Source: Alteromonas sp. CI.11.F.A3 (GTDB lineage: Bacteria > Pseudomonadota > Gammaproteobacteria > Enterobacterales > Alteromonadaceae). From it: 64,000 nt of DNA. Under the pieces are notes generated by a model that was not told the origin of the DNA, ran no database searches, and saw only the letters and a program-made list of their open reading frames with translations. Position 1 is the stretch's first letter. Every line of letters starts with the position of its first letter. The DNA lies in the NCBI RefSeq assembly GCF_032925565.1, contig NZ_CP136708.1, forward strand, positions 868,001-932,000. The letters are read 5' to 3'. Both the position numbers and the translations under genes were made by a program. Shown here piece after piece: positions 1 through 64,000 of the stretch.

Positions 1-1
1 T

Positions 2-1303
2 ATACCTGCGACCAATGCAGAAATTGACAGACACAACGTTACTGCCATATACCCTTCACGAGCCTTGGCTGATACTAAAACCGCTGGCGTAATGTGCTTT
101 ATCGACATGGACAGGTTTAAGTTAGTGAACGACAGCTGTGGTCACCCCGCTGGCGACAAGTTACTTCAAGAAGTGTCTACTATATTTAGGCAGCACATTA
201 GTGATAAAGACTTACTTGCCCGCATAGGCGGTGATGAGTTTTGTATTATTTATCATGAACAGCCTCTCGATAAAGTAAAAGTAAAGCTCGATAAGCTGTT
301 AAAGGCCATCTCTACTTATCGATTTATGTATGGAGATAAACTATTTTTCGTTGGTGCAAGCATTGGTGTCATTGAAATAAACCCTCAAGAACATAACGCG
401 GCAGAGCTTATAAAGGCCGCTGATAATGCCTGTTATAAGGCCAAGCATTTAGGACGAAACAGATACTTTGTCTATCACGCTCAAGATGCACAGCTAGGCA
501 TGGATAGCAGCGAAAATGACGTACTGCACACCCTGCATAAAGCGCTTCAGTTCGATGGTTTTGAACTATATAGCCAGGCCATTATGCCGCTTAATAGCAT
601 AGGTGAAGACACGGCCACCGCGCTTGAACACTATGAAATATTGCTACGCTTGACGGGAAGCGACGGCAGCCTTATTAGCCCAGGTTTATTTATTCCTCTT
701 GCCGAGCGTCATGGCTTAATGAACAAAGTGGACTATTGGGTGGTAGATAATACGTTAAAGACGTTGGAGGCCAATCCGTTGCACGTAGACAATGTGGCTA
801 AAGTGGCCATTAACTTGTCTGGGATTACCCTTGGTGACGAAATCACTTTGTTGAAAATTACCCAGCGGCTTCAAGGCACCACAGTACCTCTAGAAAAAAT
901 CTGCTTTGAAATCACCGAGACCACCGCAGTCACTAACTTAAGTGCGGCAAAGCATTTTATCTCTACGCTTCGAGCAATAGGCTGTAGCTTTGCCCTCGAC
1001 GATTTTGGTGCGGGCATGTCGTCGTTCACCTACCTTAAGAACTTGGATGTAGACTACGTCAAAATTGACGGCTCCTTTGTTCGAAATATTGTTCACGATC
1101 CAATCGATCATGCTACAGTTACCGCGATAAATAACATTGCTCACAGTATGGGTAAGCAAACGGTGGCGGAGTTTGTGGTAGATACCGCAACGGCAAATGT
1201 ACTAAAGGTATTGCAGGTAGACTACGGTCAAGGTTTTGCCTTAGATAAGCCCCAGCCCCTTGCTCATCGCGTACAGTGGCTTACAAAACTCGTGTCTGTT
1301 TAG
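2..1303 (+). CDS. GGDEF-EAL c-di-GMP turnover protein, 5' end cut by window
   Basis: The reading frame is open to the left edge, so the N-terminus lies outside the window; the TTG at 65 is only the first possible internal start. Counting from that TTG, an intact GGDEF motif sits at residues 55-59 (RIGGDEF), with no RxxD inhibitory site five residues upstream. An EAL domain follows: EIL at 191-193 in place of EAL, NLSG at 250-253, EITE at 282-285, DDFG at 312-315 and KIDG at 333-336. The EAL family allows the middle residue to vary, and the metal- and substrate-binding acids are present, so phosphodiesterase activity is plausible alongside possible cyclase activity. Any sensor domain is not visible. 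It would act in the cytoplasm or at the inner membrane, setting c-di-GMP. The PH-domain gene begins 9 bases after its stop, so the two may be co-transcribed. Confidence 0.9.
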   Translation: MPATNAEIDRHNVTAIYPSRALADTKTAGVMCFIDMDRFKLVNDSCGHPAGDKLLQEVSTIFRQHISDKDLLARIGGDEFCIIYHEQPLDKVKVKLDKLLKAISTYRFMYGDKLFFVGASIGVIEINPQEHNAAELIKAADNACYKAKHLGRNRYFVYHAQDAQLGMDSSENDVLHTLHKALQFDGFELYSQAIMPLNSIGEDTATALEHYEILLRLTGSDGSLISPGLFIPLAERHGLMNKVDYWVVDNTLKTLEANPLHVDNVAKVAINLSGITLGDEITLLKITQRLQGTTVPLEKICFEITETTAVTNLSAAKHFISTLRAIGCSFALDDFGAGMSSFTYLKNLDVDYVKIDGSFVRNIVHDPIDHATVTAINNIAHSMGKQTVAEFVVDTATANVLKVLQVDYGQGFALDKPQPLAHRVQWLTKLVSV

Positions 1304-1312
1304 GAGAATAAA

Positions 1313-1687
1313 ATGGGCTTATTTGACACCTTGCTAGGTAACGCTAGTGAAACCAGCGCTGAAGCGGTAAATGAAGAACTCTCACCCATACTGGCTGAAA
1401 ATGAAACCGTCACCGCCGCATTTAAACTAGTAAGAGATTTAAGTGTATTTACCAATAAGCGTTTGATTCTTATTGATAAGCAAGGACTAACAGGCAGAAA
1501 GGTGAACTACCACTCTATCCCTTATAAGTCGATCACGCAGTTTGTGGTAGAAACGGCAGGCCACTTCGATACCGATGCAGAATTAAAAATATGGTTATCA
1601 GGTAAAAGTGATGCTATCGAAATTGAGTTAAGTAAAGCGTCGGCGCAAGATGTGCAGAAGAACTTAGCCAATCAGATGTTCGCCTAA
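1313..1687 (+). CDS. Bacterial PH domain protein (bPH_1/YvbH-like)
   Basis: A 124-residue soluble protein. The pattern around residues 35-75 (LVRDLSVFTNKRLILID, then IPYKSITQFVVE) is typical of the bacterial pleckstrin-homology fold (PF08000 type), in which a short beta-barrel is closed by a C-terminal helix. No signal peptide or TM segment is seen. Members are small cytoplasmic proteins of mostly unknown function; ligand binding is not established. It starts 9 bases after the GGDEF/EAL gene with a GGAG-type ribosome site (taggagaataaaATG), suggesting one transcript. A strong terminator follows. The family call is good; the role is unknown. Confidence 0.8.
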   Translation: MGLFDTLLGNASETSAEAVNEELSPILAENETVTAAFKLVRDLSVFTNKRLILIDKQGLTGRKVNYHSIPYKSITQFVVETAGHFDTDAELKIWLSGKSDAIEIELSKASAQDVQKNLANQMFA

Positions 1688-1754
1688 CGCTATATTTTCT
1701 TATTACCGGCCTAGGTTTAACGGCGGGTTAAAAAAGAATAAGCGAAGTATAAAT

Positions 1755-1792
1755 AAAAACGGCGGTGCTTTTAAAAGCACCGCCGTTTTTTT
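1755..1792. terminator. Bidirectional rho-independent terminator
   Basis: Perfect 18-bp inverted repeat (arms 1755-1772 and 1773-1790) with a GC-rich core, ACGGCGGTGC, and A/T runs at both ends. It lies between convergent genes (PH protein on +, DPP-IV on -) and should stop transcription both ways. Confidence 0.9.
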
Positions 1793-1829
1793 ATTAAAAC
1801 CTTTTTTCAAAGCTTAAAAATCTAAAACC

Positions 1830-4049
1830 TTATTGCTCAGGCGTTAAATTTCTATCGAAGAAGTTAGTAATGGTTTTGTACAAATGGATCCCCGTTTGCT
1901 TGCCACGAATACTGTGCTTCTTACCTGGGTAATCCATGGTTTCAAATGGAATTGCCAAATCCTGAAGGTGCTTGTATAGCATCGTAGAGTGGGTGAACAA
2001 CACATTGTCGTCAGCCATTCCGTGATAAATCAGCAAATCACCCTTTAAGTCTTTTGCGTATGGGAATACGGAAGAGGCTGTGTACGCATCATCATCGGTG
2101 TTAGGGTTACCCATATAGCGTTCGGTGTAATGGGTGTCGTATAAGCGCCAGTCGGTAACCGGTGCACCAGATACGCCTGCTTGGAAGTAATCACCCGCTT
2201 TAAACATGGTCATTAGGGTCATGTAACCGCCATAACTGTGGCCATGAACACCAATACGATTAGCATCTACGTACGGTAGGGTACGTAAAAACTCAACACC
2301 TGCTACTTGATCGTCAACTTCAATAAAGCCCATTTTCTTGTAGATAGGATCTTCAAATGCTTTACCACGGTAGTTAGAGCCGCGGTTATCAAGGGTAAAC
2401 ACCACATAGCCTTTATCTACCCAATGCTGCATCAGCAGTCCACGGTTACCTGCCCAGCTATTCGTCACAACTTGCGCGTGTGGACCACCGTAAAGATACA
2501 CAATAACAGGGTGTTTCTTTTCAAGGTTTTCAGGTTTGTAAATACGGTACTTTAAGGTTGCGCCATCTTTGGTGGTAATGTCACCAAATTCAGGTTTAGT
2601 CCACGTATCCATATAAGCATGTAGCGGGTGGCCTTCTTCAACTTTGTTTTCTTCAAGCCATGTAATACGCTTGCCAGAAGCATCATTTAAACTCACTTGG
2701 GCAGGTGAATTAATGGTAGAGAAACGGTCGATAAAGATAGAAGCATCTTTACTAAACGATACGCTGTGATAAGCACCTTCATTGGTAATACGTGAAATAT
2801 CACCGCCGTCTAATGACACTGAATAGGCGTGGCTTTCAAGCGGTGTGTCTTTACGACCCGCAAAGTAAATTCGGTTACTCTTGGCATCAACCGCTTCAAT
2901 GTTATCAACTACCCAATCGCCTTGGGTTAGCTGACGCACTAACTTACCGCTGTTCTCATAAAGGTAAAGGTGCTTGAAGCCATCTCGTTCAGAAGCCCAG
3001 ATAAACTGGTCTGAGTCAGACAAAAAGTACAAATCGTTATGCAAGTTAACCCAGGTATTACTGGTTTCGCTTAACAACACGTTCTGCTTTTCTGATGGTA
3101 CGTTGTATGCTCTAAGCTCAAGCGTTTGTTGGTCGCGAGTCTGCCACTGATACGTGAAGGTTTCACTGTTAGGCATCCACTTACCGCGGGCAAGGTAAAT
3201 GTCTTTGTCTTCGCCTAAATCTACCCATCTACGTGCACCATTATTGATGTTTTGAATAGCCAGTTCAACAAGCACATTATTGGTGCCTGCTTTAGGGTAT
3301 TTCTGTTCAATGGTTTTAATATCGTCGGCATAAATTTCAGAACGAGAAATGACATCTACAGGGCTTTCATCTACTTTGGTAAATGCAATAAAGCTTTCAT
3401 CTGGAGACCACCAGTAACCGGTCATTCTGCCCATTTCTTCTTGGGCAACGAATTCGGCCATACCAAATTTAATGTTACCGCCGCCTTCTTTTGTGATGGC
3501 GGTTTCTTTACCTGACTCAATATGTTTTACAAACAAGTTTTGGTCGCGAATGAAAGAAATGTAATTTCCTTTAGGAGAAAGCTTAATATCAGTTTCGAAT
3601 ACGTCGGTATCAAGAAGTTGCTTTGCCCCTTTTTCGCCGAGCTTGTGGTAATACACATCACCACCAAGCGGGAAAAGGAGTGCCTTACCGTCTGCAGACC
3701 ATTGATAGCTTACAATACCGCTACCCGATAAACGCATACGTTCGCGGCGGGCTTTTTCTTCGTCGCTTAACACTTCTTCGCCACTTTGAAGGTCATTCGA
3801 GTCAAATAAAAGGCGGGTTTCCCCACTGTCTATATGGTATTCCCATAAATCGAGACGTTCATAATCGGTCTGTTTTCCTTTTAAGAACGTAACTCTTTCT
3901 CCATCAGGAGAAACTTTAAGTGCGCGAGGCGCATTGCCATCAAGGGAAGGAGAAGCGAAAATACGCTCAATATCGAGCGGTTCGGCCTGTACAGCTGTAG
4001 AGAGCATAGCGGCTCCTATTAAAAGGGCTTTTTTCATTTTTATCTGCAT
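1830..4049 (-). CDS. Dipeptidyl peptidase IV (S9B family), exported
   Basis: 739 residues with an N-terminal signal peptide (hydrophobic core about 7-20, ending AVQA). The beta-propeller region carries the paired-glutamate segment AQEEMGRMTGYWWSPDE that in DPP-IV anchors the substrate amino terminus. The C-terminal alpha/beta-hydrolase domain has the nucleophile elbow GHSYGGYM (Ser605), an acid in HGMADDN (Asp680/681) and His712 in KKHS. This fits cleavage of X-Pro dipeptides from peptides in the periplasm or at the cell surface, as part of peptide scavenging. The next internal Met (4037) gives an equally good signal peptide, and neither start has a strong ribosome site. The gene is divergent from the TIP30-like gene, with about 60 bases between them. 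The family is secure; precise specificity is inferred. Confidence 0.92.
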   Translation of the reverse strand: MQIKMKKALLIGAAMLSTAVQAEPLDIERIFASPSLDGNAPRALKVSPDGERVTFLKGKQTDYERLDLWEYHIDSGETRLLFDSNDLQSGEEVLSDEEKARRERMRLSGSGIVSYQWSADGKALLFPLGGDVYYHKLGEKGAKQLLDTDVFETDIKLSPKGNYISFIRDQNLFVKHIESGKETAITKEGGGNIKFGMAEFVAQEEMGRMTGYWWSPDESFIAFTKVDESPVDVISRSEIYADDIKTIEQKYPKAGTNNVLVELAIQNINNGARRWVDLGEDKDIYLARGKWMPNSETFTYQWQTRDQQTLELRAYNVPSEKQNVLLSETSNTWVNLHNDLYFLSDSDQFIWASERDGFKHLYLYENSGKLVRQLTQGDWVVDNIEAVDAKSNRIYFAGRKDTPLESHAYSVSLDGGDISRITNEGAYHSVSFSKDASIFIDRFSTINSPAQVSLNDASGKRITWLEENKVEEGHPLHAYMDTWTKPEFGDITTKDGATLKYRIYKPENLEKKHPVIVYLYGGPHAQVVTNSWAGNRGLLMQHWVDKGYVVFTLDNRGSNYRGKAFEDPIYKKMGFIEVDDQVAGVEFLRTLPYVDANRIGVHGHSYGGYMTLMTMFKAGDYFQAGVSGAPVTDWRLYDTHYTERYMGNPNTDDDAYTASSVFPYAKDLKGDLLIYHGMADDNVLFTHSTMLYKHLQDLAIPFETMDYPGKKHSIRGKQTGIHLYKTITNFFDRNLTPEQ

Positions 4050-4109
4050 ATTTTTAACTGTCGAATGGTTGATTGTAGAGAAACTGTCTTAGGATACAAG
4101 GTACTAAGT

Positions 4110-4730
4110 ATGAAAACCGCAATGGTGCTAGGAGCGACCGGATTAGTGGGACGAACGTTGGTAAATATACTTTTACAGGACCGTCGCTACAGCGAAGTAA
4201 CCTGTTTGGTAAGAAAACCGCTGCCGTCCAGCCAGTTTGCCGATCCATATAACAGGCTGAAACCTGTGGTTATCGATTTTGATAACCTGCAAAATTACCA
4301 AGGATATTTTGGTGTCGATCACGTGTATTGCTGTTTGGGTACCACGCTCAAACAAGCGGGCTCTAAATCGGCGTTTAGGCGTGTTGATTTTGAATACGTG
4401 CATATTGCCGCGCAACTAACTCGAGCACAGCGAACCGGTAGTTTCGTATGGATCTCAACGGTAGGGGCAGATGCCAAAAGCAGTAATTTTTATTTGCGGG
4501 TGAAAGGTGAGTTAGAAAACGCGATAATGCGTATGCCTCAGCTTCCTCATGCGGCGGCAGTTCGTCCTTCACTTCTGTTAGGCACGCGAAGCGAATCTCG
4601 CACTCTAGAAGATGTGGCACAAAAAACCGCACCAGTTTGGAAAATGCTAATGCAAGGGCCGTTAAAGAAATATCGACCCGTGCATGCGGTTGATGTAGCA
4701 AGAAACATGATGACAAGGCAAAAGTGGTAG
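4110..4730 (+). CDS. NAD(P)-binding oxidoreductase of the HTATIP2/TIP30 type
   Basis: About 206 residues from the chosen ATG (MKTAMVLGATGLVG); a longer frame from 4065 adds 15 residues that do not resemble the family. The N-terminal Rossmann motif is GATGLVG. The middle has CLGTTLKQAGSKSAF, VDFEYV and FVWISTVGAD, followed by YLRVKGELE. This order and the YxxxK pair match the TIP30/CC3-like atypical short-chain dehydrogenases. The bacterial members have no assigned substrate. It is cytoplasmic with no membrane segment. It is divergent from DPP-IV and followed by trmN6 after an A-rich spacer. The fold and cofactor class are confident, the reaction unknown. Confidence 0.82.
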   Translation: MKTAMVLGATGLVGRTLVNILLQDRRYSEVTCLVRKPLPSSQFADPYNRLKPVVIDFDNLQNYQGYFGVDHVYCCLGTTLKQAGSKSAFRRVDFEYVHIAAQLTRAQRTGSFVWISTVGADAKSSNFYLRVKGELENAIMRMPQLPHAAAVRPSLLLGTRSESRTLEDVAQKTAPVWKMLMQGPLKKYRPVHAVDVARNMMTRQKW

Positions 4731-4749
4731 GGCAGAGCACAGCGCATTA

Positions 4750-4797
4750 AAAAGCCAAAACCAAAACCAAAAACAAAAAACAAAAACCAAAAAATAG
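4750..4797 (+). repeat. A/C-rich low-complexity tract (CCAAAA-like units)
   Basis: A run made almost only of A and C with imperfect CCAAAA/CAAAAA units, between the oxidoreductase stop and the trmN6 ribosome site. It is not a terminator (no dyad). It may leave the trmN6 leader unstructured, or be a slippage-prone tract. Confidence 0.6.
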
Positions 4798-4816
4798 AAA
4801 TATAAAGAGAACCACC

Positions 4817-5539
4817 ATGTTTCGCTGTAAGCAATTCGTTGTTAATCAAACCAATTGTGCCATGAAGGTAAATACCGACAGTATGATTTTAGGCAGTTGG
4901 GCTAAGCCCAATCAAGGTGCCCATATTCTTGATATCGGCACCGGCACGGGTATTCTTGCGCTAATGATGGCGCAACAGTCTATCCCATCGGCCAAAATTA
5001 CCGCTATCGATATTGATAAAGGGGCTGCATTACAAGCAAGCGCTAACGTTGCTGCTTCGCCTTGGCCAACAAAAATAACCGTGCAGCATACCAAGTTGTC
5101 CGACTTAGCCGCGGATATCGCTTTCGATTTCATCGTGTCTAACCCGCCCTATTTCGAACAGGTTAAAGGCGATAGCCACGCCTACCAATTACAAAGTGAA
5201 ATAAGAGAACATGCTAGGCAAACTGTTTCACTCACCCCTGCAGAGCTTCTTTCGTTTGTTGCTGAAACACTTACCCCTACTGGTGAGTTCTATTGCCTTT
5301 ATCCGTTTGCCCGAGAGGTCGAAATTATAGGCATGGCTGCTGAGTTAGGTTTATCCACAAATCGTATATTAAGAGTGCAGCACAATGACCAGCGAAACCC
5401 TTATGTAACGGTATTTTGTATGAGCAAGCAACAGAACCATAAACAGAAAGACATTGAACACCTGGCGATTAGAGATGGCGCCGGAGATTATTCAAGTGGT
5501 TTCAAAGCGCTCTGCCGCGAATTTTATTTACGCTTTTAA
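4817..5539 (+). CDS. trmN6: tRNA1(Val) (adenine(37)-N6)-methyltransferase
   Basis: 240 residues, the usual size for the YfiC/TrmN6 family. The start FRCKQFVVNQTNCAMKVNTD is characteristic of the family. Next come the SAM-binding motif I DIGTGTGILAL (about 40-50), the acidic motif II AIDID and the adenine-N6 methylase motif IV NPPY (about residue 112). It methylates N6 of A37 in tRNA1-Val using S-adenosylmethionine, in the cytoplasm. The ribosome site AGAG lies just before the ATG. The downstream YgjV-like gene starts 15 bases after the stop, so the two are probably co-transcribed, though no functional link is evident. High confidence by motif and length. Confidence 0.93.
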   Translation: MFRCKQFVVNQTNCAMKVNTDSMILGSWAKPNQGAHILDIGTGTGILALMMAQQSIPSAKITAIDIDKGAALQASANVAASPWPTKITVQHTKLSDLAADIAFDFIVSNPPYFEQVKGDSHAYQLQSEIREHARQTVSLTPAELLSFVAETLTPTGEFYCLYPFAREVEIIGMAAELGLSTNRILRVQHNDQRNPYVTVFCMSKQQNHKQKDIEHLAIRDGAGDYSSGFKALCREFYLRF

Positions 5540-5554
5540 CAAAGGTAGTTAGGC

Positions 5555-6061
5555 ATGTTGATTGTAGCTGAAGCGTTCGGTGCCATTGCCGTCGTACTTA
5601 ATTTTATTGGTTATAGGCAAAATAGTGTTGAGCGCTATTTGTTTATCTCTGCATTTGCTTTGCTGAGCTTAAGCGTACACTTTTTTATGCTTGATGCCAT
5701 GGCTGCCGGCGTGGGTACATGCTTAGCGGGGTTACGTAATTTTATCGCCATTAAAAATCGTAGCCGATGGGTACTGTTTATTTTTGTGGCCGCCAATATC
5801 CTGTTCATGCTGTATGAGTGGTTTATTTTGCACCATGACTGGAACATTTTTATTGCCTATGCCTCATCACTTATCTTTACGATAGGCTCAATTGTGTTAA
5901 GAGAGACAGATAAAATAAGGCGTTATTTCTTGCTCGCAGAAACATTAGGGCTCATGTACGCCCTATCAGTAGGCAGTATTTTTGGTACTATTTTTAATAT
6001 CAGTAACTTATTTAGTATTGTGACAAAGATGATTAGTGATAGAAAGAAGGTAAACCATTAG
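5555..6061 (+). CDS. YgjV-family inner membrane protein
   Basis: 168 residues, nearly all hydrophobic, with five to six TM segments and short charged loops. The opening segment (EAFGAIAVVLNFIGYRQ) and the AGLRNFIAIKNRSR stretch match the Imp-YgjV family of small bacterial inner-membrane proteins, whose function is unknown. The start has a weak GGTAG-type site. It follows trmN6 closely. A short AGGTTTTT/AAAAACCT hairpin at 6079-6095 lies just after it and may act as a weak terminator. Confidence 0.78.
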   Translation: MLIVAEAFGAIAVVLNFIGYRQNSVERYLFISAFALLSLSVHFFMLDAMAAGVGTCLAGLRNFIAIKNRSRWVLFIFVAANILFMLYEWFILHHDWNIFIAYASSLIFTIGSIVLRETDKIRRYFLLAETLGLMYALSVGSIFGTIFNISNLFSIVTKMISDRKKVNH

Positions 6062-6154
6062 TCTAAAAGGGCTGCACGAGGTTTTTAAAAAACCTTTTAA
6101 AACATTGCGTTATGCTTTCTACTTTATGCTAATAAGCCAAAGTTGAATTTAATC

Positions 6155-6257
6155 ACACCACTTCAATGGGTATAAAGAATCATCTGAGGGTATCAGGCCC
6201 CAGATTTTTACCTTGCAAGAGAATTTATAAACTCTTCCGTAGTTTGAGAAGTGGTGT
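6155..6257 (+). ncRNA. Candidate structured 5' leader (three-way junction) before the cellulose operon
   Basis: Read directly: a perfect 10-bp closing stem pairs ACACCACTTC (6155-6164) with GAAGTGGTGT (6248-6257). Inside are two hairpins: ATCTGAGG/CCCCAGAT (6182-6189 with 6198-6205, one mismatch, 8-nt loop) and AAGAG/CTCTT (6217-6221 with 6232-6236). The 3' strand of the closing stem lies immediately before the ATG at 6263 and covers the only purine-rich stretch that could serve as its ribosome site. That geometry resembles a translational riboswitch or an RNA-binding-protein target. I could not match it to the GEMM c-di-GMP riboswitch core. Function is inferred from position and pairing only. 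Confidence 0.4.
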
Positions 6258-6262
6258 ATTTT

Positions 6263-6766
6263 ATGAATGTAGTGAACTTGCACGCTCATCGAGTGACATC
6301 GCTTGCCGAGCGTCATATTGATGAAGCAGCCGAGCCCTGTGCGAAGCTGATTGGTGGTCAATCTAAAGAAGAGACCGAACAACTTTGGAAAAAACGTCTT
6401 AACTTATATGTTAATGCAGAAAAAAAGTTGTTAAAAATTAAACGACTGCGTAAAGTAACAGGGGTTGTTACCTTAGCTTGTATGGGAGCATTATTTTTCT
6501 CTTTGTACATGGCGCCTATTCTTACTCCTTTCGTGTTTTTTAGTATGGTAGCGGTAATGGCACTGGGCGTGGCAACGTATCCTGCTTGGTTTTTATTGGG
6601 GCGTAGTAGCCAGAAAACTCGCGATAGCATTTCTCGAATGTTTTACCAGAGTAACCACGAGCTCGAAATTGCAGACGGTAAGGTTACGTTAATCAATAGA
6701 GCAAGCTATGCTAACGTGACTCACGTTAATATTTTGGATAGTAACCTTGGGCAATTCGTTAACTAA
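6263..6766 (+). CDS. Unknown two-TM membrane protein, first gene of cellulose operon
   Basis: I do not recognise this 167-residue protein. A charged N-terminal half (about 1-65, including a Glu/Lys-rich helix KEETEQLWKKRLNLYVNAEKK) leads into two adjacent TM segments (about 70-92 and 95-112). A polar C-terminus of about 55 residues follows. It is not BcsQ, BcsE, BcsF, BcsG or BcsR by sequence or size. The layout (small two-TM protein beside a GT2 polysaccharide synthase) is like that of PgaD/HmsS next to PgaC, but no sequence relation is claimed. It overlaps bcsA by 20 bases, so translation is likely coupled. A GTG at 6251 is a possible alternative start; ATG 6263 was preferred because the GTG lies inside the leader stem. 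Confidence 0.75.
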   Translation: MNVVNLHAHRVTSLAERHIDEAAEPCAKLIGGQSKEETEQLWKKRLNLYVNAEKKLLKIKRLRKVTGVVTLACMGALFFSLYMAPILTPFVFFSMVAVMALGVATYPAWFLLGRSSQKTRDSISRMFYQSNHELEIADGKVTLINRASYANVTHVNILDSNLGQFVN

Positions 6767-8963
6767 CAAGCATCACACTCGTTATCTTCTAATTGCCCTA
6801 TTTATTGCCTCAACGCTCCTAGGATTACTGCTTCTTGCCCCTATGGACGCAGCAGGCCAGCTAATCTCTTCTTCTGTTATTCTGGTTATCATTTCAATAT
6901 GTAGCCGTGAAGCAAATTTCGCACAACGATTTCAATATTTCTTTAGAACACTCGCGCTGGTACTCGGCGTCGCTATTACTTTGCGCTATTTATTCTGGCG
7001 GGGCTTGTATACCCTTTCAGCCACTGACGTGTTTTCATTTATTGCGATATGGCTTCTTTTTCTAGCTGAAATTTATGCTGGAATTACTTCGATACTGGGG
7101 TGTATTGTAAATGTATTCCCACTTAGTCGCCCTCAGCTTACTCTTGATGATATAGATAAAACACAGTTACCCACTGTGGATGTCATGATCCCCACCTACA
7201 ACGAATCACAAGATATTCTAGAGATAACCATCCGTGCAGCCAGAGTGATGGATTACCCTGCTGATAAAGTCAGCATTCACCTGTTAGATGACGGCGGCAC
7301 TGACGAAAAAATTAACCAAGCAGACCCACAAAAAGCGCAAATAGCTGTGGAGCGACGTGCAGAATTAAAAGCGCTCTGTGAAAGGTTGGGAGTAACCTAC
7401 CATACCCGCGCGCAGAACCTGTACGCAAAAGCCGGAAATGTGAACAGTGCCATCAATAATACCTCCGGCGAGCTCATTGTTATCTTAGATGCTGACCACG
7501 TCCCCACTAGCGACTTTTTAAGCCGAACCGTGCCTTGGATGGTTAAAAAAGAAAAAGTGTTCTTGGTACAAACCCCTCACTTTATGGCTAACCCAGACCC
7601 CGTCGAACGAAACTATTTCTCGGCGTTTACCCGCATGCCCTCTGAAAACGACATGTTTTACGGCACTATTCAAAAAGGTTTAGATTACTGGTCTAGCTCG
7701 TTTTTTTGTGGGTCGGCCGCGCTATTGCGTCGAGCACATTTAGAATTGGTAGGGGGCATTTCGGGAGAATCTATCACTGAAGACGCAGAGACAGCCCTCG
7801 ATTTACATAAAATGGGCTATGAATCAGTGTATGTTGATCGCCCAATGGTAAGCGGATTAGCGCCAGAAACCTTTGATGCTTTCATCCAGCAACGTATGCG
7901 CTGGGCACAGGGTATGACCCAAATTTTATTGCTGAAAAAACCCTATAACGCGAAAGGCTTGTCTTGGTATCAACGTGTTGGCTACATGAGCTCTATTATG
8001 TTTTGGCTGTTTCCCTTCGCACGGGTTGTCTTTCTGTTAATGCCGCTGGGTTACTTGGTGTTTGGCCTACAGGTTTACCATGCCTCAATGATGGAAATTC
8101 TAGCGTTTACCATGCCCCACGTTGTTGCAACCTACATGATTTCCACCATGCTATTTGGGCGAACCCGATGGCCGCTGGTCTCTGAGTTGTACGAAATACT
8201 ACAATGTGCTTTTACACTGATGGCGCTCATCAAAGTATTTTTAAAGCCTCGCGCGCCCTCATTTGTGGTTACTCCCAAAGGGGAGAGTTTAGATAAAAAC
8301 TTTGTTTCGCCACTTTCTAGCGTGTTTTACTGGATAACCGCACTACTTTCGTTTGCCATGATTATCGGCATTTATAAATTCATTAATGAACCGCTTACCC
8401 GAGAGCTTACACTCGTTGTATTACTGTGGAATGGTTTTAATTTATTGCTGTTGTTCAGCGCTATGAGTGTATTGCTTGAGCGTAAACAGCTTCGAAGCCA
8501 ATCGCGACTACCCGCCACTGATAACGTTGTGATTAGAACGCACGAAGGACAAGCCTGGGTAGGGGAGTTAAACGACTTGTCTTCTAGTGGGGTAAAAATT
8601 CAGATTAGGGGGGATTTACCGATGATTTCTTCTAATGTGGTATTAAGTTCGTGGGCAGAGGCACTAAATACTAATGTAGATTTACATCTTAAAGTGGTTG
8701 AATTCGATAGCAATAAGAAGACCTTACGTGCAACGTTTAATCCACAAAGTGATGTGGAACGAAATAACGTTGTGGCCTATTGTTTATGTGACAGTAGGCG
8801 TTGGCAATCGTTTCAACGACGCCGAACTCGTCCAATATCATACTGGTTTGGTATGCGACATGTTTTAAATGTAGGGCTAGGTCCTATATTTGCTCATCTG
8901 TTTTTTTTACTAAAGAAACTTCTTCTACGATTAAAATTGCGTACTGGGGTATTGAAGGAATAA
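6747..8963 (+). CDS. bcsA: Cellulose synthase catalytic subunit with PilZ domain
   Basis: 738 residues. About four N-terminal TM helices come first, then a GT2 domain with the processive-synthase signature: DDGG (181-184), DADH (248-251), TED (344-346) and QQRMRW (381-386). More TM helices follow, then a C-terminal PilZ domain with RKQLR (579-583), Arg587 and DLSSSG (610-615), the residues that bind cyclic di-GMP in BcsA. It polymerises UDP-glucose into beta-1,4-glucan and passes the chain across the inner membrane with BcsB. No ATG is available near the N-terminus, so the start is a TTG at 6747 preceded by GGATAG and lying inside the upstream gene; the first ATG (6843) would remove the first TM helix. 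BcsB begins 2 bases after the stop. Very confident family call. Confidence 0.96.
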   Translation: MGNSLTNKHHTRYLLIALFIASTLLGLLLLAPMDAAGQLISSSVILVIISICSREANFAQRFQYFFRTLALVLGVAITLRYLFWRGLYTLSATDVFSFIAIWLLFLAEIYAGITSILGCIVNVFPLSRPQLTLDDIDKTQLPTVDVMIPTYNESQDILEITIRAARVMDYPADKVSIHLLDDGGTDEKINQADPQKAQIAVERRAELKALCERLGVTYHTRAQNLYAKAGNVNSAINNTSGELIVILDADHVPTSDFLSRTVPWMVKKEKVFLVQTPHFMANPDPVERNYFSAFTRMPSENDMFYGTIQKGLDYWSSSFFCGSAALLRRAHLELVGGISGESITEDAETALDLHKMGYESVYVDRPMVSGLAPETFDAFIQQRMRWAQGMTQILLLKKPYNAKGLSWYQRVGYMSSIMFWLFPFARVVFLLMPLGYLVFGLQVYHASMMEILAFTMPHVVATYMISTMLFGRTRWPLVSELYEILQCAFTLMALIKVFLKPRAPSFVVTPKGESLDKNFVSPLSSVFYWITALLSFAMIIGIYKFINEPLTRELTLVVLLWNGFNLLLLFSAMSVLLERKQLRSQSRLPATDNVVIRTHEGQAWVGELNDLSSSGVKIQIRGDLPMISSNVVLSSWAEALNTNVDLHLKVVEFDSNKKTLRATFNPQSDVERNNVVAYCLCDSRRWQSFQRRRTRPISYWFGMRHVLNVGLGPIFAHLFFLLKKLLLRLKLRTGVLKE

Positions 8964-8965
8964 TA

Positions 8966-11239
8966 ATGATAAAACCTTACTTCTTACTAATGTTTAGCTT
9001 GTTTTTCTCTGCAAGCATTATGGCTGAAACACAAACATTTCGACTGAGTGATTTTTATGCTGGTGACAGTATTGCGCGCTTAGAAGGGAAGTCTAGTAGC
9101 GTAGATATCGCAATACCGCTAAGTGCCATTAGTGACATATCAAAAGCGTCTCTTAAATTAGAAATTGTGAGTTCACAAGCGCTAATTGAGAAACGTTCAC
9201 AAATGTATGTGCGATTTAACAATGCCACTATTGGGCAGATAGCCTATGCCCCAAATCAACCCAATATTATCTCTACAATTGATATTCCTTCTCAGCTTTG
9301 GCGAGAAGGCTTTAACAATTTAACGTTGGCGGCCAGCCACCAATACGCGATGCAATGCGTCAATGGTAACTCGCCGGAATTATGGAGCGAGGTGAACCTT
9401 TACACTTCTTCGCTCACAGTCGACGCCGATATAGATGTAGATGATTTTGGCATTAAAGATTTATCCGGATTCTTTAGTGCAGGCATTGGCGGGCAGCGTA
9501 GTGTTCAGTTACTCAGTGCTGAAGATGCTGATAGCGGTATTATTGAAAATACGTTGCCACTAGTAGCGCAAGCGCTGGCACTCAGAAACCAATATCAACC
9601 TCTTGGTGTCATGCATACGCACATTCCACAAGGATATGTTTTACCTAAAGTGATTCAAGAAGAAGAGGGATTTTGGAGTGAAAATAGAATAGATGCATAT
9701 GAAAAAACAGCGTGGTATTTAGATGAAACCAAGACGCGAGAGATTCATGTTCTGGTAGGGAATAAGCAAGCATTGTCGCCAGTACTATCTGACGCGATGG
9801 TAAATGAAATTAACGGCCCTTTTCTAAAAGTGCAACGCACCGAAGCGTTTGTCGCTGCTGATAAAACCTGGGTACCAGCAGCGTATCGGCTTATTGTCAG
9901 CGGAAATAATAATGATGAGGTTTTAGACGCAGCGAAAGCTTTGTCGGTAATGGATGATGTATTAAACCCTGGTGCTCGCACTATTGTTCGTTCTCAAACG
10001 CAAATGGACGCAATAGGGTTACAACAAACTGCTGCATTGCAACCTGGTGAAAGTTACACCTTCAGCGATTTAGGGGTATCTAGCGATCAGTTTGTTGATG
10101 AAGGGCGCTTTGAGAAAAATGTCACAATGAAGCTACCTGCTGATTTCTTTGTACCGGAAAATGCCAGCGTAGCGTTTCTTCTCGATTTCGGTTATGGGGC
10201 GGGCATTGGCCCGGGCTCTTCAATGAACGTTAGTGTGAATGGCGAACTCGTTCATGGCTTGTACCTTGGCGACGTGAATGGTGAATCTTTTAGAGATTAT
10301 CAACTGAAGATCCCTGCACGATTTTTTAAAGGCGGAACGAACAACGTCAGTTTTATCATTACTATGCGCCCGCCTGTTTCTGGGCTCGCGTGTAACGATG
10401 TGCAAGGCTCTCATCTGTTGTTCCAATTTAACAACAGCTCTAGCATACAACTTCCCCAAGCAGGTCATGTAGCCGTGCAGCCTGATTTGGGCTTATTTGG
10501 TGATACGGGGTATCCGTTAGCACGCTTTAATTCAGCGCCTAAAAGCCAAATATTTATACCATCTAACGACTATTTAGACAGTGCACTGACCCTTGCTGGC
10601 AAGCTTGCTCAAGTTGCAAAAATTCCCCTGCTGAATCTTTCAATCACTAAAGATGCCAGTGAAGGTGAAGGCTCATTAATTGTATTAGGAAGCCCAGAAA
10701 CACTAAACAACCTTGAACAAGATAGTTTTGTTACTGCCATTGGAAATACTAAGCGTTGGCCCTACCGCGCACAAAATATGTTGTACAACCGTGTGAGGGA
10801 TTTCAGCAACGATAAATCCTACCGCCAAATGCTTACCGAAGGCACTACAGTGCAGGAAAGTGACTTGGGCGACAATGCGGTGTTTGTGGCACAGCGTCAC
10901 CCCAATGGCACAAATTCCGACACCCTGTTTTTATTGGTTGCACAAACACCTGAAAAATTGGCCGCCAGAGTGGATGATTTGATTAGTTTGTCTTTGTGGG
11001 GACAAATGGCTGGCGACTTCTTCGTTTGGAATGATAACGAATCACCATTGCTGGTTATGCAGGTTAACGATAAATATGAAATGGGTGAGCCGGACGATGT
11101 TTTGCTTACCCTTCGCTTGTGGTTGTCTAACAATCCTTGGTATTGGTTAGTCACCTTCATGGTACTAGTATTCTTCGTCAGCTTATTCATTTACTTGTTG
11201 CTACGACGCCGCAATAAAAGAGCACAAGATTCATGGTAG
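8966..11239 (+). CDS. bcsB: Cellulose synthase periplasmic subunit
   Basis: 757 residues from ATG 8966, chosen for its GAAGGAA ribosome site and its signal peptide (FLLMFSLFFSASIMA). An in-frame extension from 8801 lies inside bcsA and is not real. The body has the repeated carbohydrate-binding and flavodoxin-like domains of BcsB, and the C-terminus has the TM anchor (WYWLVTFMVLVFFVSLFIYL) followed by RRRNKR, which packs against BcsA. BcsB is needed for BcsA activity and guides the glucan through the periplasm. The usual family size is 750-800. It overlaps the longest possible bcsZ frame by 7 bases. Confidence 0.94.
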   Translation: MIKPYFLLMFSLFFSASIMAETQTFRLSDFYAGDSIARLEGKSSSVDIAIPLSAISDISKASLKLEIVSSQALIEKRSQMYVRFNNATIGQIAYAPNQPNIISTIDIPSQLWREGFNNLTLAASHQYAMQCVNGNSPELWSEVNLYTSSLTVDADIDVDDFGIKDLSGFFSAGIGGQRSVQLLSAEDADSGIIENTLPLVAQALALRNQYQPLGVMHTHIPQGYVLPKVIQEEEGFWSENRIDAYEKTAWYLDETKTREIHVLVGNKQALSPVLSDAMVNEINGPFLKVQRTEAFVAADKTWVPAAYRLIVSGNNNDEVLDAAKALSVMDDVLNPGARTIVRSQTQMDAIGLQQTAALQPGESYTFSDLGVSSDQFVDEGRFEKNVTMKLPADFFVPENASVAFLLDFGYGAGIGPGSSMNVSVNGELVHGLYLGDVNGESFRDYQLKIPARFFKGGTNNVSFIITMRPPVSGLACNDVQGSHLLFQFNNSSSIQLPQAGHVAVQPDLGLFGDTGYPLARFNSAPKSQIFIPSNDYLDSALTLAGKLAQVAKIPLLNLSITKDASEGEGSLIVLGSPETLNNLEQDSFVTAIGNTKRWPYRAQNMLYNRVRDFSNDKSYRQMLTEGTTVQESDLGDNAVFVAQRHPNGTNSDTLFLLVAQTPEKLAARVDDLISLSLWGQMAGDFFVWNDNESPLLVMQVNDKYEMGEPDDVLLTLRLWLSNNPWYWLVTFMVLVFFVSLFIYLLLRRRNKRAQDSW

Positions 11240-11253
11240 AGGGTAGCAGGGGC

Positions 11254-12291
11254 ATGCGGTTCATTCGACTCGTCGGCCTGTTTGGGCTGCTAGGTATTTT
11301 GGTGTCATGTAGCAACCCTAAAGAGCATGAAATACAAGAAGCATTTCAAGCTTATAACGCCTTGTTTATCGACAATGGCCGTGTCATCGATACGGGTAAT
11401 GGCGATGTATCTCATAGTGAGGGGCAAGGTTATGGTTTGTTGTTCGCCGTTGCTGCAAGCGATAGAGCAGCGTTTGATGGTATATGGACGTGGACTCACA
11501 CTGTACTTCAGCGAGACGATAAGCTATTTCATTGGCGCTATCGTCCCTGTGAAAGTAAAAATAAGCAATGTATAGACGACCCTAACAACGCCTCAGATGG
11601 CGACATACTTATTGCTTGGGCACTATTGCGTGCAGCTGATAAGTGGGGAGACAAAAGCTATCGGCGTGATGCTCAAGCCATCATAACGGCAATAGAAGAA
11701 AAGCTGTTTATTGAAACCGAAGAGTACCTAGTGCTGTTGCCGGGAGAATTCGGTTTTAACAGTGATAAGAATAGTGATGAGGGCATGCAAGTCAATTTGT
11801 CTTATTGGGTGTTTCCTGCCATTGACGCGATTGCAGAGGTTTCGTCTAAGCCGCTTCGCTGGAAAGCATTACACAGTAGTGGTACTGCGTTTATTTACAA
11901 AGCGCGCTTTTCTGAACACAAACTGCCGCCCGACTGGTTAAGAGTGAACGAAGGTGAGTTGTCTTTAACCAATACGGTGTCTCAGGAATACGGTTTTAAT
12001 GCCTGTCGTATACCCCTTCACCTTGCGTGGGCAGGTATTGATGATGCGGCATTTTATTCTGATTTTAAACGCTGGTGGGATATAGAAAGCACACCGGCTA
12101 CGGTCAATTTAATCACAAACGACACGGCTGAATATTCGATGACACCAGGGATGAAAGCGGTTGAGTCTGCGGTAAAACATATTATTGATGATAGCCCACT
12201 GTCACTTCCATCGATTGACAGAAATATGGATTATTATTCAGCGAGTTTAACCTTGCTTTCTATGATTGCTGTTATGGATGCCAAGTCTTAA
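11254..12291 (+). CDS. bcsZ: Cellulose-operon endoglucanase (GH8), probable lipoprotein
   Basis: About 345 residues. The GH8 signature SHSEGQGYGL holds the catalytic acid Glu56 (from the chosen start), and SDGDILIAWAL follows, as in BcsZ. It hydrolyses beta-1,4-glucan and trims or releases chains during export. The signal sequence ends in LVSC, a plausible lipobox with Cys19 and Ser at +2, which suggests an outer-membrane lipoprotein; well-studied BcsZ is soluble periplasmic, so this would be a variant. ATG 11233, overlapping bcsB by 7 bases, is an alternative start adding seven polar residues. The stop overlaps the bcsC start (TAATG), indicating coupled translation. Confidence 0.9.
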   Translation: MRFIRLVGLFGLLGILVSCSNPKEHEIQEAFQAYNALFIDNGRVIDTGNGDVSHSEGQGYGLLFAVAASDRAAFDGIWTWTHTVLQRDDKLFHWRYRPCESKNKQCIDDPNNASDGDILIAWALLRAADKWGDKSYRRDAQAIITAIEEKLFIETEEYLVLLPGEFGFNSDKNSDEGMQVNLSYWVFPAIDAIAEVSSKPLRWKALHSSGTAFIYKARFSEHKLPPDWLRVNEGELSLTNTVSQEYGFNACRIPLHLAWAGIDDAAFYSDFKRWWDIESTPATVNLITNDTAEYSMTPGMKAVESAVKHIIDDSPLSLPSIDRNMDYYSASLTLLSMIAVMDAKS

Positions 12292-14801
12292 TGCCTTCAC
12301 TACTTTATTGCGAAAAGCGCCCATCAAAACTTTTTTTAGCCATGTTGTCGGCCAGTATGGTAGGCACGATGTTAGGCGGCGCCCAAGTCAGCGCTCAAGT
12401 CTCAACTACGTATAAAGAGCAACAAGATAGACAAGGACAAGTAACGCAATATGGCAAACCTGATGTTACTGGGTTGTGGTATCACATTAATCAAAAACAG
12501 ACACAACTAGCAAACCAAGAATTAGGCCGGCTTAAAAGCGCGTTTCCGCAATGGATAGTACCTAGCGACATTGAAACGGCATTGTATCAATTGAACAACC
12601 CTTCCAAGCCCTCTGATGTTGTTACAAATCAGGCTGCTTCGAATCCGGGGTCATCAAAAACGCCATCGAAAAACAAGGTGGCGAAAGACGCACCACTGCA
12701 AAAATTTGCACAAAAAACCTCCGCGCAACGTGCATTCATTAGCGCAGGTGAGTTTACGCAGTTATCAACGTTAGCTAACAACCTAGCCCGTTACGATTAT
12801 CACATGTTATTGGGGTGGACTGCCCTAGACAAAGGCTTGCTAAGCGATGCTCAGCATCATTTTGAGCGTGCTGAAGCTTTATATGAAACTGCAGTGCAGA
12901 AAAAAGGCGTAGTTGATGGCAAGCGTGCCATTGTGAATGCGCGTATTCAAAGTGCTCTTGGCAACAGCGCTAGCAACGTAAACTTAAAAGACAGCATAGC
13001 CAGAGAAAGCACGGCGCAACTCAAGTCGATGTTGTTGGGTGCCAATGGCCAGCAGGTGAGTGAAACGCTACTGGGCGAAGCCTGGAAGCGTTATGACGCC
13101 GAACGCTATCAAGGGGCTTATGTGTTATTTGTACTGTTAGATAATCATGAAGGCGTGTGGCTGAGTCTGCGGGGGCAGGGGGAGAATGCAAAGGCGGGGG
13201 CTTATGCGTGTGAACAAGCAAGCTCGCAAAAATTCCTCACTCGCTGCGCTGATTTTTTAGCATCCGAGCAGGCCGAATATTACAACAACGGGCAATTCCA
13301 GCGTAGTGTAGATGCTGGATTAGCGTTGCGAGATATTCGGCGTTTAAGCCCTGATGAACAAGCGCTGTTGGGCTGGAGTGCGTCACAAGCAAGCACGAGT
13401 CTTACCGATGAAAATGCTCAAATTGCCAGAGATGCTTTTTCCGCTACTCTTGCATCACAACGTACTGCAGGTGAGGCAAGTAACATCGATATCGCCAATG
13501 CGCTTATAGGGTTAGAAAATGCCGAGGGGCGTGCTGCATTAGCTAAAAAATACCCTTCGGTTGCACATATTTTGCAGCAACAAAACGCGGCGAGTGCATG
13601 GCCAAGAAAGCAATTTATCTTATCGTATAATCTTGAAGATGCTAGAGCGACAACAGCGCAAACTAAAGATGCACATACTGTGGTTGCAGGCTTAACTACT
13701 CGGTCTCGAAGTGGTGATGAGGGACTGGGTAATTTTGATGTGTTCACGAGTTATATTGGTGTTGGCGGTATGGTAGACAGTTGGCAATGGCAGGTGGCAC
13801 TCGATTATCAACAGTTGTATAGCGGTAAGCCTGTAACGAACAGTTGGTTTGCCGATGGGCAAGCTTCAGATGACTTTGCGGGCATTGCTGGTTTTGAAGA
13901 TAAAGGGCTGCGGGCAGAAATCACGTATCAACAAACTGCTTTCAATTTTTACGCTAACCTAGAGTATGAATTATTTGACCAGCCTGTGGACGCAGAGCTA
14001 ACAGGGCAACTTTCTGCAACGTGGTTTTTACCTGAAGTCACGTTGGCGACAACGCTATTTCATTTACCTAAAACCGATAGTCTATTAAGTCAGGCCGGTA
14101 CCTTTAATAGCGAACAAACCGAACGGTGGGGTTATGTTATTGCTGACGGTATTTCGGTGCTAGCTGCACACAGCTTCAAACCACAGTGGTCGGTTGCGGG
14201 GACATTAACGTGGGCAAGTTTAAGTGGCGATGGGGTTGCCGATAATAAATATTTATCCCTTCGTACGGATGTGAACTATAACCTTGCGCCACAAATATCG
14301 ACTACGTTGGATTACTGGCGCGTAGGGCCTTTTTTCAGTTATTTAGGGTACGATGAAAATCTAAGCGGTTTTACTTACGGGCATGGTGGGTATTTCAGCC
14401 CAAATTATATGCTAAGTATTGGCGGGTATTCTGAACTGCTGACGATGGAAGCGCACCGTTGGCAATTTAAATTGAGTACCTCATTAGGACTGTCTAGATT
14501 AGCAGAGCCTAGCGATCCTAGGTTTCCACTATTAACGGCTAATGATACGAGCAATTCGCTATCAAGCTTAAACCTGCCTTATAGTCGTAGCACGGGCTTA
14601 AGCGGTAATATGATGTTTGAAGGCCAATATAGATTATCTGATGAATGGATAGTAGCGGGGTACGTAGGTAAAGCCTTTGCGGTGGAATATCAGGCCTTTG
14701 AGGCAGGGATACAAATACGTTGGCGACCAGGAAAAGGCGAAGGCGTAACCAGTGACGAGCTAATGCGCTCGTCACCGCGGTTATCAGGCTTTGCGCTTTA
14801 G
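12291..14801 (+). CDS. bcsC: Cellulose export outer-membrane protein, short form
   Basis: 836 residues: a signal region (MLSASMVGTMLGGAQVSAQ), a helical TPR-like periplasmic part to about residue 440 (for example HMLLGWTALDKGLLSDAQHH) and a C-terminal beta-barrel of the BCSC_C type ending in Phe-Ala-Leu. It forms the outer-membrane pore for the glucan. Typical enterobacterial BcsC is above 1100 residues, so this has fewer TPRs; a low-complexity Ser/Lys/Pro linker (about 100-140) replaces part of them. It starts within the bcsZ stop. Its last 18 bases overlap the end of the opposite-strand choice-of-anchor A gene, so no terminator separates the two. Confidence 0.9.
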   Translation: MPSLLYCEKRPSKLFLAMLSASMVGTMLGGAQVSAQVSTTYKEQQDRQGQVTQYGKPDVTGLWYHINQKQTQLANQELGRLKSAFPQWIVPSDIETALYQLNNPSKPSDVVTNQAASNPGSSKTPSKNKVAKDAPLQKFAQKTSAQRAFISAGEFTQLSTLANNLARYDYHMLLGWTALDKGLLSDAQHHFERAEALYETAVQKKGVVDGKRAIVNARIQSALGNSASNVNLKDSIARESTAQLKSMLLGANGQQVSETLLGEAWKRYDAERYQGAYVLFVLLDNHEGVWLSLRGQGENAKAGAYACEQASSQKFLTRCADFLASEQAEYYNNGQFQRSVDAGLALRDIRRLSPDEQALLGWSASQASTSLTDENAQIARDAFSATLASQRTAGEASNIDIANALIGLENAEGRAALAKKYPSVAHILQQQNAASAWPRKQFILSYNLEDARATTAQTKDAHTVVAGLTTRSRSGDEGLGNFDVFTSYIGVGGMVDSWQWQVALDYQQLYSGKPVTNSWFADGQASDDFAGIAGFEDKGLRAEITYQQTAFNFYANLEYELFDQPVDAELTGQLSATWFLPEVTLATTLFHLPKTDSLLSQAGTFNSEQTERWGYVIADGISVLAAHSFKPQWSVAGTLTWASLSGDGVADNKYLSLRTDVNYNLAPQISTTLDYWRVGPFFSYLGYDENLSGFTYGHGGYFSPNYMLSIGGYSELLTMEAHRWQFKLSTSLGLSRLAEPSDPRFPLLTANDTSNSLSSLNLPYSRSTGLSGNMMFEGQYRLSDEWIVAGYVGKAFAVEYQAFEAGIQIRWRPGKGEGVTSDELMRSSPRLSGFAL

Positions 14802-16136
14802 TTTATTACGAATAAACACTACCGCTAATGCAGGAAGCATAAGAAGTATTGAGCCCGGCGCAGATACCTGCGTTACGCCGAAACTATAATTATTGACTTG
14901 CCCAGTGGGCGCTAAATATTCAACGCCATTATCATTGGTTAGGTAAACTTCTGGGGTAAACACGCTACTCGCGATGAGATTCCCATCAATATGGCCGTTG
15001 TAGAAAGCAATATCGGCATAAGGCGCTAGTATACTTCCCTTGACCCCAATTGACTGAATAGTCACGCTGGTGGCCTCTACAAAGTTAAATAGAATATTAT
15101 TGGTGTAGGTGCCGTCGTGACGATAATCTGCATTTTGGTCGTTATCTTGATACTGCCCAGCAAACGCAGTGTTGAAAAAGCCGGTATTAAACAAATCGAC
15201 CGCATCACCCGTTACGTTGATGATGTTGTAGCTAGTGGTTGAGAAGTCGTAAGTAATACTTTTGTTCGCCACAGATAACCAATCGGCATCGATGTCGTAA
15301 ATATTGATACTGTCGTCACCAGAGAACACGATACCATCTACGTCACTGCTATCTGCACAGCTTGTATCACCTTGGCAATAAAAGGTGGTACTGCCGTTTG
15401 CTGTCATGTCAGCGAATTCTAACGACTGTGCTTTGATTTCAGATTCTATAGCGTCAAAGTCGATATTATCTATCGCCGAAGATGTGACAGTGTCTGCAAT
15501 GATGCCGTCACTGGCTGTAGAGTTCATATCTATGACAACCGTGCCGCCAGCAGTAATGCTGCCATTGGTAACTTCAGAGCTAACGAGAGCAACACTGTCA
15601 ACTGCACTAATATCACCATTTTCTACGCTAGTATTAGTTAGCTGTACACTGCCCGCATTAATATCGCCGTCACTGATTTGTGCATTAGTTGAGGTAAAAA
15701 CACCCCCCACATTAACATCGCCGCTTAAAACCGTACTTTCGGTAATAGTGGCGTTGTCAGCTGCATTAACGGCGCCTTCAAATTCAACATTGTTAGCCAC
15801 AATATTGCCACTAACGGTGGTTTGGCCGTTACGAATTTTTCCGTTTATGTAGACGATATCGCCACCCACAAACAATGAGCTTGTGGTTAAATCTGGGGAA
15901 AGTTGTAGGCCTACATCAAAATCGTTCACGACTAGGCTACCGCCAACAGCAAGGCTACCCTCTACATCGGAGTAGTAACCGGTATAGTCTTCGAAGATGA
16001 ACGCATTGTAGTCGAATGCTTCGCTCAAGGTAATTTGAGCGGCATGACCAATACCTTGTGCACTAAGTGCCAAGGTTAGCGCGCCAAGGGAACTGGCGAG
16101 TTTCGTTGAGATTGAGTGTTTACGTATCGTTGACAT
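14784..16136 (-). CDS. Secreted choice-of-anchor A family protein with PEP-CTERM-like tail
   Basis: 450 residues from ATG 16136 (GGAG six bases upstream); ATG 16160 is a weaker alternative. A signal peptide (SSLGALTLALSAQGIGHAAQ) precedes the choice-of-anchor A domain, which begins AFDYNAFIFEDYTGYYSDVEG and LAVGGSLVV. A repetitive central region follows, with many short Asn/Asp/Ser/Thr/Val units (DGDINAGSVQ, NGDISAVDSV, NGSITAGGTV) suggesting a beta-solenoid. The C-terminus, VSAPGSILLMLPALAVVF then RNKLKRK, is a variant of the PEP-CTERM exosortase sorting tail. It probably works outside the cell as a matrix or adhesion protein. It is convergent with bcsC and overlaps it by 18 bases. The family is well supported; the anchor mode is inferred. 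Confidence 0.85.
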   Translation of the reverse strand: MSTIRKHSISTKLASSLGALTLALSAQGIGHAAQITLSEAFDYNAFIFEDYTGYYSDVEGSLAVGGSLVVNDFDVGLQLSPDLTTSSLFVGGDIVYINGKIRNGQTTVSGNIVANNVEFEGAVNAADNATITESTVLSGDVNVGGVFTSTNAQISDGDINAGSVQLTNTSVENGDISAVDSVALVSSEVTNGSITAGGTVVIDMNSTASDGIIADTVTSSAIDNIDFDAIESEIKAQSLEFADMTANGSTTFYCQGDTSCADSSDVDGIVFSGDDSINIYDIDADWLSVANKSITYDFSTTSYNIINVTGDAVDLFNTGFFNTAFAGQYQDNDQNADYRHDGTYTNNILFNFVEATSVTIQSIGVKGSILAPYADIAFYNGHIDGNLIASSVFTPEVYLTNDNGVEYLAPTGQVNNYSFGVTQVSAPGSILLMLPALAVVFIRNKLKRKA

Positions 16137-16264
16137 ATTTTGCTCCAGTGAAATCAGCAACTGGAATCAATTTTCAACATGGATTACCAGGCACACCGAA
16201 TGGTACGATCAGAACAAAATGTGCGCATCACCACAAGAGATACTTTCGTATAGGTATAGATACG

Positions 16265-16292
16265 AAAAAGCCGCCCTTGAGGCGGCTTTTTT
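16265..16292 (-). terminator. Rho-independent terminator after exbD
   Basis: AAAAAGCCGCC (16265-16275), a 5-base loop, then GGCGGCTTTTT (16281-16291). It directly follows the minus-strand exbD stop and could act in both directions. Confidence 0.9.
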
Positions 16293-16307
16293 AAACTTTC
16301 GAAAGAA

Positions 16308-16715
16308 CTAGCCTTTCTTAACCAGTACCGAAACTTTAGCGATACCAGCTACTTTAACCTGGTTCATTACTTCTACCACTGTACCGTGTTCAGTATCTTC
16401 ATCAGCTTGAATAGCTGCTGAGTCAGTGTTGTTTTCCGCTAAAAATGTTTGTGTGTTTGCTACAACACGGCGGATATCAACTTCACGGCCACCCATCATA
16501 ATAGTGCCGTCGGCATCTATACGGATAGACAATGCTTTAGAAGGCTGATCATTTTTAGCCTGATTGTCTTCTGGGCGGTTAGTATCTAACCCTTTTTCTT
16601 TCACGAACGAGGTCGTTACGATGAAGAAAATCAACATGATGAACACGATGTCCAACATGGGGGTCATATCAATCTGAGCCTCGTCTTCGGCCGAGGTATG
16701 CTTTTTTCTTTTCAT
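16308..16715 (-). CDS. exbD: ExbD/TolR-type proton channel subunit
   Basis: 135 residues: a short cytosolic N-terminus (KRKKHTSAEDEAQIDMTPM), one TM helix with the conserved protonatable Asp22 (LDIVFIMLIFFIVTTSF) and a periplasmic domain. It belongs to the ExbB-ExbD energiser that drives TonB with the proton gradient; TolR is the alternative. The N-terminal IDMTPMLDIVF form is that of the ExbD2 group seen in marine bacteria. No exbB or tonB gene lies beside it here, which is unusual because these genes are normally clustered; its partner must be outside the window. A terminator follows directly. Confidence 0.85.
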   Translation of the reverse strand: MKRKKHTSAEDEAQIDMTPMLDIVFIMLIFFIVTTSFVKEKGLDTNRPEDNQAKNDQPSKALSIRIDADGTIMMGGREVDIRRVVANTQTFLAENNTDSAAIQADEDTEHGTVVEVMNQVKVAGIAKVSVLVKKG

Positions 16716-16855
16716 CTCGTCTTCTTTTTTCTGTTACGTTCGAGCGCATTAGTATACTGCCTGTAACAAAAATAAACAGGGTTTTGTACAAAACAGCGTG
16801 CTCGTTAACACTTGTTGCTGAAAAATTGCTCAGTTTCCATCGTAAAACAACAAAC

Positions 16856-17641
16856 TTAAGATTGTTTGTGGGAAATGGCGACGCCTAATTGGTAAAAATA
16901 CAACATCAACGACTCATTGAGCGCTATACGCAAATTACCATGAGGATAAATGCCAAGTCTAGCCTCTGTTGATCTTTTTGTGCCTTGAACCAAGAAAGCG
17001 TTTTTGATCAAATGGTCTTGAATGCAGGCCTCAAAGGCTCTGGCGGCCATTTCTTGTGGCATTGCGTAATAATAGATTTTTAATGCGCGATCCGCTTCTA
17101 CAGATCGTACAAAATAATCGTTAGGCCGATTATTGTTGTCTAAAAACAACGAAGAGAAGCATTTACTCAGTTTTTCATTAAGTGGGTGGGGGTTAAGTTG
17201 AGCATTATCTAACCAAGCTTGCGAGGCAAAACTGCCTACACCTACATCGGCAAACATTTTGGGTGCGATATAATGATCAAACGCATGAAACCACTCATGG
17301 GCTAATGCCCCTGCGCCGGCATTCTTGGCTAATGCGAGTTGTCTTCGTGCACTATTATAATGGGCACTAGCGCCTTTTTGACCGCCACTGCCAAAAGCCA
17401 ACGACAATGTGCCGTTTAAAGACAGCACTTGTTCGTTAACATTTAAAATGGTGGCCAGATCATACAAGGCGTCGAAGAATAGATTCGCCGCTATTTGCTG
17501 TTCATCAGCCGTTACCCATTTTCCAATGGTGATACTCGAAAAGTTAAACAGTTTGCGAATATCTTGAAAAGTGACATCGGCACCATCTCTATGGCTAGGG
17601 CCATTACGATAGAAGTCTTGATGTATGCGCCCTTGGGTCAC
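16856..17641 (-). CDS. CLCA_X-type protein with HEWFH zincin-like motif
   Basis: 261 residues, no signal peptide. The centre reads GSGGQKGASAHYNSARRQLALAKNAGAGALAHEWFHAFDHY; HEWFH (115-119) fits HExxH, the zinc-peptidase helix, with a further His at 123. The pattern GxGxxxxAxHY...GAGALAHEWxHAxD matches the CLCA_X group and recalls the LPD1 domain of phage and plasmid polyvalent proteins. The role is unknown; peptidase activity is only suggested by the motif. GTG is the start, 2 bases after the fldB stop, with no separate ribosome site, so translation is probably coupled to the flavodoxin gene. Confidence 0.72.
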   Translation of the reverse strand: MTQGRIHQDFYRNGPSHRDGADVTFQDIRKLFNFSSITIGKWVTADEQQIAANLFFDALYDLATILNVNEQVLSLNGTLSLAFGSGGQKGASAHYNSARRQLALAKNAGAGALAHEWFHAFDHYIAPKMFADVGVGSFASQAWLDNAQLNPHPLNEKLSKCFSSLFLDNNNRPNDYFVRSVEADRALKIYYYAMPQEMAARAFEACIQDHLIKNAFLVQGTKRSTEARLGIYPHGNLRIALNESLMLYFYQLGVAISHKQS

Positions 17642-17643
17642 AG

Positions 17644-18183
17644 CTAACCCGCTAACGATATAAGCAGTTGTTCACACCATGCAGCAATACGCTCATCTGA
17701 TTTGTCGTATTGGTTTTCGTCGTCTAACGAAAGCCCTAAAAACTGTGACTTGTCTTCGGTCAATGCTTTAGATGCGGTGAACTCATAGCCCTCGTTGGGC
17801 CAATAACCAATGATAGTGCAGTTGGATGGGGCGATAGCGTCGTGCAGCATGCCCAAGGCGTCTTGAAACCAATCAGCATAACCAAGTTGGTCGCCCATGC
17901 CATACAAAGCCACGGTTTTACCTTCCAAATTAAGCTGGTGGGCTTCTTCCCAGTGAGACTCCCAGTCTTCTTGCAGTTCACCGAAGTCCCAAGTAGAAAT
18001 ACCAAAGATAATAATGTCGTAGTCGGCGGTTCTAGCCAAACTCACATCTTTAATGTTGTGAACATCTACAATGTCTTCGTCGAATAAGCTGTTCAATTGT
18101 GCCTGAATTTTTTCCGCTGCCATTTCCGTATAACAGGTTGTTGAACCGTAGAACAAGCCAATCGACAGCGCATTATCACTCAT
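17644..18183 (-). CDS. fldB: Flavodoxin 2 (FldB type)
   Basis: 179 residues, a long-chain flavodoxin. The FMN phosphate loop is [29 protein letters not shown] and [18 protein letters not shown] are the FMN-ring loop and long-chain insertion, and [14 protein letters not shown] is the C-terminal helix. These match enterobacterial FldB closely. It is a small cytoplasmic electron carrier, known elsewhere to respond to oxidative (SoxRS) stress; no such regulation can be seen here. GAGG lies before the ATG. It is co-transcribed with the CLCA_X gene, an arrangement that suggests a shared but unknown task. Confidence 0.9.
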
Positions 18184-18203
18184 GAAAACCTCTTTCGTAC
18201 AAA

Positions 18204-20084
18204 CTAATCATCTTTTAAGGGCGGGAATTCTACCTCTTTACCGTTGCTCAACAAAGCTTTGCAGCCAACAACTGTACTATTTTGTGAAATTTGTAATATA
18301 CCGATGGCGCAGCCATTATAAAGCTCACCGTATCCTGATGAAGGTTCTCTGGCGGTGACCGACATATTTCTGCGGCGTGTGAACACGTTAAGCACAGATT
18401 TTGGCCCGTAGAAAACGCGGTTGAGCCTATCTAACCAGCGAATTAAGCCATCGGGAAAGGCGTTCTTTAATCCGCTACAAGTAAACTGGGTAATGTGAGG
18501 GCTATTGCGACGAAAGCGTAATCGTACATCGTATACAAACGAGTAGTGAACATCACCAGATAAGATTATAAATTCAGGGGGTGTTTTGTAATGTCGAAAA
18601 ATGTTCAACATGACATTCGCAGTGCCCTTGTGCGCCATCCAGTTCTCGGCGTCCACAGTAAGTGCCTTGCCAAAGAAGGTGAAAGTCTTTTGAATAGCTT
18701 CTATAAACTTCACCCCATAAATAGGGGCAGCCGACACCACTATTACGGCATCCTTTCCAATAATATTGTGCTGAAAGTCGCACAAGGCTTCCCAGTCCAT
18801 CAAGCCAGAGGGTTTTTTCATACTCGATTCAGAGCGCCAGCGACGGGTTCGGGTATCTAACACTTCAATAGGTGGCGTAGTGTCTAAGCGGTAATTCCAA
18901 TGTTCAAAGTCTAACAAGTGGTCGATGAGTTCATCTTGTTTCACCATGCCACTGTCGGTAAAGGCTTCACCGGCTTTAGCTATTAACGTCGCGCACTTTT
19001 GCGGCGCATTACCCCATCCTTGGCAAAGTAAATAGCCGATAAGGGCGTTACCAATCATACGTTTAGAGAAAGGATTTCCGTAAACTTCTTGTTCCCAACC
19101 TCGTGTAAGATTCCAGTCATCGGTGACATCATGATCGTCAAAAATCATATAAACAGGAATATGCGCCAGTGCCCGTCGAACGTTTGGCAACTTACTTACA
19201 AACCCTTCAATGGCACTTTGTTCTTTTTCAAAGGTGTCTTTGTGTTGTGCGGCTATATCATTGATATGAAACGTCACGTTTCGCCACAGGACAGGCGACC
19301 ACACCAAGAAATACATGGCCATCACTTCGGCGCAGCTTATTAAGTGATTTTGCGCATTAACCGAAGTAAAAATGGGCTTTCTTTTGGCACCAAAAAAGAG
19401 TGATGAAAGGGCGGTGTTTGTTTCTGTTTGTGGCAGTAACTGCTCGCGTTCATAAAAACCATGGGGGTGAGTAGGCAACTCTGCTGAGTTATCTAATACC
19501 GCGCCATCAAGAGGCTCTTCGAAAAGCCCAAGTAAGGCGATAGTTTGGTGAATGGCTTGCAGGGTAGGCCCGGCGACATCATCGGCGTAAACTTGATCTC
19601 CTGTCATCATAAGCACATCAGGGCGAGGGCTGTTTGAAGCAATGGCACTATCGAGCAAATTATCGACTTGGGCGAGGGCGTCGTCACCATCAAAATGAGG
19701 CTTTCGACATGAGCCATGCAGTATGGTTTCTGGCTTGTTGGTCCAGCAAAAGCTCAAAGCAGTTTGATTGGTATAAAGTAAGTCTGCTTGCTCTTGTTGC
19801 CACTTTTCTTGGCATTCAGTCGCTGCAAAGGTGAGTTGGTAGTAGATAGGTATATTGGCAGTAAAGCTTTCATCTACAGTGGCAGACAATAAGTGAATGA
19901 ATGCGTGCTTACCTACTTGCACGCAAGTGCTTGTCACCTCTGCGTTAAGCTGCGACTCATGTTGAGTAAGTGCAAACGTTGGCGCTTTAGCCTCAGAGGT
20001 TACTAGCCAGATATGACACGCACTTTGTGTGACTCGTCTAACCATTGGGCCTGCAATCACCGCAGGAATATACTGCTTAGAAAT
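18204..20084 (-). CDS. PhoD-like alkaline phosphatase D family metallophosphatase, probable ATT start
   Basis: About 626 residues. The metallophosphatase motifs are in order: [36 protein letters not shown] and [12 protein letters not shown]. They bind the catalytic metal pair of PhoD-type phosphodiesterases/phosphomonoesterases. No signal peptide is apparent, so it may be cytoplasmic, unlike secreted PhoD. The first canonical start is GTG 20060, but it has no ribosome site and would cut off residues IPAV of the family-typical start (P.V.AGP..RRV). The frame upstream up to a stop at 20094-20096 contains no ATG/GTG/TTG, yet AGGAG (20091-20095) sits six bases before an ATT at 20084. I therefore set the start there. 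Confidence 0.82.
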
Positions 20085-20432
20085 AATATGCTCCTACCAA
20101 AAGCAATAAGAAGAAAAATGTACCTTACTCTTTTTTGGCTTTAAACGGTATGGTAGATATACTCGCTTACATTTTTTACCCTAACGGGCTTAACTCGTGA
20201 CGGTTTGCGCCCATAAATTTGTCTTTGCCCTACGGCTAAAACTGCAGGCGGTATCGCAAATGGTGATATCGTAAATTTGACCGGCAGTAGAATTATAGGC
20301 CCTGATCCCGTTTGCGGGCTGATTTGTTGCCAGCAGTTTACTGATAGCGGTTTGTTGATAATAAGTTAGTGCTTACGGCTTATGCCAGGCGTGCGCTAAA
20401 TGGGCATCTTAATGTTGAAGGAAGTGAATATC
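20085..20432. other. Intergenic region between divergent genes
   Basis: 348 bases between the minus-strand phosphatase and the plus-strand lipoprotein gene. It must hold both promoters. I see a loose direct repeat (GGTATCGCAAAT near 20250 and TGATATCGTAAAT near 20265) but no clear promoter, dyad or ORF. Confidence 0.4.
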
Positions 20433-21578
20433 ATGTTGAAAAATTGGCCGGTTGCCGCGTGTATTGTCGTAGCGTTAAGTAGTGTTATGGCAGGCTGTAG
20501 CGAGAACAAAGATGCCGCATTTAGCGAAGACGCAGCTAGCGCCACAACTAGCTCGGTTTTAACCTCTGTTGGGCGTTGGATATCCACTGATACTAGCGAT
20601 GTAATGCAAGACCCTCAAACCTCAGGACTCATTGAAATTGATGGCCAACTAGTCACTATTGCAGATGGGAGTGCCGCGTTCGAGCAGCAAAGAAAACTGC
20701 ATTTTCTTGATAAAGATACGGCAACACTGACTACCTCAAGTAATGCATTTAAACTTGCCACAAGAGTGCGCCGAAGTTGTTTTAGTGACTATTTAACCAA
20801 TGCACCAGATTTAGAAGCGCTAGCAAGCGACCCAAGTAACCCGAATGTGATTTATACCGTAACTGAAGATGCCACCCGCACGGGGACTCTCTCTACCCGC
20901 TGCGAAAAGAAATATCAAAACACGGGCTCAACCGATTATCCCACCTTGTTGGTTCGATTAGAGCGGGATGAGAATGATAGCGTCACCATGACCCATGTTC
21001 GTCCTTTGCAGTTTCCTACCGAATTTGAAGTGGGTAACTTTCCCAACGACGGTATCGAAGGCATGGCCATGGCAGAAGATGGCACCTTGTACTTAGGTCT
21101 TGAGAAGGACAAAGCGGGGCAGCCGCGTATTTTCTCGCTAAACATAACAGATGATTTTTGGCAAAGTGCGGACTTCGCTGTGGTAGATGAACCTGATTTA
21201 TCGGTTCCTATTTTTGATGCGGGTAGCCACCCTATTAATGGCTTAGCACTTTATAGTGCTGAGGGCGGTAATAACTTCTTACTGGCCGCGGCCCGAAACG
21301 ATAACGAGGTCTGGGTTATTGATGTTGCTGGTAAGGTTGAAACAAAACGTATCTCTATGCAGTTTAATGTAAGTGCGGATAATGAGTGTGGCGAATATGT
21401 AATGGATAACGCTTCAATTGAAGGGCTGGTAGTAGTAGAAGATACCTTGTGGCTAATAAACGATCCGTGGAAAGTAAACTACTTGAAGAACATCAAATGT
21501 GACGCAGAGACACCACGTTACGAAGCCATGGCACCTTTATTGTTCTCAGTACCTTTAAATGACGCATGGTTTCAGTAG
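20433..21578 (+). CDS. Lipoprotein, possible phytase-like/SdiA-regulated beta-propeller
   Basis: 381 residues from ATG 20433 (GGAAG eight bases upstream); frames from 20400 or 20412 add residues ahead of the signal. The signal sequence ends VMAGC, a good lipobox, with Ser at +2 favouring the outer membrane. The mature part has spaced Asp/Gly-rich strands such as DGIEGMAMAEDGTLYLGLEKD, NGLALYSAEGGNNFLLAAARN and ASIEGLVVVEDTLWLINDPW, the pattern of beta-propellers in the esterase-like-phytase and SdiA-regulated groups. I cannot assign a substrate. Two Cys pairs may form disulfides. It is monocistronic, bounded by a strong terminator. Confidence 0.7.
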   Translation: MLKNWPVAACIVVALSSVMAGCSENKDAAFSEDAASATTSSVLTSVGRWISTDTSDVMQDPQTSGLIEIDGQLVTIADGSAAFEQQRKLHFLDKDTATLTTSSNAFKLATRVRRSCFSDYLTNAPDLEALASDPSNPNVIYTVTEDATRTGTLSTRCEKKYQNTGSTDYPTLLVRLERDENDSVTMTHVRPLQFPTEFEVGNFPNDGIEGMAMAEDGTLYLGLEKDKAGQPRIFSLNITDDFWQSADFAVVDEPDLSVPIFDAGSHPINGLALYSAEGGNNFLLAAARNDNEVWVIDVAGKVETKRISMQFNVSADNECGEYVMDNASIEGLVVVEDTLWLINDPWKVNYLKNIKCDAETPRYEAMAPLLFSVPLNDAWFQ

Positions 21579-21680
21579 TGCTATGCGTCAGTAGCACTAA
21601 GCTCCAGTAGCAAAGAACTCCAAAAATACTGAGTTGCAATAGCGCTGTGCTTCAATGCACGGGCTATCAATAGAAATAAA

Positions 21681-21718
21681 AAATGCGGTTACAGATTTTA
21701 ATCTGTAACCGCATTTTT
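21681..21718. terminator. Bidirectional terminator
   Basis: Perfect 17-bp stem: AAATGCGGTTACAGATT (21681-21697), TT, then its complement (21700-21716), flanked by A and T runs. It lies between the convergent lipoprotein gene and msrA. Confidence 0.9.
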
Positions 21719-21766
21719 GTTTGGCCGTTCAACGCGAGTAAGCCAAGCTAATTCTATTGTGGCTGC

Positions 21767-22312
21767 TTATGCCTGCGTGCGTAAACGTGAAGCAAATGTC
21801 TTTTTAAACTTCGCTAGTTTAGGTGCAACTACCATTGAACAGTATTGGTTTTGTGGATTATTTTTAAAGTAATCCTGATGGTAGTCTTCAGCCTGATGGT
21901 AGTTATCAATGGGCACAACTTCGGTGACAACCGGATTAGGCCAAATCTCCTCAGACGTAATCTCTGCAATAATAGCTTCAGCAGCGTCTTTTTGCGCATC
22001 GTTGTGATAGAAAACCGCACTGCGATATTGGGTGCCCACATCATTGCCTTGACGGTTCAATTGAGTAGGATCGTGTAGCGCAAAGAATATCTCTAATATT
22101 TCTCGATAACTGATGTTATCTGCATCATAAGTCACTTGAACCACTTCAGCGTGACCAGTACCGCCACCACAAATCGATTCATAGGTTGGTGAGGCATCTT
22201 CGCCGCCTGCATAGCCAGATACTGCCTTTTCAACACCTTCAACCGTATTAAATGCTGACTCTATACACCAAAAACACCCGCCTGCTAGGGTGGCTACTTG
22301 TAAATTTGCCAT
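21767..22312 (-). CDS. msrA: Peptide-methionine (S)-S-oxide reductase
   Basis: 181 residues. The catalytic motif GCFWC holds the nucleophile Cys13 near the N-terminus, followed by ESAFNTVEGVEKAVSGYAGG, the family hallmark. GGTGHAEVVQVTYD and YHNDAQKDAA continue the fold, and HQDYFKNNPQNQYC carries a likely resolving Cys. It reduces methionine-S-sulfoxide in proteins, using thioredoxin, in the cytoplasm. The start has a GAGG site. It is monocistronic, ending at the strong terminator shared with the lipoprotein gene. Fully conserved. Confidence 0.95.
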   Translation of the reverse strand: MANLQVATLAGGCFWCIESAFNTVEGVEKAVSGYAGGEDASPTYESICGGGTGHAEVVQVTYDADNISYREILEIFFALHDPTQLNRQGNDVGTQYRSAVFYHNDAQKDAAEAIIAEITSEEIWPNPVVTEVVPIDNYHQAEDYHQDYFKNNPQNQYCSMVVAPKLAKFKKTFASRLRTQA

Positions 22313-22439
22313 TGTGTTACCTCAGAAAAAACTTATGACATCAGTGTGGGTGTGAGCGCGGGTAAACTCAAGTCATCCAAGTGCATTTTTTTAGCGTATA
22401 AAAGTATAATAAATAAAAAGCCCAAAATACGAACAGCTT

Positions 22440-22469
22440 AAAACATAGAAAGTACAAAAACATAGAAAG
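22440..22469 (+). repeat. Two copies of AAAACATAGAAAG, 17-bp period
   Basis: Exact 13-base direct repeats at 22440-22452 and 22457-22469, just before the DCC-protein start. Possibly a small tandem duplication; no function is seen. Confidence 0.5.
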
Positions 22470-22486
22470 CTACCGCCAAGTCAGAG

Positions 22487-22990
22487 GTGACTACATTGAT
22501 AATTTTTTACGATGGCTACTGCCCCTTGTGTAAAACAGAAATGCGCCATTTACGAAAACGGGATAAAGACGGCGCATTAACCCTTGTAGATATTCAAACA
22601 CCAGAGTTTGCCGCTCAATACCCTGAGTTAGATTGGCATGCGCTGAATGCCAGAATTCACGGGTTATTACCCGATGGCACGCTTATTACTGGGCTAGATG
22701 TAACCCACCAAGCGTGGAAAGCCGTGGGTGTGGGGTGGCTATATGCCCCTTTGCGCTGGCCTGTTATTCGAATTGTTGCCGATTGGTGTTACCTCAAATT
22801 CGCCAAACACCGCTATACCATTTCGTATTTACTGACCGGTAAAAAACGTACCTGTGACCGATGTGTGCCTGGCGAGATTCAACAGGAATCACCCTGTGAT
22901 GCGAATGCTGCGCATACTAAAAGCACAGCTGGGGCGAAAAATAATGCGAGTATCGAAAGCACACAAGGCACAGGTGGCGACAATGACTGA
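22487..22990 (+). CDS. DCC-family thiol-disulfide oxidoreductase-like protein
   Basis: 167 residues from a GTG start. IIFYDGYCPLCKTEM (Cys12, Cys15) is the DxxCxxC signature of the DUF393/DCC family, thioredoxin-like proteins proposed to act on disulfides. RHLRKRDKDGALTLVDIQ and LPDGTLITGLDVTHQAWKAVG match the rest of the family. The C-terminal tail after the CDRC motif is low-complexity (Asn/Ala/Thr/Ser) and unlike the core. The next gene's ATG lies inside the last codons (8-base overlap), so the two are co-translated. The substrate is unknown. Confidence 0.85.
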   Translation: MTTLIIFYDGYCPLCKTEMRHLRKRDKDGALTLVDIQTPEFAAQYPELDWHALNARIHGLLPDGTLITGLDVTHQAWKAVGVGWLYAPLRWPVIRIVADWCYLKFAKHRYTISYLLTGKKRTCDRCVPGEIQQESPCDANAAHTKSTAGAKNNASIESTQGTGGDND

Positions 22991-23792
22991 TAATCCCAAA
23001 GCCGAGCAAAATACTGCTGAGCAAAACGCTAGTACGGTGTCTCTTGTCATTGGGGCGTCGGGCGGGATAGGTAAGGCTCTGGTTCAATTATTGGCAAGCG
23101 CTGACGCCGGTGAAGGCGAGAACCCTAAAAAGGTTATAGCGCTTAGCCGCAGTGGTTATAAAGACCCTACGTGGCCAGATAATGTGACGGCAATTAGCTT
23201 GTCTGAACACAATGAAGCCAGTATAGCGGCGTTTGTTACACACCTTAAAGCTCAAGGTACACGAGTGAAGTTAGCGATTGTCGCTACCGGCGTACTTCAT
23301 AATGAACCCTTGGGGCTTCGGCCAGAAAAACGGCTTGAAGATATTAGTGAAGGAGCGCTAGCAACTTACTTTGCAGTCAATAGTACGATGCCCGCTTTAT
23401 GGATGAAGTACTTGGTGTCTGTAATGGTGAAAGAAAGCCCGTCTATTGTTTGTATTAGTGCGCGGGTGGGCAGTATTTCTGATAACAAACTCGGGGGCTG
23501 GTATGGATATCGAGCTTCAAAAGCCGCGCTTAATATGTTGGTAAAAACAGCCGCGGTAGAGTACACACGGCGTTTAAAAGAGCCACTCTTAATGTGCTAT
23601 CACCCAGGCACTGTCGATACAGGGTTATCAGCACCGTTTCAGAAAAACGTAAAAGCAAAAAAGCTGTTTACGCCTGAATTTACGGCTAATCAACTGCTTA
23701 CTCATTTGTCAAAATTGAGTGAATCTCGCCATCTAAACGGCAACGAAAGCTGCCACTTCATTGACTGGGACGGTAAAGTGGTAACTTGGTGA
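22983..23792 (+). CDS. Short-chain dehydrogenase/reductase (C-factor-like)
   Basis: 269 residues from ATG 22983; the open frame upstream lies within the previous gene. The Rossmann motif GASGGIGKAL is near residue 22, an ATGVLHNE strand matches the NAG region, and the active site is SAR...YGYRASKAALN (YxxxK). The PGTVDTGLSAPF loop is typical of the CsgA/C-factor-like SDR group. Substrate unknown; the cofactor is probably NADP(H) or NAD(H). It overlaps the DCC gene by 8 bases. A hairpin with a short T run follows at 23840. Confidence 0.85.
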   Translation: MTDNPKAEQNTAEQNASTVSLVIGASGGIGKALVQLLASADAGEGENPKKVIALSRSGYKDPTWPDNVTAISLSEHNEASIAAFVTHLKAQGTRVKLAIVATGVLHNEPLGLRPEKRLEDISEGALATYFAVNSTMPALWMKYLVSVMVKESPSIVCISARVGSISDNKLGGWYGYRASKAALNMLVKTAAVEYTRRLKEPLLMCYHPGTVDTGLSAPFQKNVKAKKLFTPEFTANQLLTHLSKLSESRHLNGNESCHFIDWDGKVVTW

Positions 23793-23839
23793 TACGCCAA
23801 TTGCCGCTTTCTGTAAGCCCAATATCAAGACTTTTTATT

Positions 23840-23882
23840 ACACTGCTGTTACCATGCATTTCAGGGAATGGTGCAGTGTTTT
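23840..23882 (+). terminator. Probable terminator hairpin
   Basis: ACACTGC (23840-23846) pairs with GCAGTGT (23873-23879), and ACCAT (23851-23855) with ATGGT (23868-23872), followed by TTT. A weak T run; it lies about 50 bases after the SDR gene. Confidence 0.5.
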
Positions 23883-23999
23883 GACTCGCTTAAAAAAGGC
23901 GAGCAATACGACGTAGTCGACGCCATTAGCACGATGAAATAATCATAAGTTATCGCCATCCCAGAAAACATAAAAATAAACTCAACAAGAGGAAGGGAT

Positions 24000-25421
24000 A
24001 TGAGCGGGGCCAGAGAACAGTTCGGATCGCGCATAGGTTTTATTCTAGCAGCGGCAGGATCGGCAGTAGGTATTGGTAACCTTGTTGGTTTTCCTGTGGG
24101 CGCAGCAAAAAATGGCGGTGGTGCATTCTTGTTAATGTACGCCATTTTTGTATTCGCTATTTGCTTACCTGTGATGTTAGCGGAAATGTCAGTGGGGCGT
24201 CATGCCAAAAAAGATCCATTAGGCGCATACAGTGCAATCAGTGGTAATTCTGGAAAGTGGAAAATCGCTGGCTGGTTAGCCATTGCTACGCCATTTATGA
24301 TTGCCGTGTTCTACATGGTGATCACGGTGTGGATTTTCGGTTATCTATTTGAAACTGTCAGCGGTAATTTAGACATCTTAGCTAACCCAGATACCTTTGG
24401 GTTATTTATTAATTCATCGTCTATTTTTGCTTATATGGCTGTGGTTGTCGGTGTGGTTTATCTTATTCTGCAAGGTGGTGTTAAAGAGGGTATTGAGAAA
24501 GCCGCTAAGCTGCTAATGCCAGCCCTTTTTGTCATGCTAATTGGCCTTGTCGTATTTGTGCTTACTCGCGAAAACGCCATGGCAGGTGTGAAGTTTTATA
24601 TTATTCCAGACTTCTCAAAGCTCACCGCAACTGTGGTTAATGGTGCGCTTGCACAAGCCTTTTTCTCCCTATCGCTAGGTATGGGGATATTGATTACCTA
24701 CGGCAGTTATATCGACAAAAGAGCAGATGTACCTACGTCGGCAAAGTTAGTAGCCATAACCGATACCGCAGTGGCCTTCACGGCCGGCTTGATGATTCTA
24801 CCGGCGATATTCTCATTCAACCCTGATATTAACCCTGATGAACTTAGTGAGTCATCGGTGAGCATGATCTTCACTTATTTACCTAACATATTTTTAGCGC
24901 TGCAAAGCTCTATTGGCTATGTTGGGGCGTCTATCGTGGCAAGCCTGTTCTTCCTATTAGTGTTCTTTGCCGCAATTACGTCTTTAGTGTCTATCTTTGA
25001 AGTGCCAGTAGCGGCGTTAATGGACGAGAAGGGCGTAAGCAGAAAGTGGGCGTTAGCATCACTTGGCAGCGTAATGCTTGTGCTAGCAATATTGTGTACT
25101 TTGTCTTTTGGCAAAGTGGAAGCACTTACTCAGTTTGCCAGCTACGCGGGTGTCGATAAGTCGCTTTTCGACGTTATTATTGACGTATTTTACGAGACCA
25201 TTTTGCCATTAAACGGCTTCTTGATTTGTATCTTCGTTATCTATCGTTGGAAGAGTGCAAACTTCAATGCATCCCTTGAAGAGGGAAGTTCAGGCTATCG
25301 CGGCGGATGGTTTGAAAAGTATGTTGATGTATCGCTTAAGACCTTTATCCCTGCCATCTTATTGGTTATTTTCATCAATACCGTGGCGGTTAAATACTTC
25401 GGCGTTAGCCTGTTTGGCTAG
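24000..25421 (+). CDS. Sodium-dependent transporter of the NSS/SNF family
   Basis: 473 residues with about eleven TM helices. The N-terminus SRIGFILAAAGSAVGIGNLVGFPVGAAKNGGGAF is the Na1/Na2-site and substrate-site region of the neurotransmitter:sodium symporter family. The bacterial versions usually import amino acids with sodium. The first-helix GNLVGFP motif replaces the common GN(V/L)WRFP: the WR pair is VG, a variant seen in a bacterial subgroup. AAGGG precedes the ATG. It is monocistronic between a hairpin and a terminator. The actual substrate cannot be read from the sequence. Confidence 0.9.
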   Translation: MSGAREQFGSRIGFILAAAGSAVGIGNLVGFPVGAAKNGGGAFLLMYAIFVFAICLPVMLAEMSVGRHAKKDPLGAYSAISGNSGKWKIAGWLAIATPFMIAVFYMVITVWIFGYLFETVSGNLDILANPDTFGLFINSSSIFAYMAVVVGVVYLILQGGVKEGIEKAAKLLMPALFVMLIGLVVFVLTRENAMAGVKFYIIPDFSKLTATVVNGALAQAFFSLSLGMGILITYGSYIDKRADVPTSAKLVAITDTAVAFTAGLMILPAIFSFNPDINPDELSESSVSMIFTYLPNIFLALQSSIGYVGASIVASLFFLLVFFAAITSLVSIFEVPVAALMDEKGVSRKWALASLGSVMLVLAILCTLSFGKVEALTQFASYAGVDKSLFDVIIDVFYETILPLNGFLICIFVIYRWKSANFNASLEEGSSGYRGGWFEKYVDVSLKTFIPAILLVIFINTVAVKYFGVSLFG

Positions 25422-25495
25422 TCGTTATTCTCGGCTAATAGCTGTTCTCAGTTAGTCGTTACACTAGGCTAATTGACGTAAAACGTATATCAATA

Positions 25496-25523
25496 ATAAG
25501 GCGCTCAAATGTGAGCGCCTTAT
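25496..25523. terminator. Terminator after the NSS transporter
   Basis: ATAAGGCGCTCA (25496-25507), a 4-base loop, then TGAGCGCCTTAT. The T run is weak, but the position between convergent genes fits. Confidence 0.75.
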
Positions 25524-25543
25524 CTATTTATAACCCCCGCACC

Positions 25544-25607
25544 TTCTTTGCAAGCATGCATATTTCTTTGTAAGCCTGAACGTTCTTTATAAAACTAGTG
25601 TTTCTTT
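25544..25607. repeat. Four degenerate TTCTTT units at 19-20 bp spacing
   Basis: TTCTTT occurs at 25544, 25564, 25583 and 25602, each followed by a diverged purine-rich filler (for example GCAAGCATGCA, GTAAGCCTGAACG). It sits between the convergent NSS and YeeZ-like genes. Likely an eroded tandem array; no function is visible. Confidence 0.45.
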
Positions 25608-25624
25608 CACAACGTGCAATATGA

Positions 25625-26470
25625 CTAAACCATGTCATCAGGGTTAGCATAGTCAGGGACTATTCCCAGTAAACCCCAACTCGCTTTTGCATCAATCACT
25701 TTGCCCGTAGGTGGTAATTCTGACTCACTAAACGTGGGTGCAGGTATCCCTTTTTTGTTTGCAGCTTGGGTATAGTATTCGCCTCTTTTCGGGTGCTGTA
25801 AACTACATAAGTGGTATAAGTTTGTGCTGTCAGCATTGCTACTGACACCCTCGCTACTAGTGGACAAAATAAGTGTCTTTAACGCGGCAACCACATCATG
25901 AATATGCACTAGGTTAATTCTCTTATTGCCCGCATTCAGGCTTCTTCCACTTAACGACTTCACAGGGTGACGATCTGGCCCTGTTAACCCCGCAAGGCGA
26001 ACTATCTTAACGTCTGCCTTGGCATTCGTTTTTAAATCTAATAGGTGCTGTTCTATCGCGACATGGGCTTTTGCCGATGCGGTCTCAGGCTGGGTGCTGG
26101 CGTGCTCATTTAACTCTTCATTCCTAATGTCGCCGTATACCGAGGTGGTGCTGATAAAGATTATACGGGCTACGTTGGCCGCCACTGCCTTATCAATAAG
26201 GGCAAGCATGCTATTGGTAAAACCATCTAACTGGGTATTACGACGACCAGGTGGAATGTTTAGCACCAGTGTTGCGTCGCTAAGTTCATTACACAGCGCG
26301 GAGGTGTCGTTCCCCAGACTAAATACCAAACCTTGAATGTGTGTATTGCTAATTTGCTGCGCCTTTTCTTCGCTTCGCGTGGTGGCAATAATGGAGTGGG
26401 TAGCTGACATGGCTTCGCCTAGGTAGCGACCAAGCCAACCGTAACCGCATATAACGAGCTTATTATTCAT
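25625..26470 (-). CDS. YeeZ-like NAD(P)-dependent epimerase/dehydratase family protein
   Basis: 281 residues. The N-terminal motif CGYGWLGRYLGEAM is a GxGxxG Rossmann loop of the YeeZ kind. VLNIPPGRR, FISTTSVYGD (serine and tyrosine of an SDR-like centre) and INLVHIHDVV are typical of extended SDRs in this group. YeeZ homologues have no confirmed substrate. It is cytoplasmic and monocistronic. A GAAGAC site lies before the ATG. Confidence 0.82.
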   Translation of the reverse strand: MNNKLVICGYGWLGRYLGEAMSATHSIIATTRSEEKAQQISNTHIQGLVFSLGNDTSALCNELSDATLVLNIPPGRRNTQLDGFTNSMLALIDKAVAANVARIIFISTTSVYGDIRNEELNEHASTQPETASAKAHVAIEQHLLDLKTNAKADVKIVRLAGLTGPDRHPVKSLSGRSLNAGNKRINLVHIHDVVAALKTLILSTSSEGVSSNADSTNLYHLCSLQHPKRGEYYTQAANKKGIPAPTFSESELPPTGKVIDAKASWGLLGIVPDYANPDDMV

Positions 26471-26619
26471 AACGTCTTCTTAGATGAAAATGGGGCGTGA
26501 AAGTAAAGTATCAAAAATACGCGGTAAGGCGCAAAACGGATTGATTCAGGGGGCCAAAGCGAGGGCCCATAATTGATAAGGGTGAAAAGCGATTACAATG
26601 ACATAAGTTAAAAAACAAA

Positions 26620-26643
26620 AACGCTAGCTGGAAAGCTAGCGTT
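26620..26643 (-). terminator. Terminator after yggN-like gene
   Basis: AACGCTAGCT/AGCTAGCGTT hairpin with a 4-base loop; on the minus strand it is followed by a T-rich run, correct for the minus-strand gene upstream of it. Confidence 0.85.
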
Positions 26644-26707
26644 GTAAGGCTATTAAACGTAATTGGAATGCAGTGGAGGGGGAGTCACTACACCAATAAA
26701 AACACAC

Positions 26708-27508
26708 TTACATTTTCATTTCGCCACTGCGCATATCGATTAAGTCTAAGCCTCCTAACCCAGGAATGCTGGCTTGCATCTTGTTTTCTGCATAATTAGC
26801 TTCTTGCAATACTTCACACAGGGCATCGCCTTTTTCTTCAAGTGCTGCGGCTTGAGTTTCAACACGGTGTTCAATAGATTCACCAAAGCGTTCCATTTTT
26901 GCCTCGAACTCTTCCATGTCGCCACCGTTCCATAGCATTTGCGTACCAACAGCAATCAGAATGCGGCCAATTGATTCACTAACTAGCGACTCGAACTGCG
27001 CTTCAAATTCGTCTTCCCAGCTTTCGTCGAAAAAGCCTGGTTCGTCAAATTTAGTCGTATCCACTTTGATATTGCCGTTGTCGTCGTAAAAAGACGTTGC
27101 TAACTTTTCGTTAAGCGAAGTGAACATGGTATCGAAGTCTTCAGTAAGCTCATTATCGCCGCCAAGCAGTTCACCGAATACTTCAGAAACGGCAACACTC
27201 GCAATCTCTAACCCTTCACTTGCGATATTAAGGGTCATGGGGATGGCAGTATCGATACGGTCGTAATAGGTATTTACCCATTGTTGTTGCTCGTTGTTCA
27301 GCGTAACACTTTCGCCGTTAATGACTAAATGGTAAGTGTCATCAATCGACATGGTAGAACCATTTTGCATGTCGACAGTAATGAGGCCCTGGTGGTATTT
27401 AAGGTGGCCATCCAATTCGATGTCGCAGCTAGTCTCAAAAGCAAACGCTGGCACGCTAAGTAAAGATGTAGTTACTAAGGCGAGTGGAAGAAATTGTTTG
27501 ATTTTCAT
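26708..27508 (-). CDS. yggN: YggN-family (DUF2884) exported protein
   Basis: 266 residues with a signal peptide (FLPLALVTTSLLSVPAFA). The mature N-terminus FETSCDIELDGHLKYHQGLITVDM and a long acidic, helical middle (ESWEDEFEAQFESLVSE...MEEFEAKMERFGESIEHRVE) match the YggN family of periplasmic proteins. Function is unknown. Cys28 near the start and a later Cys in GDALCEVL may form a disulfide. It has its own terminator and is monocistronic. Confidence 0.82.
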   Translation of the reverse strand: MKIKQFLPLALVTTSLLSVPAFAFETSCDIELDGHLKYHQGLITVDMQNGSTMSIDDTYHLVINGESVTLNNEQQQWVNTYYDRIDTAIPMTLNIASEGLEIASVAVSEVFGELLGGDNELTEDFDTMFTSLNEKLATSFYDDNGNIKVDTTKFDEPGFFDESWEDEFEAQFESLVSESIGRILIAVGTQMLWNGGDMEEFEAKMERFGESIEHRVETQAAALEEKGDALCEVLQEANYAENKMQASIPGLGGLDLIDMRSGEMKM

Positions 27509-27855
27509 TTTTTGAAATCCTATTAACCATGATGCTGTCTGGAAGACTGTCTAGCGTGATGAGCTCACGCGGTTTTAATAACCTGTTATAACAACCCCAG
27601 TTGTATCCTCAGTGGTGCAACCTCAGTGCCATTTTAATAAATTATCATTATTTCAATGGCTTAAGGTTTTTTGGGTAAGCTGTGGGATTCGCTATTTACC
27701 AAAAATTAGTAATTAGCTTAACTATTTGGCATTTTTGACTAAGATCAAAGAGGTAAGAAAAAGAGCGCATTACTCGTATTTAATGCTTTTTGAGGCATGT
27801 TCATCTAGATTGATTTCATGCATAATAACGCCAGAAAAATTAAAGGGTTTAGAGA
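27509..27855. other. Intergenic region between divergent yggN and small membrane protein
   Basis: 347 bases, AT-rich. It contains a CCTCAGTG direct repeat (near 27608 and 27625) and a CATAAT hexamer near 27822 that may be the -10 of the small gene. No ORF or strong dyad was found. Confidence 0.4.
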
Positions 27856-28047
27856 ATGACTGATTGGATTAACGCAATTGTATTTGGTGTTGCGCTAATT
27901 GCCTTCACTCTGGGGCTTAGCAGCATCGTAATGGGTTTCATGACAGCTGAAACTGGCGCAAAAGGCATGCAAGAAAAAATCGAGTATGGTTTCTTTGGTG
28001 TGTCTGGGTTAGTGGTTTGCTTGCTAATGGGTTATGCATTGGCTTAA
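27856..28047 (+). CDS. Small two-TM membrane protein, unknown
   Basis: 63 residues and very hydrophobic: TM1 about 6-28 (AIVFGVALIAFTLGLSSIVMGF), a short polar loop (TAETGAKGMQEKIEYG), TM2 about 46-62. The loop's Gly-rich pattern is regular and the gene ends in a strong terminator, so I judge it real. AAAGGG lies upstream of the ATG. I do not recognise the family; it does not resemble a toxin with a known signature. Confidence 0.7.
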   Translation: MTDWINAIVFGVALIAFTLGLSSIVMGFMTAETGAKGMQEKIEYGFFGVSGLVVCLLMGYALA

Positions 28048-28061
28048 GAAATGATTTCCAT

Positions 28062-28090
28062 AAAAAAACCGGCTTAGGCCGGTTTTTTTT
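28062..28090 (+). terminator. Rho-independent terminator
   Basis: AAAAAAACCGGC, TTAG, GCCGGTTTTTTT: strong stem and T run, just after the 63-residue protein; it can also serve the convergent MscS gene. Confidence 0.92.
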
Positions 28091-28129
28091 ATGTCTAGCG
28101 TTTAAATTTCGTTGCTACACGCGCAAGCG

Positions 28130-29416
28130 CTAGTCTTGTTCACTCTGGCTTATGTCCATGGCACTGGATAAGTAACCTAAGTGACCGTCACGCTGATAAG
28201 CAATTAGGTCAAATAATGACAGCATGGCCATCACATGGTCAAATATATCCGCTTGAACCTTTTCGTACTTCACCCAATCTTTTTCAATACTAAAACAATA
28301 CAGTTCCAGTGGCAGTCCAATCTCATTCGGGGGAAGCTGGCGTACCATCAAGGTCATTTCTTGGTTCACACTGGGGTGTTTTCGCAAATAAGACTCTAAA
28401 TACGCTCTGAATGTACCTATGTTAGTTAATTTGCGGCTATTTAATAAATCAGACTCATCAATAGAATAGTCTCTGTGGTAAGCGCGCAGTTCATTAGTCT
28501 TCTTCTCGATATACTCACTGATGTAGCGAATTTTAGAGAAACGTTCTAGCATTTCGTTGTCACATAATTTTATAGAATGAACATCGATATACACAGAGCG
28601 CTTTATTCTGCGGCCACCAGACTCTTGCATGCCTCGCCAGTTTTTAACTGCCTCGGTAGTCAAATTATAGGTTGGCAAGGTTGAAATGGTTTTATCCCAA
28701 TTTTGTACTTTTACGTTGGTTAAACCTATCTCTTTAATTTCACCGTCTACTTCGTATTTCTGCATGGTGATCCAATCGCCGGTATTAAACATGCGGTTAG
28801 CAGCAATTTGAATACCAGCCACAAAGCCTAATATGGTATCGCGGAAAATCAATAGCAGCACCGCGGCAATGGCAGTTAGCCCAGATACCAGCAGAAGCGG
28901 GCTTTTATCAACAATTAACGAGATGCTAAACAGTATGGTAAGAATGGCAAAGCCAAGCTTAGTAACTTGAATAAAACCCGTGATAGGCGCACGTTTAGAT
29001 AATGCAGACGCGTTGTAAACATCTTCCACCGTACTTAAAATGGCATAAATACCCAGCAGTCCGCTGTACAGCATGTACAACAAAGCACTTTTTATTAATA
29101 AGCCATACAACACAGAGGCTTCTTCAATAAGCACTGGGGTAGCAAGGAATATAAACAGGGCAGGGAATAAATGCATAAGACGGCGGAAGAAGCCATGCTC
29201 TTGCAGTGCGTTATCCCAAATGTTGGTGGTTTTGGTAACCCATCTCGCTATTTGAGGGCGCACAACCAATCTTGCAAAGATATAAATGACTATCGCTATC
29301 GTTAAAATGGCGCCTAACGCTAGCGCATTATATAGCGGGTCGTGCATGGTTAGTGACGGAAAAAAATCCTTCACTAAATGCGTGAAACTATCACGTACAG
29401 TCGAACTTACTTCCAC
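28130..29416 (-). CDS. ybdG: MscS-family mechanosensitive channel (YbdG/MscM type)
   Basis: 428 residues from a GTG start with GGAG seven bases upstream. Five or so TM helices precede the pore and beta domain: FRDTILGFVAGIQIAANRMFNTGDWITM is the YbdG version of the conserved MscS TM3-beta junction. The long C-terminal cytosolic part matches YbdG (415 residues in E. coli). It is a miniconductance channel that opens on hypo-osmotic shock at the inner membrane. It follows an acyltransferase gene by 2 bases and shares its operon. Confidence 0.88.
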   Translation of the reverse strand: MEVSSTVRDSFTHLVKDFFPSLTMHDPLYNALALGAILTIAIVIYIFARLVVRPQIARWVTKTTNIWDNALQEHGFFRRLMHLFPALFIFLATPVLIEEASVLYGLLIKSALLYMLYSGLLGIYAILSTVEDVYNASALSKRAPITGFIQVTKLGFAILTILFSISLIVDKSPLLLVSGLTAIAAVLLLIFRDTILGFVAGIQIAANRMFNTGDWITMQKYEVDGEIKEIGLTNVKVQNWDKTISTLPTYNLTTEAVKNWRGMQESGGRRIKRSVYIDVHSIKLCDNEMLERFSKIRYISEYIEKKTNELRAYHRDYSIDESDLLNSRKLTNIGTFRAYLESYLRKHPSVNQEMTLMVRQLPPNEIGLPLELYCFSIEKDWVKYEKVQADIFDHVMAMLSLFDLIAYQRDGHLGYLSSAMDISQSEQD

Positions 29417-29418
29417 AA

Positions 29419-30312
29419 TTACGACTCCAAAAGACGTTTGATACGGCTATCTTTATTTTTCCACATGGCATTGAGCCAATCTTGAAACGTGGTGCGAAAC
29501 TCCGGTTCACTCAATGCAGAGTGTTGCTGAAGTGCAGGCACTGGCATCACATTAACATCGATTATAATTTTGGTCATGGTGCCACTTAGCATCGCCATCA
29601 TGGGGTGGCGTTTGTTTTCTGGATACAGTAAAGAAATATCGAGTACATTCGTAAACAATTCCCCCATTGCCGCTAAAGTGAAAGAAACGCCACCCGCTTT
29701 AGGGGGAAGTAAGGTTTCATAAGGGCTGCGCTTCTGGTGATGTTTTTGTGTGGTAAATCGGGTGCCTTCAACAAAGTTAATGACAGTGGTGGGCACCGTG
29801 CGAAATTTTTCACAAGATGCTCTTGTCGTTTCTAAATCTTTGCCTTTTTTCTCAGGGTACTTTTCTAAATAGGCCTTGGTGTATCTGTGCATAAAAGGCA
29901 TATCTAACGCCCAAGCACCTAACCCTACAAAAGGAAGCCAAATTAATTCCTTTTTAAGGAAGAATTTAGGGGCTGGTATGCGGTGAGTAGCAAATTCAAT
30001 AAGCAACACAATATCAAGGTAGCTAAGATGGTTGGCGATAATTAAATACCATCTTTCTTTTGATAATTCACCATGCACTGCACACTCAATGTTTACGCTA
30101 TTAAAAAGGCGAATGAGTAATACACTAACGCGGCCGAAACTAAACAAGCAAGCGTGCATCACGCTATTCCACGCCTCGGTAATTTTACCTGATGGTAGTA
30201 TTAGTTTAACTACGCCGAACAAGATGATCAGTCCTCCCCACAGCGCTAAGTTAGCTATTTGAAGCACGGTGTGGATCACGAAAATTACAGGGGACAACAA
30301 GGTACGGATCAT
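29419..30312 (-). CDS. PlsC-like membrane acyltransferase (YihG-like), copy 2
   Basis: 297 residues. An N-terminal TM segment, the HX4D motif NHLSYLD (catalytic His/Asp), and FVEGTRFT (EGT substrate motif) define the PlsC family. FPFFLKKELIW-type context and the AGGVSFTLAAMG stretch match the YihG branch. It transfers acyl groups to a glycerol-phosphate-like acceptor in the inner membrane. Its start overlaps the stop of the upstream, closely related acyltransferase by 4 bases (ATGA), and the MscS gene follows by 2. Acceptor specificity unknown. Confidence 0.88.
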   Translation of the reverse strand: MIRTLLSPVIFVIHTVLQIANLALWGGLIILFGVVKLILPSGKITEAWNSVMHACLFSFGRVSVLLIRLFNSVNIECAVHGELSKERWYLIIANHLSYLDIVLLIEFATHRIPAPKFFLKKELIWLPFVGLGAWALDMPFMHRYTKAYLEKYPEKKGKDLETTRASCEKFRTVPTTVINFVEGTRFTTQKHHQKRSPYETLLPPKAGGVSFTLAAMGELFTNVLDISLLYPENKRHPMMAMLSGTMTKIIIDVNVMPVPALQQHSALSEPEFRTTFQDWLNAMWKNKDSRIKRLLES

Positions 30313-31223
30313 AGTGGCTTCTGAGTTGCGTTAATCGATTCTAATTGGTCGTTTTTATCTTGCCAGCGGCTATTTAACCAACGCTGAAATTGGCTTCTTA
30401 CTTTCGGGTCGTCAAAGTAATTATCGTTGAAGTAGCCATTTTCGGTAATATCCGTGATAGGAGTCACCTTGATACTGACCCGTATATCACGTACTTTGCC
30501 ACTGACGAAATCCCAAAATGAGGGAACGCCACCAGGGTAATCAATCGTTACGTCAATTAGCTTGTGTAATTGTGAGCCCATGGCAGAAAGTACAAAGGCC
30601 ACGCCGCCGGCTTTAGGCTTAAGCAGGTGGCTAAACGGAGAGTTCTGTCGATCATGTTTTTCTTGGGTAAAACGAGTGCCTTCCACAAAATTCATGATAC
30701 TTACCGGCTTGGTTTGAAACTTTTCACATGCTTTACGGGTAGTTTCCATATCCTTCCCTTTTAAATGCGGGTTCTTTGCTAAGAAAGATTTTGAGTATCG
30801 ACGCATAAAGGGAAAATCGAGAGCCCACCAGGCTAGGCCTAAAATAGGTACGTAAATAAGCTCTTTTTTAAGGAAGAACTTTAAAAACGGGATTTTTCGG
30901 TTGAATACGCGTTGTAAAACCAAGATATCGACCCAAGATTGATGATTAGCAATAACTAAGTACCAGTCATTGCGGGTAAGTTGGTCAAGGCCTGTAACAT
31001 CCCATTTTGTTCTACTACTTACTCGCTGATTAAGATTATTAATCGTAATCCATGCGGTTGCGCAAGCGTCCAAAATGTACGATATGAATCGTCTCCATGG
31101 CGCAAGCGGAATAAGTTTGAAAAAAGACAAAATAATGATGGGCGTTGCCCATAAAACCGTATTTAAAAAATAAAAAATTACTGAAATGGTGCCAACCAGA
31201 TGATGCATTAGGCTTCTTATCAT
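30309..31223 (-). CDS. PlsC-like membrane acyltransferase (YihG-like), copy 1
   Basis: 304 residues with the same build as its downstream neighbour: N-terminal TM, NHQSWVD (HX4D), FFLKKELIYVPILGLAWWALDFPFMRRYSK, NFVEGTRFTQEKH and AGGVAFVLSAMGSQ. The two are clear paralogues from a tandem duplication, now diverged. YihG-type acyltransferases act on lysophospholipids. It has its own AGGTAAG ribosome site and heads the operon (acyltransferase, acyltransferase, MscS). Confidence 0.88.
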   Translation of the reverse strand: MIRSLMHHLVGTISVIFYFLNTVLWATPIIILSFFKLIPLAPWRRFISYILDACATAWITINNLNQRVSSRTKWDVTGLDQLTRNDWYLVIANHQSWVDILVLQRVFNRKIPFLKFFLKKELIYVPILGLAWWALDFPFMRRYSKSFLAKNPHLKGKDMETTRKACEKFQTKPVSIMNFVEGTRFTQEKHDRQNSPFSHLLKPKAGGVAFVLSAMGSQLHKLIDVTIDYPGGVPSFWDFVSGKVRDIRVSIKVTPITDITENGYFNDNYFDDPKVRSQFQRWLNSRWQDKNDQLESINATQKPL

Positions 31224-31347
31224 CGTACTTACCTCAAAAATTAGGCACTTAGTGTAAACGAACTTGATTTAAAATCCGATAGACCCTTTACTGTTTGCTA
31301 CAGCAAAGTGGTTATTTTTCTAAATTTATTAGTGTACAGGAGCCATT

Positions 31348-32190
31348 ATGGAGCTTATTAGTGAAAATCGTGCGTTTGGCGGTAGGCATTTACGCTACAG
31401 TCACGATGCAAAGAGCACCAATTGCAGTATGACATTTGCAATCTATCTACCACCGTTTGCCTCCGCTGAAAAGCCAGTGCCGGTTTTATATTGGCTGTCA
31501 GGGCTTACCTGTAACGACCAAAACTTTATGCAAAAAGCGGGAGCGATGAAGTTAGCCGCAGAGCTTGGAATGGCAATTGTTGCGCCAGATACAAGCCCTC
31601 GGGGTGAAGGTGTTCCTGATGACGAAAACGGTGCTTATGATTTTGGGCTAGGTGCTGGTTTTTATGTTGATGCAACACAAGCACCATGGAAAGAGCACTA
31701 TCAGATGTATAGCTATGTCACTGAAGAGCTGCCTAGCGTTGTAGAGGAACACTTCCCCGTGACAAAAGAGCGTGCAATTAGCGGTCATTCAATGGGCGGT
31801 CATGGCGCGCTTGTCGCTGGTTTACGTAATCCGAATCGTTATGTCTCTGTTTCTGCGTTTAGCCCAGTGGCGAACCCTTCTGATTGTCCATGGGGTCAAA
31901 AAGCATTGGGCCAGTATTTAGGTGATGATAAATCAGCATGGGATGAATACGATGCTGCAAAGATTATTGCGAGTAACAATCATGCCATTCCATTATTAGT
32001 TGAGCAGGGAAATAGTGATGAGTTTTTGTCAGAACAATTAAAACCACTAGCGCTCGTGCAAGCGGCTCAGCAAACAGATACGCAATTAACGCTGAACATG
32101 CATGAAGGCTACGATCATAGTTACTTCTTTATAGCGTCGTTTATTGAAGATCACTTAGAATTTCACGCTGGGCATTTAGGCCTAATTTAA
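31348..32190 (+). CDS. fghA: S-formylglutathione hydrolase
   Basis: 280 residues, typical length. The catalytic triad is Ser148 (GHSMGGHGAL), Asp224 (GNSDEFL) and His257 (YDHSYFFI), all in the family context. It hydrolyses S-formylglutathione to formate and glutathione, the second step of formaldehyde detoxification. The usual partner, glutathione-dependent formaldehyde dehydrogenase (adhC/frmA), is not adjacent, so regulation may be separate. An AGGAG-like site precedes the ATG. Cytoplasmic, monocistronic. Confidence 0.95.
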   Translation: MELISENRAFGGRHLRYSHDAKSTNCSMTFAIYLPPFASAEKPVPVLYWLSGLTCNDQNFMQKAGAMKLAAELGMAIVAPDTSPRGEGVPDDENGAYDFGLGAGFYVDATQAPWKEHYQMYSYVTEELPSVVEEHFPVTKERAISGHSMGGHGALVAGLRNPNRYVSVSAFSPVANPSDCPWGQKALGQYLGDDKSAWDEYDAAKIIASNNHAIPLLVEQGNSDEFLSEQLKPLALVQAAQQTDTQLTLNMHEGYDHSYFFIASFIEDHLEFHAGHLGLI

Positions 32191-32265
32191 GCGCCAGCGT
32201 CCCGTATAAGTGCGTTAGTTAGCTGCGTGACTAAGCGTTATATCGCCGCTCTCTAATGCGGTTTT

Positions 32266-34371
32266 CTAGCGCAGCTTTTCTACGAAGTCCCCAATCGACA
32301 TTGGTTTGTCAAAGTAGTAACCCTGGGCATAAGTACATGCGTTGTCTACCAAAAATGCTTGTTGATCTTGCGTTTCAACACCCTCGGCAATAATGCTAAT
32401 ATTTAAATTTTTGGCCAAGCCTAAAATAGCTTGAATAATAGCTTGATCGTCGGTGTTCGCTTCTAAATCGCTCACAAAAGAACGGTCTATCTTTAGTTCA
32501 TCAATAGGAAGCTTTTTAAGGTAAACCAAAGAGCTAAAACCGGTTCCAAAATCATCAATTGATATGGTAATACCCATAGCTCTAAGTTCGTTCAGCAGCA
32601 CAGACACAGTATCCAAACTGTCAATAAACACACTCTCGGTGAGCTCTATCGATAAATGCCTTGGGTCAATAGCGCGGCGCTTCAATGATGACTGTATTTG
32701 GTGAAGCAGCACAAGGTCGGTGACCTGTCGGCCAGAGATATTAATCGCTAGGCGAATGTCTAAATTAGCTTCAGTAAGCTTATCAATAGCATTACACGCT
32801 TCTTCTACTAACCATTCACCAAATGGGAATATCAGTTCAGTACGTTCAGCTATCGGAATAAAAACATCCGGTGGAATGTAGCTTCCGTCTTCTGTTTTCC
32901 AGCGCGCTAATGCTTCGCACTTAACAATTTTACCGGTTTCCAAATCAACGATAGGTTGTAAGAAAAGCGCTAATTGATTGTTTTCAATGGCGGTGCGAAG
33001 TTTGCTTTCCAACTCAGACATACTCTGATGCTGGCGTTGCAGCATTTCACTGTATTCAAGAATAACGTTTTTACCTTGAAACTTCGCAATCTGGAGGGCG
33101 ATATCCGCATGACGCAATAATATATTCCCTTGCTCTCCGTGTTGGGGATAACTCGCAATGCCAATGTTGATCCCAAGGTTCGATTCAGCGCCATGAAGCG
33201 AGGTATAGGTAGTCACCAGCTTCTTCTTCATATCCTGCGCATAATCTAATGAGCTAACGCCACTGAAAGTATCGGTGCGTTTTACAATGGAAAACTCGTT
33301 GCTCCCTATTCTGGCGATAAACCCACTATTGCCAACAAAACCTTGCAATCTTGATGCAAAAGACTTGAGTATTTCATCACCTGAATGGTAACCAAGTTTT
33401 TCGTTAATCTTCTTAAACTCTCGTATATCTATAATAAATAGAGCAAATTTAACGTCTTCTTGAACCAACTTCTGAACATAGCTATTGAAAAAATTACGGT
33501 TGGCAATTTTAGTCAACGAGTCCATGCCCGTAGCAGAGAGTACGCTTTCTTCTTTATTTCGAATGTGACTGATATCGGTAAGAAGATATACCCAATGGGT
33601 GAGTTCATTATCGTGAATAACAGGATGAATGGTGACCTGTAACCATACTTCATAATTTTGCGTGGGTTGCCAATAGAGCTCACCTTGCCATGCTGAACGC
33701 TTTTCGATGAGCGTTGGGAGGAAAGTGTCTGGCACGCTCACGTCTTCAAGTAAATGTTCAAGCCTATTGGCACTGTCATTGGAACGGCTGCAAGAAAGGA
33801 GTTGCCTAGCGGACTTATTATCTAACACCGTTTCACGGTCTTTATCTAAAATAACCACCCCAGTTTCTAAGTGGTGGATAGCTTGTTTTATGGGGGGAAC
33901 CAGCTTTTCGTAATTTTTGTTTTTAAGCAGTGTTTTATCTAGACGTTGACGGATGTATTCATGCTGACCAACAATTTCGTGATGGCTTAAAAGGAGCTCT
34001 CTGGCAGCTTGTAGTGTTTTTTGTTTTTCTTCGTATTGGGTTTCTACATTCTTTATGACTAAGAAGTGTTCGCCTTTGCCACTATTAATAGCAAGCGCTT
34101 CTAGATGGATCGATTCATTCTCTGTCTCTTCAGTCCAAAACCCTGAGGATAGCGTGAAAACGGTGTCGTTTTGCCAAATATCATTGGCATCTGTCATAAA
34201 GTCGTCTAGAAAAATGGAGGAGAAATTGTCTGGATTAACCTTGTTATCATCATCTAGGGTGGCAATCTTATGTAGCCACGAAACATCAGGCGTGAGGCAT
34301 TGAAGGCTCGTTGTGCTTTTAAAGATAGCGCAGTCTGTTATTCCTAGCGCATTAAGAAGGTGTATATCCAT
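32266..34371 (-). CDS. PAS-GGDEF(degenerate)-EAL protein, last gene of GTPase/OmpA operon
   Basis: 701 residues, no TM. The N-terminal input (about 1-110, ending FLVIKNVETQYEEKQKTLQ) is followed by a coiled-coil link (110-155), a PAS-like domain (about 157-270), GGDEF and EAL. The GGDEF signature is GSNEF at 356-360, lacking the catalytic Gly-Gly-Asp, so cyclase activity should be lost. The EAL domain is complete (EAL 486-488, NISG, ELTES, DDFGTGFSS, KIDRSF, AEGVE), predicting a c-di-GMP phosphodiesterase, perhaps controlled by the dead GGDEF. It starts 9 bases after the GTPase gene, with GGAG seven bases upstream. As the end of this operon, it is probably the output controlled by the GTPase/OmpA proteins; this is inference. 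Confidence 0.9.
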   Translation of the reverse strand: MDIHLLNALGITDCAIFKSTTSLQCLTPDVSWLHKIATLDDDNKVNPDNFSSIFLDDFMTDANDIWQNDTVFTLSSGFWTEETENESIHLEALAINSGKGEHFLVIKNVETQYEEKQKTLQAARELLLSHHEIVGQHEYIRQRLDKTLLKNKNYEKLVPPIKQAIHHLETGVVILDKDRETVLDNKSARQLLSCSRSNDSANRLEHLLEDVSVPDTFLPTLIEKRSAWQGELYWQPTQNYEVWLQVTIHPVIHDNELTHWVYLLTDISHIRNKEESVLSATGMDSLTKIANRNFFNSYVQKLVQEDVKFALFIIDIREFKKINEKLGYHSGDEILKSFASRLQGFVGNSGFIARIGSNEFSIVKRTDTFSGVSSLDYAQDMKKKLVTTYTSLHGAESNLGINIGIASYPQHGEQGNILLRHADIALQIAKFQGKNVILEYSEMLQRQHQSMSELESKLRTAIENNQLALFLQPIVDLETGKIVKCEALARWKTEDGSYIPPDVFIPIAERTELIFPFGEWLVEEACNAIDKLTEANLDIRLAINISGRQVTDLVLLHQIQSSLKRRAIDPRHLSIELTESVFIDSLDTVSVLLNELRAMGITISIDDFGTGFSSLVYLKKLPIDELKIDRSFVSDLEANTDDQAIIQAILGLAKNLNISIIAEGVETQDQQAFLVDNACTYAQGYYFDKPMSIGDFVEKLR

Positions 34372-34380
34372 ACGTAGCTC

Positions 34381-34866
34381 CTACCAAAACGCAATTGTAC
34401 TAAAGAGGTTTTCGACATTCTCTCCGGTCTTTGCACTGGTTTTTGTTAGTGATTCAAAATTTTTTGCATAGGAATCAAGTTCTTCTTCACTCCAGTGCCA
34501 GCTTGAAGGCAGGTCGGTTTTATTGACCACGAAAAAAGCCGGAATATCTGGGTAATGCTCCTTTGCCATCTCGAGTATTTCAATACCTTCTAAAAGTGAT
34601 TGAGAACGAGTCTGATCAACGACAATGATATATGCACTAGCACCACGCAAGTAGCGAGGGTTGAACCCACAGTATCTGTCGATACCTTCTAGGTCCCACA
34701 GCAATAACTGAACGCCGCGGCCCTCTTTATTGACTTGTTTTTTATCTATTTTTACGCCAATAGTAGTTTTGTATTTTTCAGAGAAAATACTTTCAACAAA
34801 CTGTTTTACTAAGCTTGTTTTACCAACGCCAGTAGGCCCTAAAATACATACTTTTTTCTGTATCAA
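34381..34866 (-). CDS. Ras/Rab-like small GTPase
   Basis: 161 residues from a TTG start with AAAGGAAG placed seven bases upstream. All five G boxes are present: P-loop GPTGVGKTS (10-18), switch-I Thr34/Thr35 in KTTIG, DLEG (58-61), NKTD (115-118) and TSAK (143-146). The order and the WD.xG context are those of Rab/Ras/Arf-like GTPases. The residue matching Ras Gln61 is Ile62, which usually means slow intrinsic GTPase and need for a partner. There is no C-terminal cysteine for lipidation. Its neighbours, a roadblock-like/OmpA protein and a coiled-coil protein in the same operon, suggest a cytosolic switch reporting to or from the envelope. Role unknown; fold confident. Confidence 0.88.
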   Translation of the reverse strand: MIQKKVCILGPTGVGKTSLVKQFVESIFSEKYKTTIGVKIDKKQVNKEGRGVQLLLWDLEGIDRYCGFNPRYLRGASAYIIVVDQTRSQSLLEGIEILEMAKEHYPDIPAFFVVNKTDLPSSWHWSEEELDSYAKNFESLTKTSAKTGENVENLFSTIAFW

Positions 34867-34881
34867 TTCTAAGCTTCCTTT

Positions 34882-36645
34882 CTACTGTGAGTCAGATATC
34901 AAAACGTTTAACATAACCGACCGTCCCATTGATGGCTGCTGTAATGGTAATTCTCCTAAACTCACTGGTATGAGCATATCACTATCTACCCCGAGTGATA
35001 TCATTGAATCAAAGACATTCTGTGCTCTACGTTGACTAAGCTCGCGGTTATTAACACTAGAGCCCGTATTATCACTGGCGCCCATAATAATGATGCTGAC
35101 ATCGGTTTTCGTGGCCTGTGCTAGCGTTTGCAACGCCTTAATATCATTAGCTAACAATGCTAGTTTAGTTAACTGTACTTCAGAAATGGTTTCTTGGTTA
35201 GTAGCAAAAAGTACATTTTGCGAAGATATCTTGTTTGCCAGCTTAGTCAGCCTTGCCTTTTTAAGCGCCAAAGTTTCTGTTTGCTCTGAAGGGATAATAG
35301 TGATTTTACTGGTATCCAGAAATACTAAGTTTATACCTGGAATAGCGCGAATTCGTTGAAGTAGCTCGTTGGAATGGGCGGTGAACAGTGAGCCCGAAAT
35401 TTCCCACTTTCCTTCGTCATTTTGCTCAAGGTTAAGAGATTCACCTTCACGTAACGACGCATTATTTACGACGGCTGAAAGCTTTTGCACAATCACTTCG
35501 GTTTTTAATGAGAGGTAAGGTTCCTCAATAATAGTTAGTTTATTGAGATTGATATCATTGTCATTGAGCCAGTTTGAAACGCTCATTGCAACGGGGTCAC
35601 GAAACACTTTCGCATGAACCTTTCCTTTCGATATATAAGTATCGGTAACTAACAAACCAGGAGGGGGCGTAAGTTCGTGTAGTTCGCTTTTAAGAATGCT
35701 TAAAGATAATCGTGCAGCACAGAGAAAGCCTAACCCGCAGAGCAAAAGAAGGATAACAATACCGCCGAACATGCGCTTTGACTTGTTTTTTTCACTATCT
35801 TTTCTTTCACTTAAAAGGCAGTCAGCCAACAAGGTTTCAGAGCCGACAAAGGGCGCATTATCGCCATCATAGTTAATGAGTGGTTGCTGATAAAACTGGT
35901 GAAACTCTTCTAATGCCTGCTGCAACTTGCTTTTTACTTGGGCCGGAACACTTCCTGTCACTGCGGCAACTAATATGGCTTGAGGACCTACTGCGATTAA
36001 TAACGTGAAATCCTCTGTTTTTATTTCGTCTAATTCATTATCAGTTTGATTGCTTGTGACCCCAAACGCATCTGCGACAAAGTCATTAATGGCCACTAAC
36101 ATTGAAGAAATAAGATCGGCGTCTTTTTCCTTATCTGGATCGGATGAAATACTGTGCAGTAATGTACCCGTTTCTCGATGGATGACGAGAAGCTGCTGAA
36201 CTTGATATTGGTATATTTGAGACGCCACATACTCAGAGTATTTAATGCCTGACTGCCATGCTTTGAATCGCCAAGAGATACTTTTAGGGCTTAGGCTATT
36301 CTCTATAAGTGTGTTGGTACGCTCAACAAATTCCAACAAAAAGGAAGACACCGCTTTTCGTACCAAGGTGCCGACGAGTGGATACAAGGTCCCCACGATT
36401 TTTTCGCTATTAGCTTCTATTGAACGATGTAATGATTTCTCGACAAGAGGAACCAAGACTTTATTTACCGAACCGTCTTTAGCTTCTCGTTCAAATAACG
36501 CTTCAGAAACTACTTTACTGACAAATCCTTTAGGATCTTTATCAAACTTTTCTTGGATGTATTTTTCATCGCGACCGATTAATAACTCCCTGATCCTATC
36601 GAGAGAGTTGTCATCTTGCTCAGATGATGGAGCGTTATCCGTCAT
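34882..36645 (-). CDS. Single-TM protein with roadblock/longin-like cytosolic region and periplasmic OmpA domain
   Basis: 587 residues: a cytosolic part (1-290), one TM helix (about 293-311) and a periplasmic part (312-587). Residues 148-255 (QVQQLLVIHRETGTLLHS...LLIAVGPQAILVAAV) have the strand/helix rhythm of the roadblock/longin fold, the usual partner of small GTPases; this is an inference by eye. Residues 345-455 look BON-like. The C-terminus (475-585) is OmpA-type, with Asp525 and Arg540 at the diaminopimelate-binding positions, so it should grip peptidoglycan. I recall OmpA proteins with this kind of N-terminus in other bacteria, uncharacterised. An N-terminal motif, L..IRELLIG (15-24), recurs in the upstream coiled-coil protein. 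No signal peptide. It starts 3 bases after that gene. Confidence 0.85.
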   Translation of the reverse strand: MTDNAPSSEQDDNSLDRIRELLIGRDEKYIQEKFDKDPKGFVSKVVSEALFEREAKDGSVNKVLVPLVEKSLHRSIEANSEKIVGTLYPLVGTLVRKAVSSFLLEFVERTNTLIENSLSPKSISWRFKAWQSGIKYSEYVASQIYQYQVQQLLVIHRETGTLLHSISSDPDKEKDADLISSMLVAINDFVADAFGVTSNQTDNELDEIKTEDFTLLIAVGPQAILVAAVTGSVPAQVKSKLQQALEEFHQFYQQPLINYDGDNAPFVGSETLLADCLLSERKDSEKNKSKRMFGGIVILLLLCGLGFLCAARLSLSILKSELHELTPPPGLLVTDTYISKGKVHAKVFRDPVAMSVSNWLNDNDINLNKLTIIEEPYLSLKTEVIVQKLSAVVNNASLREGESLNLEQNDEGKWEISGSLFTAHSNELLQRIRAIPGINLVFLDTSKITIIPSEQTETLALKKARLTKLANKISSQNVLFATNQETISEVQLTKLALLANDIKALQTLAQATKTDVSIIIMGASDNTGSSVNNRELSQRRAQNVFDSMISLGVDSDMLIPVSLGELPLQQPSMGRSVMLNVLISDSQ

Positions 36646-36648
36646 TTA

Positions 36649-37200
36649 TTAGTTGTCGGTCGTTAAGTTAGTTGCCATAGTCGATAGCAAGTTGGCCAAC
36701 GTTTTTCTGTCAGTTTTGTTTTCTGAAAGTTCACTGGTCACTTGTTGTAGTTTTTCAAGAAGCTCTTGATGACGCTTGCTGAACACGCTATCCAATGATT
36801 CCAGCTCTTTTACCACATGAGCTTCCAGTGCATTGTTGTCGTTTTTAGCTGTGGTTTCAGCTATCTCTAACTCACTTTGCAATTTATCTGTCGTACTTTG
36901 TAGCTGTTCTTGCACATTGCTGTGATTGTTGTTTGCACTGACAAGCTGAGTAGACAATTCACTGATTTGTGTATCAATCAATTTTCGGATTTCAGTAAAT
37001 TGTTCATCTAAATGTTGATTTAGCTTTGAGAAATTATCATTAACTCGTGACTCAAGGGCCGATAAATCCGAGCGGAAATCACGATTGGTTTGGCCAAAGA
37101 GTATTTCCTTTAATTGAGATAACTCGTCAGCGGCTTGGGGCATGCTTTCAGCGCTATTAGCCGGTTGAGCTTGCTGATCCTTTGGCTTTTTATCTGCCAT
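36649..37200 (-). CDS. Coiled-coil protein, first gene of GTPase/OmpA operon
   Basis: 183 residues, no TM or signal. After a disordered Ala/Gln/Pro-rich start (1-25) comes LSQLKEILFGQTNRDF (27-42), which resembles the N-terminal motif of the OmpA/roadblock protein. Then a long heptad-patterned coiled coil runs to about 165 (for example LNQHLDEQFTEIRKLIDTQ, LEKLQQVTSELSENK). Probably a scaffold or tether. GGAG lies about ten bases before the ATG. It heads a four-gene operon with 3-15 base gaps. Confidence 0.8.
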   Translation of the reverse strand: MADKKPKDQQAQPANSAESMPQAADELSQLKEILFGQTNRDFRSDLSALESRVNDNFSKLNQHLDEQFTEIRKLIDTQISELSTQLVSANNNHSNVQEQLQSTTDKLQSELEIAETTAKNDNNALEAHVVKELESLDSVFSKRHQELLEKLQQVTSELSENKTDRKTLANLLSTMATNLTTDN

Positions 37201-37441
37201 AATTAATATCTCCGAAGGGCGCAGTGTTATTTTGCTGGTGTCGTGAAAGGTGCTTTCACTGTACTGCTAACAATAGGGTATTTGTCATTTCTTATACAAT
37301 AGCGGTAATTTATAAAATTTGAAATACACAATAGGTAGATAGCGCTTTGTGATACTTAAAAAAAATTTTGCTATTCAGTAAGTTGAAATAAGCACAACCC
37401 TGCTAACGAAATTGCTAAGCAGCAGGGATATTGAAGACGTA

Positions 37442-38278
37442 TTAGTAGGGTAAAGTAGATAAAGTGCTGTTGATGTCTTTTTGACTTGGCAGAGCAATAG
37501 TTTCAAAAATATTTTGGTCTTGCTTATATGTGATATAGCCCATATCGCAAAACGTTTGTAACCACCGGTACATAGGGAAATAATCGTGCTTACGATTGAA
37601 GTAATTAGCGTTATCCACTATCGCTTCTAAGTAGTTTAAAGGCGGCATATATTTGTGATGATATTGATGAAGAACTTCATCGTCGACAAAAATGAAACGA
37701 ATGCCTTTTTGATTAAATCGTTCAGCAAAATCGGTATCTTCACCACCATAGCCTGTAAAGTTCTCATCAAATCCACCGATGAGATTGAATGTTTCTGTGG
37801 TGATGGCAAAAACTAAAGACCAGAAGTTTTTATAGGGTAGGGGCGTATTGGTTTCCAGTGAAACTCGTTTTGGGTGCGTGCATGCGCTTTTTGCTACCAT
37901 ACAGTAATCCCCCGACAGAGGCACAAAAGGAAGATAGCGGGCGGGTGCAGATGTAATCGTTTTATCGTCTGCTTTAGCGATTAGTTTTTCCAGTAACCTA
38001 GGGCCACAAATGCAATCGACATCAAGAAATACGATCAAATCGTTGGTGGCTTGTTTAAACCCTAAATTTCTTGCTTCAGAAAGCGGCAAATGGTGACCCG
38101 CTAAATAGACTTGTTTAAGGAGGAGCTCAGGGTCTTCTACCGTGCTTTGCTCGGTTTGTGCTTCCATCCAAACAATAATCACCTCTTCAGGTTTTACTGA
38201 GCTTTGGCGTATGCTCTGTAGCATATTTTCTAGTTGTTTTTTTCTACCTTTTACTAATGTCACTATTGAGAAGGGCAT
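37442..38278 (-). CDS. Glycosyltransferase family 2-like
   Basis: 278 residues with a GT-A fold: MPFSIVTLVKGRKKQLENMLQ (nucleotide-sugar site), FLDVDC (DxD-like metal site), and GGFDENFTGYGGEDTDFAERF, the ED motif and ring-closing region of GT2 enzymes. It should transfer a sugar from a nucleotide donor onto a surface glycan or protein in the cytoplasm. Its start overlaps the end of the upstream glycosyltransferase by 16 bases. It is last in the five-enzyme operon. Donor and acceptor unknown. Confidence 0.85.
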   Translation of the reverse strand: MPFSIVTLVKGRKKQLENMLQSIRQSSVKPEEVIIVWMEAQTEQSTVEDPELLLKQVYLAGHHLPLSEARNLGFKQATNDLIVFLDVDCICGPRLLEKLIAKADDKTITSAPARYLPFVPLSGDYCMVAKSACTHPKRVSLETNTPLPYKNFWSLVFAITTETFNLIGGFDENFTGYGGEDTDFAERFNQKGIRFIFVDDEVLHQYHHKYMPPLNYLEAIVDNANYFNRKHDYFPMYRWLQTFCDMGYITYKQDQNIFETIALPSQKDINSTLSTLPY

Positions 38279-39312
38279 AGCAAATTATCCTTAACGATTT
38301 TTTCAAATTCTGCAGACCAGTCAAGATTCACAGAGTCTTGATACAATGTGTTTAGGGTGCGGTCACATAAACCGCGTGTTTTTTCGATAGCCCGACTGAC
38401 ACTTTTTTCTTCATCTAACACTGCTGGGGATAGCAAAACGGCTGCATTCATATTGTCTAATCTGCGAGCTTTGGTAAGTTGTTCTTGATAAGGCTTTTCT
38501 TCGGGAATAATAACCAGTTTCTTTTTACGTGATAGCAGCTCACAGACTGTGTTATTTCCTCCCCCGCATATCACAACTTCTGTCTTTACGTGCTCAATAA
38601 GATTATCAACACGACCTATAAATGTTATATGAGAAGGGGGCGTCCAATGAGTGGGGCAACTACCGATAACCTTAACGGGTAAGTCATAATAAGAAAGCTG
38701 CTTACATACGCTGTCGATAACACGGATATCGTTGTGAACTAGCGTAACTCCCGCTTCATGTTTGGATAGCGGCGTGGTGTCATTGTTTAGCATACCCAAG
38801 AAGTGGGTTTTCTGTCGAAAGGTAAAATCAGGAGACTCACATAATTCAGGATAGGGCGCATAAAGGGCTTCAGAACATTGATAGGCAAAAACTTGGGTGG
38901 GGTCGACACTGGTATCACCCGAATGCCTTTGCATTAACACTTTTAGCCCAGCCCCCCGAGCATAAATGGTGAGTTCTGCAGAAACATCGCTAATGAAACC
39001 TGTGATATTTCGCTCTACCACAATACGATGAAAGGCACGTGCACGTTTTGCCGCGCCTTGACTAAACGGTACACCTTCAAATGCCCTATCAAATGTTCTA
39101 TTTTGTACACCATTTATACCTTCCCATTTCGAAGGAAGGAGATGTATGGGAATGTGGGTAAACACACTTTTGAGGGTGTGTGAAAAGTCTTTATCTGCGG
39201 CGACTATTTCAATTTTTGCATGTTTTTTAATAACATTGATAAGCTTTTTACAGCGAGCTAAATGGCCTTTACCATGATGATGGATATACAGCAGAATATT
39301 AGGCTCGAGCAT
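38263..39312 (-). CDS. Glycosyltransferase with MurG/GT28-like C-terminal domain
   Basis: 349 residues from ATG 39312, with GGAG seven bases upstream; the frame runs further back (39318, 39369) but inside the preceding gene. LYIHHHGKGHLARC is a GT-B N-terminal loop (GHxxR), and VVICGGGNNTVCELLSRKKKLVIIPEEKPYQEQ is the donor-binding segment of the GT28/MurG kind (GGGxxTxxE). It likely adds a sugar to a lipid- or protein-linked acceptor at the inner membrane. It overlaps its neighbours on both sides, so translation is tightly coupled. Confidence 0.85.
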   Translation of the reverse strand: MLEPNILLYIHHHGKGHLARCKKLINVIKKHAKIEIVAADKDFSHTLKSVFTHIPIHLLPSKWEGINGVQNRTFDRAFEGVPFSQGAAKRARAFHRIVVERNITGFISDVSAELTIYARGAGLKVLMQRHSGDTSVDPTQVFAYQCSEALYAPYPELCESPDFTFRQKTHFLGMLNNDTTPLSKHEAGVTLVHNDIRVIDSVCKQLSYYDLPVKVIGSCPTHWTPPSHITFIGRVDNLIEHVKTEVVICGGGNNTVCELLSRKKKLVIIPEEKPYQEQLTKARRLDNMNAAVLLSPAVLDEEKSVSRAIEKTRGLCDRTLNTLYQDSVNLDWSAEFEKIVKDNLLCPSQ

Positions 39313-40342
39313 GTTCATACTCCATCTCATAAGCTTCAAGGGTATGTGAAATATCAAACTTTTTAGCAAATTGACGACAGCTTGCTGGTGATGTTTTTAA
39401 CGCTTTTTGATAAGCCGTTTTTACTTCAAATTCATTGGTGATATCAATGACCTGTGTAAGCGGTGCACGACGAAGCTCTTCCGGTATCGCTGGGCTCGTT
39501 CCGATAACGGGAAGCCCCATCGCCAATGCTTCAAGGGTAATGAGGCCAAAAGGCTCTTCCCACAGCGCACTGATGAAAAGAACATTGTAATCGGTAAACT
39601 TCGTCAGTAGCGCGTGGTGTGATAAGTGTCCGCGATATCGCACGGTGTGATTGAGCAAGGGGCGGATTTGTTTTTCAAAGTAATCGGTATCGGTTATCGC
39701 GCCATAGATGTCTAAACCTATGTCCAATAACACCGCTGCTTTAATGGCTGCTACGGGGTCTTTTTCGGGGCAAATTCGCCCTGCCCAAACCGCGTCGCGG
39801 TTTGGTTTTACACTACCGACCGTGGGCAAGCTATCGAAATCTATGCCATTAGGTATGACTGCGATATCACTTTGTATCGTATTTTCCCAACCTCGCGCTA
39901 AGCGGGATGAAACCGCAATGTAACGATCGTTACCCCTGGCACTGTTAAGCTGGTGAGTTAGCGCTAATCGGTCTGATAAAGGACTATGAAGTGTAATAAT
40001 ATTGCTGCGTTGATGAAAAAATGCGAACTCGTACATCGCGTGATAGTAACTATGAAAATGAACAACGTCGTAAGCGGTGCTATCAAATAACCCAAACTGC
40101 GCAGCTTGAAACAGTTTCTGGCCTTCATTTTCAGAGGTGATGGCGTCTTGCATACGAAATGCCGACTCTTGCAATTGTAAGGTATTAAACTTGTTGTCCT
40201 CATCTGCATCTTGGCATAACACATCTACCTGATGGCCTCTTTTAGCAAAGCCATTGGCCACACTGACAACGAAAGCCTCAGTTCCGCCTTTAAAAGGTTG
40301 GCGCAGCGAGACAATAGGGCTGGTAACCATCAAAATTCTCAT
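39299..40342 (-). CDS. Glycosyltransferase family 4
   Basis: 347 residues, GT-B fold. FKGGTEAFVVSVANGFAKRGH is the GT4 N-terminal acceptor loop. The C-terminal half carries VWAGRICPEKDPVAAI and EEPFGLITLEALAMGLPVIG, the E(x7)E nucleotide-sugar motif. This indicates a retaining transferase in glycan assembly. It overlaps the next gene by 14 bases and the previous GT4 gene by 4 (ATGA). It is a close relative of the upstream copy, so probably an old duplication. Confidence 0.9.
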   Translation of the reverse strand: MRILMVTSPIVSLRQPFKGGTEAFVVSVANGFAKRGHQVDVLCQDADEDNKFNTLQLQESAFRMQDAITSENEGQKLFQAAQFGLFDSTAYDVVHFHSYYHAMYEFAFFHQRSNIITLHSPLSDRLALTHQLNSARGNDRYIAVSSRLARGWENTIQSDIAVIPNGIDFDSLPTVGSVKPNRDAVWAGRICPEKDPVAAIKAAVLLDIGLDIYGAITDTDYFEKQIRPLLNHTVRYRGHLSHHALLTKFTDYNVLFISALWEEPFGLITLEALAMGLPVIGTSPAIPEELRRAPLTQVIDITNEFEVKTAYQKALKTSPASCRQFAKKFDISHTLEAYEMEYEHARA

Positions 40343-41376
40343 GCAATTTCCATTAATTTGGTGATATACCGGTTACACATGGTTGTGAGGGGGAATTTCT
40401 GTGCGCGGCTCAATACATCATCTTTGTGGACATCTAAAGAAGCGATGATGGCATCCGCCAGACTATCGACGTTATTGCCTAAGGCAAGCGCTCCGCCTTT
40501 TTGAGACACAACCTCGGGAAAAGCCCCTCGATTAAATGCAGCTACCGGTGTACCTGAGGCCATCGCTTCTACCGTAGACAAACCGAAAGGTTCGTCCCAT
40601 CTCACGGCAAAGATTGCTGATTGAGCTGACTTAAGCTGCACTTGTAACTCTTGATGAGATAGGTGCCCTAAATAGTTAACACCTTTGCCAAGATAGGGGG
40701 CAATATCATTTTCAAAGTGATGTTTGTCGTAGATAGGACCAGCAATGTTGAGAGGAATACCAACTAACGCAGCTGCTTTTGCAGCTAAATCAAATCCTTT
40801 TGAAGGCACTATTCGGCCAAAGCTAAATAGCGAAGCCTTTAATGAGTCAGTGGAAGTTTTCGTGTCATACCAACTCGACAAATCAATGCCATTGTAAATG
40901 ACGTCAATGGTATCGCTAATATAAGGTTGCCACTGTTCTGCCACACTAAAAGATACGGCATTGTAGTGCACATTCGGTGATAGTGAGGTTAACTCTGCGG
41001 AAGCTTTCAATCGGCTGTAAGGCGGAGTATGCAATGTTGTAAGTAGTGGAATGTCGTATTTACACGCCCATACGGCGGGAATAGGGCTAATTGCGTTATT
41101 GTGAACCGCATCGAATTGCTTAACTAAAATATCTTCCATGACTTTTAATAAGAAGTCATTCTCAATTAATTCAGGATAGGTTTCATGGGCCTTACTATCT
41201 AAAGGAAAAGTGACAAAGTTTACATGTTTGGGAATATCCGATTCAGGATGGGCATAGACAGTAACATCAACGTGTTCAGCGTAGAAGTCTATAAGCGACG
41301 ACACGAATGCTTCTAACCCGCCGGGAAATGGGGACTTAATAGGAAACCTAGGATGAGCAATAAGCGCAATTCTCAT
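40339..41376 (-). CDS. Glycosyltransferase family 4
   Basis: 345 residues, a paralogue of the downstream GT4. It starts FPGGLEAFVSSLIDFYAEHVDVTVY, with IVPSKGFDLAAKAA and DEPFGLSTVEAMASGTPVAAFN (E(x7)E) in the C-terminal domain. Its stop overlaps the next start by 4 bases, and it follows a GT-A-like gene by 1 base. No membrane segment. Probably works stepwise with its neighbours on one glycan. Acceptor unknown. Confidence 0.9.
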   Translation of the reverse strand: MRIALIAHPRFPIKSPFPGGLEAFVSSLIDFYAEHVDVTVYAHPESDIPKHVNFVTFPLDSKAHETYPELIENDFLLKVMEDILVKQFDAVHNNAISPIPAVWACKYDIPLLTTLHTPPYSRLKASAELTSLSPNVHYNAVSFSVAEQWQPYISDTIDVIYNGIDLSSWYDTKTSTDSLKASLFSFGRIVPSKGFDLAAKAAALVGIPLNIAGPIYDKHHFENDIAPYLGKGVNYLGHLSHQELQVQLKSAQSAIFAVRWDEPFGLSTVEAMASGTPVAAFNRGAFPEVVSQKGGALALGNNVDSLADAIIASLDVHKDDVLSRAQKFPLTTMCNRYITKLMEIA

Positions 41377-41377
41377 T

Positions 41378-41935
41378 TCACGTCCCTGCCATGACCTGCT
41401 TTATAAAGTATGACCTGTTCACCTCGGTAAGGTGAGCGCAGTTCAAATGCCGCCTCAAGAAGTAGCCAGTCGGCACTTTTTTGTGTTGAAACGGGAGTAA
41501 TTCCTCTAAAAAGGAGAGGTCAAATATGCAGGACTCTAATGGGCGTTGATAGTTATCGGGGGTTTGTAATCGTCTATCAAAATGGTGTGGTGTTACCGCA
41601 AAGCCTTCCCAGTTTTGACTGAGCAATTGAGCAGTAGCTTGCTCGTCGAACTCGTCGTCATCGGTTCGAAATAAAACTTTTCCCTCACACAGCGTACTCA
41701 GTGCCAAATTATAAGCATGAAATCTGCAGTTAATGTCACTTTTTATGAAGTGACAACGGGGAGTTAACCTTGCTATATGCTTTGCAAAAAACGAAGTATT
41801 CCTATACGCACAAGGCGAGTTATCAACCAGTACCACCCTGCCTGAGGGAATTGCCGAGACGAACCTGTCGATATTATTTAACGCCGCATCAATCATTTTA
41901 TAGGTCACAAAAATAGCGGTTACGTCACAAGACAT
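41378..41935 (-). CDS. Small GT-A-like glycosyltransferase-related protein
   Basis: 185 residues. CDVTAIFVTYKMIDAALNNIDRFV and VVLVDNSP resemble the N-terminal GT2 nucleotide fold, and FRTDDDEFDE supplies a DxD-like acidic motif. It is much shorter than a normal GT2 enzyme (250 or more), ending soon after the acceptor region (PTGYFLRRHLNC). It may be a compact transferase or an inactive partner. It lies 1 base before the GT4 gene and 4 bases after the small first ORF. Confidence 0.65.
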   Translation of the reverse strand: MSCDVTAIFVTYKMIDAALNNIDRFVSAIPSGRVVLVDNSPCAYRNTSFFAKHIARLTPRCHFIKSDINCRFHAYNLALSTLCEGKVLFRTDDDEFDEQATAQLLSQNWEGFAVTPHHFDRRLQTPDNYQRPLESCIFDLSFLEELLPFQHKKVPTGYFLRRHLNCAHLTEVNRSYFIKQVMAGT

Positions 41936-41939
41936 AGTG

Positions 41940-42083
41940 TTATCCCTGTATTTGATGCTTAAGCTGTTTCAGTCTTAGCTCTAACCTTAATTTTTGAGAC
42001 ACTTTCCAGTAGGGAAGTTTCCGCAGAAGCTTCTCGGACTTTTTCACTTCTGCATGCAACTGAGATGTATTTAGAAAAACCAT
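41940..42083 (-). CDS. 47-residue small ORF heading glycosyltransferase operon
   Basis: MVFLNTSQLHAEVKKSEKLL, then a basic, leucine-rich helix (KLPYWKVSQKLRLELRLKQLKHQIQ). AAGGAA is well placed seven bases before the ATG, and the next gene begins 4 bases after its stop, so it looks translated. A longer frame back to 42257 exists but has no ribosome site. A small amphipathic basic helix could be a membrane-associated accessory, or a leader ORF. I do not recognise it. Confidence 0.5.
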   Translation of the reverse strand: MVFLNTSQLHAEVKKSEKLLRKLPYWKVSQKLRLELRLKQLKHQIQG

Positions 42084-42529
42084 AATCAAATTCCTTTTTG
42101 TCGATAAGCTAACACCGTTGAGCAACGCAGCTCCTCGGCGTTTAGTAGCGAGATACTTAATAGAAGATAAAAATACTGAATACGGTGTTACAGATTGCGC
42201 TTTGAAATACGAAGCAATAATTCGCTGCAACGTATGCCTACAATTTATGATTAGCAATACATGTGCCGCTTTCTTAATAGGGCTTTAGCCGTTGATTATT
42301 CGGTGGTCTGCAGCATTATCGTATTTATTCTCAATGAAAAGCTTTCCCCTCCTTAAGACAAATTTACAAAGACTGAATATTCAGCAAGTGATCTTAATTT
42401 ACGTAGAAGGTTAAAAATAATTAATGACTTAAGCGACACCACTAAATAGTGGTGTCGCTTAAGCGTGCGGTTGCACGTTATAGACTTACCGAGTTAAGTG
42501 AACTGATTTAATAAGGATGCTGAAATATT
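42084..42529. other. Intergenic region with two palindromes
   Basis: 446 bases between the divergent glycosyltransferase operon and the channel-like gene. It holds CTGAATATTCAG (42373-42384, perfect 12-bp palindrome) and the long dyad at 42428-42463 (separate entry). The promoters for both sides must be here; none stands out. Confidence 0.5.
42428..42463. repeat. Perfect 16-bp inverted repeat without T tract
   Basis: CTTAAGCGACACCACT (42428-42443), loop AAAT, then its exact complement (42448-42463). Neither strand has a following T run, so it is not a typical terminator. A second small hairpin, GTGC/GCAC, follows at 42465. It may be an operator or an RNA structure in the leader of the 42530 gene. 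Confidence 0.65.
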
Positions 42530-42961
42530 ATGTCGATACTTATTACCCTTACTATTGCCTTTATGAGTGCGCTTGCAAGTATCGTCTTTCACTATTGGTC
42601 GCTACGTTTTGTAACCCAATCTACTAAGCAATTCACATCACATTTTTTAATGAGCGTTACTGTGGTGATATGCCTTTTTATTATTCATTTTGCAGAAATA
42701 ATGTGGTTTAGTGTTGTTCTGTTTATTTCTTACACCGAAATAGGGTTAGCAGGTTTCCAACAGCCAGTTTCACTAACAATGATTGATTACATTCAAATTG
42801 CCGCGGTGAGCTTCACCACGTTAGGCGGCTTCTTTTCTGCGCCTATTGATGAACTCGCGCTATTAATCGCACTGATATCGTTGACAGGTTTCATGATGCT
42901 GACGTGGTCTGCCACTTATTACTACAATATTTTTTCAAACTCTGACCTAAGAAGTAAATAA
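42530..42961 (+). CDS. Two-TM-pore K+-channel-like membrane protein with altered filter
   Basis: 143 residues with about four hydrophobic segments. The segment AAVSFTTLGGFFSAPIDELALLIALISLTGFMML follows the pore-loop/inner-helix plan of the ion_trans_2 family (TTVGYGD then P, then a glycine-hinge helix). Here the filter is TTLGGF, without the GYG triplet, so potassium selectivity is doubtful. No cytosolic regulatory domain. It may be a degenerate channel or a sensor that kept the fold. The long dyad lies 67 bases upstream of the ATG. Confidence 0.6.
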   Translation: MSILITLTIAFMSALASIVFHYWSLRFVTQSTKQFTSHFLMSVTVVICLFIIHFAEIMWFSVVLFISYTEIGLAGFQQPVSLTMIDYIQIAAVSFTTLGGFFSAPIDELALLIALISLTGFMMLTWSATYYYNIFSNSDLRSK

Positions 42962-43265
42962 GTAAGCTGCTGTGTGGCATTTCCATAGAAGTCTACCTGA
43001 ATAAATCCCTTTCAGATAAAAGCCCGCTTTACCCGTCACCCTTAGGAAGACATTTTTACTCATACCTGCCTGTAGTGTGAGTAATTTATACCTTAACGCT
43101 ACATTAATGATCTCTGTAATGTTTGCCGGGTTTCTCTGCAGAGCCCTTGTATAAGGCGGATGTAGCGGTTTCTTTGATTATTGGCGTGAAGGTTGCTGCT
43201 TTACATTGCAAGTCTAAAAGCAATATTGCTTTTATAACCAACACTTTGAATAGAAGGAGATAATG
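42962..43265 (+). other. Intergenic region before the stress-protein gene
   Basis: About 300 bases. It contains a TTACTCA/TGAGTAA hairpin (43056-43062 with 43078-43084) followed by TTTA, perhaps a weak terminator for the channel-like gene. AAAGCAATATTGCTTTT is a second dyad near 43217. No ORF of note. Confidence 0.4.
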
Positions 43266-43763
43266 ATGAGTGATGTAATTACAGGTTTATTTAAACACCC
43301 GAGTGAAGCGAGCGCTGCAATAACTGCCCTAGAACAAAAAGGGTTCAGTGATGCAAATATTTCCCTAGTGGCTAATGAGTCTCTTACTAAAGAGAGCTTT
43401 GCGCTTACAGAGAATTCAAAGTTACCGGAAGGGGTAGCAATCGGTGCTTCTTCGGGCGGTTTGCTAGCCGCAGTTGTGGGCGGTTTAGCCGCTGTGGGTG
43501 TGGTGGCGACTGGCGGTGCAGGAATACTTGCCAGTGGGCCAATAGTTGCTGCATTGGCATCTGGCGGTGCGGGCGCAGCCGCTGGGGGATTGATAGGCGG
43601 TGCAGTAGGTCTCGCAATTCCAGAACATGAAGTTAAGTTCTACGAAGATGCTATTAAAGAAGGTGCCGTTTTAGTTGGCGTACATTACGAAGATAGCGAT
43701 CAGAAAGACACCATTAAAGAAACGTTTAAGCTCTTTGATGATGTGAAAGTAGGCTCAGCGTAA
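43266..43763 (+). CDS. YflT-like general-stress/hydrophobic glycine-rich protein
   Basis: 165 residues. The first part (VITGLFKHPSEASAAITALEQKGFSDANISLV) is the heat-/general-stress YflT-type alpha/beta domain. A Gly/Ala-rich hydrophobic centre (about 60-115, GAGILASGPIVAALASGGAGAAAGGLIGG) is probably membrane-inserting and resembles a glycine-zipper. A C-terminal repeat of the first fold closes it (VKFYEDAIKEGAVLVGVHY). ATG 43266 sits six bases after AAGGAG; ATG 43263 is too close. Likely a stress-induced envelope-associated protein; exact role unknown. Confidence 0.75.
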   Translation: MSDVITGLFKHPSEASAAITALEQKGFSDANISLVANESLTKESFALTENSKLPEGVAIGASSGGLLAAVVGGLAAVGVVATGGAGILASGPIVAALASGGAGAAAGGLIGGAVGLAIPEHEVKFYEDAIKEGAVLVGVHYEDSDQKDTIKETFKLFDDVKVGSA

Positions 43764-44074
43764 GCTAGCTAAAAAGTAAGGGGAGTGCATTGCGCTCCCT
43801 TTTTGCTTACTAAGTGTAGTCTTACCATTCTTACAATAGCTTGATAATTTTCGTGTAGCTATTAAATCGTTACAGAAACACTATCCATAACAATGATTTC
43901 CCCGCTTATAATATTCTTCTTTGATTCATGTTAGTTTTAGCATACCAAATGAGTACGACTTGGCCATTTTGCGTTTGATGCGATTTAAGCCCTTTCTTAG
44001 TTTCTAAGTTTTATCGAAATGCTACAATAGGCCACTGCATTACTGCTTTCGTGTTCAAATATAGGCTTATTGTG
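43764..44074 (+). other. Intergenic region with terminator and probable dusA promoter
   Basis: 311 bases between the stress-protein stop and the dusA start. It begins with the terminator listed separately. After that it is AT-rich, with TATAAT at 43907-43912 and TACAAT at 44023-44028; the latter is the better-placed candidate -10 for dusA, but neither has a good -35. No ORF of note. Confidence 0.4.
43778..43805 (+). terminator. Terminator after the stress protein
   Basis: GGGGAG...CTCCCT stem with an inner GC pair and a TTTTT run, placed 15 bases after the stop. Confidence 0.85.
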
Positions 44075-45121
44075 AATTCTACCAACGTTCCATTACATCG
44101 CACCATTTCAGTCGCTCCAATGCTCGATTGGACCGACCGTCATTGTCGTTATTTTCTTCGGTTATTATCAAAGCGTGCATTGCTTTATACCGAAATGGTC
44201 ACAACCGGTGCGATTATTTATGGCAAAGGGGATTATCTTGGGTTTAACCAAGAAGAACACCCTGTTGCGCTACAGCTTGGTGGCAGTAACCCTGAACACA
44301 TGGCTAAGTGCGCGATACTCGCGCAGGAGCGGGGATATGACGAAGTTAATATCAACGTAGGTTGTCCTTCTGATAGGGTGAAAAACGGTAGCTTTGGTGC
44401 TTGTTTAATGGCTCAGCCAGACGTGGTGGCTGAGAATGTAAAAGCAATGCAAGCGGTAGTAGACATCCCTGTAACGGTTAAATGTCGAATTGGCATCGAT
44501 GATATGGATGAATACGAAGACTTTGCTCGCTTTGTGGATATTGTCGCAAATGCTGGTTGTGAAACTTTTATTGTGCATGCGCGAAAAGCTTGGCTGCAAG
44601 GGTTAAGCCCGAAAGAGAACAGAGATATTCCGCCTCTTAACTACCCAAGAGTACATATGTTAAAAGAAGCTCATCCAGGGCTTTCTATTAGTATTAACGG
44701 TGGGATTAAAACCCTCGCAGATGCCCATGAACAGTTACGTCATGTTGATGGTGTTATGATTGGCCGAGAAATATATGCGAACCCCTATATTCTTTCTACG
44801 GTGGATGCGGATTTCTATGGTGACAATACCGCGCAGCCAATTAGTCGCCGCGATGTAGTACTAAAAATGCAGCAGTACATAGAATCGTGTATTGCAGGTC
44901 AAAACGACCCTTATTTTAAACCATGGCATGTCGCTAGGCATATGCTTGGTTTATATCAAGGTCAGGCGGGTGGCCGTATTTGGCGCCGCTATTTGAGCCA
45001 AAATGGGACGGGAAAATCGCCAGATCCACATTTGTTGATGAATGCGTTAGAAGCGGTAGAGGCTGCGCAGCAAGAAATTAATGACTACAATGCGCAAAAG
45101 GCGGCAAATAATATCTCCTAA
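44075..45121 (+). CDS. dusA: tRNA-dihydrouridine(20/20a) synthase
   Basis: About 348 residues. SVAPMLDWTDRHCRYF (FMN site), NINVGCPSDRVKNGSFGACLM (catalytic Cys in the GCP motif), HARKAWLQGLSPKENRDIPPLNY and INGGIKT identify DusA rather than DusB or DusC. It reduces uridine 20/20a of tRNA with FMN and NADPH. The start is uncertain: GTG 44075 has AGG six bases upstream, GTG 44051 is an alternative adding eight residues. No operon partner; a long AT-rich spacer follows. Confidence 0.93.
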   Translation, partial: NSTNVPLHRTISVAPMLDWTDRHCRYFLRLLSKRALLYTEMVTTGAIIYGKGDYLGFNQEEHPVALQLGGSNPEHMAKCAILAQERGYDEVNINVGCPSDRVKNGSFGACLMAQPDVVAENVKAMQAVVDIPVTVKCRIGIDDMDEYEDFARFVDIVANAGCETFIVHARKAWLQGLSPKENRDIPPLNYPRVHMLKEAHPGLSISINGGIKTLADAHEQLRHVDGVMIGREIYANPYILSTVDADFYGDNTAQPISRRDVVLKMQQYIESCIAGQNDPYFKPWHVARHMLGLYQGQAGGRIWRRYLSQNGTGKSPDPHLLMNALEAVEAAQQEINDYNAQKAANNIS

Positions 45122-45150
45122 GTTTTATTTAGTACCCCCTCTATAATAAG

Positions 45151-45188
45151 TGGTCAAATGCACTAACGCCCCGTGATGTATTTGACCA
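45151..45188 (+). promoter_or_regulatory. 9-bp dyad near a TATAAT hexamer, upstream of small exported protein
   Basis: TGGTCAAAT (45151-45159) and ATTTGACCA (45180-45188), spaced by 20 bases. A TATAAT hexamer is at 45142-45147, just upstream. It may be an operator for the gene at 45358; it is unlikely to be a terminator for dusA because no T run follows. Confidence 0.4.
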
Positions 45189-45357
45189 AAGCTTGGTGTT
45201 GTGTAAAAAAAATCGGCATGACACCAATGTGCTTTTTTTAGTTTTTCTATTAAATACAATAATTTAAATATTATTTCCTTAGGTGGCACGAGTTTAGCTA
45301 TCTATTAATCAAAGCAATAGCGAAGGGCTGTTGCAGTGATTACCATTAAGGGAAATT

Positions 45358-45639
45358 ATGAAAACTTCACTTTTAGCAGCATCAATCGTTTCTATCACTT
45401 TATTTAGCGCTGGCGCAAATGCGCAAGAATCAATCCTTCAGTCAATATTGACGAATATGGTTGATCACGCCGTGAGTATCACTACCAACGAAGTAAAAGC
45501 AAATGTGTACCAAACGGTGGCAAATACGGCATATCACTTTGAATTAGAAGGTGAAGCTACAATGGGTAAAGTACAAGTTACCGATATTGCATCAACATCA
45601 CCTGCGGATACTGAAGAAGTATCTCCACGTGCCGAGTAA
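45358..45639 (+). CDS. Small exported protein, unknown
   Basis: 93 residues with a clear signal peptide (LLAASIVSITLFSAGANA). The mature part is short, with a helical stretch (ILQSILTNMVDHAVSITTNEVKANVYQTVANTAYHF) and an acidic tail (PADTEEVSPRAE). AAGGGA precedes the ATG, and a strong terminator follows, so it is a discrete transcript. I do not recognise the family. Confidence 0.7.
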   Translation: MKTSLLAASIVSITLFSAGANAQESILQSILTNMVDHAVSITTNEVKANVYQTVANTAYHFELEGEATMGKVQVTDIASTSPADTEEVSPRAE

Positions 45640-45666
45640 GCTATCAGCGGCTCAACCTTATTTATG

Positions 45667-45696
45667 AAAAGCGACCTAATTAGGTCGTTTTTTTTT
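45667..45696 (+). terminator. Terminator after small exported protein
   Basis: CGACCTAATTAGGTCG palindrome followed by a run of nine T, directly after the stop. Confidence 0.9.
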
Positions 45697-45855
45697 GCCT
45701 TAATTTTTTAAAACGTAACGCTGATTTTGTCACTGGTTAAATTGACGAATAGTGAGTGGTTAAATTTGCTAAAAAGTTGGTTTATAGGAAAGTGGAGGAG
45801 CACCAATTATTTTTGTTTTTTAGTTTTAATTAATAAAAACAGTGCCTTACTGATT

Positions 45856-45871
45856 TGGCATGCCAATTGTA
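45856..45871 (+). promoter_or_regulatory. Possible sigma-54-like promoter for pspA
   Basis: TGGCATGCCAATTGTA matches the -24 GG and TTG of the sigma-54 consensus, but the -12 C is T (GT for GC). It sits about 120 bases before pspA. Elsewhere pspA promoters are sigma-54/PspF dependent. Tentative. Confidence 0.3.
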
Positions 45872-45992
45872 ATGTATTTAATAAGCAAAGAGATGTAAGC
45901 GACAAGATTGGCGTCAGCATAGTTAATCGCCAACCGTAGCATGGCCACTGCCTAGTCTACGTTATTAATCACACTGAAACGGAGCAATAACA

Positions 45993-46664
45993 ATGGGTAT
46001 GTTTTCAAGAATAAATGACATCGTGCAATCAAACTTAAACGCCATGCTAGATAAGGCTGAAGATCCAGAAAAAATCATTCGCCTTATTATCCAAGAAATG
46101 GAAGAGACCTTGGTTGAAGTGCGCACTGATGCAGCACGTTACCTAGCCGACCAGAAAACCTTAGCTCGCCATATGGCATCAGCAGAAAAGGATATCAACG
46201 GTTGGCAGGATAAAGCACAGCTTGCCATGAATAACGACAAAGAAGGTTTGGCTAAGGCCGCGTTGGTTGAAAAGCAGAAGTATGTTGCCAAGCTAAGCCA
46301 ATTAGAGCAGCAGCAGGTACAGCTGGCTGAAATTATCGAAAAGATCCAAGTTGATACTGGGCGTTTAAATAGCAAGCTAAATGAAGCGAAGCAAAAGCAA
46401 AAGTCGCTTGTTAGCCGCAAACAAACGTTAGAAACGCGCCTTAAAGTAAAAAGCGTGGATAACAGCAACAAAATCGATGATGCCATGATGCGTTTTGAGC
46501 ATTACGAGCAGCGCATCGACACACTCGAAGCGCAGGTTGATGCTTACGACCTAACGAAGGATAGCGGCAGCGCTACCTCTTTAGCCGCTGAGTTCGACGC
46601 CCTAGAAGCAGATGAAACGATAGAGAATGAACTCGCTGCGCTTAAGAAAAAAAAGGTAGCGTAA
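45993..46664 (+). CDS. pspA: Phage shock protein A (PspA/IM30 family)
   Basis: 223 residues, nearly all helical. MGMFSRINDIVQSNLNAMLDKAEDPEKIIRLIIQEMEE is the family N-terminus, an amphipathic helix that binds stressed membrane. A long coiled coil with AEKDINGWQDKAQLAMNNDKEGLAKAAL follows. PspA supports inner-membrane integrity and, with PspB/C, controls PspF. GGAG lies eight bases before the ATG. It is followed by pspC and a third membrane protein; no pspB or pspF is seen in this window. Confidence 0.95.
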   Translation: MGMFSRINDIVQSNLNAMLDKAEDPEKIIRLIIQEMEETLVEVRTDAARYLADQKTLARHMASAEKDINGWQDKAQLAMNNDKEGLAKAALVEKQKYVAKLSQLEQQQVQLAEIIEKIQVDTGRLNSKLNEAKQKQKSLVSRKQTLETRLKVKSVDNSNKIDDAMMRFEHYEQRIDTLEAQVDAYDLTKDSGSATSLAAEFDALEADETIENELAALKKKKVA

Positions 46665-46752
46665 ATATCGCGTAGAGCGTGGGGTAGGTCATTACCTGCG
46701 CGCTCTTACCGTACAACCCTAAGCAATCTGAAATGAATTTGAGGAAATGAAA

Positions 46753-46953
46753 ATGAAAATGCCATCACAAAAACGTATTTATAGAGATTTAGACAGCGCG
46801 GTTATTTCAGGTGTTTGCGCAGGCGTTGCACGGCACTTAGAGGTAGATCCAATTTGGGTTCGCGTAGGTGCAGCGGCAGGCCTTATCTGTATGCCAGCTA
46901 TCGCCGTTATCGGTTATTTTGCAGCTGTCATGTTACTACCAAGGGCTTTGTAA
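46753..46953 (+). CDS. pspC: Phage shock protein C
   Basis: 66 residues from ATG 46753 (GAGGA seven bases upstream; ATG 46747 is too close). RIYRDLDSAVISGVCAGVARHLEVDPIWVRVG is the PspC domain, followed by one TM helix (AAGLICMPAIAVIGYFAAVML). In the known system it senses stress with PspB and binds PspA. It is shorter than enterobacterial PspC (about 119) because the C-terminal leucine-zipper part is absent. Its stop overlaps the next start (TAATG). Confidence 0.9.
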   Translation: MKMPSQKRIYRDLDSAVISGVCAGVARHLEVDPIWVRVGAAAGLICMPAIAVIGYFAAVMLLPRAL

Positions 46954-47297
46954 TGAAAAATTTTCTTATCGCCATTGTATTGGCAGTGATCTTGGTCAAT
47001 TGTTTAGGAAGTGTTGTTGACGACTGGTTTGATATGCATATCGTGATGTCAGACGAATTACTTAGTCCTTGGGAAAACCTTGCTGCGCTATCTGTTATTG
47101 GTGTTCTGTTAGCGGTAGTGGGTTTTGTAGTGGCAGTGAGTGTTCTTGGCACACTGTTGTTGGTTGCTGGCGCAGTATTCTTCGCACTACTCGCTGCAGG
47201 TATAGGTGCTTTCTGGCCAATCGTCATTCTTGCTATACTTATCTATGCATTTAAGGACAAATCTAAGCGCGATCAACACCTAAATCGCCCTGTATGA
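46953..47297 (+). CDS. Psp-operon membrane protein, unknown
   Basis: 114 residues from the ATG inside the pspC stop; the frame upstream of that lies in pspC and is not coding. An N-terminal TM helix (FLIAIVLAVILVNCLGSVV), an acidic loop (DDWFDMHIVMSDELLSPWE), then two or three more hydrophobic segments ending in FKDKSKRDQ. Coupled translation suggests it works with PspA and PspC, perhaps filling the role of PspB/D. I do not recognise the family. Confidence 0.72.
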   Translation: MKNFLIAIVLAVILVNCLGSVVDDWFDMHIVMSDELLSPWENLAALSVIGVLLAVVGFVVAVSVLGTLLLVAGAVFFALLAAGIGAFWPIVILAILIYAFKDKSKRDQHLNRPV

Positions 47298-47454
47298 TGA
47301 TTATAAGTTTATTTAAGTTGTGTTATTAGACCGTTAAATGGTGATATAACTGCAACCGTCATAAAGGTTTAGTCATTCTCGCGTATTTATAATTAGTTAT
47401 ACATTGCCGGTTAAGTCCGGCTTTGTGTCATTTGAAAGGAAGGTTGGCATTGAT

Positions 47455-48447
47455 ATGAGAAAATCAATTAGCACAAAACGAGTAGCCCTTGTCATTGCAG
47501 TGTTGTTTCTAATTTTTTGGTTAATAGGTCTGTATTGGAGCATGGCACCAGACGCCTACGACGTTAAAAATCGGGTCGCGCAACAAGCACAAAATATAAA
47601 TCCAGAAGACGTGGCCGGCTATACGCTTACTGCAACCATGATTGATGTCTCTGAAACCTTATTAGATAAGCCTGGTGGTTACCTGTCGAACGATGTGATG
47701 CCGCCGGGTGTTTTCTTAGACAATATGCCTTCTTTTGAATTTGGCGCGCTGGAAATGATTCGTGACCTTGCGCTTTCTATGCGTAAAGACTTTAGCCGTT
47801 CACAATCTCAATCGTTAGAAAACCCTTATCTCACTAAAGCGCATCCTAAATTTAACATGGATCATAAAAGCTGGATGTTTCCGTCGTCTGAGTCCAGTTA
47901 CCGAGACGGCATTGCGCTTCTTAAGCTTTATCGCGATCAGCTTGCGAACCCGCAAAACTCTGACAGCCAATTTTATACCCGTGCTGATAATTTACGTGAG
48001 TGGTTAAAACAAGTTGAAAAGCGTTTAGGCAGCTATTCTCAGCGTTTAAGTGCCAGTGTTGGTTCTGCAAGAATTAATACAGATTTAGCCGGCGATTCGA
48101 AAGCGAAGCAGTCTACGTCGGTAGCGCAGCAGCGCACCGTTAAAACCAGTTGGTTCAAGTTAGACAATAATTTTCATGAAGCGCGCGGAGCGACGTGGGC
48201 GCTACTGCATTTTCTTAAAGCGGTTGAAGTTGAATTCTACGATGTATTAGAAGATAAAAACGCATTGGTTAGCTTACAGCAGATTATTCGAGAGCTTGAA
48301 GCAACTCAGCAGTCTGTGTTCAGTCCTGTTATTCTAAATGGCAGTGGCTTTGGTATGCTGGCTAACCATTCTTTAGTGATGGCGAACTATATTTCTCGCG
48401 CTAACGCTGCTTTAATTGAACTTTCAGAACTTCTCAGTCAAGGATAA
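47455..48447 (+). CDS. DUF2333 family membrane protein
   Basis: 330 residues. The frame starts further upstream, but ATG 47455 gives the family-like start (MRKSISTKRVALVIAVLFLIFWLIGLYWS), one TM helix with a short cytosolic lead. The periplasmic part (YDVKNRVAQQAQNINPEDVAGYTLTATMIDVSETLLDKPGGYLSNDVMPPG) is distinctive of DUF2333. Function unknown; it may belong to envelope maintenance. AGGAAGG is about 11 bases upstream, a little far. The next gene starts 3 bases after its stop. Confidence 0.82.
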   Translation: MRKSISTKRVALVIAVLFLIFWLIGLYWSMAPDAYDVKNRVAQQAQNINPEDVAGYTLTATMIDVSETLLDKPGGYLSNDVMPPGVFLDNMPSFEFGALEMIRDLALSMRKDFSRSQSQSLENPYLTKAHPKFNMDHKSWMFPSSESSYRDGIALLKLYRDQLANPQNSDSQFYTRADNLREWLKQVEKRLGSYSQRLSASVGSARINTDLAGDSKAKQSTSVAQQRTVKTSWFKLDNNFHEARGATWALLHFLKAVEVEFYDVLEDKNALVSLQQIIRELEATQQSVFSPVILNGSGFGMLANHSLVMANYISRANAALIELSELLSQG

Positions 48448-48450
48448 CAA

Positions 48451-49206
48451 ATGAAAAAGTGTCTATTGGCAACCTTAGTAGGTTGTGCTCTTTTCTCCGC
48501 ATCTTCACATGCAGACACAATTGCAGGGGTGTACGCAGGTGCACAAGTTTGGCAAACCGATACCAGTGGTGGGTTTGCAGACAATTCATCTACCGCCGAC
48601 TTTAATTTCGATGATGAAACAAACACGGCACTTTATGTCGCGTTCGAGCATCCATTACCGTTTGTGCCTAACGTTAAGATAGGACATACCACCTTAGATA
48701 ACTCTGGCACCACTACGCTGAATACTAACTTCACTTTCGACGGTGATTTGTATACTGCAGAGAGCCAGATAGATACTATCGTTGAGTTAGATGCTACAGA
48801 CATTATTTTGTATTACGAGCTGTTCGATAACGACTTAATTAGTTTCGATGTGGGCTTGAATGCTAAATATATCGATGGCGCGTTCTCAGTTTACGATACC
48901 GCTAGCGACACGCAGGGCTCGGGCGATTTCTCTGGTGTGATACCCATGGTGTATTCGAAAGTACAAGTTGGCTTGCCGTTTACGGGCTTAGCGGCGTATG
49001 CAGAAGGTAGCTATTTGTCATTTGACGATCACGAACTTAGTGATTACCAAGTGGCTGTGACCTACTCATTTATAGAAAGTCTTGCGGTTGATATGACCCT
49101 TCAGGTTGGTTATCGCAAAGTGACTGTGGATATTGAAGATCTTGATGATATCTATGCAGACATGGAATTTGATGGTGCGTTTGCAGGGTTAGAAGTCCAC
49201 TTCTAA
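48451..49206 (+). CDS. TIGR04219 family outer-membrane beta-barrel protein
   Basis: 251 residues: signal peptide (LLATLVGCALFSASSHA), then alternating amphipathic strands of a small barrel, with GVYAGAQVWQTDTSGGF at the start, LYVAFEHPLPFVPNVKIGHT, and a terminal Phe (GLEVHF) that fits the outer-membrane insertion signal. TIGR04219 proteins have no known function. It follows the DUF2333 gene by 3 bases, so the two are probably one operon. A strong terminator follows. Confidence 0.85.
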   Translation: MKKCLLATLVGCALFSASSHADTIAGVYAGAQVWQTDTSGGFADNSSTADFNFDDETNTALYVAFEHPLPFVPNVKIGHTTLDNSGTTTLNTNFTFDGDLYTAESQIDTIVELDATDIILYYELFDNDLISFDVGLNAKYIDGAFSVYDTASDTQGSGDFSGVIPMVYSKVQVGLPFTGLAAYAEGSYLSFDDHELSDYQVAVTYSFIESLAVDMTLQVGYRKVTVDIEDLDDIYADMEFDGAFAGLEVHF

Positions 49207-49231
49207 TTAGTGCTAACTTTATCTGGTAAAT

Positions 49232-49258
49232 AAAAAAACCGACGCATGTCGGTTTTTT
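49232..49258 (+). terminator. Bidirectional terminator
   Basis: AAAAAAACCGAC, GCAT, GTCGGTTTTTT. It lies between the convergent TIGR04219 gene and the TonB receptor gene. Confidence 0.92.
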
Positions 49259-49283
49259 GTTTTTTGATATAGGCACTGCTGGG

Positions 49284-51341
49284 TTAGTGGCCGAATTTAA
49301 CTCTTATTCCTGCGTTGGCAATGAAGCCGTCGTTGCGAGACCATATATCAGTTGTCCACTGTCCGCTGGCAGCTCGACTAGGTAAAAGCAGCGGGTGTTC
49401 GTCAGTTTGGCGCACGTTTAAGAGGTTTTCTAAGTTAATGAAGTAACTGATGCGTCCAAGCGTAATTTCTCCCATTAAACCTAAATGCCAGTAAGGTTTG
49501 GTTTCATTAATATAGGGGTTGTCATTCAAACGCTGTACGCCGGTGTAATAGGCTTCGAAACCGGTTCTAAAACTGCCATGTTGTTCCCACATGGCAACAA
49601 AGCCTGCAGAGTGACGAGGTGTAAGTGCAATTTCTTGTCTGCCATCACTTGTCTGAGATACTTCACTTGCATCAACGTATAGGTAGCTTGCAGTTAGCTT
49701 TATGTCATGCCAGTAATAACGTACTAGAAACTCAGAACCCCTAATTTTACTTTCACCCTCAGCGTTCACCAACCTAACTCGGTCTAGCTCACTTGTTCCG
49801 TTGCTTGAAAAAGCCTCGAGCTCTGTAACATTATCAACGTTTGAGCCAAACAAGGTTAAGCTGGTTTCAACGTTGCCTAACGTGTAAGTGACATCAAGAG
49901 AAGCGGTTTCTGCCTTTTCTTCTTCTAAATCGTCAATACTGGCTAAGCGAGATAATCCCGCTGCTTCTATTTCTTCAACGAAGGGCGTTGGGGCGAAGTA
50001 ACCCTGTCCATATGAGCCTCTCACCGTGATGTCGCCTGGACGGTAAAGCAAGGACACTCGTGGACTAAACTGAGTACCAAACTCGTTATGATCATCTACA
50101 CGGGCACTCAATGAACTGGTGAGTATGTCGGAAAGTTCGTAGTCAAATTGAGTGAAAATTCCAGGTACTTTGTAATCATAATCAAACTCTGGATAGGTGT
50201 GTGAAGTGAAGGCTTCTGACTGATAGGCAAGACCAACCACCCAATCACTTTTATCCGTGTAACCAGATAAACTGGTTTCGGCTAAATAGCTTTCATGTTC
50301 ATCGTCGTCAAAATTGTTACCATAAACATGCTCATGATCTTGCAACATGGCCGAGGCGCGAGCATTGAAGGTTAGGGTATTGAATAGCGGCGTTTTGAAT
50401 ACAAATCCACCATCGATTCGCTCAGAATCCTGCGTTTGTGCGAACGCTTCTCCATTGGCTACGGTTGCACCTAATACTGTGCCGCCTTCACGCTGCTCTG
50501 TCATGAAGCCAGTAGTGACATAAAGGGTTTCACCGTCTTCCCCTTCCCAAAAAAGACGAGGGCGAGCGGTGTAGCGTTCATAACCAGCCAAATCAATCCA
50601 GCCGTCGCCATCGATATCTTGCTCGTGCTGGTAGTGTGCACCCGCGGTGAGAGACGCTTTTATAGAATCGTTTATCGGTGTTTCAAAATAGGTAGTGAGA
50701 TCTTGACCGTCTCGCGTAGTGGCATTAAGCAGGGTTTCGCCACTAAATTCATCGCCAGGTTGACGTGATACTAAATTAATAACGCCGCCAAGCGCTGAGC
50801 CACCATAAAGAGAAGACGCTGAGCCTTTGATAATTTCGATTCGGCCTAAATCAGTTGGCGGTATTTGAAGCAATCCGATAGAAGCAGCTTGGTTACCGTA
50901 TAAAGGCAGGCCGTCGGCTAATAACTGGGTATACCGACCATACAAACCTTGCAGTCTAATATTAGCACTACCTAACGCTGGAGAGGTGGTTTGCATTCTT
51001 ACGCCGCCTGTTTCCGCAACCAGCATCGAGATGTTTCCTGGTCGCATAGCCGCTTTTTCTTCAATTTCTTCGCGATTAATAAGTTCAACGCGAATAGGTT
51101 GTTCATCAGCTATACGGCCAGAACGAGACGCTTGAATCAGAATTTTTTCAACCTCGTCGTGATGGTCTTCATGAGCTTGATGTTCATCAATACTTTGCTT
51201 ATTGTCTTCATCTTTATGCGCCTCTTGATTTAATTGAGATTCTGAATGCTCAAAAGAGTCAGCGTGACTAGATGAAATTGCGCTAAGAAAGAACAGAATG
51301 ATAAACGAGGGGGTTGATCTAAAAAAAGAAAATTGAGACAT
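49284..51341 (-). CDS. TonB-dependent outer-membrane receptor with His/acid-rich N-terminus
   Basis: 685 residues: signal peptide (SFIILFFLSAISSSHA), then a His/Asp/Glu-rich stretch at about 31-63 (seven His between 26 and 61, ending AHEDHHDEVE). A TonB-box-like EKILIQAS is followed by the plug domain (VRMQTTSPALGSANIRLQGLYGRYTQLLADGLPLYG) and the 22-strand barrel ending KFGH. It imports an unknown ligand across the outer membrane, powered by TonB. A metal-rich leader of this type occurs in zinc and other transition-metal receptors such as ZnuD, so zinc or copper is a fair guess. A perfect 10-bp palindrome sits 23 bases before the start. Confidence 0.9.
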   Translation of the reverse strand: MSQFSFFRSTPSFIILFFLSAISSSHADSFEHSESQLNQEAHKDEDNKQSIDEHQAHEDHHDEVEKILIQASRSGRIADEQPIRVELINREEIEEKAAMRPGNISMLVAETGGVRMQTTSPALGSANIRLQGLYGRYTQLLADGLPLYGNQAASIGLLQIPPTDLGRIEIIKGSASSLYGGSALGGVINLVSRQPGDEFSGETLLNATTRDGQDLTTYFETPINDSIKASLTAGAHYQHEQDIDGDGWIDLAGYERYTARPRLFWEGEDGETLYVTTGFMTEQREGGTVLGATVANGEAFAQTQDSERIDGGFVFKTPLFNTLTFNARASAMLQDHEHVYGNNFDDDEHESYLAETSLSGYTDKSDWVVGLAYQSEAFTSHTYPEFDYDYKVPGIFTQFDYELSDILTSSLSARVDDHNEFGTQFSPRVSLLYRPGDITVRGSYGQGYFAPTPFVEEIEAAGLSRLASIDDLEEEKAETASLDVTYTLGNVETSLTLFGSNVDNVTELEAFSSNGTSELDRVRLVNAEGESKIRGSEFLVRYYWHDIKLTASYLYVDASEVSQTSDGRQEIALTPRHSAGFVAMWEQHGSFRTGFEAYYTGVQRLNDNPYINETKPYWHLGLMGEITLGRISYFINLENLLNVRQTDEHPLLLPSRAASGQWTTDIWSRNDGFIANAGIRVKFGH

Positions 51342-51363
51342 AATGTAGCGGTTAAAGAATTTG

Positions 51364-51373
51364 TGTAATTACA
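51364..51373 (-). promoter_or_regulatory. Palindrome TGTAATTACA before TonB receptor
   Basis: Perfect 10-bp palindrome, longer but imperfect as TTGTGTAATTACAACA, 23 bases upstream of the receptor ATG. A candidate repressor site; which regulator is unknown. Confidence 0.35.
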
Positions 51374-51535
51374 ACATACTTTAGCGTATTAGTCTTTATG
51401 GTTTGATTCTTAAACCTCTATATTTATTAGATGCTTAAGCTTTTTTTACGTAAACTGAAGTTACTTTGAATTATTCTTAAAACACCTTCGTTTTACGCTT
51501 AATTTTACGTTTTTACCTAAAGAAGGAATCACAAT

Positions 51536-51568
51536 ATGAAGCAGAAATACCATTTATTAGTTGCTTAA
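51536..51568 (+). CDS. Possible 10-residue leader ORF before cysJ
   Basis: ATG AAG CAG AAA TAC CAT TTA TTA GTT GCT TAA, with AGAAGGAA seven bases upstream, the best ribosome site in this stretch. It has no Cys or Met cluster beyond the start. The predicted cysJ -10 (TATAAT) lies after it, so it may be outside the cysJ transcript. Uncertain. Confidence 0.3.
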   Translation: MKQKYHLLVA

Positions 51569-51594
51569 CTTTAGAAATACCACCTGTTTATAAT
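51565..51594 (+). promoter_or_regulatory. Likely cysJ promoter
   Basis: TTAACT (51565-51570), 18-base spacer, TATAAT (51589-51594). The -10 is perfect and the -35 weak, as expected for an activated promoter. The direct repeat AGAAATACCA overlaps or lies just upstream and could be a CysB site (inference). Confidence 0.45.
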
Positions 51595-51703
51595 TCAATA
51601 CTTACTCTTAATCACTTTCAGTAATAAAAAAGTCTCATTTATTCTTTTCTCTTCTGTAAGAAAGTCGTTAGCCTTATGCCCATCGAATTAAGGCTAAAGA
51701 ATT

Positions 51704-53530
51704 ATGTCACAACAATCGAACAATCCATCGGCTACTGGTGCCGTATTAAATGAACAACAGTTCAATGCAATTACCCAAGCAATTTCTGGGTTAAACCGTG
51801 ATCAACTGACTTGGATCAGTGGGTATGCTGCCGGTATGGCCGCTGCACAAGGCGGCGCCGTTGCGGCAACTGCTGACAGTGCAGTAGCACCTGCGCAGAC
51901 TGATGCCCCTACGCTTACTATTTTATTCGGTTCACAAACCGGTAATGCGAAAGGCGTGGCACAGCAATGTCAGGCTAAAGCGGAAGAAGCGGGTTTTAAC
52001 TCTACGTTAGTTAGCATGGCAGATTACAAACCTCGTTCGCTTAAAGCTGAAACCCACGTGGCGCTATTTGTTAGTACCCATGGTGAAGGCGATGCGCCAG
52101 ATGATGCAATCGAGTTGCATGAATTTGTTAACGGCAAGAAAGCACCTAAATTGAATAACACTAAATATGCGGTGTTAGGACTAGGTGATAGCAGCTACGA
52201 ATTCTTCTGCCAAACGGGCAAAGACTTCGATGAACGCCTAGGTAAACTGGGTGGTACCGAGTTGGTTGCGCGTGCCGATTGCGATGTTGACTATGAAGCC
52301 CAAGCTGAAAGTTGGTTGAACGATTTAATTGCATCCCTTAAGGATGACTTTAGTGCAGCAGCGCCTGCTGCCCAAGCGGTTCAAACCGGCTCGGCGGTTC
52401 AAGGTGCACCTGAGCAAGCGTATACTAAAAAAGCGCCTTTCACCGCGACCTTGCTTGATGCTCAAAAAATTACCGGCCGTGATTCAGTAAAAGACATTCG
52501 TCATATTGAAATTAGCCTAGAAGACTCTGGTATCACCTATAAAGCAGGTGATGCATTAGGCGTGTGGTTTAAAAATGCGCCAAGCCTTGTTGAAGCGTTC
52601 ATAGACACGCTTTCTCTTGATGGCGATGCAGAAGTGACGGTTGCTGATGCAACGCTCACGTTGCGTGAAGCACTAAGTAGCAAGCTTGAGCTTACGCTGA
52701 GCTACCCTAACTTCATTAAAGCCTATCAAGCAGCTACAGGTTCAGAAAGCTTAGCTGCGATGATGGAAGATAAAGCGAAACTACGTACCTACATGGCAGA
52801 GCGTCAATTGATTGATATTGTGCGTGACCATCCGGGCAGCTTAACTGCGCAACAACTTGTTGAAGCATTTCGACCGCTCACACCACGCTTGTACTCTATT
52901 GCATCTAGCCAAACCGAAGTTGAAGATGAAGTTCATCTAACGGTCGCTCACGTAGACTATGAGGCCTTTGGTCATCGTCACCAAGGCGGTGCGTCTGGTT
53001 TCTTGTGTGAGTATTTAGAAGAAAACGGTGAAGTAGACGTGTTTGTTGAAAACAACGATCACTTCCGCTTACCTGATGATGCCAATACACCAGTCATTAT
53101 GGTTGGCCCAGGTACCGGTATCGCGCCATTCAGAGCATTCATGCAAGAGCGTGATGCACAAGATGCTGAAGGTAAGAATTGGTTATTCTTCGGTAACCCA
53201 CATTTCACGCAAGACTTCTTGTATCAAGTGGAATGGCAAGGCTACGTCAAAGACGGCCTGCTAGATAAAATTACGTTGGCTTTCTCTCGCGACCAAGAAG
53301 AGAAAGTGTATGTGCAGCACCGTTTGCTCGAGCATGGTAAAGAAGTGTACGAATGGCTTCAGCAAGGCGCACATTTTTATGTGTGTGGCGATGCTATGTA
53401 CATGGCGAAAGATGTAGAAAACGCACTTATCAGTATTGTGCAACAGTACGGCGAAAAATCAGAAGCCGATGCGAAAGCGTACTTAGTTGAATTACGCAAA
53501 GCGAAACGTTACCAGAAGGATGTCTATTAA
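51704..53530 (+). CDS. cysJ: Sulfite reductase flavoprotein subunit
   Basis: 608 residues. The flavodoxin-like FMN domain holds [31 protein letters not shown] and [16 protein letters not shown] (about 70-210). After a linker the FAD domain has [11 protein letters not shown], and the NADPH domain has [19 protein letters not shown], ending with the conserved KRYQKDVY. With CysI it reduces sulfite to sulfide with NADPH in cysteine synthesis. The stop overlaps the cysI start (TAATG). It is the first gene of cysJIH, with the probable CysB-regulated promoter upstream. Confidence 0.96.
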
Positions 53531-55248
53531 TGAGCAATGAAAAATCACCATTTATCGTTGAGGGCAAACTGGCTGACAACGAGCGCTTAAAGCGTGAAAG
53601 TAATAACTTACGCGGCACTATCGAAACCGATTTAAAAGACGATTTAACCGGTGGGTTCACGGCGGATAACTTCCAACTTATTCGCTTCCACGGAATGTAC
53701 CAGCAAGACGACCGCGATATTCGCGGCGAGCGTGCTAAGCAAAAACTAGAGCCATTACACAACGTAATGCTACGTGCCCGTTTACCAGGTGGGGTTATTA
53801 CCCCTGACCAATGGTTAGCTATCGACAAGTTTGCCGCCGATCACACTATGTACGGCAGTATTCGTCTTACTACCCGTCAAACGTTCCAGTTTCACGGTGT
53901 ATTAAAGCCAAAAATTAAGTCGATGCACCAAATGCTTAATAAAGCAGGTATCGACTCTATTGCTACTGCTGGTGACGTAAACCGAAACGTACTTTGTACC
54001 TCTAATCCAGTTGAGTCTGCTTTACACGTTGAAGCGTACGCGTGGGCTAAGAAGATAAGCGAGCACTTACTTCCTAAAACCCGTGCTTATGCTGAAATTT
54101 GGCTAGATGGCGAAAGAGTGGAAACCACTGAAAAGCCAGTAGAACCAATTTTAGGTGACAATTACTTACCTCGTAAGTTTAAAACCACCGTAGTTATTCC
54201 ACCGCAAAACGATGTAGATGTTCACGCGAATGATCTTAACTTTGTGGCCATTGCTGAAAACGGCAAGCTGATTGGTTTTAACGTACTAGTGGGCGGCGGC
54301 CTAGCCATGACTCATGGCGATAAGAGCACCTTCCCACGTAAAGCCAGTGACTTTGGTTTTATTGGTTTGGACGACACATTAGCCGTTGCAGCAGCAGTGG
54401 TGACTACCCAGCGCGATTGGGGTAACCGTGTTAACCGCAAAAACGCCAAAACCAAATACACACTAGAACGTGTAGGCGTAGATAACTTTAAGGCCGAAGT
54501 AGAGAAACGTGCAGGCGTGACCTTTGGCGAAACCCGTCCTTATGAATTTACAACCCGTGGCGATAGCTTCGGCTGGGTTGAAGGCATAGACGGCAAATAC
54601 CACTTAACCCTATTTATCGAAAACGGCCGAATTTTAGATTATCCGGGCAAAACCTTAAAAACAGGGTGTGCTGAGATTGCAAAAATTCATACTGGCGACT
54701 TCCGCTTAACCGCGAATCAGAACCTGATTGTGGCGGGTGTACCAGCAGAAGATAAAGAAAAGATTGAAGCTTTGGCCCGAGAGCATGGCCTTATTGCGCC
54801 AGAGATTTCAAACCAACGTCTTGATTCTATGGCTTGTGTTGCATTGCCAACATGCCCGTTAGCGATGGCCGAAGCTGAGCGCTACTTGCCTGATGCGGTG
54901 ACTGAGCTTGAAGGTTTACTAATTAAGCATGGCTTAGCGGATGACAGTATTATTTTCCGTGTAACAGGCTGCCCGAATGGGTGTGGTCGCGCCATGTTGG
55001 CCGAAGTTGGTTTAGTGGGTAAAGGCCCAGGAAAATATAATTTCCACTTAGGTGGCGATCGTGAAGGAACGCGTATTCCTAAGATGTATCGTGAAAACAT
55101 CAGTGAACAAGAAATTATGGCCGAACTTGATTCATTAATTGGCAAGTGGGCGAAAGAGCGTAACGGTAACGAATCGTTCGGTGATTATGTTATTCGCGCT
55201 GAAATTGTCGCACCCGTTGTCGATTCAGCTAGAGACTTTTATGAGTAA
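53530..55248 (+). CDS. cysI: Sulfite reductase hemoprotein subunit
   Basis: 572 residues. The four cluster ligands are Cys436, Cys442, Cys481 and Cys485 (ACVALPTCP and GCPNGCG), which hold the 4Fe-4S centre coupled to siroheme. The siroheme and sulfite region [10 protein letters not shown] and the arginine- and lysine-rich R.TTR motif are present. It makes the six-electron step from sulfite to sulfide. The start overlaps cysJ by one base, and the stop overlaps cysH by 8. Confidence 0.97.
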
Positions 55249-55987
55249 TTCGACGCTACTTAATAGCAGTCCGCTAACACTTGATATCAGCAAGGAAGCC
55301 CTTGCCGATATCAATGTTGAACTGGAAGAGATGAGTGCTCAGGCCCGCGTGGCGTGGGCGCTTGAAAACTTACCTGACAGTCACATTGTGTCATCAAGCT
55401 TTGGTGCCCAATCTGCGGTTATGCTACACATGCTTACCCAAGCTAAGCCAGATATTCCCGTGGTATTAACGGATACGGGCTATTTGTTTCCTGAAACCTA
55501 CAAGTTTATTGACGAGTTGAAAGACGCATTGAATTTGAACTTGCACGTGTATAACGCAGATATTTCATCTGCGTGGCAAGAAGCTCGCTTTGGTCGATTA
55601 TGGGAGCAAGGTGTTGAAGGCATTGAGCAGTACAACCGAATGAACAAGGTTGAACCTATGCAACGTGCTTTGAAAGAACTTAACGCAGGTACGTGGTTTG
55701 CCGGTTTACGCCGTAGCCAATCTGATACCCGCGGTAAGTTACCTGTGCTTCAAAAGGTGGGCAGTCAGTTTAAGCTCTATCCTATTATTGATTGGAGCAA
55801 CAAAGACCTGCACTACTATTTGAAAGAGCATGGTCTGTCTTATCATCCTTTGTGGGATGAAGGCTATGTATCTATTGGCGATTGGCATACCACGCAATCA
55901 TTGCAAGAAGGCATGAGTGAACAAGATACGCGTTTCTTCGGGCTTAAGCGTGAATGTGGGTTGCACGAGTTTGGTGACGGTATTTAA
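55241..55987 (+). CDS. cysH: Phosphoadenylyl-sulfate (PAPS) reductase
   Basis: 248 residues from ATG 55241; the frame further upstream is inside cys[16 protein letters not shown] is the nucleotide loop, [12 protein letters not shown] the PAPS-binding segment, and the C-terminal ECGLHEFG holds the single redox Cys of PAPS (not APS) reductases, which lack the 4Fe-4S CC..C motif. It reduces PAPS to sulfite using thioredoxin. It overlaps cysI by 8 bases (ATGAGTAA). Confidence 0.95.
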
Positions 55988-55999
55988 CCTGTCACTCCG

Positions 56000-56034
56000 T
56001 TCGCCTAGCTCACCTAAATAGTGAGACTGGCGAA
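56000..56034 (+). terminator. Possible terminator hairpin after cysH
   Basis: TTCGCC (56000-56005) pairs with GGCGAA (56029-56034), and CTCAC (56009-56013) with GTGAG (56021-56025). No T run follows, so it is weak as a terminator. Confidence 0.4.
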
Positions 56035-56035
56035 G

Positions 56036-56077
56036 CGGGTCTAAATTGGCTGGTCTAAAAAGGCCGGTCTAAAAAAT
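56036..56077. repeat. Three tandem 14-bp repeats
   Basis: C(G/T/C)GGTCTAAA units at 56036-56049, 56050-56063 and 56064-56077, differing at a few bases. They lie between cysH and the TIGR03899 gene, reaching its stop codon. Confidence 0.6.
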
Positions 56078-56988
56078 TAATGAATATTAAAGACTTCGCT
56101 TAATACGCCCTTGAGTGCCGATAAATAAGCTGGGTTTTGTTTTCGTGGTACAAGCTTATAAAGCTCGCTACCTACTGCGGTAAATTTAAAATACACCAAG
56201 GCCACACCTGGCTGCTTACTTTCTAGTGTGAATTGTTCTGCACCACAGCGCCATCTTGTTTGTTGGCCTTCTGCATATTCACCGCTTTCTATCTCGCTGG
56301 CATAAAGTAGCTTCATATCTTGAAGCGCCAGTAAATCTGGATAGGAAAGGCCCACAGAGGCTAAATTTAGTTGTTCTGGAACGGCACGTTTGAAAAACGA
56401 CAGTATGCCTTTTTTCCTATGGAAACCGACTAAAATACGAGGGATGGTATCGAGTTGCCGTCTACTGGCTATACTGACGGCCTTCGCAAAGACTTTCGCG
56501 TCTCTGTGAGTAAGCAATTTTAGCATTTGTAAACTGCGAAGAGAAAAGCTGCCGGGTTTACTTACCTCAACGGCAAAAATCTTGCCCCAAAGCTCCTGCA
56601 TTCCTGGACTGTGGATCTCTTCTGCCATGTTGCTAAAGGCAAAAAACCAATCTGGATCAAGTCCATCGCTTTCCGATTCGGTTATAGTTACATTTAGTGC
56701 TATATTTAAGACAGCTTGAAGGTTTGCAGCTTTTTGTAATTCAATTATCTGCTTTCTTCGTTCTAACGTGTTTCGTTGGCTTTTCGGATCTTTGGCCATT
56801 GAAGGAGAAATGCCGACACGAGAGAACCAAGAGAGTATCTTTTGCCGTACAAAGTGTGTCGGTGTATCTTGTTGCACGTTTTGAGTCGCACTTTGGTTTG
56901 GATTATCGGTACGGTTAGCCTGCGATGGTTCAGTAGGGCGCTTGGTCTTAGGAAGTGAACTGGTATAAGGATCAGGGGTTATCTTCAT
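56077..56988 (-). CDS. TIGR03899 family protein
   Basis: 303 residues, no signal or TM. A disordered N-terminus (Thr/Pro/Ser/Gln, 1-45) leads into a helical core: FVRQKILSWFSRVGISPSMAKDPKSQRNTLERRKQIIELQKAANLQAVLNIALN, then DPDWFFAFSNMAEEIHSPGMQELWGKIFAVEV, which is shared with the DUF2806/TIGR03899 group. No function is known for this family. It is monocistronic and convergent with cysH. Confidence 0.78.
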   Translation of the reverse strand: MKITPDPYTSSLPKTKRPTEPSQANRTDNPNQSATQNVQQDTPTHFVRQKILSWFSRVGISPSMAKDPKSQRNTLERRKQIIELQKAANLQAVLNIALNVTITESESDGLDPDWFFAFSNMAEEIHSPGMQELWGKIFAVEVSKPGSFSLRSLQMLKLLTHRDAKVFAKAVSIASRRQLDTIPRILVGFHRKKGILSFFKRAVPEQLNLASVGLSYPDLLALQDMKLLYASEIESGEYAEGQQTRWRCGAEQFTLESKQPGVALVYFKFTAVGSELYKLVPRKQNPAYLSALKGVLSEVFNIH

Positions 56989-57123
56989 TTTAATATGTAG
57001 ATTGCCATTAAAAGCATAAACAATAGGTTACCACTATTGCATTGCAGTATCGATTTAGCAATTCTGATAAGCAGCGTACAGTCAAAAAGTATGTGTTAGT
57101 CAGTGACGAGGGTTTAAGCAGTT

Positions 57124-59358
57124 ATGTCGGCAACGGATTACGATAATGATGAACTTATCTTCTTAGATGATGATGGAAGTTCTGATATCGACACTACAAT
57201 CTACAAGGAATGGAATATTCTCATCGTTGATGACGACGAGGAGATTCATACCGTTACGCGACTCGCGCTCTCAGACCTTATTGTAAATGATAGAAAGCTC
57301 AATTTCCTTCATGCCTATTCGGCTAAAGAAGCTAAAACGTTATTACACGATTACGGTAAAACCATAGCTATTATTCTACTGGATGTTGTCATGGAAACTG
57401 ACGACGCTGGTTTCGATGTTGTGCGTTATATTCGCGAATCTATGGGGCTAACCGAGCCACGTATTGTCTTAAGAACAGGGCAACCTGGTTACGCACCTGA
57501 AGAAGAGGTGATTAAGCTTTACGATATTAACGATTACAAAACAAAGACTGAACTTACCCGCGCTAAACTGATGACCACAGTTATCTCTTCTCTGCGCTCT
57601 TATCAGCAAATAATGACAATCAATCAAAACCGTGTTGGTTTAGAAAAAATCATCACCTCGTCGGCCAATTTATTTGAAGAGCATTCGGTTAAAGGGTTTT
57701 GCGAAGGGGTTGTTACCCAAATTAGTTCGTTGATTGGATTGGATGCTGAAGGGCTTGTTTGCGCTAGGGCGGGTTCGGTTTTAGATAAAGACGACAACGG
57801 TGTGTATGTCTTAGGAGCAGCAGGCGAATATGCTTCTTTCATCAATGAATCTATTGAAAACATTAACAACAGTGAAATTTCCGAGCAAGTAGGTCGTTGC
57901 CTTCGCCTTAAACGTCATATTTTCGAATCCGATTCATCTGTGCTGTATATCAACCGTTCTGGATTTGAAGCGGCAGTATACGTGAATATGGTAAGTGAAA
58001 TTACTAATTTAGACAAAAGCTTATTAGAGGTGTTTCTATCCAGCATTTCGGTTGGCTATGAAAACGTAAACTTGTTTCACCAGTTAAGAAATGCCGCCTT
58101 TAGGGATTGGCTTACGCGACTTCCTAACCGTAATGAATTTATTAATATGCTCGATAAACCGCATATTTTTGCCTGCGAGAACTGTTCGGTCGCGCTTATT
58201 GATGTAAACCACTTTTCAGACATTAACGATGGTTTAGGCCAAGAGGCTGGAAACGAGCTTTTGCGTGCTATCAGTGATAGGTTTCAAGCTTGCTTCGATG
58301 ACTCGGTAAAAATCGGGCGCATTGGTGCGGATGTGTTTGGGCTTATTGGGCCTTCCAATGTGGTTAACCCAGACAATATCAATTCATTGTTTCAATCGTC
58401 GTTTAAAGTTAGCGACCATACCTTACCGGTCAGTGTGACGATTGGGCTATGTCAGCTTGATGACAAACGAAATATTGGCTTAGAAATTTTAAAACGCATT
58501 AATATTGCATTAAACCGCGCGAAAAAGAACATCAGCGATAACTTCGAATATTTTGCGAAAGACATTGAAGACAAAACGACGTGGCGCCTTGAAATGATCC
58601 GTCGCTTACGTAGCGACTTCATGGCACGTAAGCTGGAGTTATGGTTTCAACCGCAAGTAGACTTAGTCAGTGAAAAAGTGGTTGGCATGGAAGGTTTGCT
58701 GCGTTGGCCTGATGGCAATAATGGCTATATTTCTCCTGCGGTGTTTGTCCCTCTGGCTGAGTATTCAGGTTTAATTGTTGATATTGGTGAGTGGGTGCTA
58801 GAAGAAGCGTGCCATCGTTTAAAAGATTTAAAAGAGGCAAATTTCGGCGATTTACGAGTTGCGGTAAATATATCAATGCCTCAATTCAGAGATAGATCTT
58901 TTGTTAATAAAGTACTTGGCACTATTAGCTCATCTGAATGCGATCCAAGTCTACTTGAGTTAGAAATAACAGAAAGTGTGGTGATGGATGAACCGCAAAT
59001 TGTAATAGATGCCCTTAGAACGTTAAAAGAACATGGCGTAGCCATAGCAATAGACGACTTCGGTACAGGGTTTTCGTCTATGAGTTACTTGCAGCAACTT
59101 CCGCTAGATCGTTTAAAAGTCGACCGCTCGTTTATCCGAGACATTGAACCGGGTAAAAGTGCAGTGCTTGCCGAGACCATTGTGACCTTAGGAAACAAAT
59201 TAGGACTACTCACTATTGCTGAAGGAATTGAAACCAAAGAGCAAGCTGAGTATATGATTGAATTGGGTTGTAACGAAGCGCAAGGTTTCTTCTACGCTAA
59301 ACCCATGCCATTTAGTGAATTGATGGATTACCTTGTGTCCCACAAAGACGCGAACTAA
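57124..59358 (+). CDS. Response regulator with DUF3369, degenerate GGDEF and EAL
   Basis: 744 residues. REC domain: DDD (36-38), phospho-acceptor Asp87 (IILLDVVM) and Lys139 or Lys141 near NDYKTKTEL. The DUF3369 region (about 160-320) follows, then GGDEF with GADVF at 401-405 (catalytic Gly-Gly-Asp-Glu lost) and EAL with EGL (523-525), NISM, EITES, DDFGTGFSS, KVDRSF and AEGIE. This predicts a two-component-controlled c-di-GMP phosphodiesterase. No adjacent histidine kinase is visible, so the partner is elsewhere. Cytoplasmic. Confidence 0.92.
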   Translation: MSATDYDNDELIFLDDDGSSDIDTTIYKEWNILIVDDDEEIHTVTRLALSDLIVNDRKLNFLHAYSAKEAKTLLHDYGKTIAIILLDVVMETDDAGFDVVRYIRESMGLTEPRIVLRTGQPGYAPEEEVIKLYDINDYKTKTELTRAKLMTTVISSLRSYQQIMTINQNRVGLEKIITSSANLFEEHSVKGFCEGVVTQISSLIGLDAEGLVCARAGSVLDKDDNGVYVLGAAGEYASFINESIENINNSEISEQVGRCLRLKRHIFESDSSVLYINRSGFEAAVYVNMVSEITNLDKSLLEVFLSSISVGYENVNLFHQLRNAAFRDWLTRLPNRNEFINMLDKPHIFACENCSVALIDVNHFSDINDGLGQEAGNELLRAISDRFQACFDDSVKIGRIGADVFGLIGPSNVVNPDNINSLFQSSFKVSDHTLPVSVTIGLCQLDDKRNIGLEILKRINIALNRAKKNISDNFEYFAKDIEDKTTWRLEMIRRLRSDFMARKLELWFQPQVDLVSEKVVGMEGLLRWPDGNNGYISPAVFVPLAEYSGLIVDIGEWVLEEACHRLKDLKEANFGDLRVAVNISMPQFRDRSFVNKVLGTISSSECDPSLLELEITESVVMDEPQIVIDALRTLKEHGVAIAIDDFGTGFSSMSYLQQLPLDRLKVDRSFIRDIEPGKSAVLAETIVTLGNKLGLLTIAEGIETKEQAEYMIELGCNEAQGFFYAKPMPFSELMDYLVSHKDAN

Positions 59359-59362
59359 CGAT

Positions 59363-59941
59363 TTACTTTAGTAGTGGAGTTAAGCGCTCTACCACGTGAG
59401 GTAAATACTCAGATTCAAACCAAGGGTGCTGTGCAAGCCAGCGGTTGTTTCTACCAGACGGGTGGGGCAGCACAGCAAACCTCTCATCACAATTGTTCTT
59501 TATAGCGTCTGTTAATGTTCGGTACTCAGGTAAGTAATATTGCTGGGCATATCTACCGACAAGTAAGATTAATTCTGGTTGTATGGCGTTTAACATCCTA
59601 TTGTGCCAAGTGGGGGCGCATTCTTTTCTAGGTGGTGCATCAGCCCCATTTTTGTAGCCAGGAAAGCAAAATCCCATAGGCATAATGGCTAATTTGCTTT
59701 CATCGTAAAACGTTGTAGTATCGATATGTAGCCACTGCCTCAGCCTTTCACCACTTTTATCGCTGAAGGCTTTCGTGTTTTTATGTGCGATCAGGCCAGG
59801 CGCTTGACCAATTAGGACAACCTTTGCCTGTGACCCAATAGAGAAAATTGGGTTTACGCCATAGGGAAGGTGTTCAATACACAACGAACACTGTTTCGCC
59901 TCTTGTACTAAATTATCAAAAATAATCGCCGAATTAGTCAT
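59363..59941 (-). CDS. Uracil-DNA glycosylase family protein
   Basis: 192 residues. QCSLCIEHLPYGVNPIFSIGSQAKVVLIGQAPGLIAHKNTKAFSDKSGERLRQWL carries the family-type active-site loop GQAPG, and VLPHPSGRNNRWL the C-terminal HPSGRN motif. It is short and of the UDG-like superfamily of unclear specificity; uracil excision is a guess. A CxxC-like pair in QCSLC could suggest a metal cluster, as in family 4/5 enzymes, but the other cysteines are not obvious. It is convergent with the response-regulator gene, 4 bases apart. Confidence 0.8.
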   Translation of the reverse strand: MTNSAIIFDNLVQEAKQCSLCIEHLPYGVNPIFSIGSQAKVVLIGQAPGLIAHKNTKAFSDKSGERLRQWLHIDTTTFYDESKLAIMPMGFCFPGYKNGADAPPRKECAPTWHNRMLNAIQPELILLVGRYAQQYYLPEYRTLTDAIKNNCDERFAVLPHPSGRNNRWLAQHPWFESEYLPHVVERLTPLLK

Positions 59942-60056
59942 ATTATTTCACTTTGTAATATTGCTGTCATATTCCCATGATCCGATTTGACATTAAAACG
60001 TATATACATTATTATTTGATCATCGCAGTAATGAACTGCAGAACAGGAGATAAACC

Positions 60057-60371
60057 ATGCGTAAAGTAGTACTAGGATTAACCTTAATGTCCGTCTTTGG
60101 TATTGCGCATGCGGGCTCTGGCGAAAACCAGCTTTTCGATTGTATGGACGCAAAATCGTTCGAATTGAATAATGAATGTATAGCTGAAAACATCAATAAC
60201 AACATTCATTTCCGTGATGCACAAACTGAATTGGTAAATGTTGCCAGCGAAAGTCTTGGAGACTACGCAACTGCAACAATGACATTTGACCAAGAAAAGA
60301 TGCAGATCGATATCGTAGCACATAGAGATGCGCTTTCAGCGCTAAATACTCTGGCTGCAAACCGAGATTAA
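60057..60371 (+). CDS. Small exported protein, unknown
   Basis: 104 residues with a signal peptide (LGLTLMSVFGIAHA). The mature part is acidic and Asn-rich (FDCMDAKSFELNNECIAENINNN) with one Cys pair that may form a disulfide. AGGAG is well placed before the ATG, and a strong terminator follows. No family recognised. Confidence 0.68.
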   Translation: MRKVVLGLTLMSVFGIAHAGSGENQLFDCMDAKSFELNNECIAENINNNIHFRDAQTELVNVASESLGDYATATMTFDQEKMQIDIVAHRDALSALNTLAANRD

Positions 60372-60379
60372 TCGCACTA

Positions 60380-60410
60380 AAAAAAACCGGCACTAGGTGC
60401 CGGTTTTTTT
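60380..60410 (+). terminator. Bidirectional terminator
   Basis: AAAAAACCGGCAC, TAG, GTGCCGGTTTTTTT. Between the small exported protein (+) and sthA (-). Confidence 0.92.
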
Positions 60411-60424
60411 GTGCCCAAATTTCC

Positions 60425-61852
60425 TTAAAATATTCTATTTAGCCCATTAATTGCTGCTACACGATAAGCTTCGGCCATAGTTGGATAATTAAAGGTCGTA
60501 TTCACAAAGTAGTCGATAGTATTTCCTTCGCCCTTTTGCTGCATAATTGCTTGTCCAATGTGTACAATTTCTGACGCACGCTCTCCAAAACAATGAATAC
60601 CCAAGACTTTCTTAGTTTCTCTATGAAATAGAATTTTTAAACTACCAACCTGTGTTGACGCAATCTGCGCGCGCGCCAAATGTTTAAACTGGGCTCTACC
60701 CACTTCGTAAGGTATTTTTGCGGCGGTAAGCTCTTGTTCGGTTTTTCCAACCGAACTAATCTCTGGAATGGTATAAATACCAGTGGGAATATCAGCCACC
60801 AATGCGGTGTGTGTCGTGGCCCCTAACATGGCTTCAGCGGCAAATCGGCCTTGATTATAGGCAGCAGAGGCTAAGCTTGGGTATCCGATAACGTCGCCTA
60901 CGGCAAAGATGTTATCTACTTGAGTTTGGTATTTCTCATTGACGCTGAGTTGACCTCGATTATCTGCTTTTAGGCCAATGGTCTCTAAACCTAGCATGTC
61001 AGTATTACCGGTGCGGCCGTTGGCAAACAACAAGCAATCAGCTTTCATTCGTTTACCTGACTCTAGGTTTAATACTACGCTGTCTTCTTTACCTTCCACC
61101 GACTTATAGGTTTCGTTATGTCTAATAAGTACGCCGTTGTTCCATAGGTGGTAACTAAGCGCATCTGAAATTTCGGTATCAAGGAAAGAAAGAAGTCTGT
61201 CTCGCATATTTACGAGGTCGACTTTTACGCCCATGCCGCGAAAGATGCTGGCGTATTCTGACCCAATAACACCTGCACCGTAGATAATGATGGATTTAGG
61301 ATCGTGATCAAGAGACAAAATAGTGTCTGAGTTATAAATTCTAGGATGATCAAAATCGATATCGGGTGGTGTGTAGGGGCGCGAACCCGTAGCAATAGCA
61401 ATTTGCGCTGCCGTTAAAATATCTTTCGAACCATCATCACGGACTATCTGTAAGGTATTGGCATCAAGGAAGCTAGCTTCACCGTGGTACAAGTTAACGC
61501 GGTTTCTATCATAAAACGACGATCTAAGACGAGTCTGACTTTTTACCACGCCACTGGCGTGATGCATAATTTCTGCAAAAGTGAGACTTCGGCTTAAATG
61601 ATTGTCTGCAAAAAGGGGGGAGTTGTTATATTCAATTAAGCGGCTAACGGAGTGCCTTAACGCTTTAGACGGAATAGTACCCCAATGCGTACATCCACCT
61701 CCCACCGCTTCATACCTTTCTACTACGGCGACTTTCTTGCCAGCTTTAGCCAATTGCATGGCTACACCTTCGCCCCCAGGTCCTGTACCTATAACAATGG
61801 CATCGTATTGGTAAGAAGGGGTTACTGGTTTATCTTTTTGCTTTGTCGCCAT
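60425..61852 (-). CDS. sthA: Soluble pyridine nucleotide transhydrogenase
   Basis: 475 residues. FAD-binding [14 protein letters not shown] (about 21-34), [16 protein letters not shown] (single Cys variant of the disulfide-reductase active site, as in SthA), NAD(P) motif [38 protein letters not shown], and a C-terminal dimer domain ending [10 protein letters not shown]. It moves hydride between NADPH and NAD+ and balances the two pools. AGGA precedes the ATG. Monocistronic. Confidence 0.95.
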
Positions 61853-61960
61853 AACTACATCCTATTTTTGAGTGGCCGCTTATGTCGTAAAATAACTATT
61901 ACTTATATTCTACGTTACTGGGTTTGTAACACTAACTCTAGTGCTAATCGCCAAATAAAC

Positions 61961-61994
61961 AAAACCCACATGTGCAAAGCGCATGTGGGTTTTT
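61961..61994 (-). terminator. Terminator after the desaturase gene
   Basis: AAAACCCACATG (61961-61972) pairs with CATGTGGGTTTT (61982-61993), flanked by A and T runs; on the minus strand it follows the desaturase stop. Confidence 0.9.
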
Positions 61995-62019
61995 AAATAA
62001 AGCGGGTGGAGCCAATAAT

Positions 62020-63147
62020 CTACGCGGTATGAAGCGATAGACTTTGTAATTGTAGCCACTTTTCTTTTTGAACGGCTAACGCATGCTTAAGTTCTTTGTA
62101 CTTGTAGGTAAGCTCTAAACCCTCTATTGAGCGTTTGAGTGATTTTTGCTTTACCTTCATCAAACGCTTTTTCGCCGCATAGTAATCAGACATACGTTGC
62201 ATAAGTAGCTCGTACTCTTGCTCAATAGTGTGCATAAGCTCTTCTGCGTTGGGCAATACAGAGACTTGTTCGCTAGCGCGTTGCAATTGCATTGCCGCTC
62301 TTGCTTTTTCAATACGCTCTTCAGGCACACGACGTAGGTTATATGTTAGGCCCATGTAAGACAGTCCGCGGATTAACCATTTTGTTGGATCAAACTGATA
62401 CCAACGAATACCGTTGCGATAGTCATATTCAAAAATATGATGGTAATTGTGATAACCCTCGCCAAAGGTGAAAAACGCTAGCACACCGTTATCTCTGGCC
62501 GTGTTTGAATCAGTGTACGGCTGGTTTCCCCAGAAATGTGCTAAGGAATTAATAAAGAAAGTAACGTGATGAACAAGCACCAAGCGCAATACGCCAGCCA
62601 CTAAAATCATGCCCAGGATGTCGCCATTCAACCAACCTAAAAAGCCAGTAACGCCAAAGTTAGCAGCAAGAACGATAGGCAGGTAGTAGTTGTGTTGCCA
62701 CATAACAACCTTATCTTTCTGCAAATCTTTGCAGTTTCTATAGTCGTCATATCGCTTTTCTTGATACTCGCGGAGCATCCAACCAATGTGTGCAAACCAC
62801 AACCCGCGTTTTGCTGAATAAGGATCTTTTTCGTTGTCATCTACATGACGGTGGTGAATTCTGTGATCTGAACTCCAGTGCAATATGCTATTTTGCAGTG
62901 CCATTGCGCCGCCGATAGCAAGTATTACGCGCACGACAATATTCGCATCATAGGTTTTATGTGACCACAGACGATGGTAACCGGCAGTAATTGACATACC
63001 AGTGAAATAAAATAAGAAAATCGCAGTGCCTATTTCCGCCCAATCAATTCCATGATTGATAACCCATACAGGTACGCCAATAAAGGCGATGGCGCCGGTA
63101 ATTATGAACACTAAGACATTCGTCAGGATAAGAGGTGGTTTATTCAT
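62020..63147 (-). CDS. Acyl-lipid/acyl-CoA delta-9-type fatty acid desaturase
   Basis: 375 residues with four TM helices. The three His boxes that bind the di-iron centre are HRLWSH (58-63), HRIHHRH (95-101) and HNYHH (233-237). A C-terminal helical tail (about 290-375), rich in Lys/Gln/Leu, extends beyond the core. It introduces a double bond into membrane acyl chains, keeping fluidity in the cold. The spacing of His boxes matches the DesC/stearoyl-CoA group. Monocistronic, with terminator. Confidence 0.9.
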   Translation of the reverse strand: MNKPPLILTNVLVFIITGAIAFIGVPVWVINHGIDWAEIGTAIFLFYFTGMSITAGYHRLWSHKTYDANIVVRVILAIGGAMALQNSILHWSSDHRIHHRHVDDNEKDPYSAKRGLWFAHIGWMLREYQEKRYDDYRNCKDLQKDKVVMWQHNYYLPIVLAANFGVTGFLGWLNGDILGMILVAGVLRLVLVHHVTFFINSLAHFWGNQPYTDSNTARDNGVLAFFTFGEGYHNYHHIFEYDYRNGIRWYQFDPTKWLIRGLSYMGLTYNLRRVPEERIEKARAAMQLQRASEQVSVLPNAEELMHTIEQEYELLMQRMSDYYAAKKRLMKVKQKSLKRSIEGLELTYKYKELKHALAVQKEKWLQLQSLSLHTA

Positions 63148-63281
63148 TTTCTACAACTCAGCTTACAACTGTGCGCTAATTTATCGTTTTATTGCTCATC
63201 AGGCAAGCAGAATGGACAGAAGTTCTGCTTACGTGTGTAAACTTTAATTATAGTAAGCTTCAAAAAATTGCCTACTACACT

Positions 63282-64000
63282 TTATGCTAAGGGCGTTTCA
63301 ATGTTGTTTATAAAGGAAATTATTGGATTACTTACATCGATAGGCGCTTCTAGCTGAGGGTAGTGACCAATATTAGGCAGTTTTACAATATGCTGCCTGG
63401 TGATAATTTCTTCATATCTTTGAACCATATGTTCACCGGAGATAGCATCCGCACTCCCATTGATTATTTGAATCGGGCAGGGGCTATGTTTTAGAGCATC
63501 AACCCATCTTTCTCTGTGTGTAATTCGCTCGTTCATATAGCGAATTAGCTTATGGAAAACCTGCCGTCCTCCTCGAGCATTTATTAATTGCCAAAAGTCT
63601 TCTAAGTCTTGTTCACTAGGTTGAGTGCGCTCACCAAATACATCGCACATGCTCCGAGCGATACTTTTTTTACTCATGCATAAGCCAATAATCTTACCTA
63701 ACGGGCTATTTAAAAGCTTTTGTATGCGTTTCGCCCTATGGGTTTCGGGAAAGAGCCCTCCGTTAAGCAGGGTGACTGAGTTAAAACGTAAAACAGATGA
63801 ACCGCTTCTTTCCCTCTGACGTGCTAGCATCTCTTGGGCTACAGTGTCGCCATAATCGTGAGCAACGACATGGCATAGTGTTATATTCAAGTAAGCCAAC
63901 AAAGCTTCGAATAACGACGCTTGTTCGGCAATACTGTATTCGTAGCGCACCGGCTTGCTAGAAAAACCAAACCCCATCATATCTAACGTGATAACTCGAT
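63282..64000 (-). CDS. Alpha/beta hydrolase (MEST/haloalkane-dehalogenase-like), 5' end cut
   Basis: The frame stays open to the right edge (in-frame RVITLD upstream of the first internal ATG), so the N-terminus is missing. GFGFSSKP is the oxyanion-region loop, and AHDYGDTVAQE is the nucleophile elbow with Asp as nucleophile instead of Ser, as in haloalkane dehalogenases and MEST-type proteins. The C-terminal GHYPQLEAP provides the catalytic His, and NGSADAISGEH the acid. Substrate unknown. The Asp nucleophile suggests hydrolysis of a carbon-halogen or epoxide bond, or a non-classical role. Confidence 0.8.
   Translation of the reverse strand, partial: RVITLDMMGFGFSSKPVRYEYSIAEQASLFEALLAYLNITLCHVVAHDYGDTVAQEMLARQRERSGSSVLRFNSVTLLNGGLFPETHRAKRIQKLLNSPLGKIIGLCMSKKSIARSMCDVFGERTQPSEQDLEDFWQLINARGGRQVFHKLIRYMNERITHRERWVDALKHSPCPIQIINGSADAISGEHMVQRYEEIITRQHIVKLPNIGHYPQLEAPIDVSNPIISFINNIETPLA

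What the first reader, a model, noticed from the sequence alone, without database searches (positions are those of the whole stretch)
32266..37200. Trans-envelope small-GTPase operon: coiled coil, roadblock-like/OmpA, Ras-like GTPase, EAL phosphodiesterase
Four tightly spaced minus-strand genes (gaps 3, 15 and 9 bases) join parts rarely seen together. A Ras/Rab-type GTPase has Ile62 where Ras has Gln61. A one-TM protein has a cytosolic part that looks roadblock/longin-like (the usual GTPase partner fold) and a periplasmic OmpA domain with Asp525 and Arg540 at the peptidoglycan-binding positions. The others are a coiled-coil scaffold and a PAS/dead-GGDEF/intact-EAL protein. The natural reading is a cell-wall-anchored sensor that works through a GTPase to change c-di-GMP. 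I recall OmpA proteins with a similar N-terminus elsewhere, but no described mechanism.
Basis: partly seen in the sequence, partly recalled or inferred. Interest (0 to 1): 0.85.

Follow-up and report, generated by a model that had tools for sequence, protein, structure and literature searches.

The report
Cell-wall-tethered bacterial Ras-like GTPase relay
Four neighbouring genes look like a signalling relay in which a protein anchored to the cell wall controls a Ras-like switch, which in turn controls an enzyme that destroys a bacterial messenger molecule; the gene set was outlined in 2014 without experiments, and one part resembles a domain that controls Rab switches in our own cells.

The parts
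36649..37200 (-). Coiled-coil protein, 183 aa, no transmembrane segment found; carries L27-SQLKEILFG, a motif also seen in the OmpA protein's N-terminus
34882..36645 (-). Longin/OmpA protein, 587 aa, predicted single-pass inner-membrane protein
36241..36645 (-). Residues 1-135: conserved helical N-terminal region (LDRIRELLIG motif; R19, R96, R126 invariant in 105 sequences); mostly low pLDDT
35806..36213 (-). Residues 145-280: longin-like domain (b-b-a-b-b-b-a-a in the model)
   Evidence: weak, not significant sequence hints
35716..35778 (-). Residues 290-310: transmembrane helix
35383..35655 (-). Residues 331-421: periplasmic alpha/beta part, possibly BON-like (the model also matches Rv0899, a BON-OmpA protein; the BON label is recalled)
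34891..35280 (-). Residues 456-585: OmpA peptidoglycan-binding domain with Asp525 and Arg540
34381..34866 (-). Group 1 Rup small GTPase, 161 aa, TTG start; switch I F28-SEKY32-K33-TT-IG
34681..34683 (-). Codon of Ile62, the position of catalytic Gln61 in Ras
32266..34371 (-). Output enzyme, 701 aa: docking domain - PAS - degenerate GGDEF - EAL phosphodiesterase
33922..34371 (-). Residues 1-150: docking domain of the type shared by EAL and HD-GYP outputs; PAS-like in the model, with a long helix 110-150
34009..34011 (-). Codon of Gln121; Gln in 152 of 153 outputs in a joint alignment
33571..33885 (-). Residues 163-267: PAS domain
33067..33525 (-). Residues 283-435: GGDEF domain with GSNEF motif
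32302..33003 (-). Residues 457-690: EAL domain, catalytic residues present

Best explanation
This is a Group 1 Rup G-protein relay of Alteromonas. The OmpA protein holds peptidoglycan, crosses the inner membrane once and presents a longin-like domain in the cytosol. That domain binds the Rab-like GTPase and sets its nucleotide state in response to the envelope, most likely as an exchange factor. The GTP-bound GTPase binds the docking domain of the output enzyme and switches (or recruits) its EAL phosphodiesterase, changing c-di-GMP. Gln121 in the helix after the docking domain may stand in for the Gln that the GTPase lacks, so that the output also resets the switch. The coiled-coil protein holds the complex together. 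Shown by computation: gene set, its conservation, EAL residues, predicted fold, shared docking domains and the Gln. Inferred: every binding event, the GEF role, the Gln role and the direction of regulation.
Against: No complex was modelled. Longin rests on one predicted structure whose central helix has pLDDT 49-62; sequence tests for longin or roadblock are not significant, and unrelated families match more members or better (Uteroglobin in 7 of 75; ILEI best 4.2e-4). The catalytic Lys of tri-longin activation is at the matching place in only 21 of 158 GTPases, the window's among them, so that exact mechanism is not general. A single longin is not the heterodimer that such activators use (a homodimer would be assumed). 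The two docking-domain types are only weakly alike (5.5, 3.5, 0.5 and 56%; controls at most 0.75%), so a common docking mechanism for all four outputs is not shown, and placing their Gln in one column presumes that they are related. The Alteromonas genome G025 keeps the three upstream genes but has no docking-domain match. Loci were chosen by GTPase similarity and include many near relatives.
Confidence: 0.45

Rival explanations
1. Spatial model: the GTPase is a positioning factor like MglA. The peptidoglycan-held longin protein marks a site on the envelope and GTP-bound GTPase recruits the phosphodiesterase there; activity per molecule does not change.
For: Peptidoglycan-binding anchor and coiled-coil partner; no TM segment in 11 of 12 outputs scanned; very different enzymes share a docking domain, which fits recruitment as well as allostery.
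Against: The docking domain is PAS-like in the model and leads into a long helix, a layout usually used for allosteric signalling (recall).
Confidence: 0.3
2. The longin domain is a GAP (as in NPRL2 or folliculin complexes, recalled) or a mere effector platform, not an exchange factor; exchange is spontaneous.
For: Longin and roadblock platforms act as GEFs mainly and as GAPs occasionally (PMC10933270, passages); MglB does both (PMC11016934, start of abstract in a search listing). The tri-longin Lys is missing in 137 of 158 GTPases.
Against: No arginine lies among the invariant or nearly invariant columns of the longin region. R19, R96 and R126 outside it are invariant and could serve as a finger, so this is not strong.
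Confidence: 0.3
3. The cytosolic domain is a true roadblock (MglB-like) domain and the set is a variant MglA/MglB system.
For: Among natural proteins the lowest E-value in the PDB sequence comparison is a Roadblock/LC7 protein, 0.16 and 0.23, not significant; the model also has a helix (136-144) before strand 1, where roadblock has one, and that stretch is well conserved.
Against: Profile comparison with 62 roadblock stretches gives probabilities 0.9-1.9%; no Robl_LC7 match in the window's genome and none in the 25 of 52 families shown for 75 homologues; the C-terminal helix that marks longin (PMC10933270, passages) is present at 264-274 with pLDDT 83-86; longins are among the 50 rows shown and roadblock is not, which does not exclude it.
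Confidence: 0.2
4. The four genes are merely co-transcribed and do not work together.
For: A recombination edge lies at the end of the OmpA gene: against the same species the window is 97.6% identical downstream and 48-74% upstream.
Against: Conservation of the set in 129 of 133 loci drawn from the genus up to the phylum; one longin match in each of four genomes with bare pairs.
Confidence: 0.04

Closest known systems
Group 1 Rup GTPase neighbourhood (Wuichet and Sogaard-Andersen 2014, PMC4316618)
   Same: Single-domain Ras-like GTPase without the G3 Gln, coiled-coil gene, DUF-TM-OmpA gene, output gene (DGC/PDE or histidine kinase) whose N-terminus holds an invariant Gln; proposed there as a signal system, with the missing Gln perhaps supplied in trans (sections 12 and 18 read; passages).
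   Different: In what I read, that paper gives no fold for the DUF and says 'typically' DGC/PDE or histidine kinase for the output; its supplementary tables were not seen. HD-GYP and class III cyclase outputs, two docking-domain types, bare pairs with a distant longin gene and the longin reading are added here.
Tri-longin Rab activators (Mon1-Ccz1, Fuzzy-Inturned, HPS1-HPS4)
   Same: A longin fold (predicted here) beside a Rab-like GTPase; Phe and Tyr anchors of switch I conserved.
   Different: One longin instead of three, no second longin subunit seen, catalytic Lys in only 21 of 158, joined to a TM and a peptidoglycan-binding domain.
MglA/MglB and actinobacterial conservons
   Same: Bacterial small GTPase with an alpha/beta regulator of the roadblock/longin class and, in conservons, a signalling enzyme.
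   Different: GTPase fits Rup, not MglA; no Robl_LC7 match in the genome; the envelope anchor is in the regulator itself.
Pal/MotB/YfiB-type OmpA domains
   Different: Cytosolic longin-like half; YfiB acts on c-di-GMP by another route (recall).

Membership tests
Group 1 Rup system | Small single-domain Ras-like GTPase (150-240 aa) | tested here: met
   161 aa; Ras 9.7e-30
Group 1 Rup system | No catalytic Gln in G3 | tested here: met
   Ile62; the eight commonest residues, none Gln, make 151 of 158; one DIEGQ seen
Group 1 Rup system | Neighbouring genes: coiled coil, DUF-TM-OmpA, output | tested here: met
Group 1 Rup system | Invariant Gln in the output's N-terminal region | tested here: met
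   Gln121; 152 of 153. That it is the same Gln as in their logo was not seen (figures not held)
Group 1 Rup system | Not coupled to MglB | tested here: met
   no PF03259 match in the window's genome
Group 1 Rup system | Tree placement with reference Group 1 Rup proteins | not tested
   their reference proteins were not fetched
Longin domain superfamily | b-b-a-b-b-b-a-a fold with extra C-terminal helix | tested here: met
   in a predicted model only; central helix of low confidence
Longin domain superfamily | Significant sequence match | tested here: inconclusive
   weak matches to Fuz_longin_1 in 3 of 75, Intu_longin_3 in 1 and Sybindin in 1, among 52 such families of which 25 were shown, some of the unrelated ones stronger; no PDB sequence match below 0.05
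Tri-longin RabGEF | Three longin domains in each of two subunits | tested here: not met
   one longin-like domain in the 587-aa protein
Tri-longin RabGEF | Substrate GTPase with catalytic basic residue after switch I Tyr | tested here: not met
   Lys in 21 of 158, window included; Leu in 114
Roadblock/LC7 (MglB) | Sequence match to Robl_LC7 | tested here: not met
Roadblock/LC7 (MglB) | Roadblock fold by structure comparison | tested here: inconclusive
   not among the 50 rows shown
c-di-GMP phosphodiesterase (EAL) | Catalytic residues present | tested here: met
Peptidoglycan-binding OmpA domain | Asp and Arg at binding positions | tested here: met
   Asp525, Arg540

The most novel reading that the evidence does not exclude
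A bacterial Rab-longin regulatory pair: a Rab-like GTPase and a true longin-domain regulator encoded side by side in bacteria, the same kind of partnership that eukaryotes use in TRAPP, Mon1-Ccz1 and Fuzzy-Inturned. If homologous, the longin did not have to arise in eukaryotes from roadblock, and the GTPase-plus-regulator pair could have a bacterial source. With class III cyclase outputs in some lineages, it would also be a bacterial 'G protein to adenylate cyclase' relay.
Probability: 0.35. Interest if true: 0.9.

Novelty: new member of a known kind. Interest (0 to 1): 0.66.

Why it matters
[quoted passage not shown] Naming a likely fold for the regulator, showing that the output is interchangeable behind two docking-domain types, and finding genomes with the parts split give a short list of direct tests of how a bacterial Ras-like switch links the cell wall to second messengers. 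If the longin is real and homologous, it bears on where the eukaryotic Rab machinery came from.

Tried and rejected
Roadblock as the fold: profile-profile comparison of the domain (29 and up to 105 rows) with 62 roadblock stretches gave 0.9-1.9%; kept only as a rival. Roadblock is not among the 50 rows shown, which does not exclude it.

Sequence proof of longin: PDB profile search and Pfam scan of 75 homologues gave nothing convincing; two of the three lowest E-values are de novo designed proteins, and Uteroglobin matches 7 of 75 members and ILEI reaches 4.2e-4.

One docking domain for all outputs: I first took it so from the alignment. Profile comparison shows two types, EAL with HD-GYP (99.8%) and cyclase with kinase (99.7%); across types 5.5, 3.5, 0.5 and 56%, against controls of at most 0.75%. 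A distant relation is likely but not shown.

Promoters and terminators: promoter-like sites are as many as in shuffles (12 against 12.1) and terminator-like sites nearly so (6 against 4.9), so nothing is claimed about transcription.

They are still in the counts, and L227 and L229 in the tree. Loci L111, L149, L264, L266, L268 and L270 were without a typed output by the automatic rule; on inspection L149 and L264 do have a downstream ORF read from an early start, L111 and L270 show no candidate directly downstream, L266 and L268 stay unclear. L234 also lacks upstream genes but its contig ends there, so it is not counted as a bare pair. In one search the profiles left out L130, L211 and L212 (tandem domains) and the dropped or cut outputs.

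Full report
WHAT IS THERE. Four minus-strand genes follow one another with gaps of 3, 15 and 9 bases: a 183-aa coiled-coil protein (36649-37200), a 587-aa OmpA protein (34882-36645), a 161-aa GTPase with a TTG start (34381-34866) and a 701-aa PAS/GGDEF/EAL protein (32266-34371). Pfam gives Ras 9.7e-30 for the GTPase, OmpA 1.5e-09, and PAS, GGDEF and EAL for the last. The nearest solved relatives of the GTPase by sequence are Rab6 proteins (4.9e-22). G3 reads DLEGI, so Ile62 stands where Ras has Gln61. The GGDEF motif is GSNEF; the EAL residues E486, N544, E576, D606, D607, K627, E663 and Q683 are invariant in 15 aligned sequences, window included. Names attached to close database proteins show that the window is from Alteromonas, and a named contig of the same length as that of the one same-species genome found is Alteromonas sp. 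MMG017.

IT IS NOT RARE, AND NOT NEW AS AN ARRANGEMENT. The GTPase has a relative in 26 of 59 genomes of the genus, 62 of 246 of the family, 33 of 369 of the class and 49 of 398 of the phylum at E 1e-12, and in 21 of 394 of the order at 1e-10 (the samples overlap and include the window's genome). I gathered 163 neighbourhoods. After dropping one duplicate and four distant loci, 158 remain, 133 with at least 4 kb upstream and 2.3 kb downstream; 129 of these have the longin/OmpA gene, 127 within 250 bp of the GTPase, and 129 have the coiled-coil gene. Many are near relatives, so these are not independent counts. Wuichet and Sogaard-Andersen (PMC4316618; sections 12 and 18 read, other passages seen, supplements not seen) described this set as the neighbourhood of Group 1 Rup GTPases: coiled coil, a domain of unknown function often followed by a membrane helix and OmpA, the GTPase without the G3 Gln, and typically a DGC/PDE or histidine kinase with an invariant Gln in its N-terminus, noted there as a possible Gln in trans. 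They state that no Rup member had been characterised. Ten searches of the open library, with capped lists, listed no later study of these GTPases; the words 'Rup GTPase' were in that paper alone. Most subscription papers and all bioRxiv preprints are outside the library.

THE OUTPUT IS INTERCHANGEABLE. Downstream ORFs were found in 157 of 163 loci; local profiles type 88 as EAL/GGDEF, 34 as class III cyclase, 18 as histidine kinase, 12 as HD-GYP, and 5 remain untyped or cut. Pfam on 30 chosen representatives agrees: 11 with HisKA and HATPase, 9 Guanylate_cyc, 9 HD-GYP-type HD, 1 EAL. The outputs begin with a docking domain (46 aligned), of two types: EAL and HD-GYP share one (profile comparison 99.8%, E 9.9e-30), cyclase and kinase share another (99.7%, E 5.2e-26). 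Across types the comparisons give 56% (HD-GYP with kinase, E 1.1e-4), 5.5%, 3.5% and 0.5%, controls at most 0.75%; so they may be distant relatives, not more. Three outputs (L130, L211, L212) carry both types one after the other (E 1.7e-21 or better for the cyclase-type profile and 1.1e-29 or better for the HD-GYP-type profile). In the window the domain is predicted as a PAS-like sheet, residues 14-108, leading into a helix 110-150 (this part was barely tested against known folds). Gln121 in that helix is Gln in 152 of 153 outputs in a joint alignment that presumes the two types to be related; the exception is an ORF of doubtful identity. On a tree of 101 GTPases, two distant ones included, the output type changes at least 6 times, against 43.6 in shuffles, so outputs were exchanged, though seldom. 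The window's docking domain has a single match in its own genome.

SPLIT SYSTEMS. Four loci (L114, L124, L215, L231) are bare GTPase-output pairs. Each of the four genomes has exactly one match to the longin domain, elsewhere. In three of them a second GTPase sits beside that longin gene, so one longin protein may serve two switches; in G704 the only GTPase found at E 1e-12 lies apart from the longin gene. This suggests that GTPase and output form the inner unit and the longin/OmpA protein acts on it from upstream. One Alteromonas genome (G025, L111) keeps the first three genes and has no match to the window's docking domain: the relay may be losing its output there, or the GTPase has another target.

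MECHANISM. Most likely: peptidoglycan state or strain is read by the OmpA half; the longin half alters the nucleotide state of the GTPase; GTP-bound GTPase engages the docking domain and changes the activity or place of the phosphodiesterase; Gln121 helps to end the signal. Two facts bear on the first step. The aromatic residues of switch I that tri-longin activators hold are kept (Phe28 157 of 158, Tyr32 158 of 158), but their catalytic Lys is present in only 21 of 158, the window included (mechanism from passages of PMC12383261). And position 12 of Ras, Gly there, is Phe, Ser, Thr or Ala in 156 of 158, so a classical Ras-GAP finger is unlikely (inference). The coiled-coil protein and the N-terminus of the OmpA protein share a motif of the form LxxLRxLLxG: a loose pattern matches the first 80 residues of 135 of 144 and 123 of 150, against 2.5 and 3.8 on average in shuffled sequences, which suggests a common partner.

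VERDICT. What is new and testable is the longin-like regulator, the four enzyme types behind two docking-domain types, and the split genomes.

Noticed in passing
window 34932 and upstream to about 44086: Against the one other genome of the same species found (L094), identity is 97.6% over 26375-34932 and falls to 48-74% in 300-base bins upstream, through OmpA, the coiled coil and into the glycosyltransferase genes, with a matching stretch (81%) again from 44086. A recombination edge lies at the 3' end of the OmpA gene, so the sensor half and a neighbouring surface-sugar locus may have been exchanged together.
   Followed up: partly
L130, L211, L212 output genes: Both docking-domain types in tandem within one output protein.
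   Followed up: partly
GTPase residue 62 (window 34681-34683): The residue at the Ras-61 place goes with the output type: Glu in all 12 HD-GYP and all 33 cyclase loci, Ile, Val or Asn in 74 of 88 EAL loci. Shared ancestry was not separated out.
   Followed up: partly
L150 / L247 (Ghiorsea sp. MAG contig) and similar loci: The output is a class III nucleotidyl cyclase, that is, a Ras-like GTPase gene directly before a cyclase gene, recalling Ras and adenylate cyclase in yeast.
   Followed up: partly
L213, L216, L218, L223 and others: Some longin proteins keep the TM helix but match no OmpA domain by my local profile, so peptidoglycan binding may not be universal in the system.
   Followed up: no
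L116: A second EAL-type ORF lies upstream of the operon in addition to the usual output.
   Followed up: no
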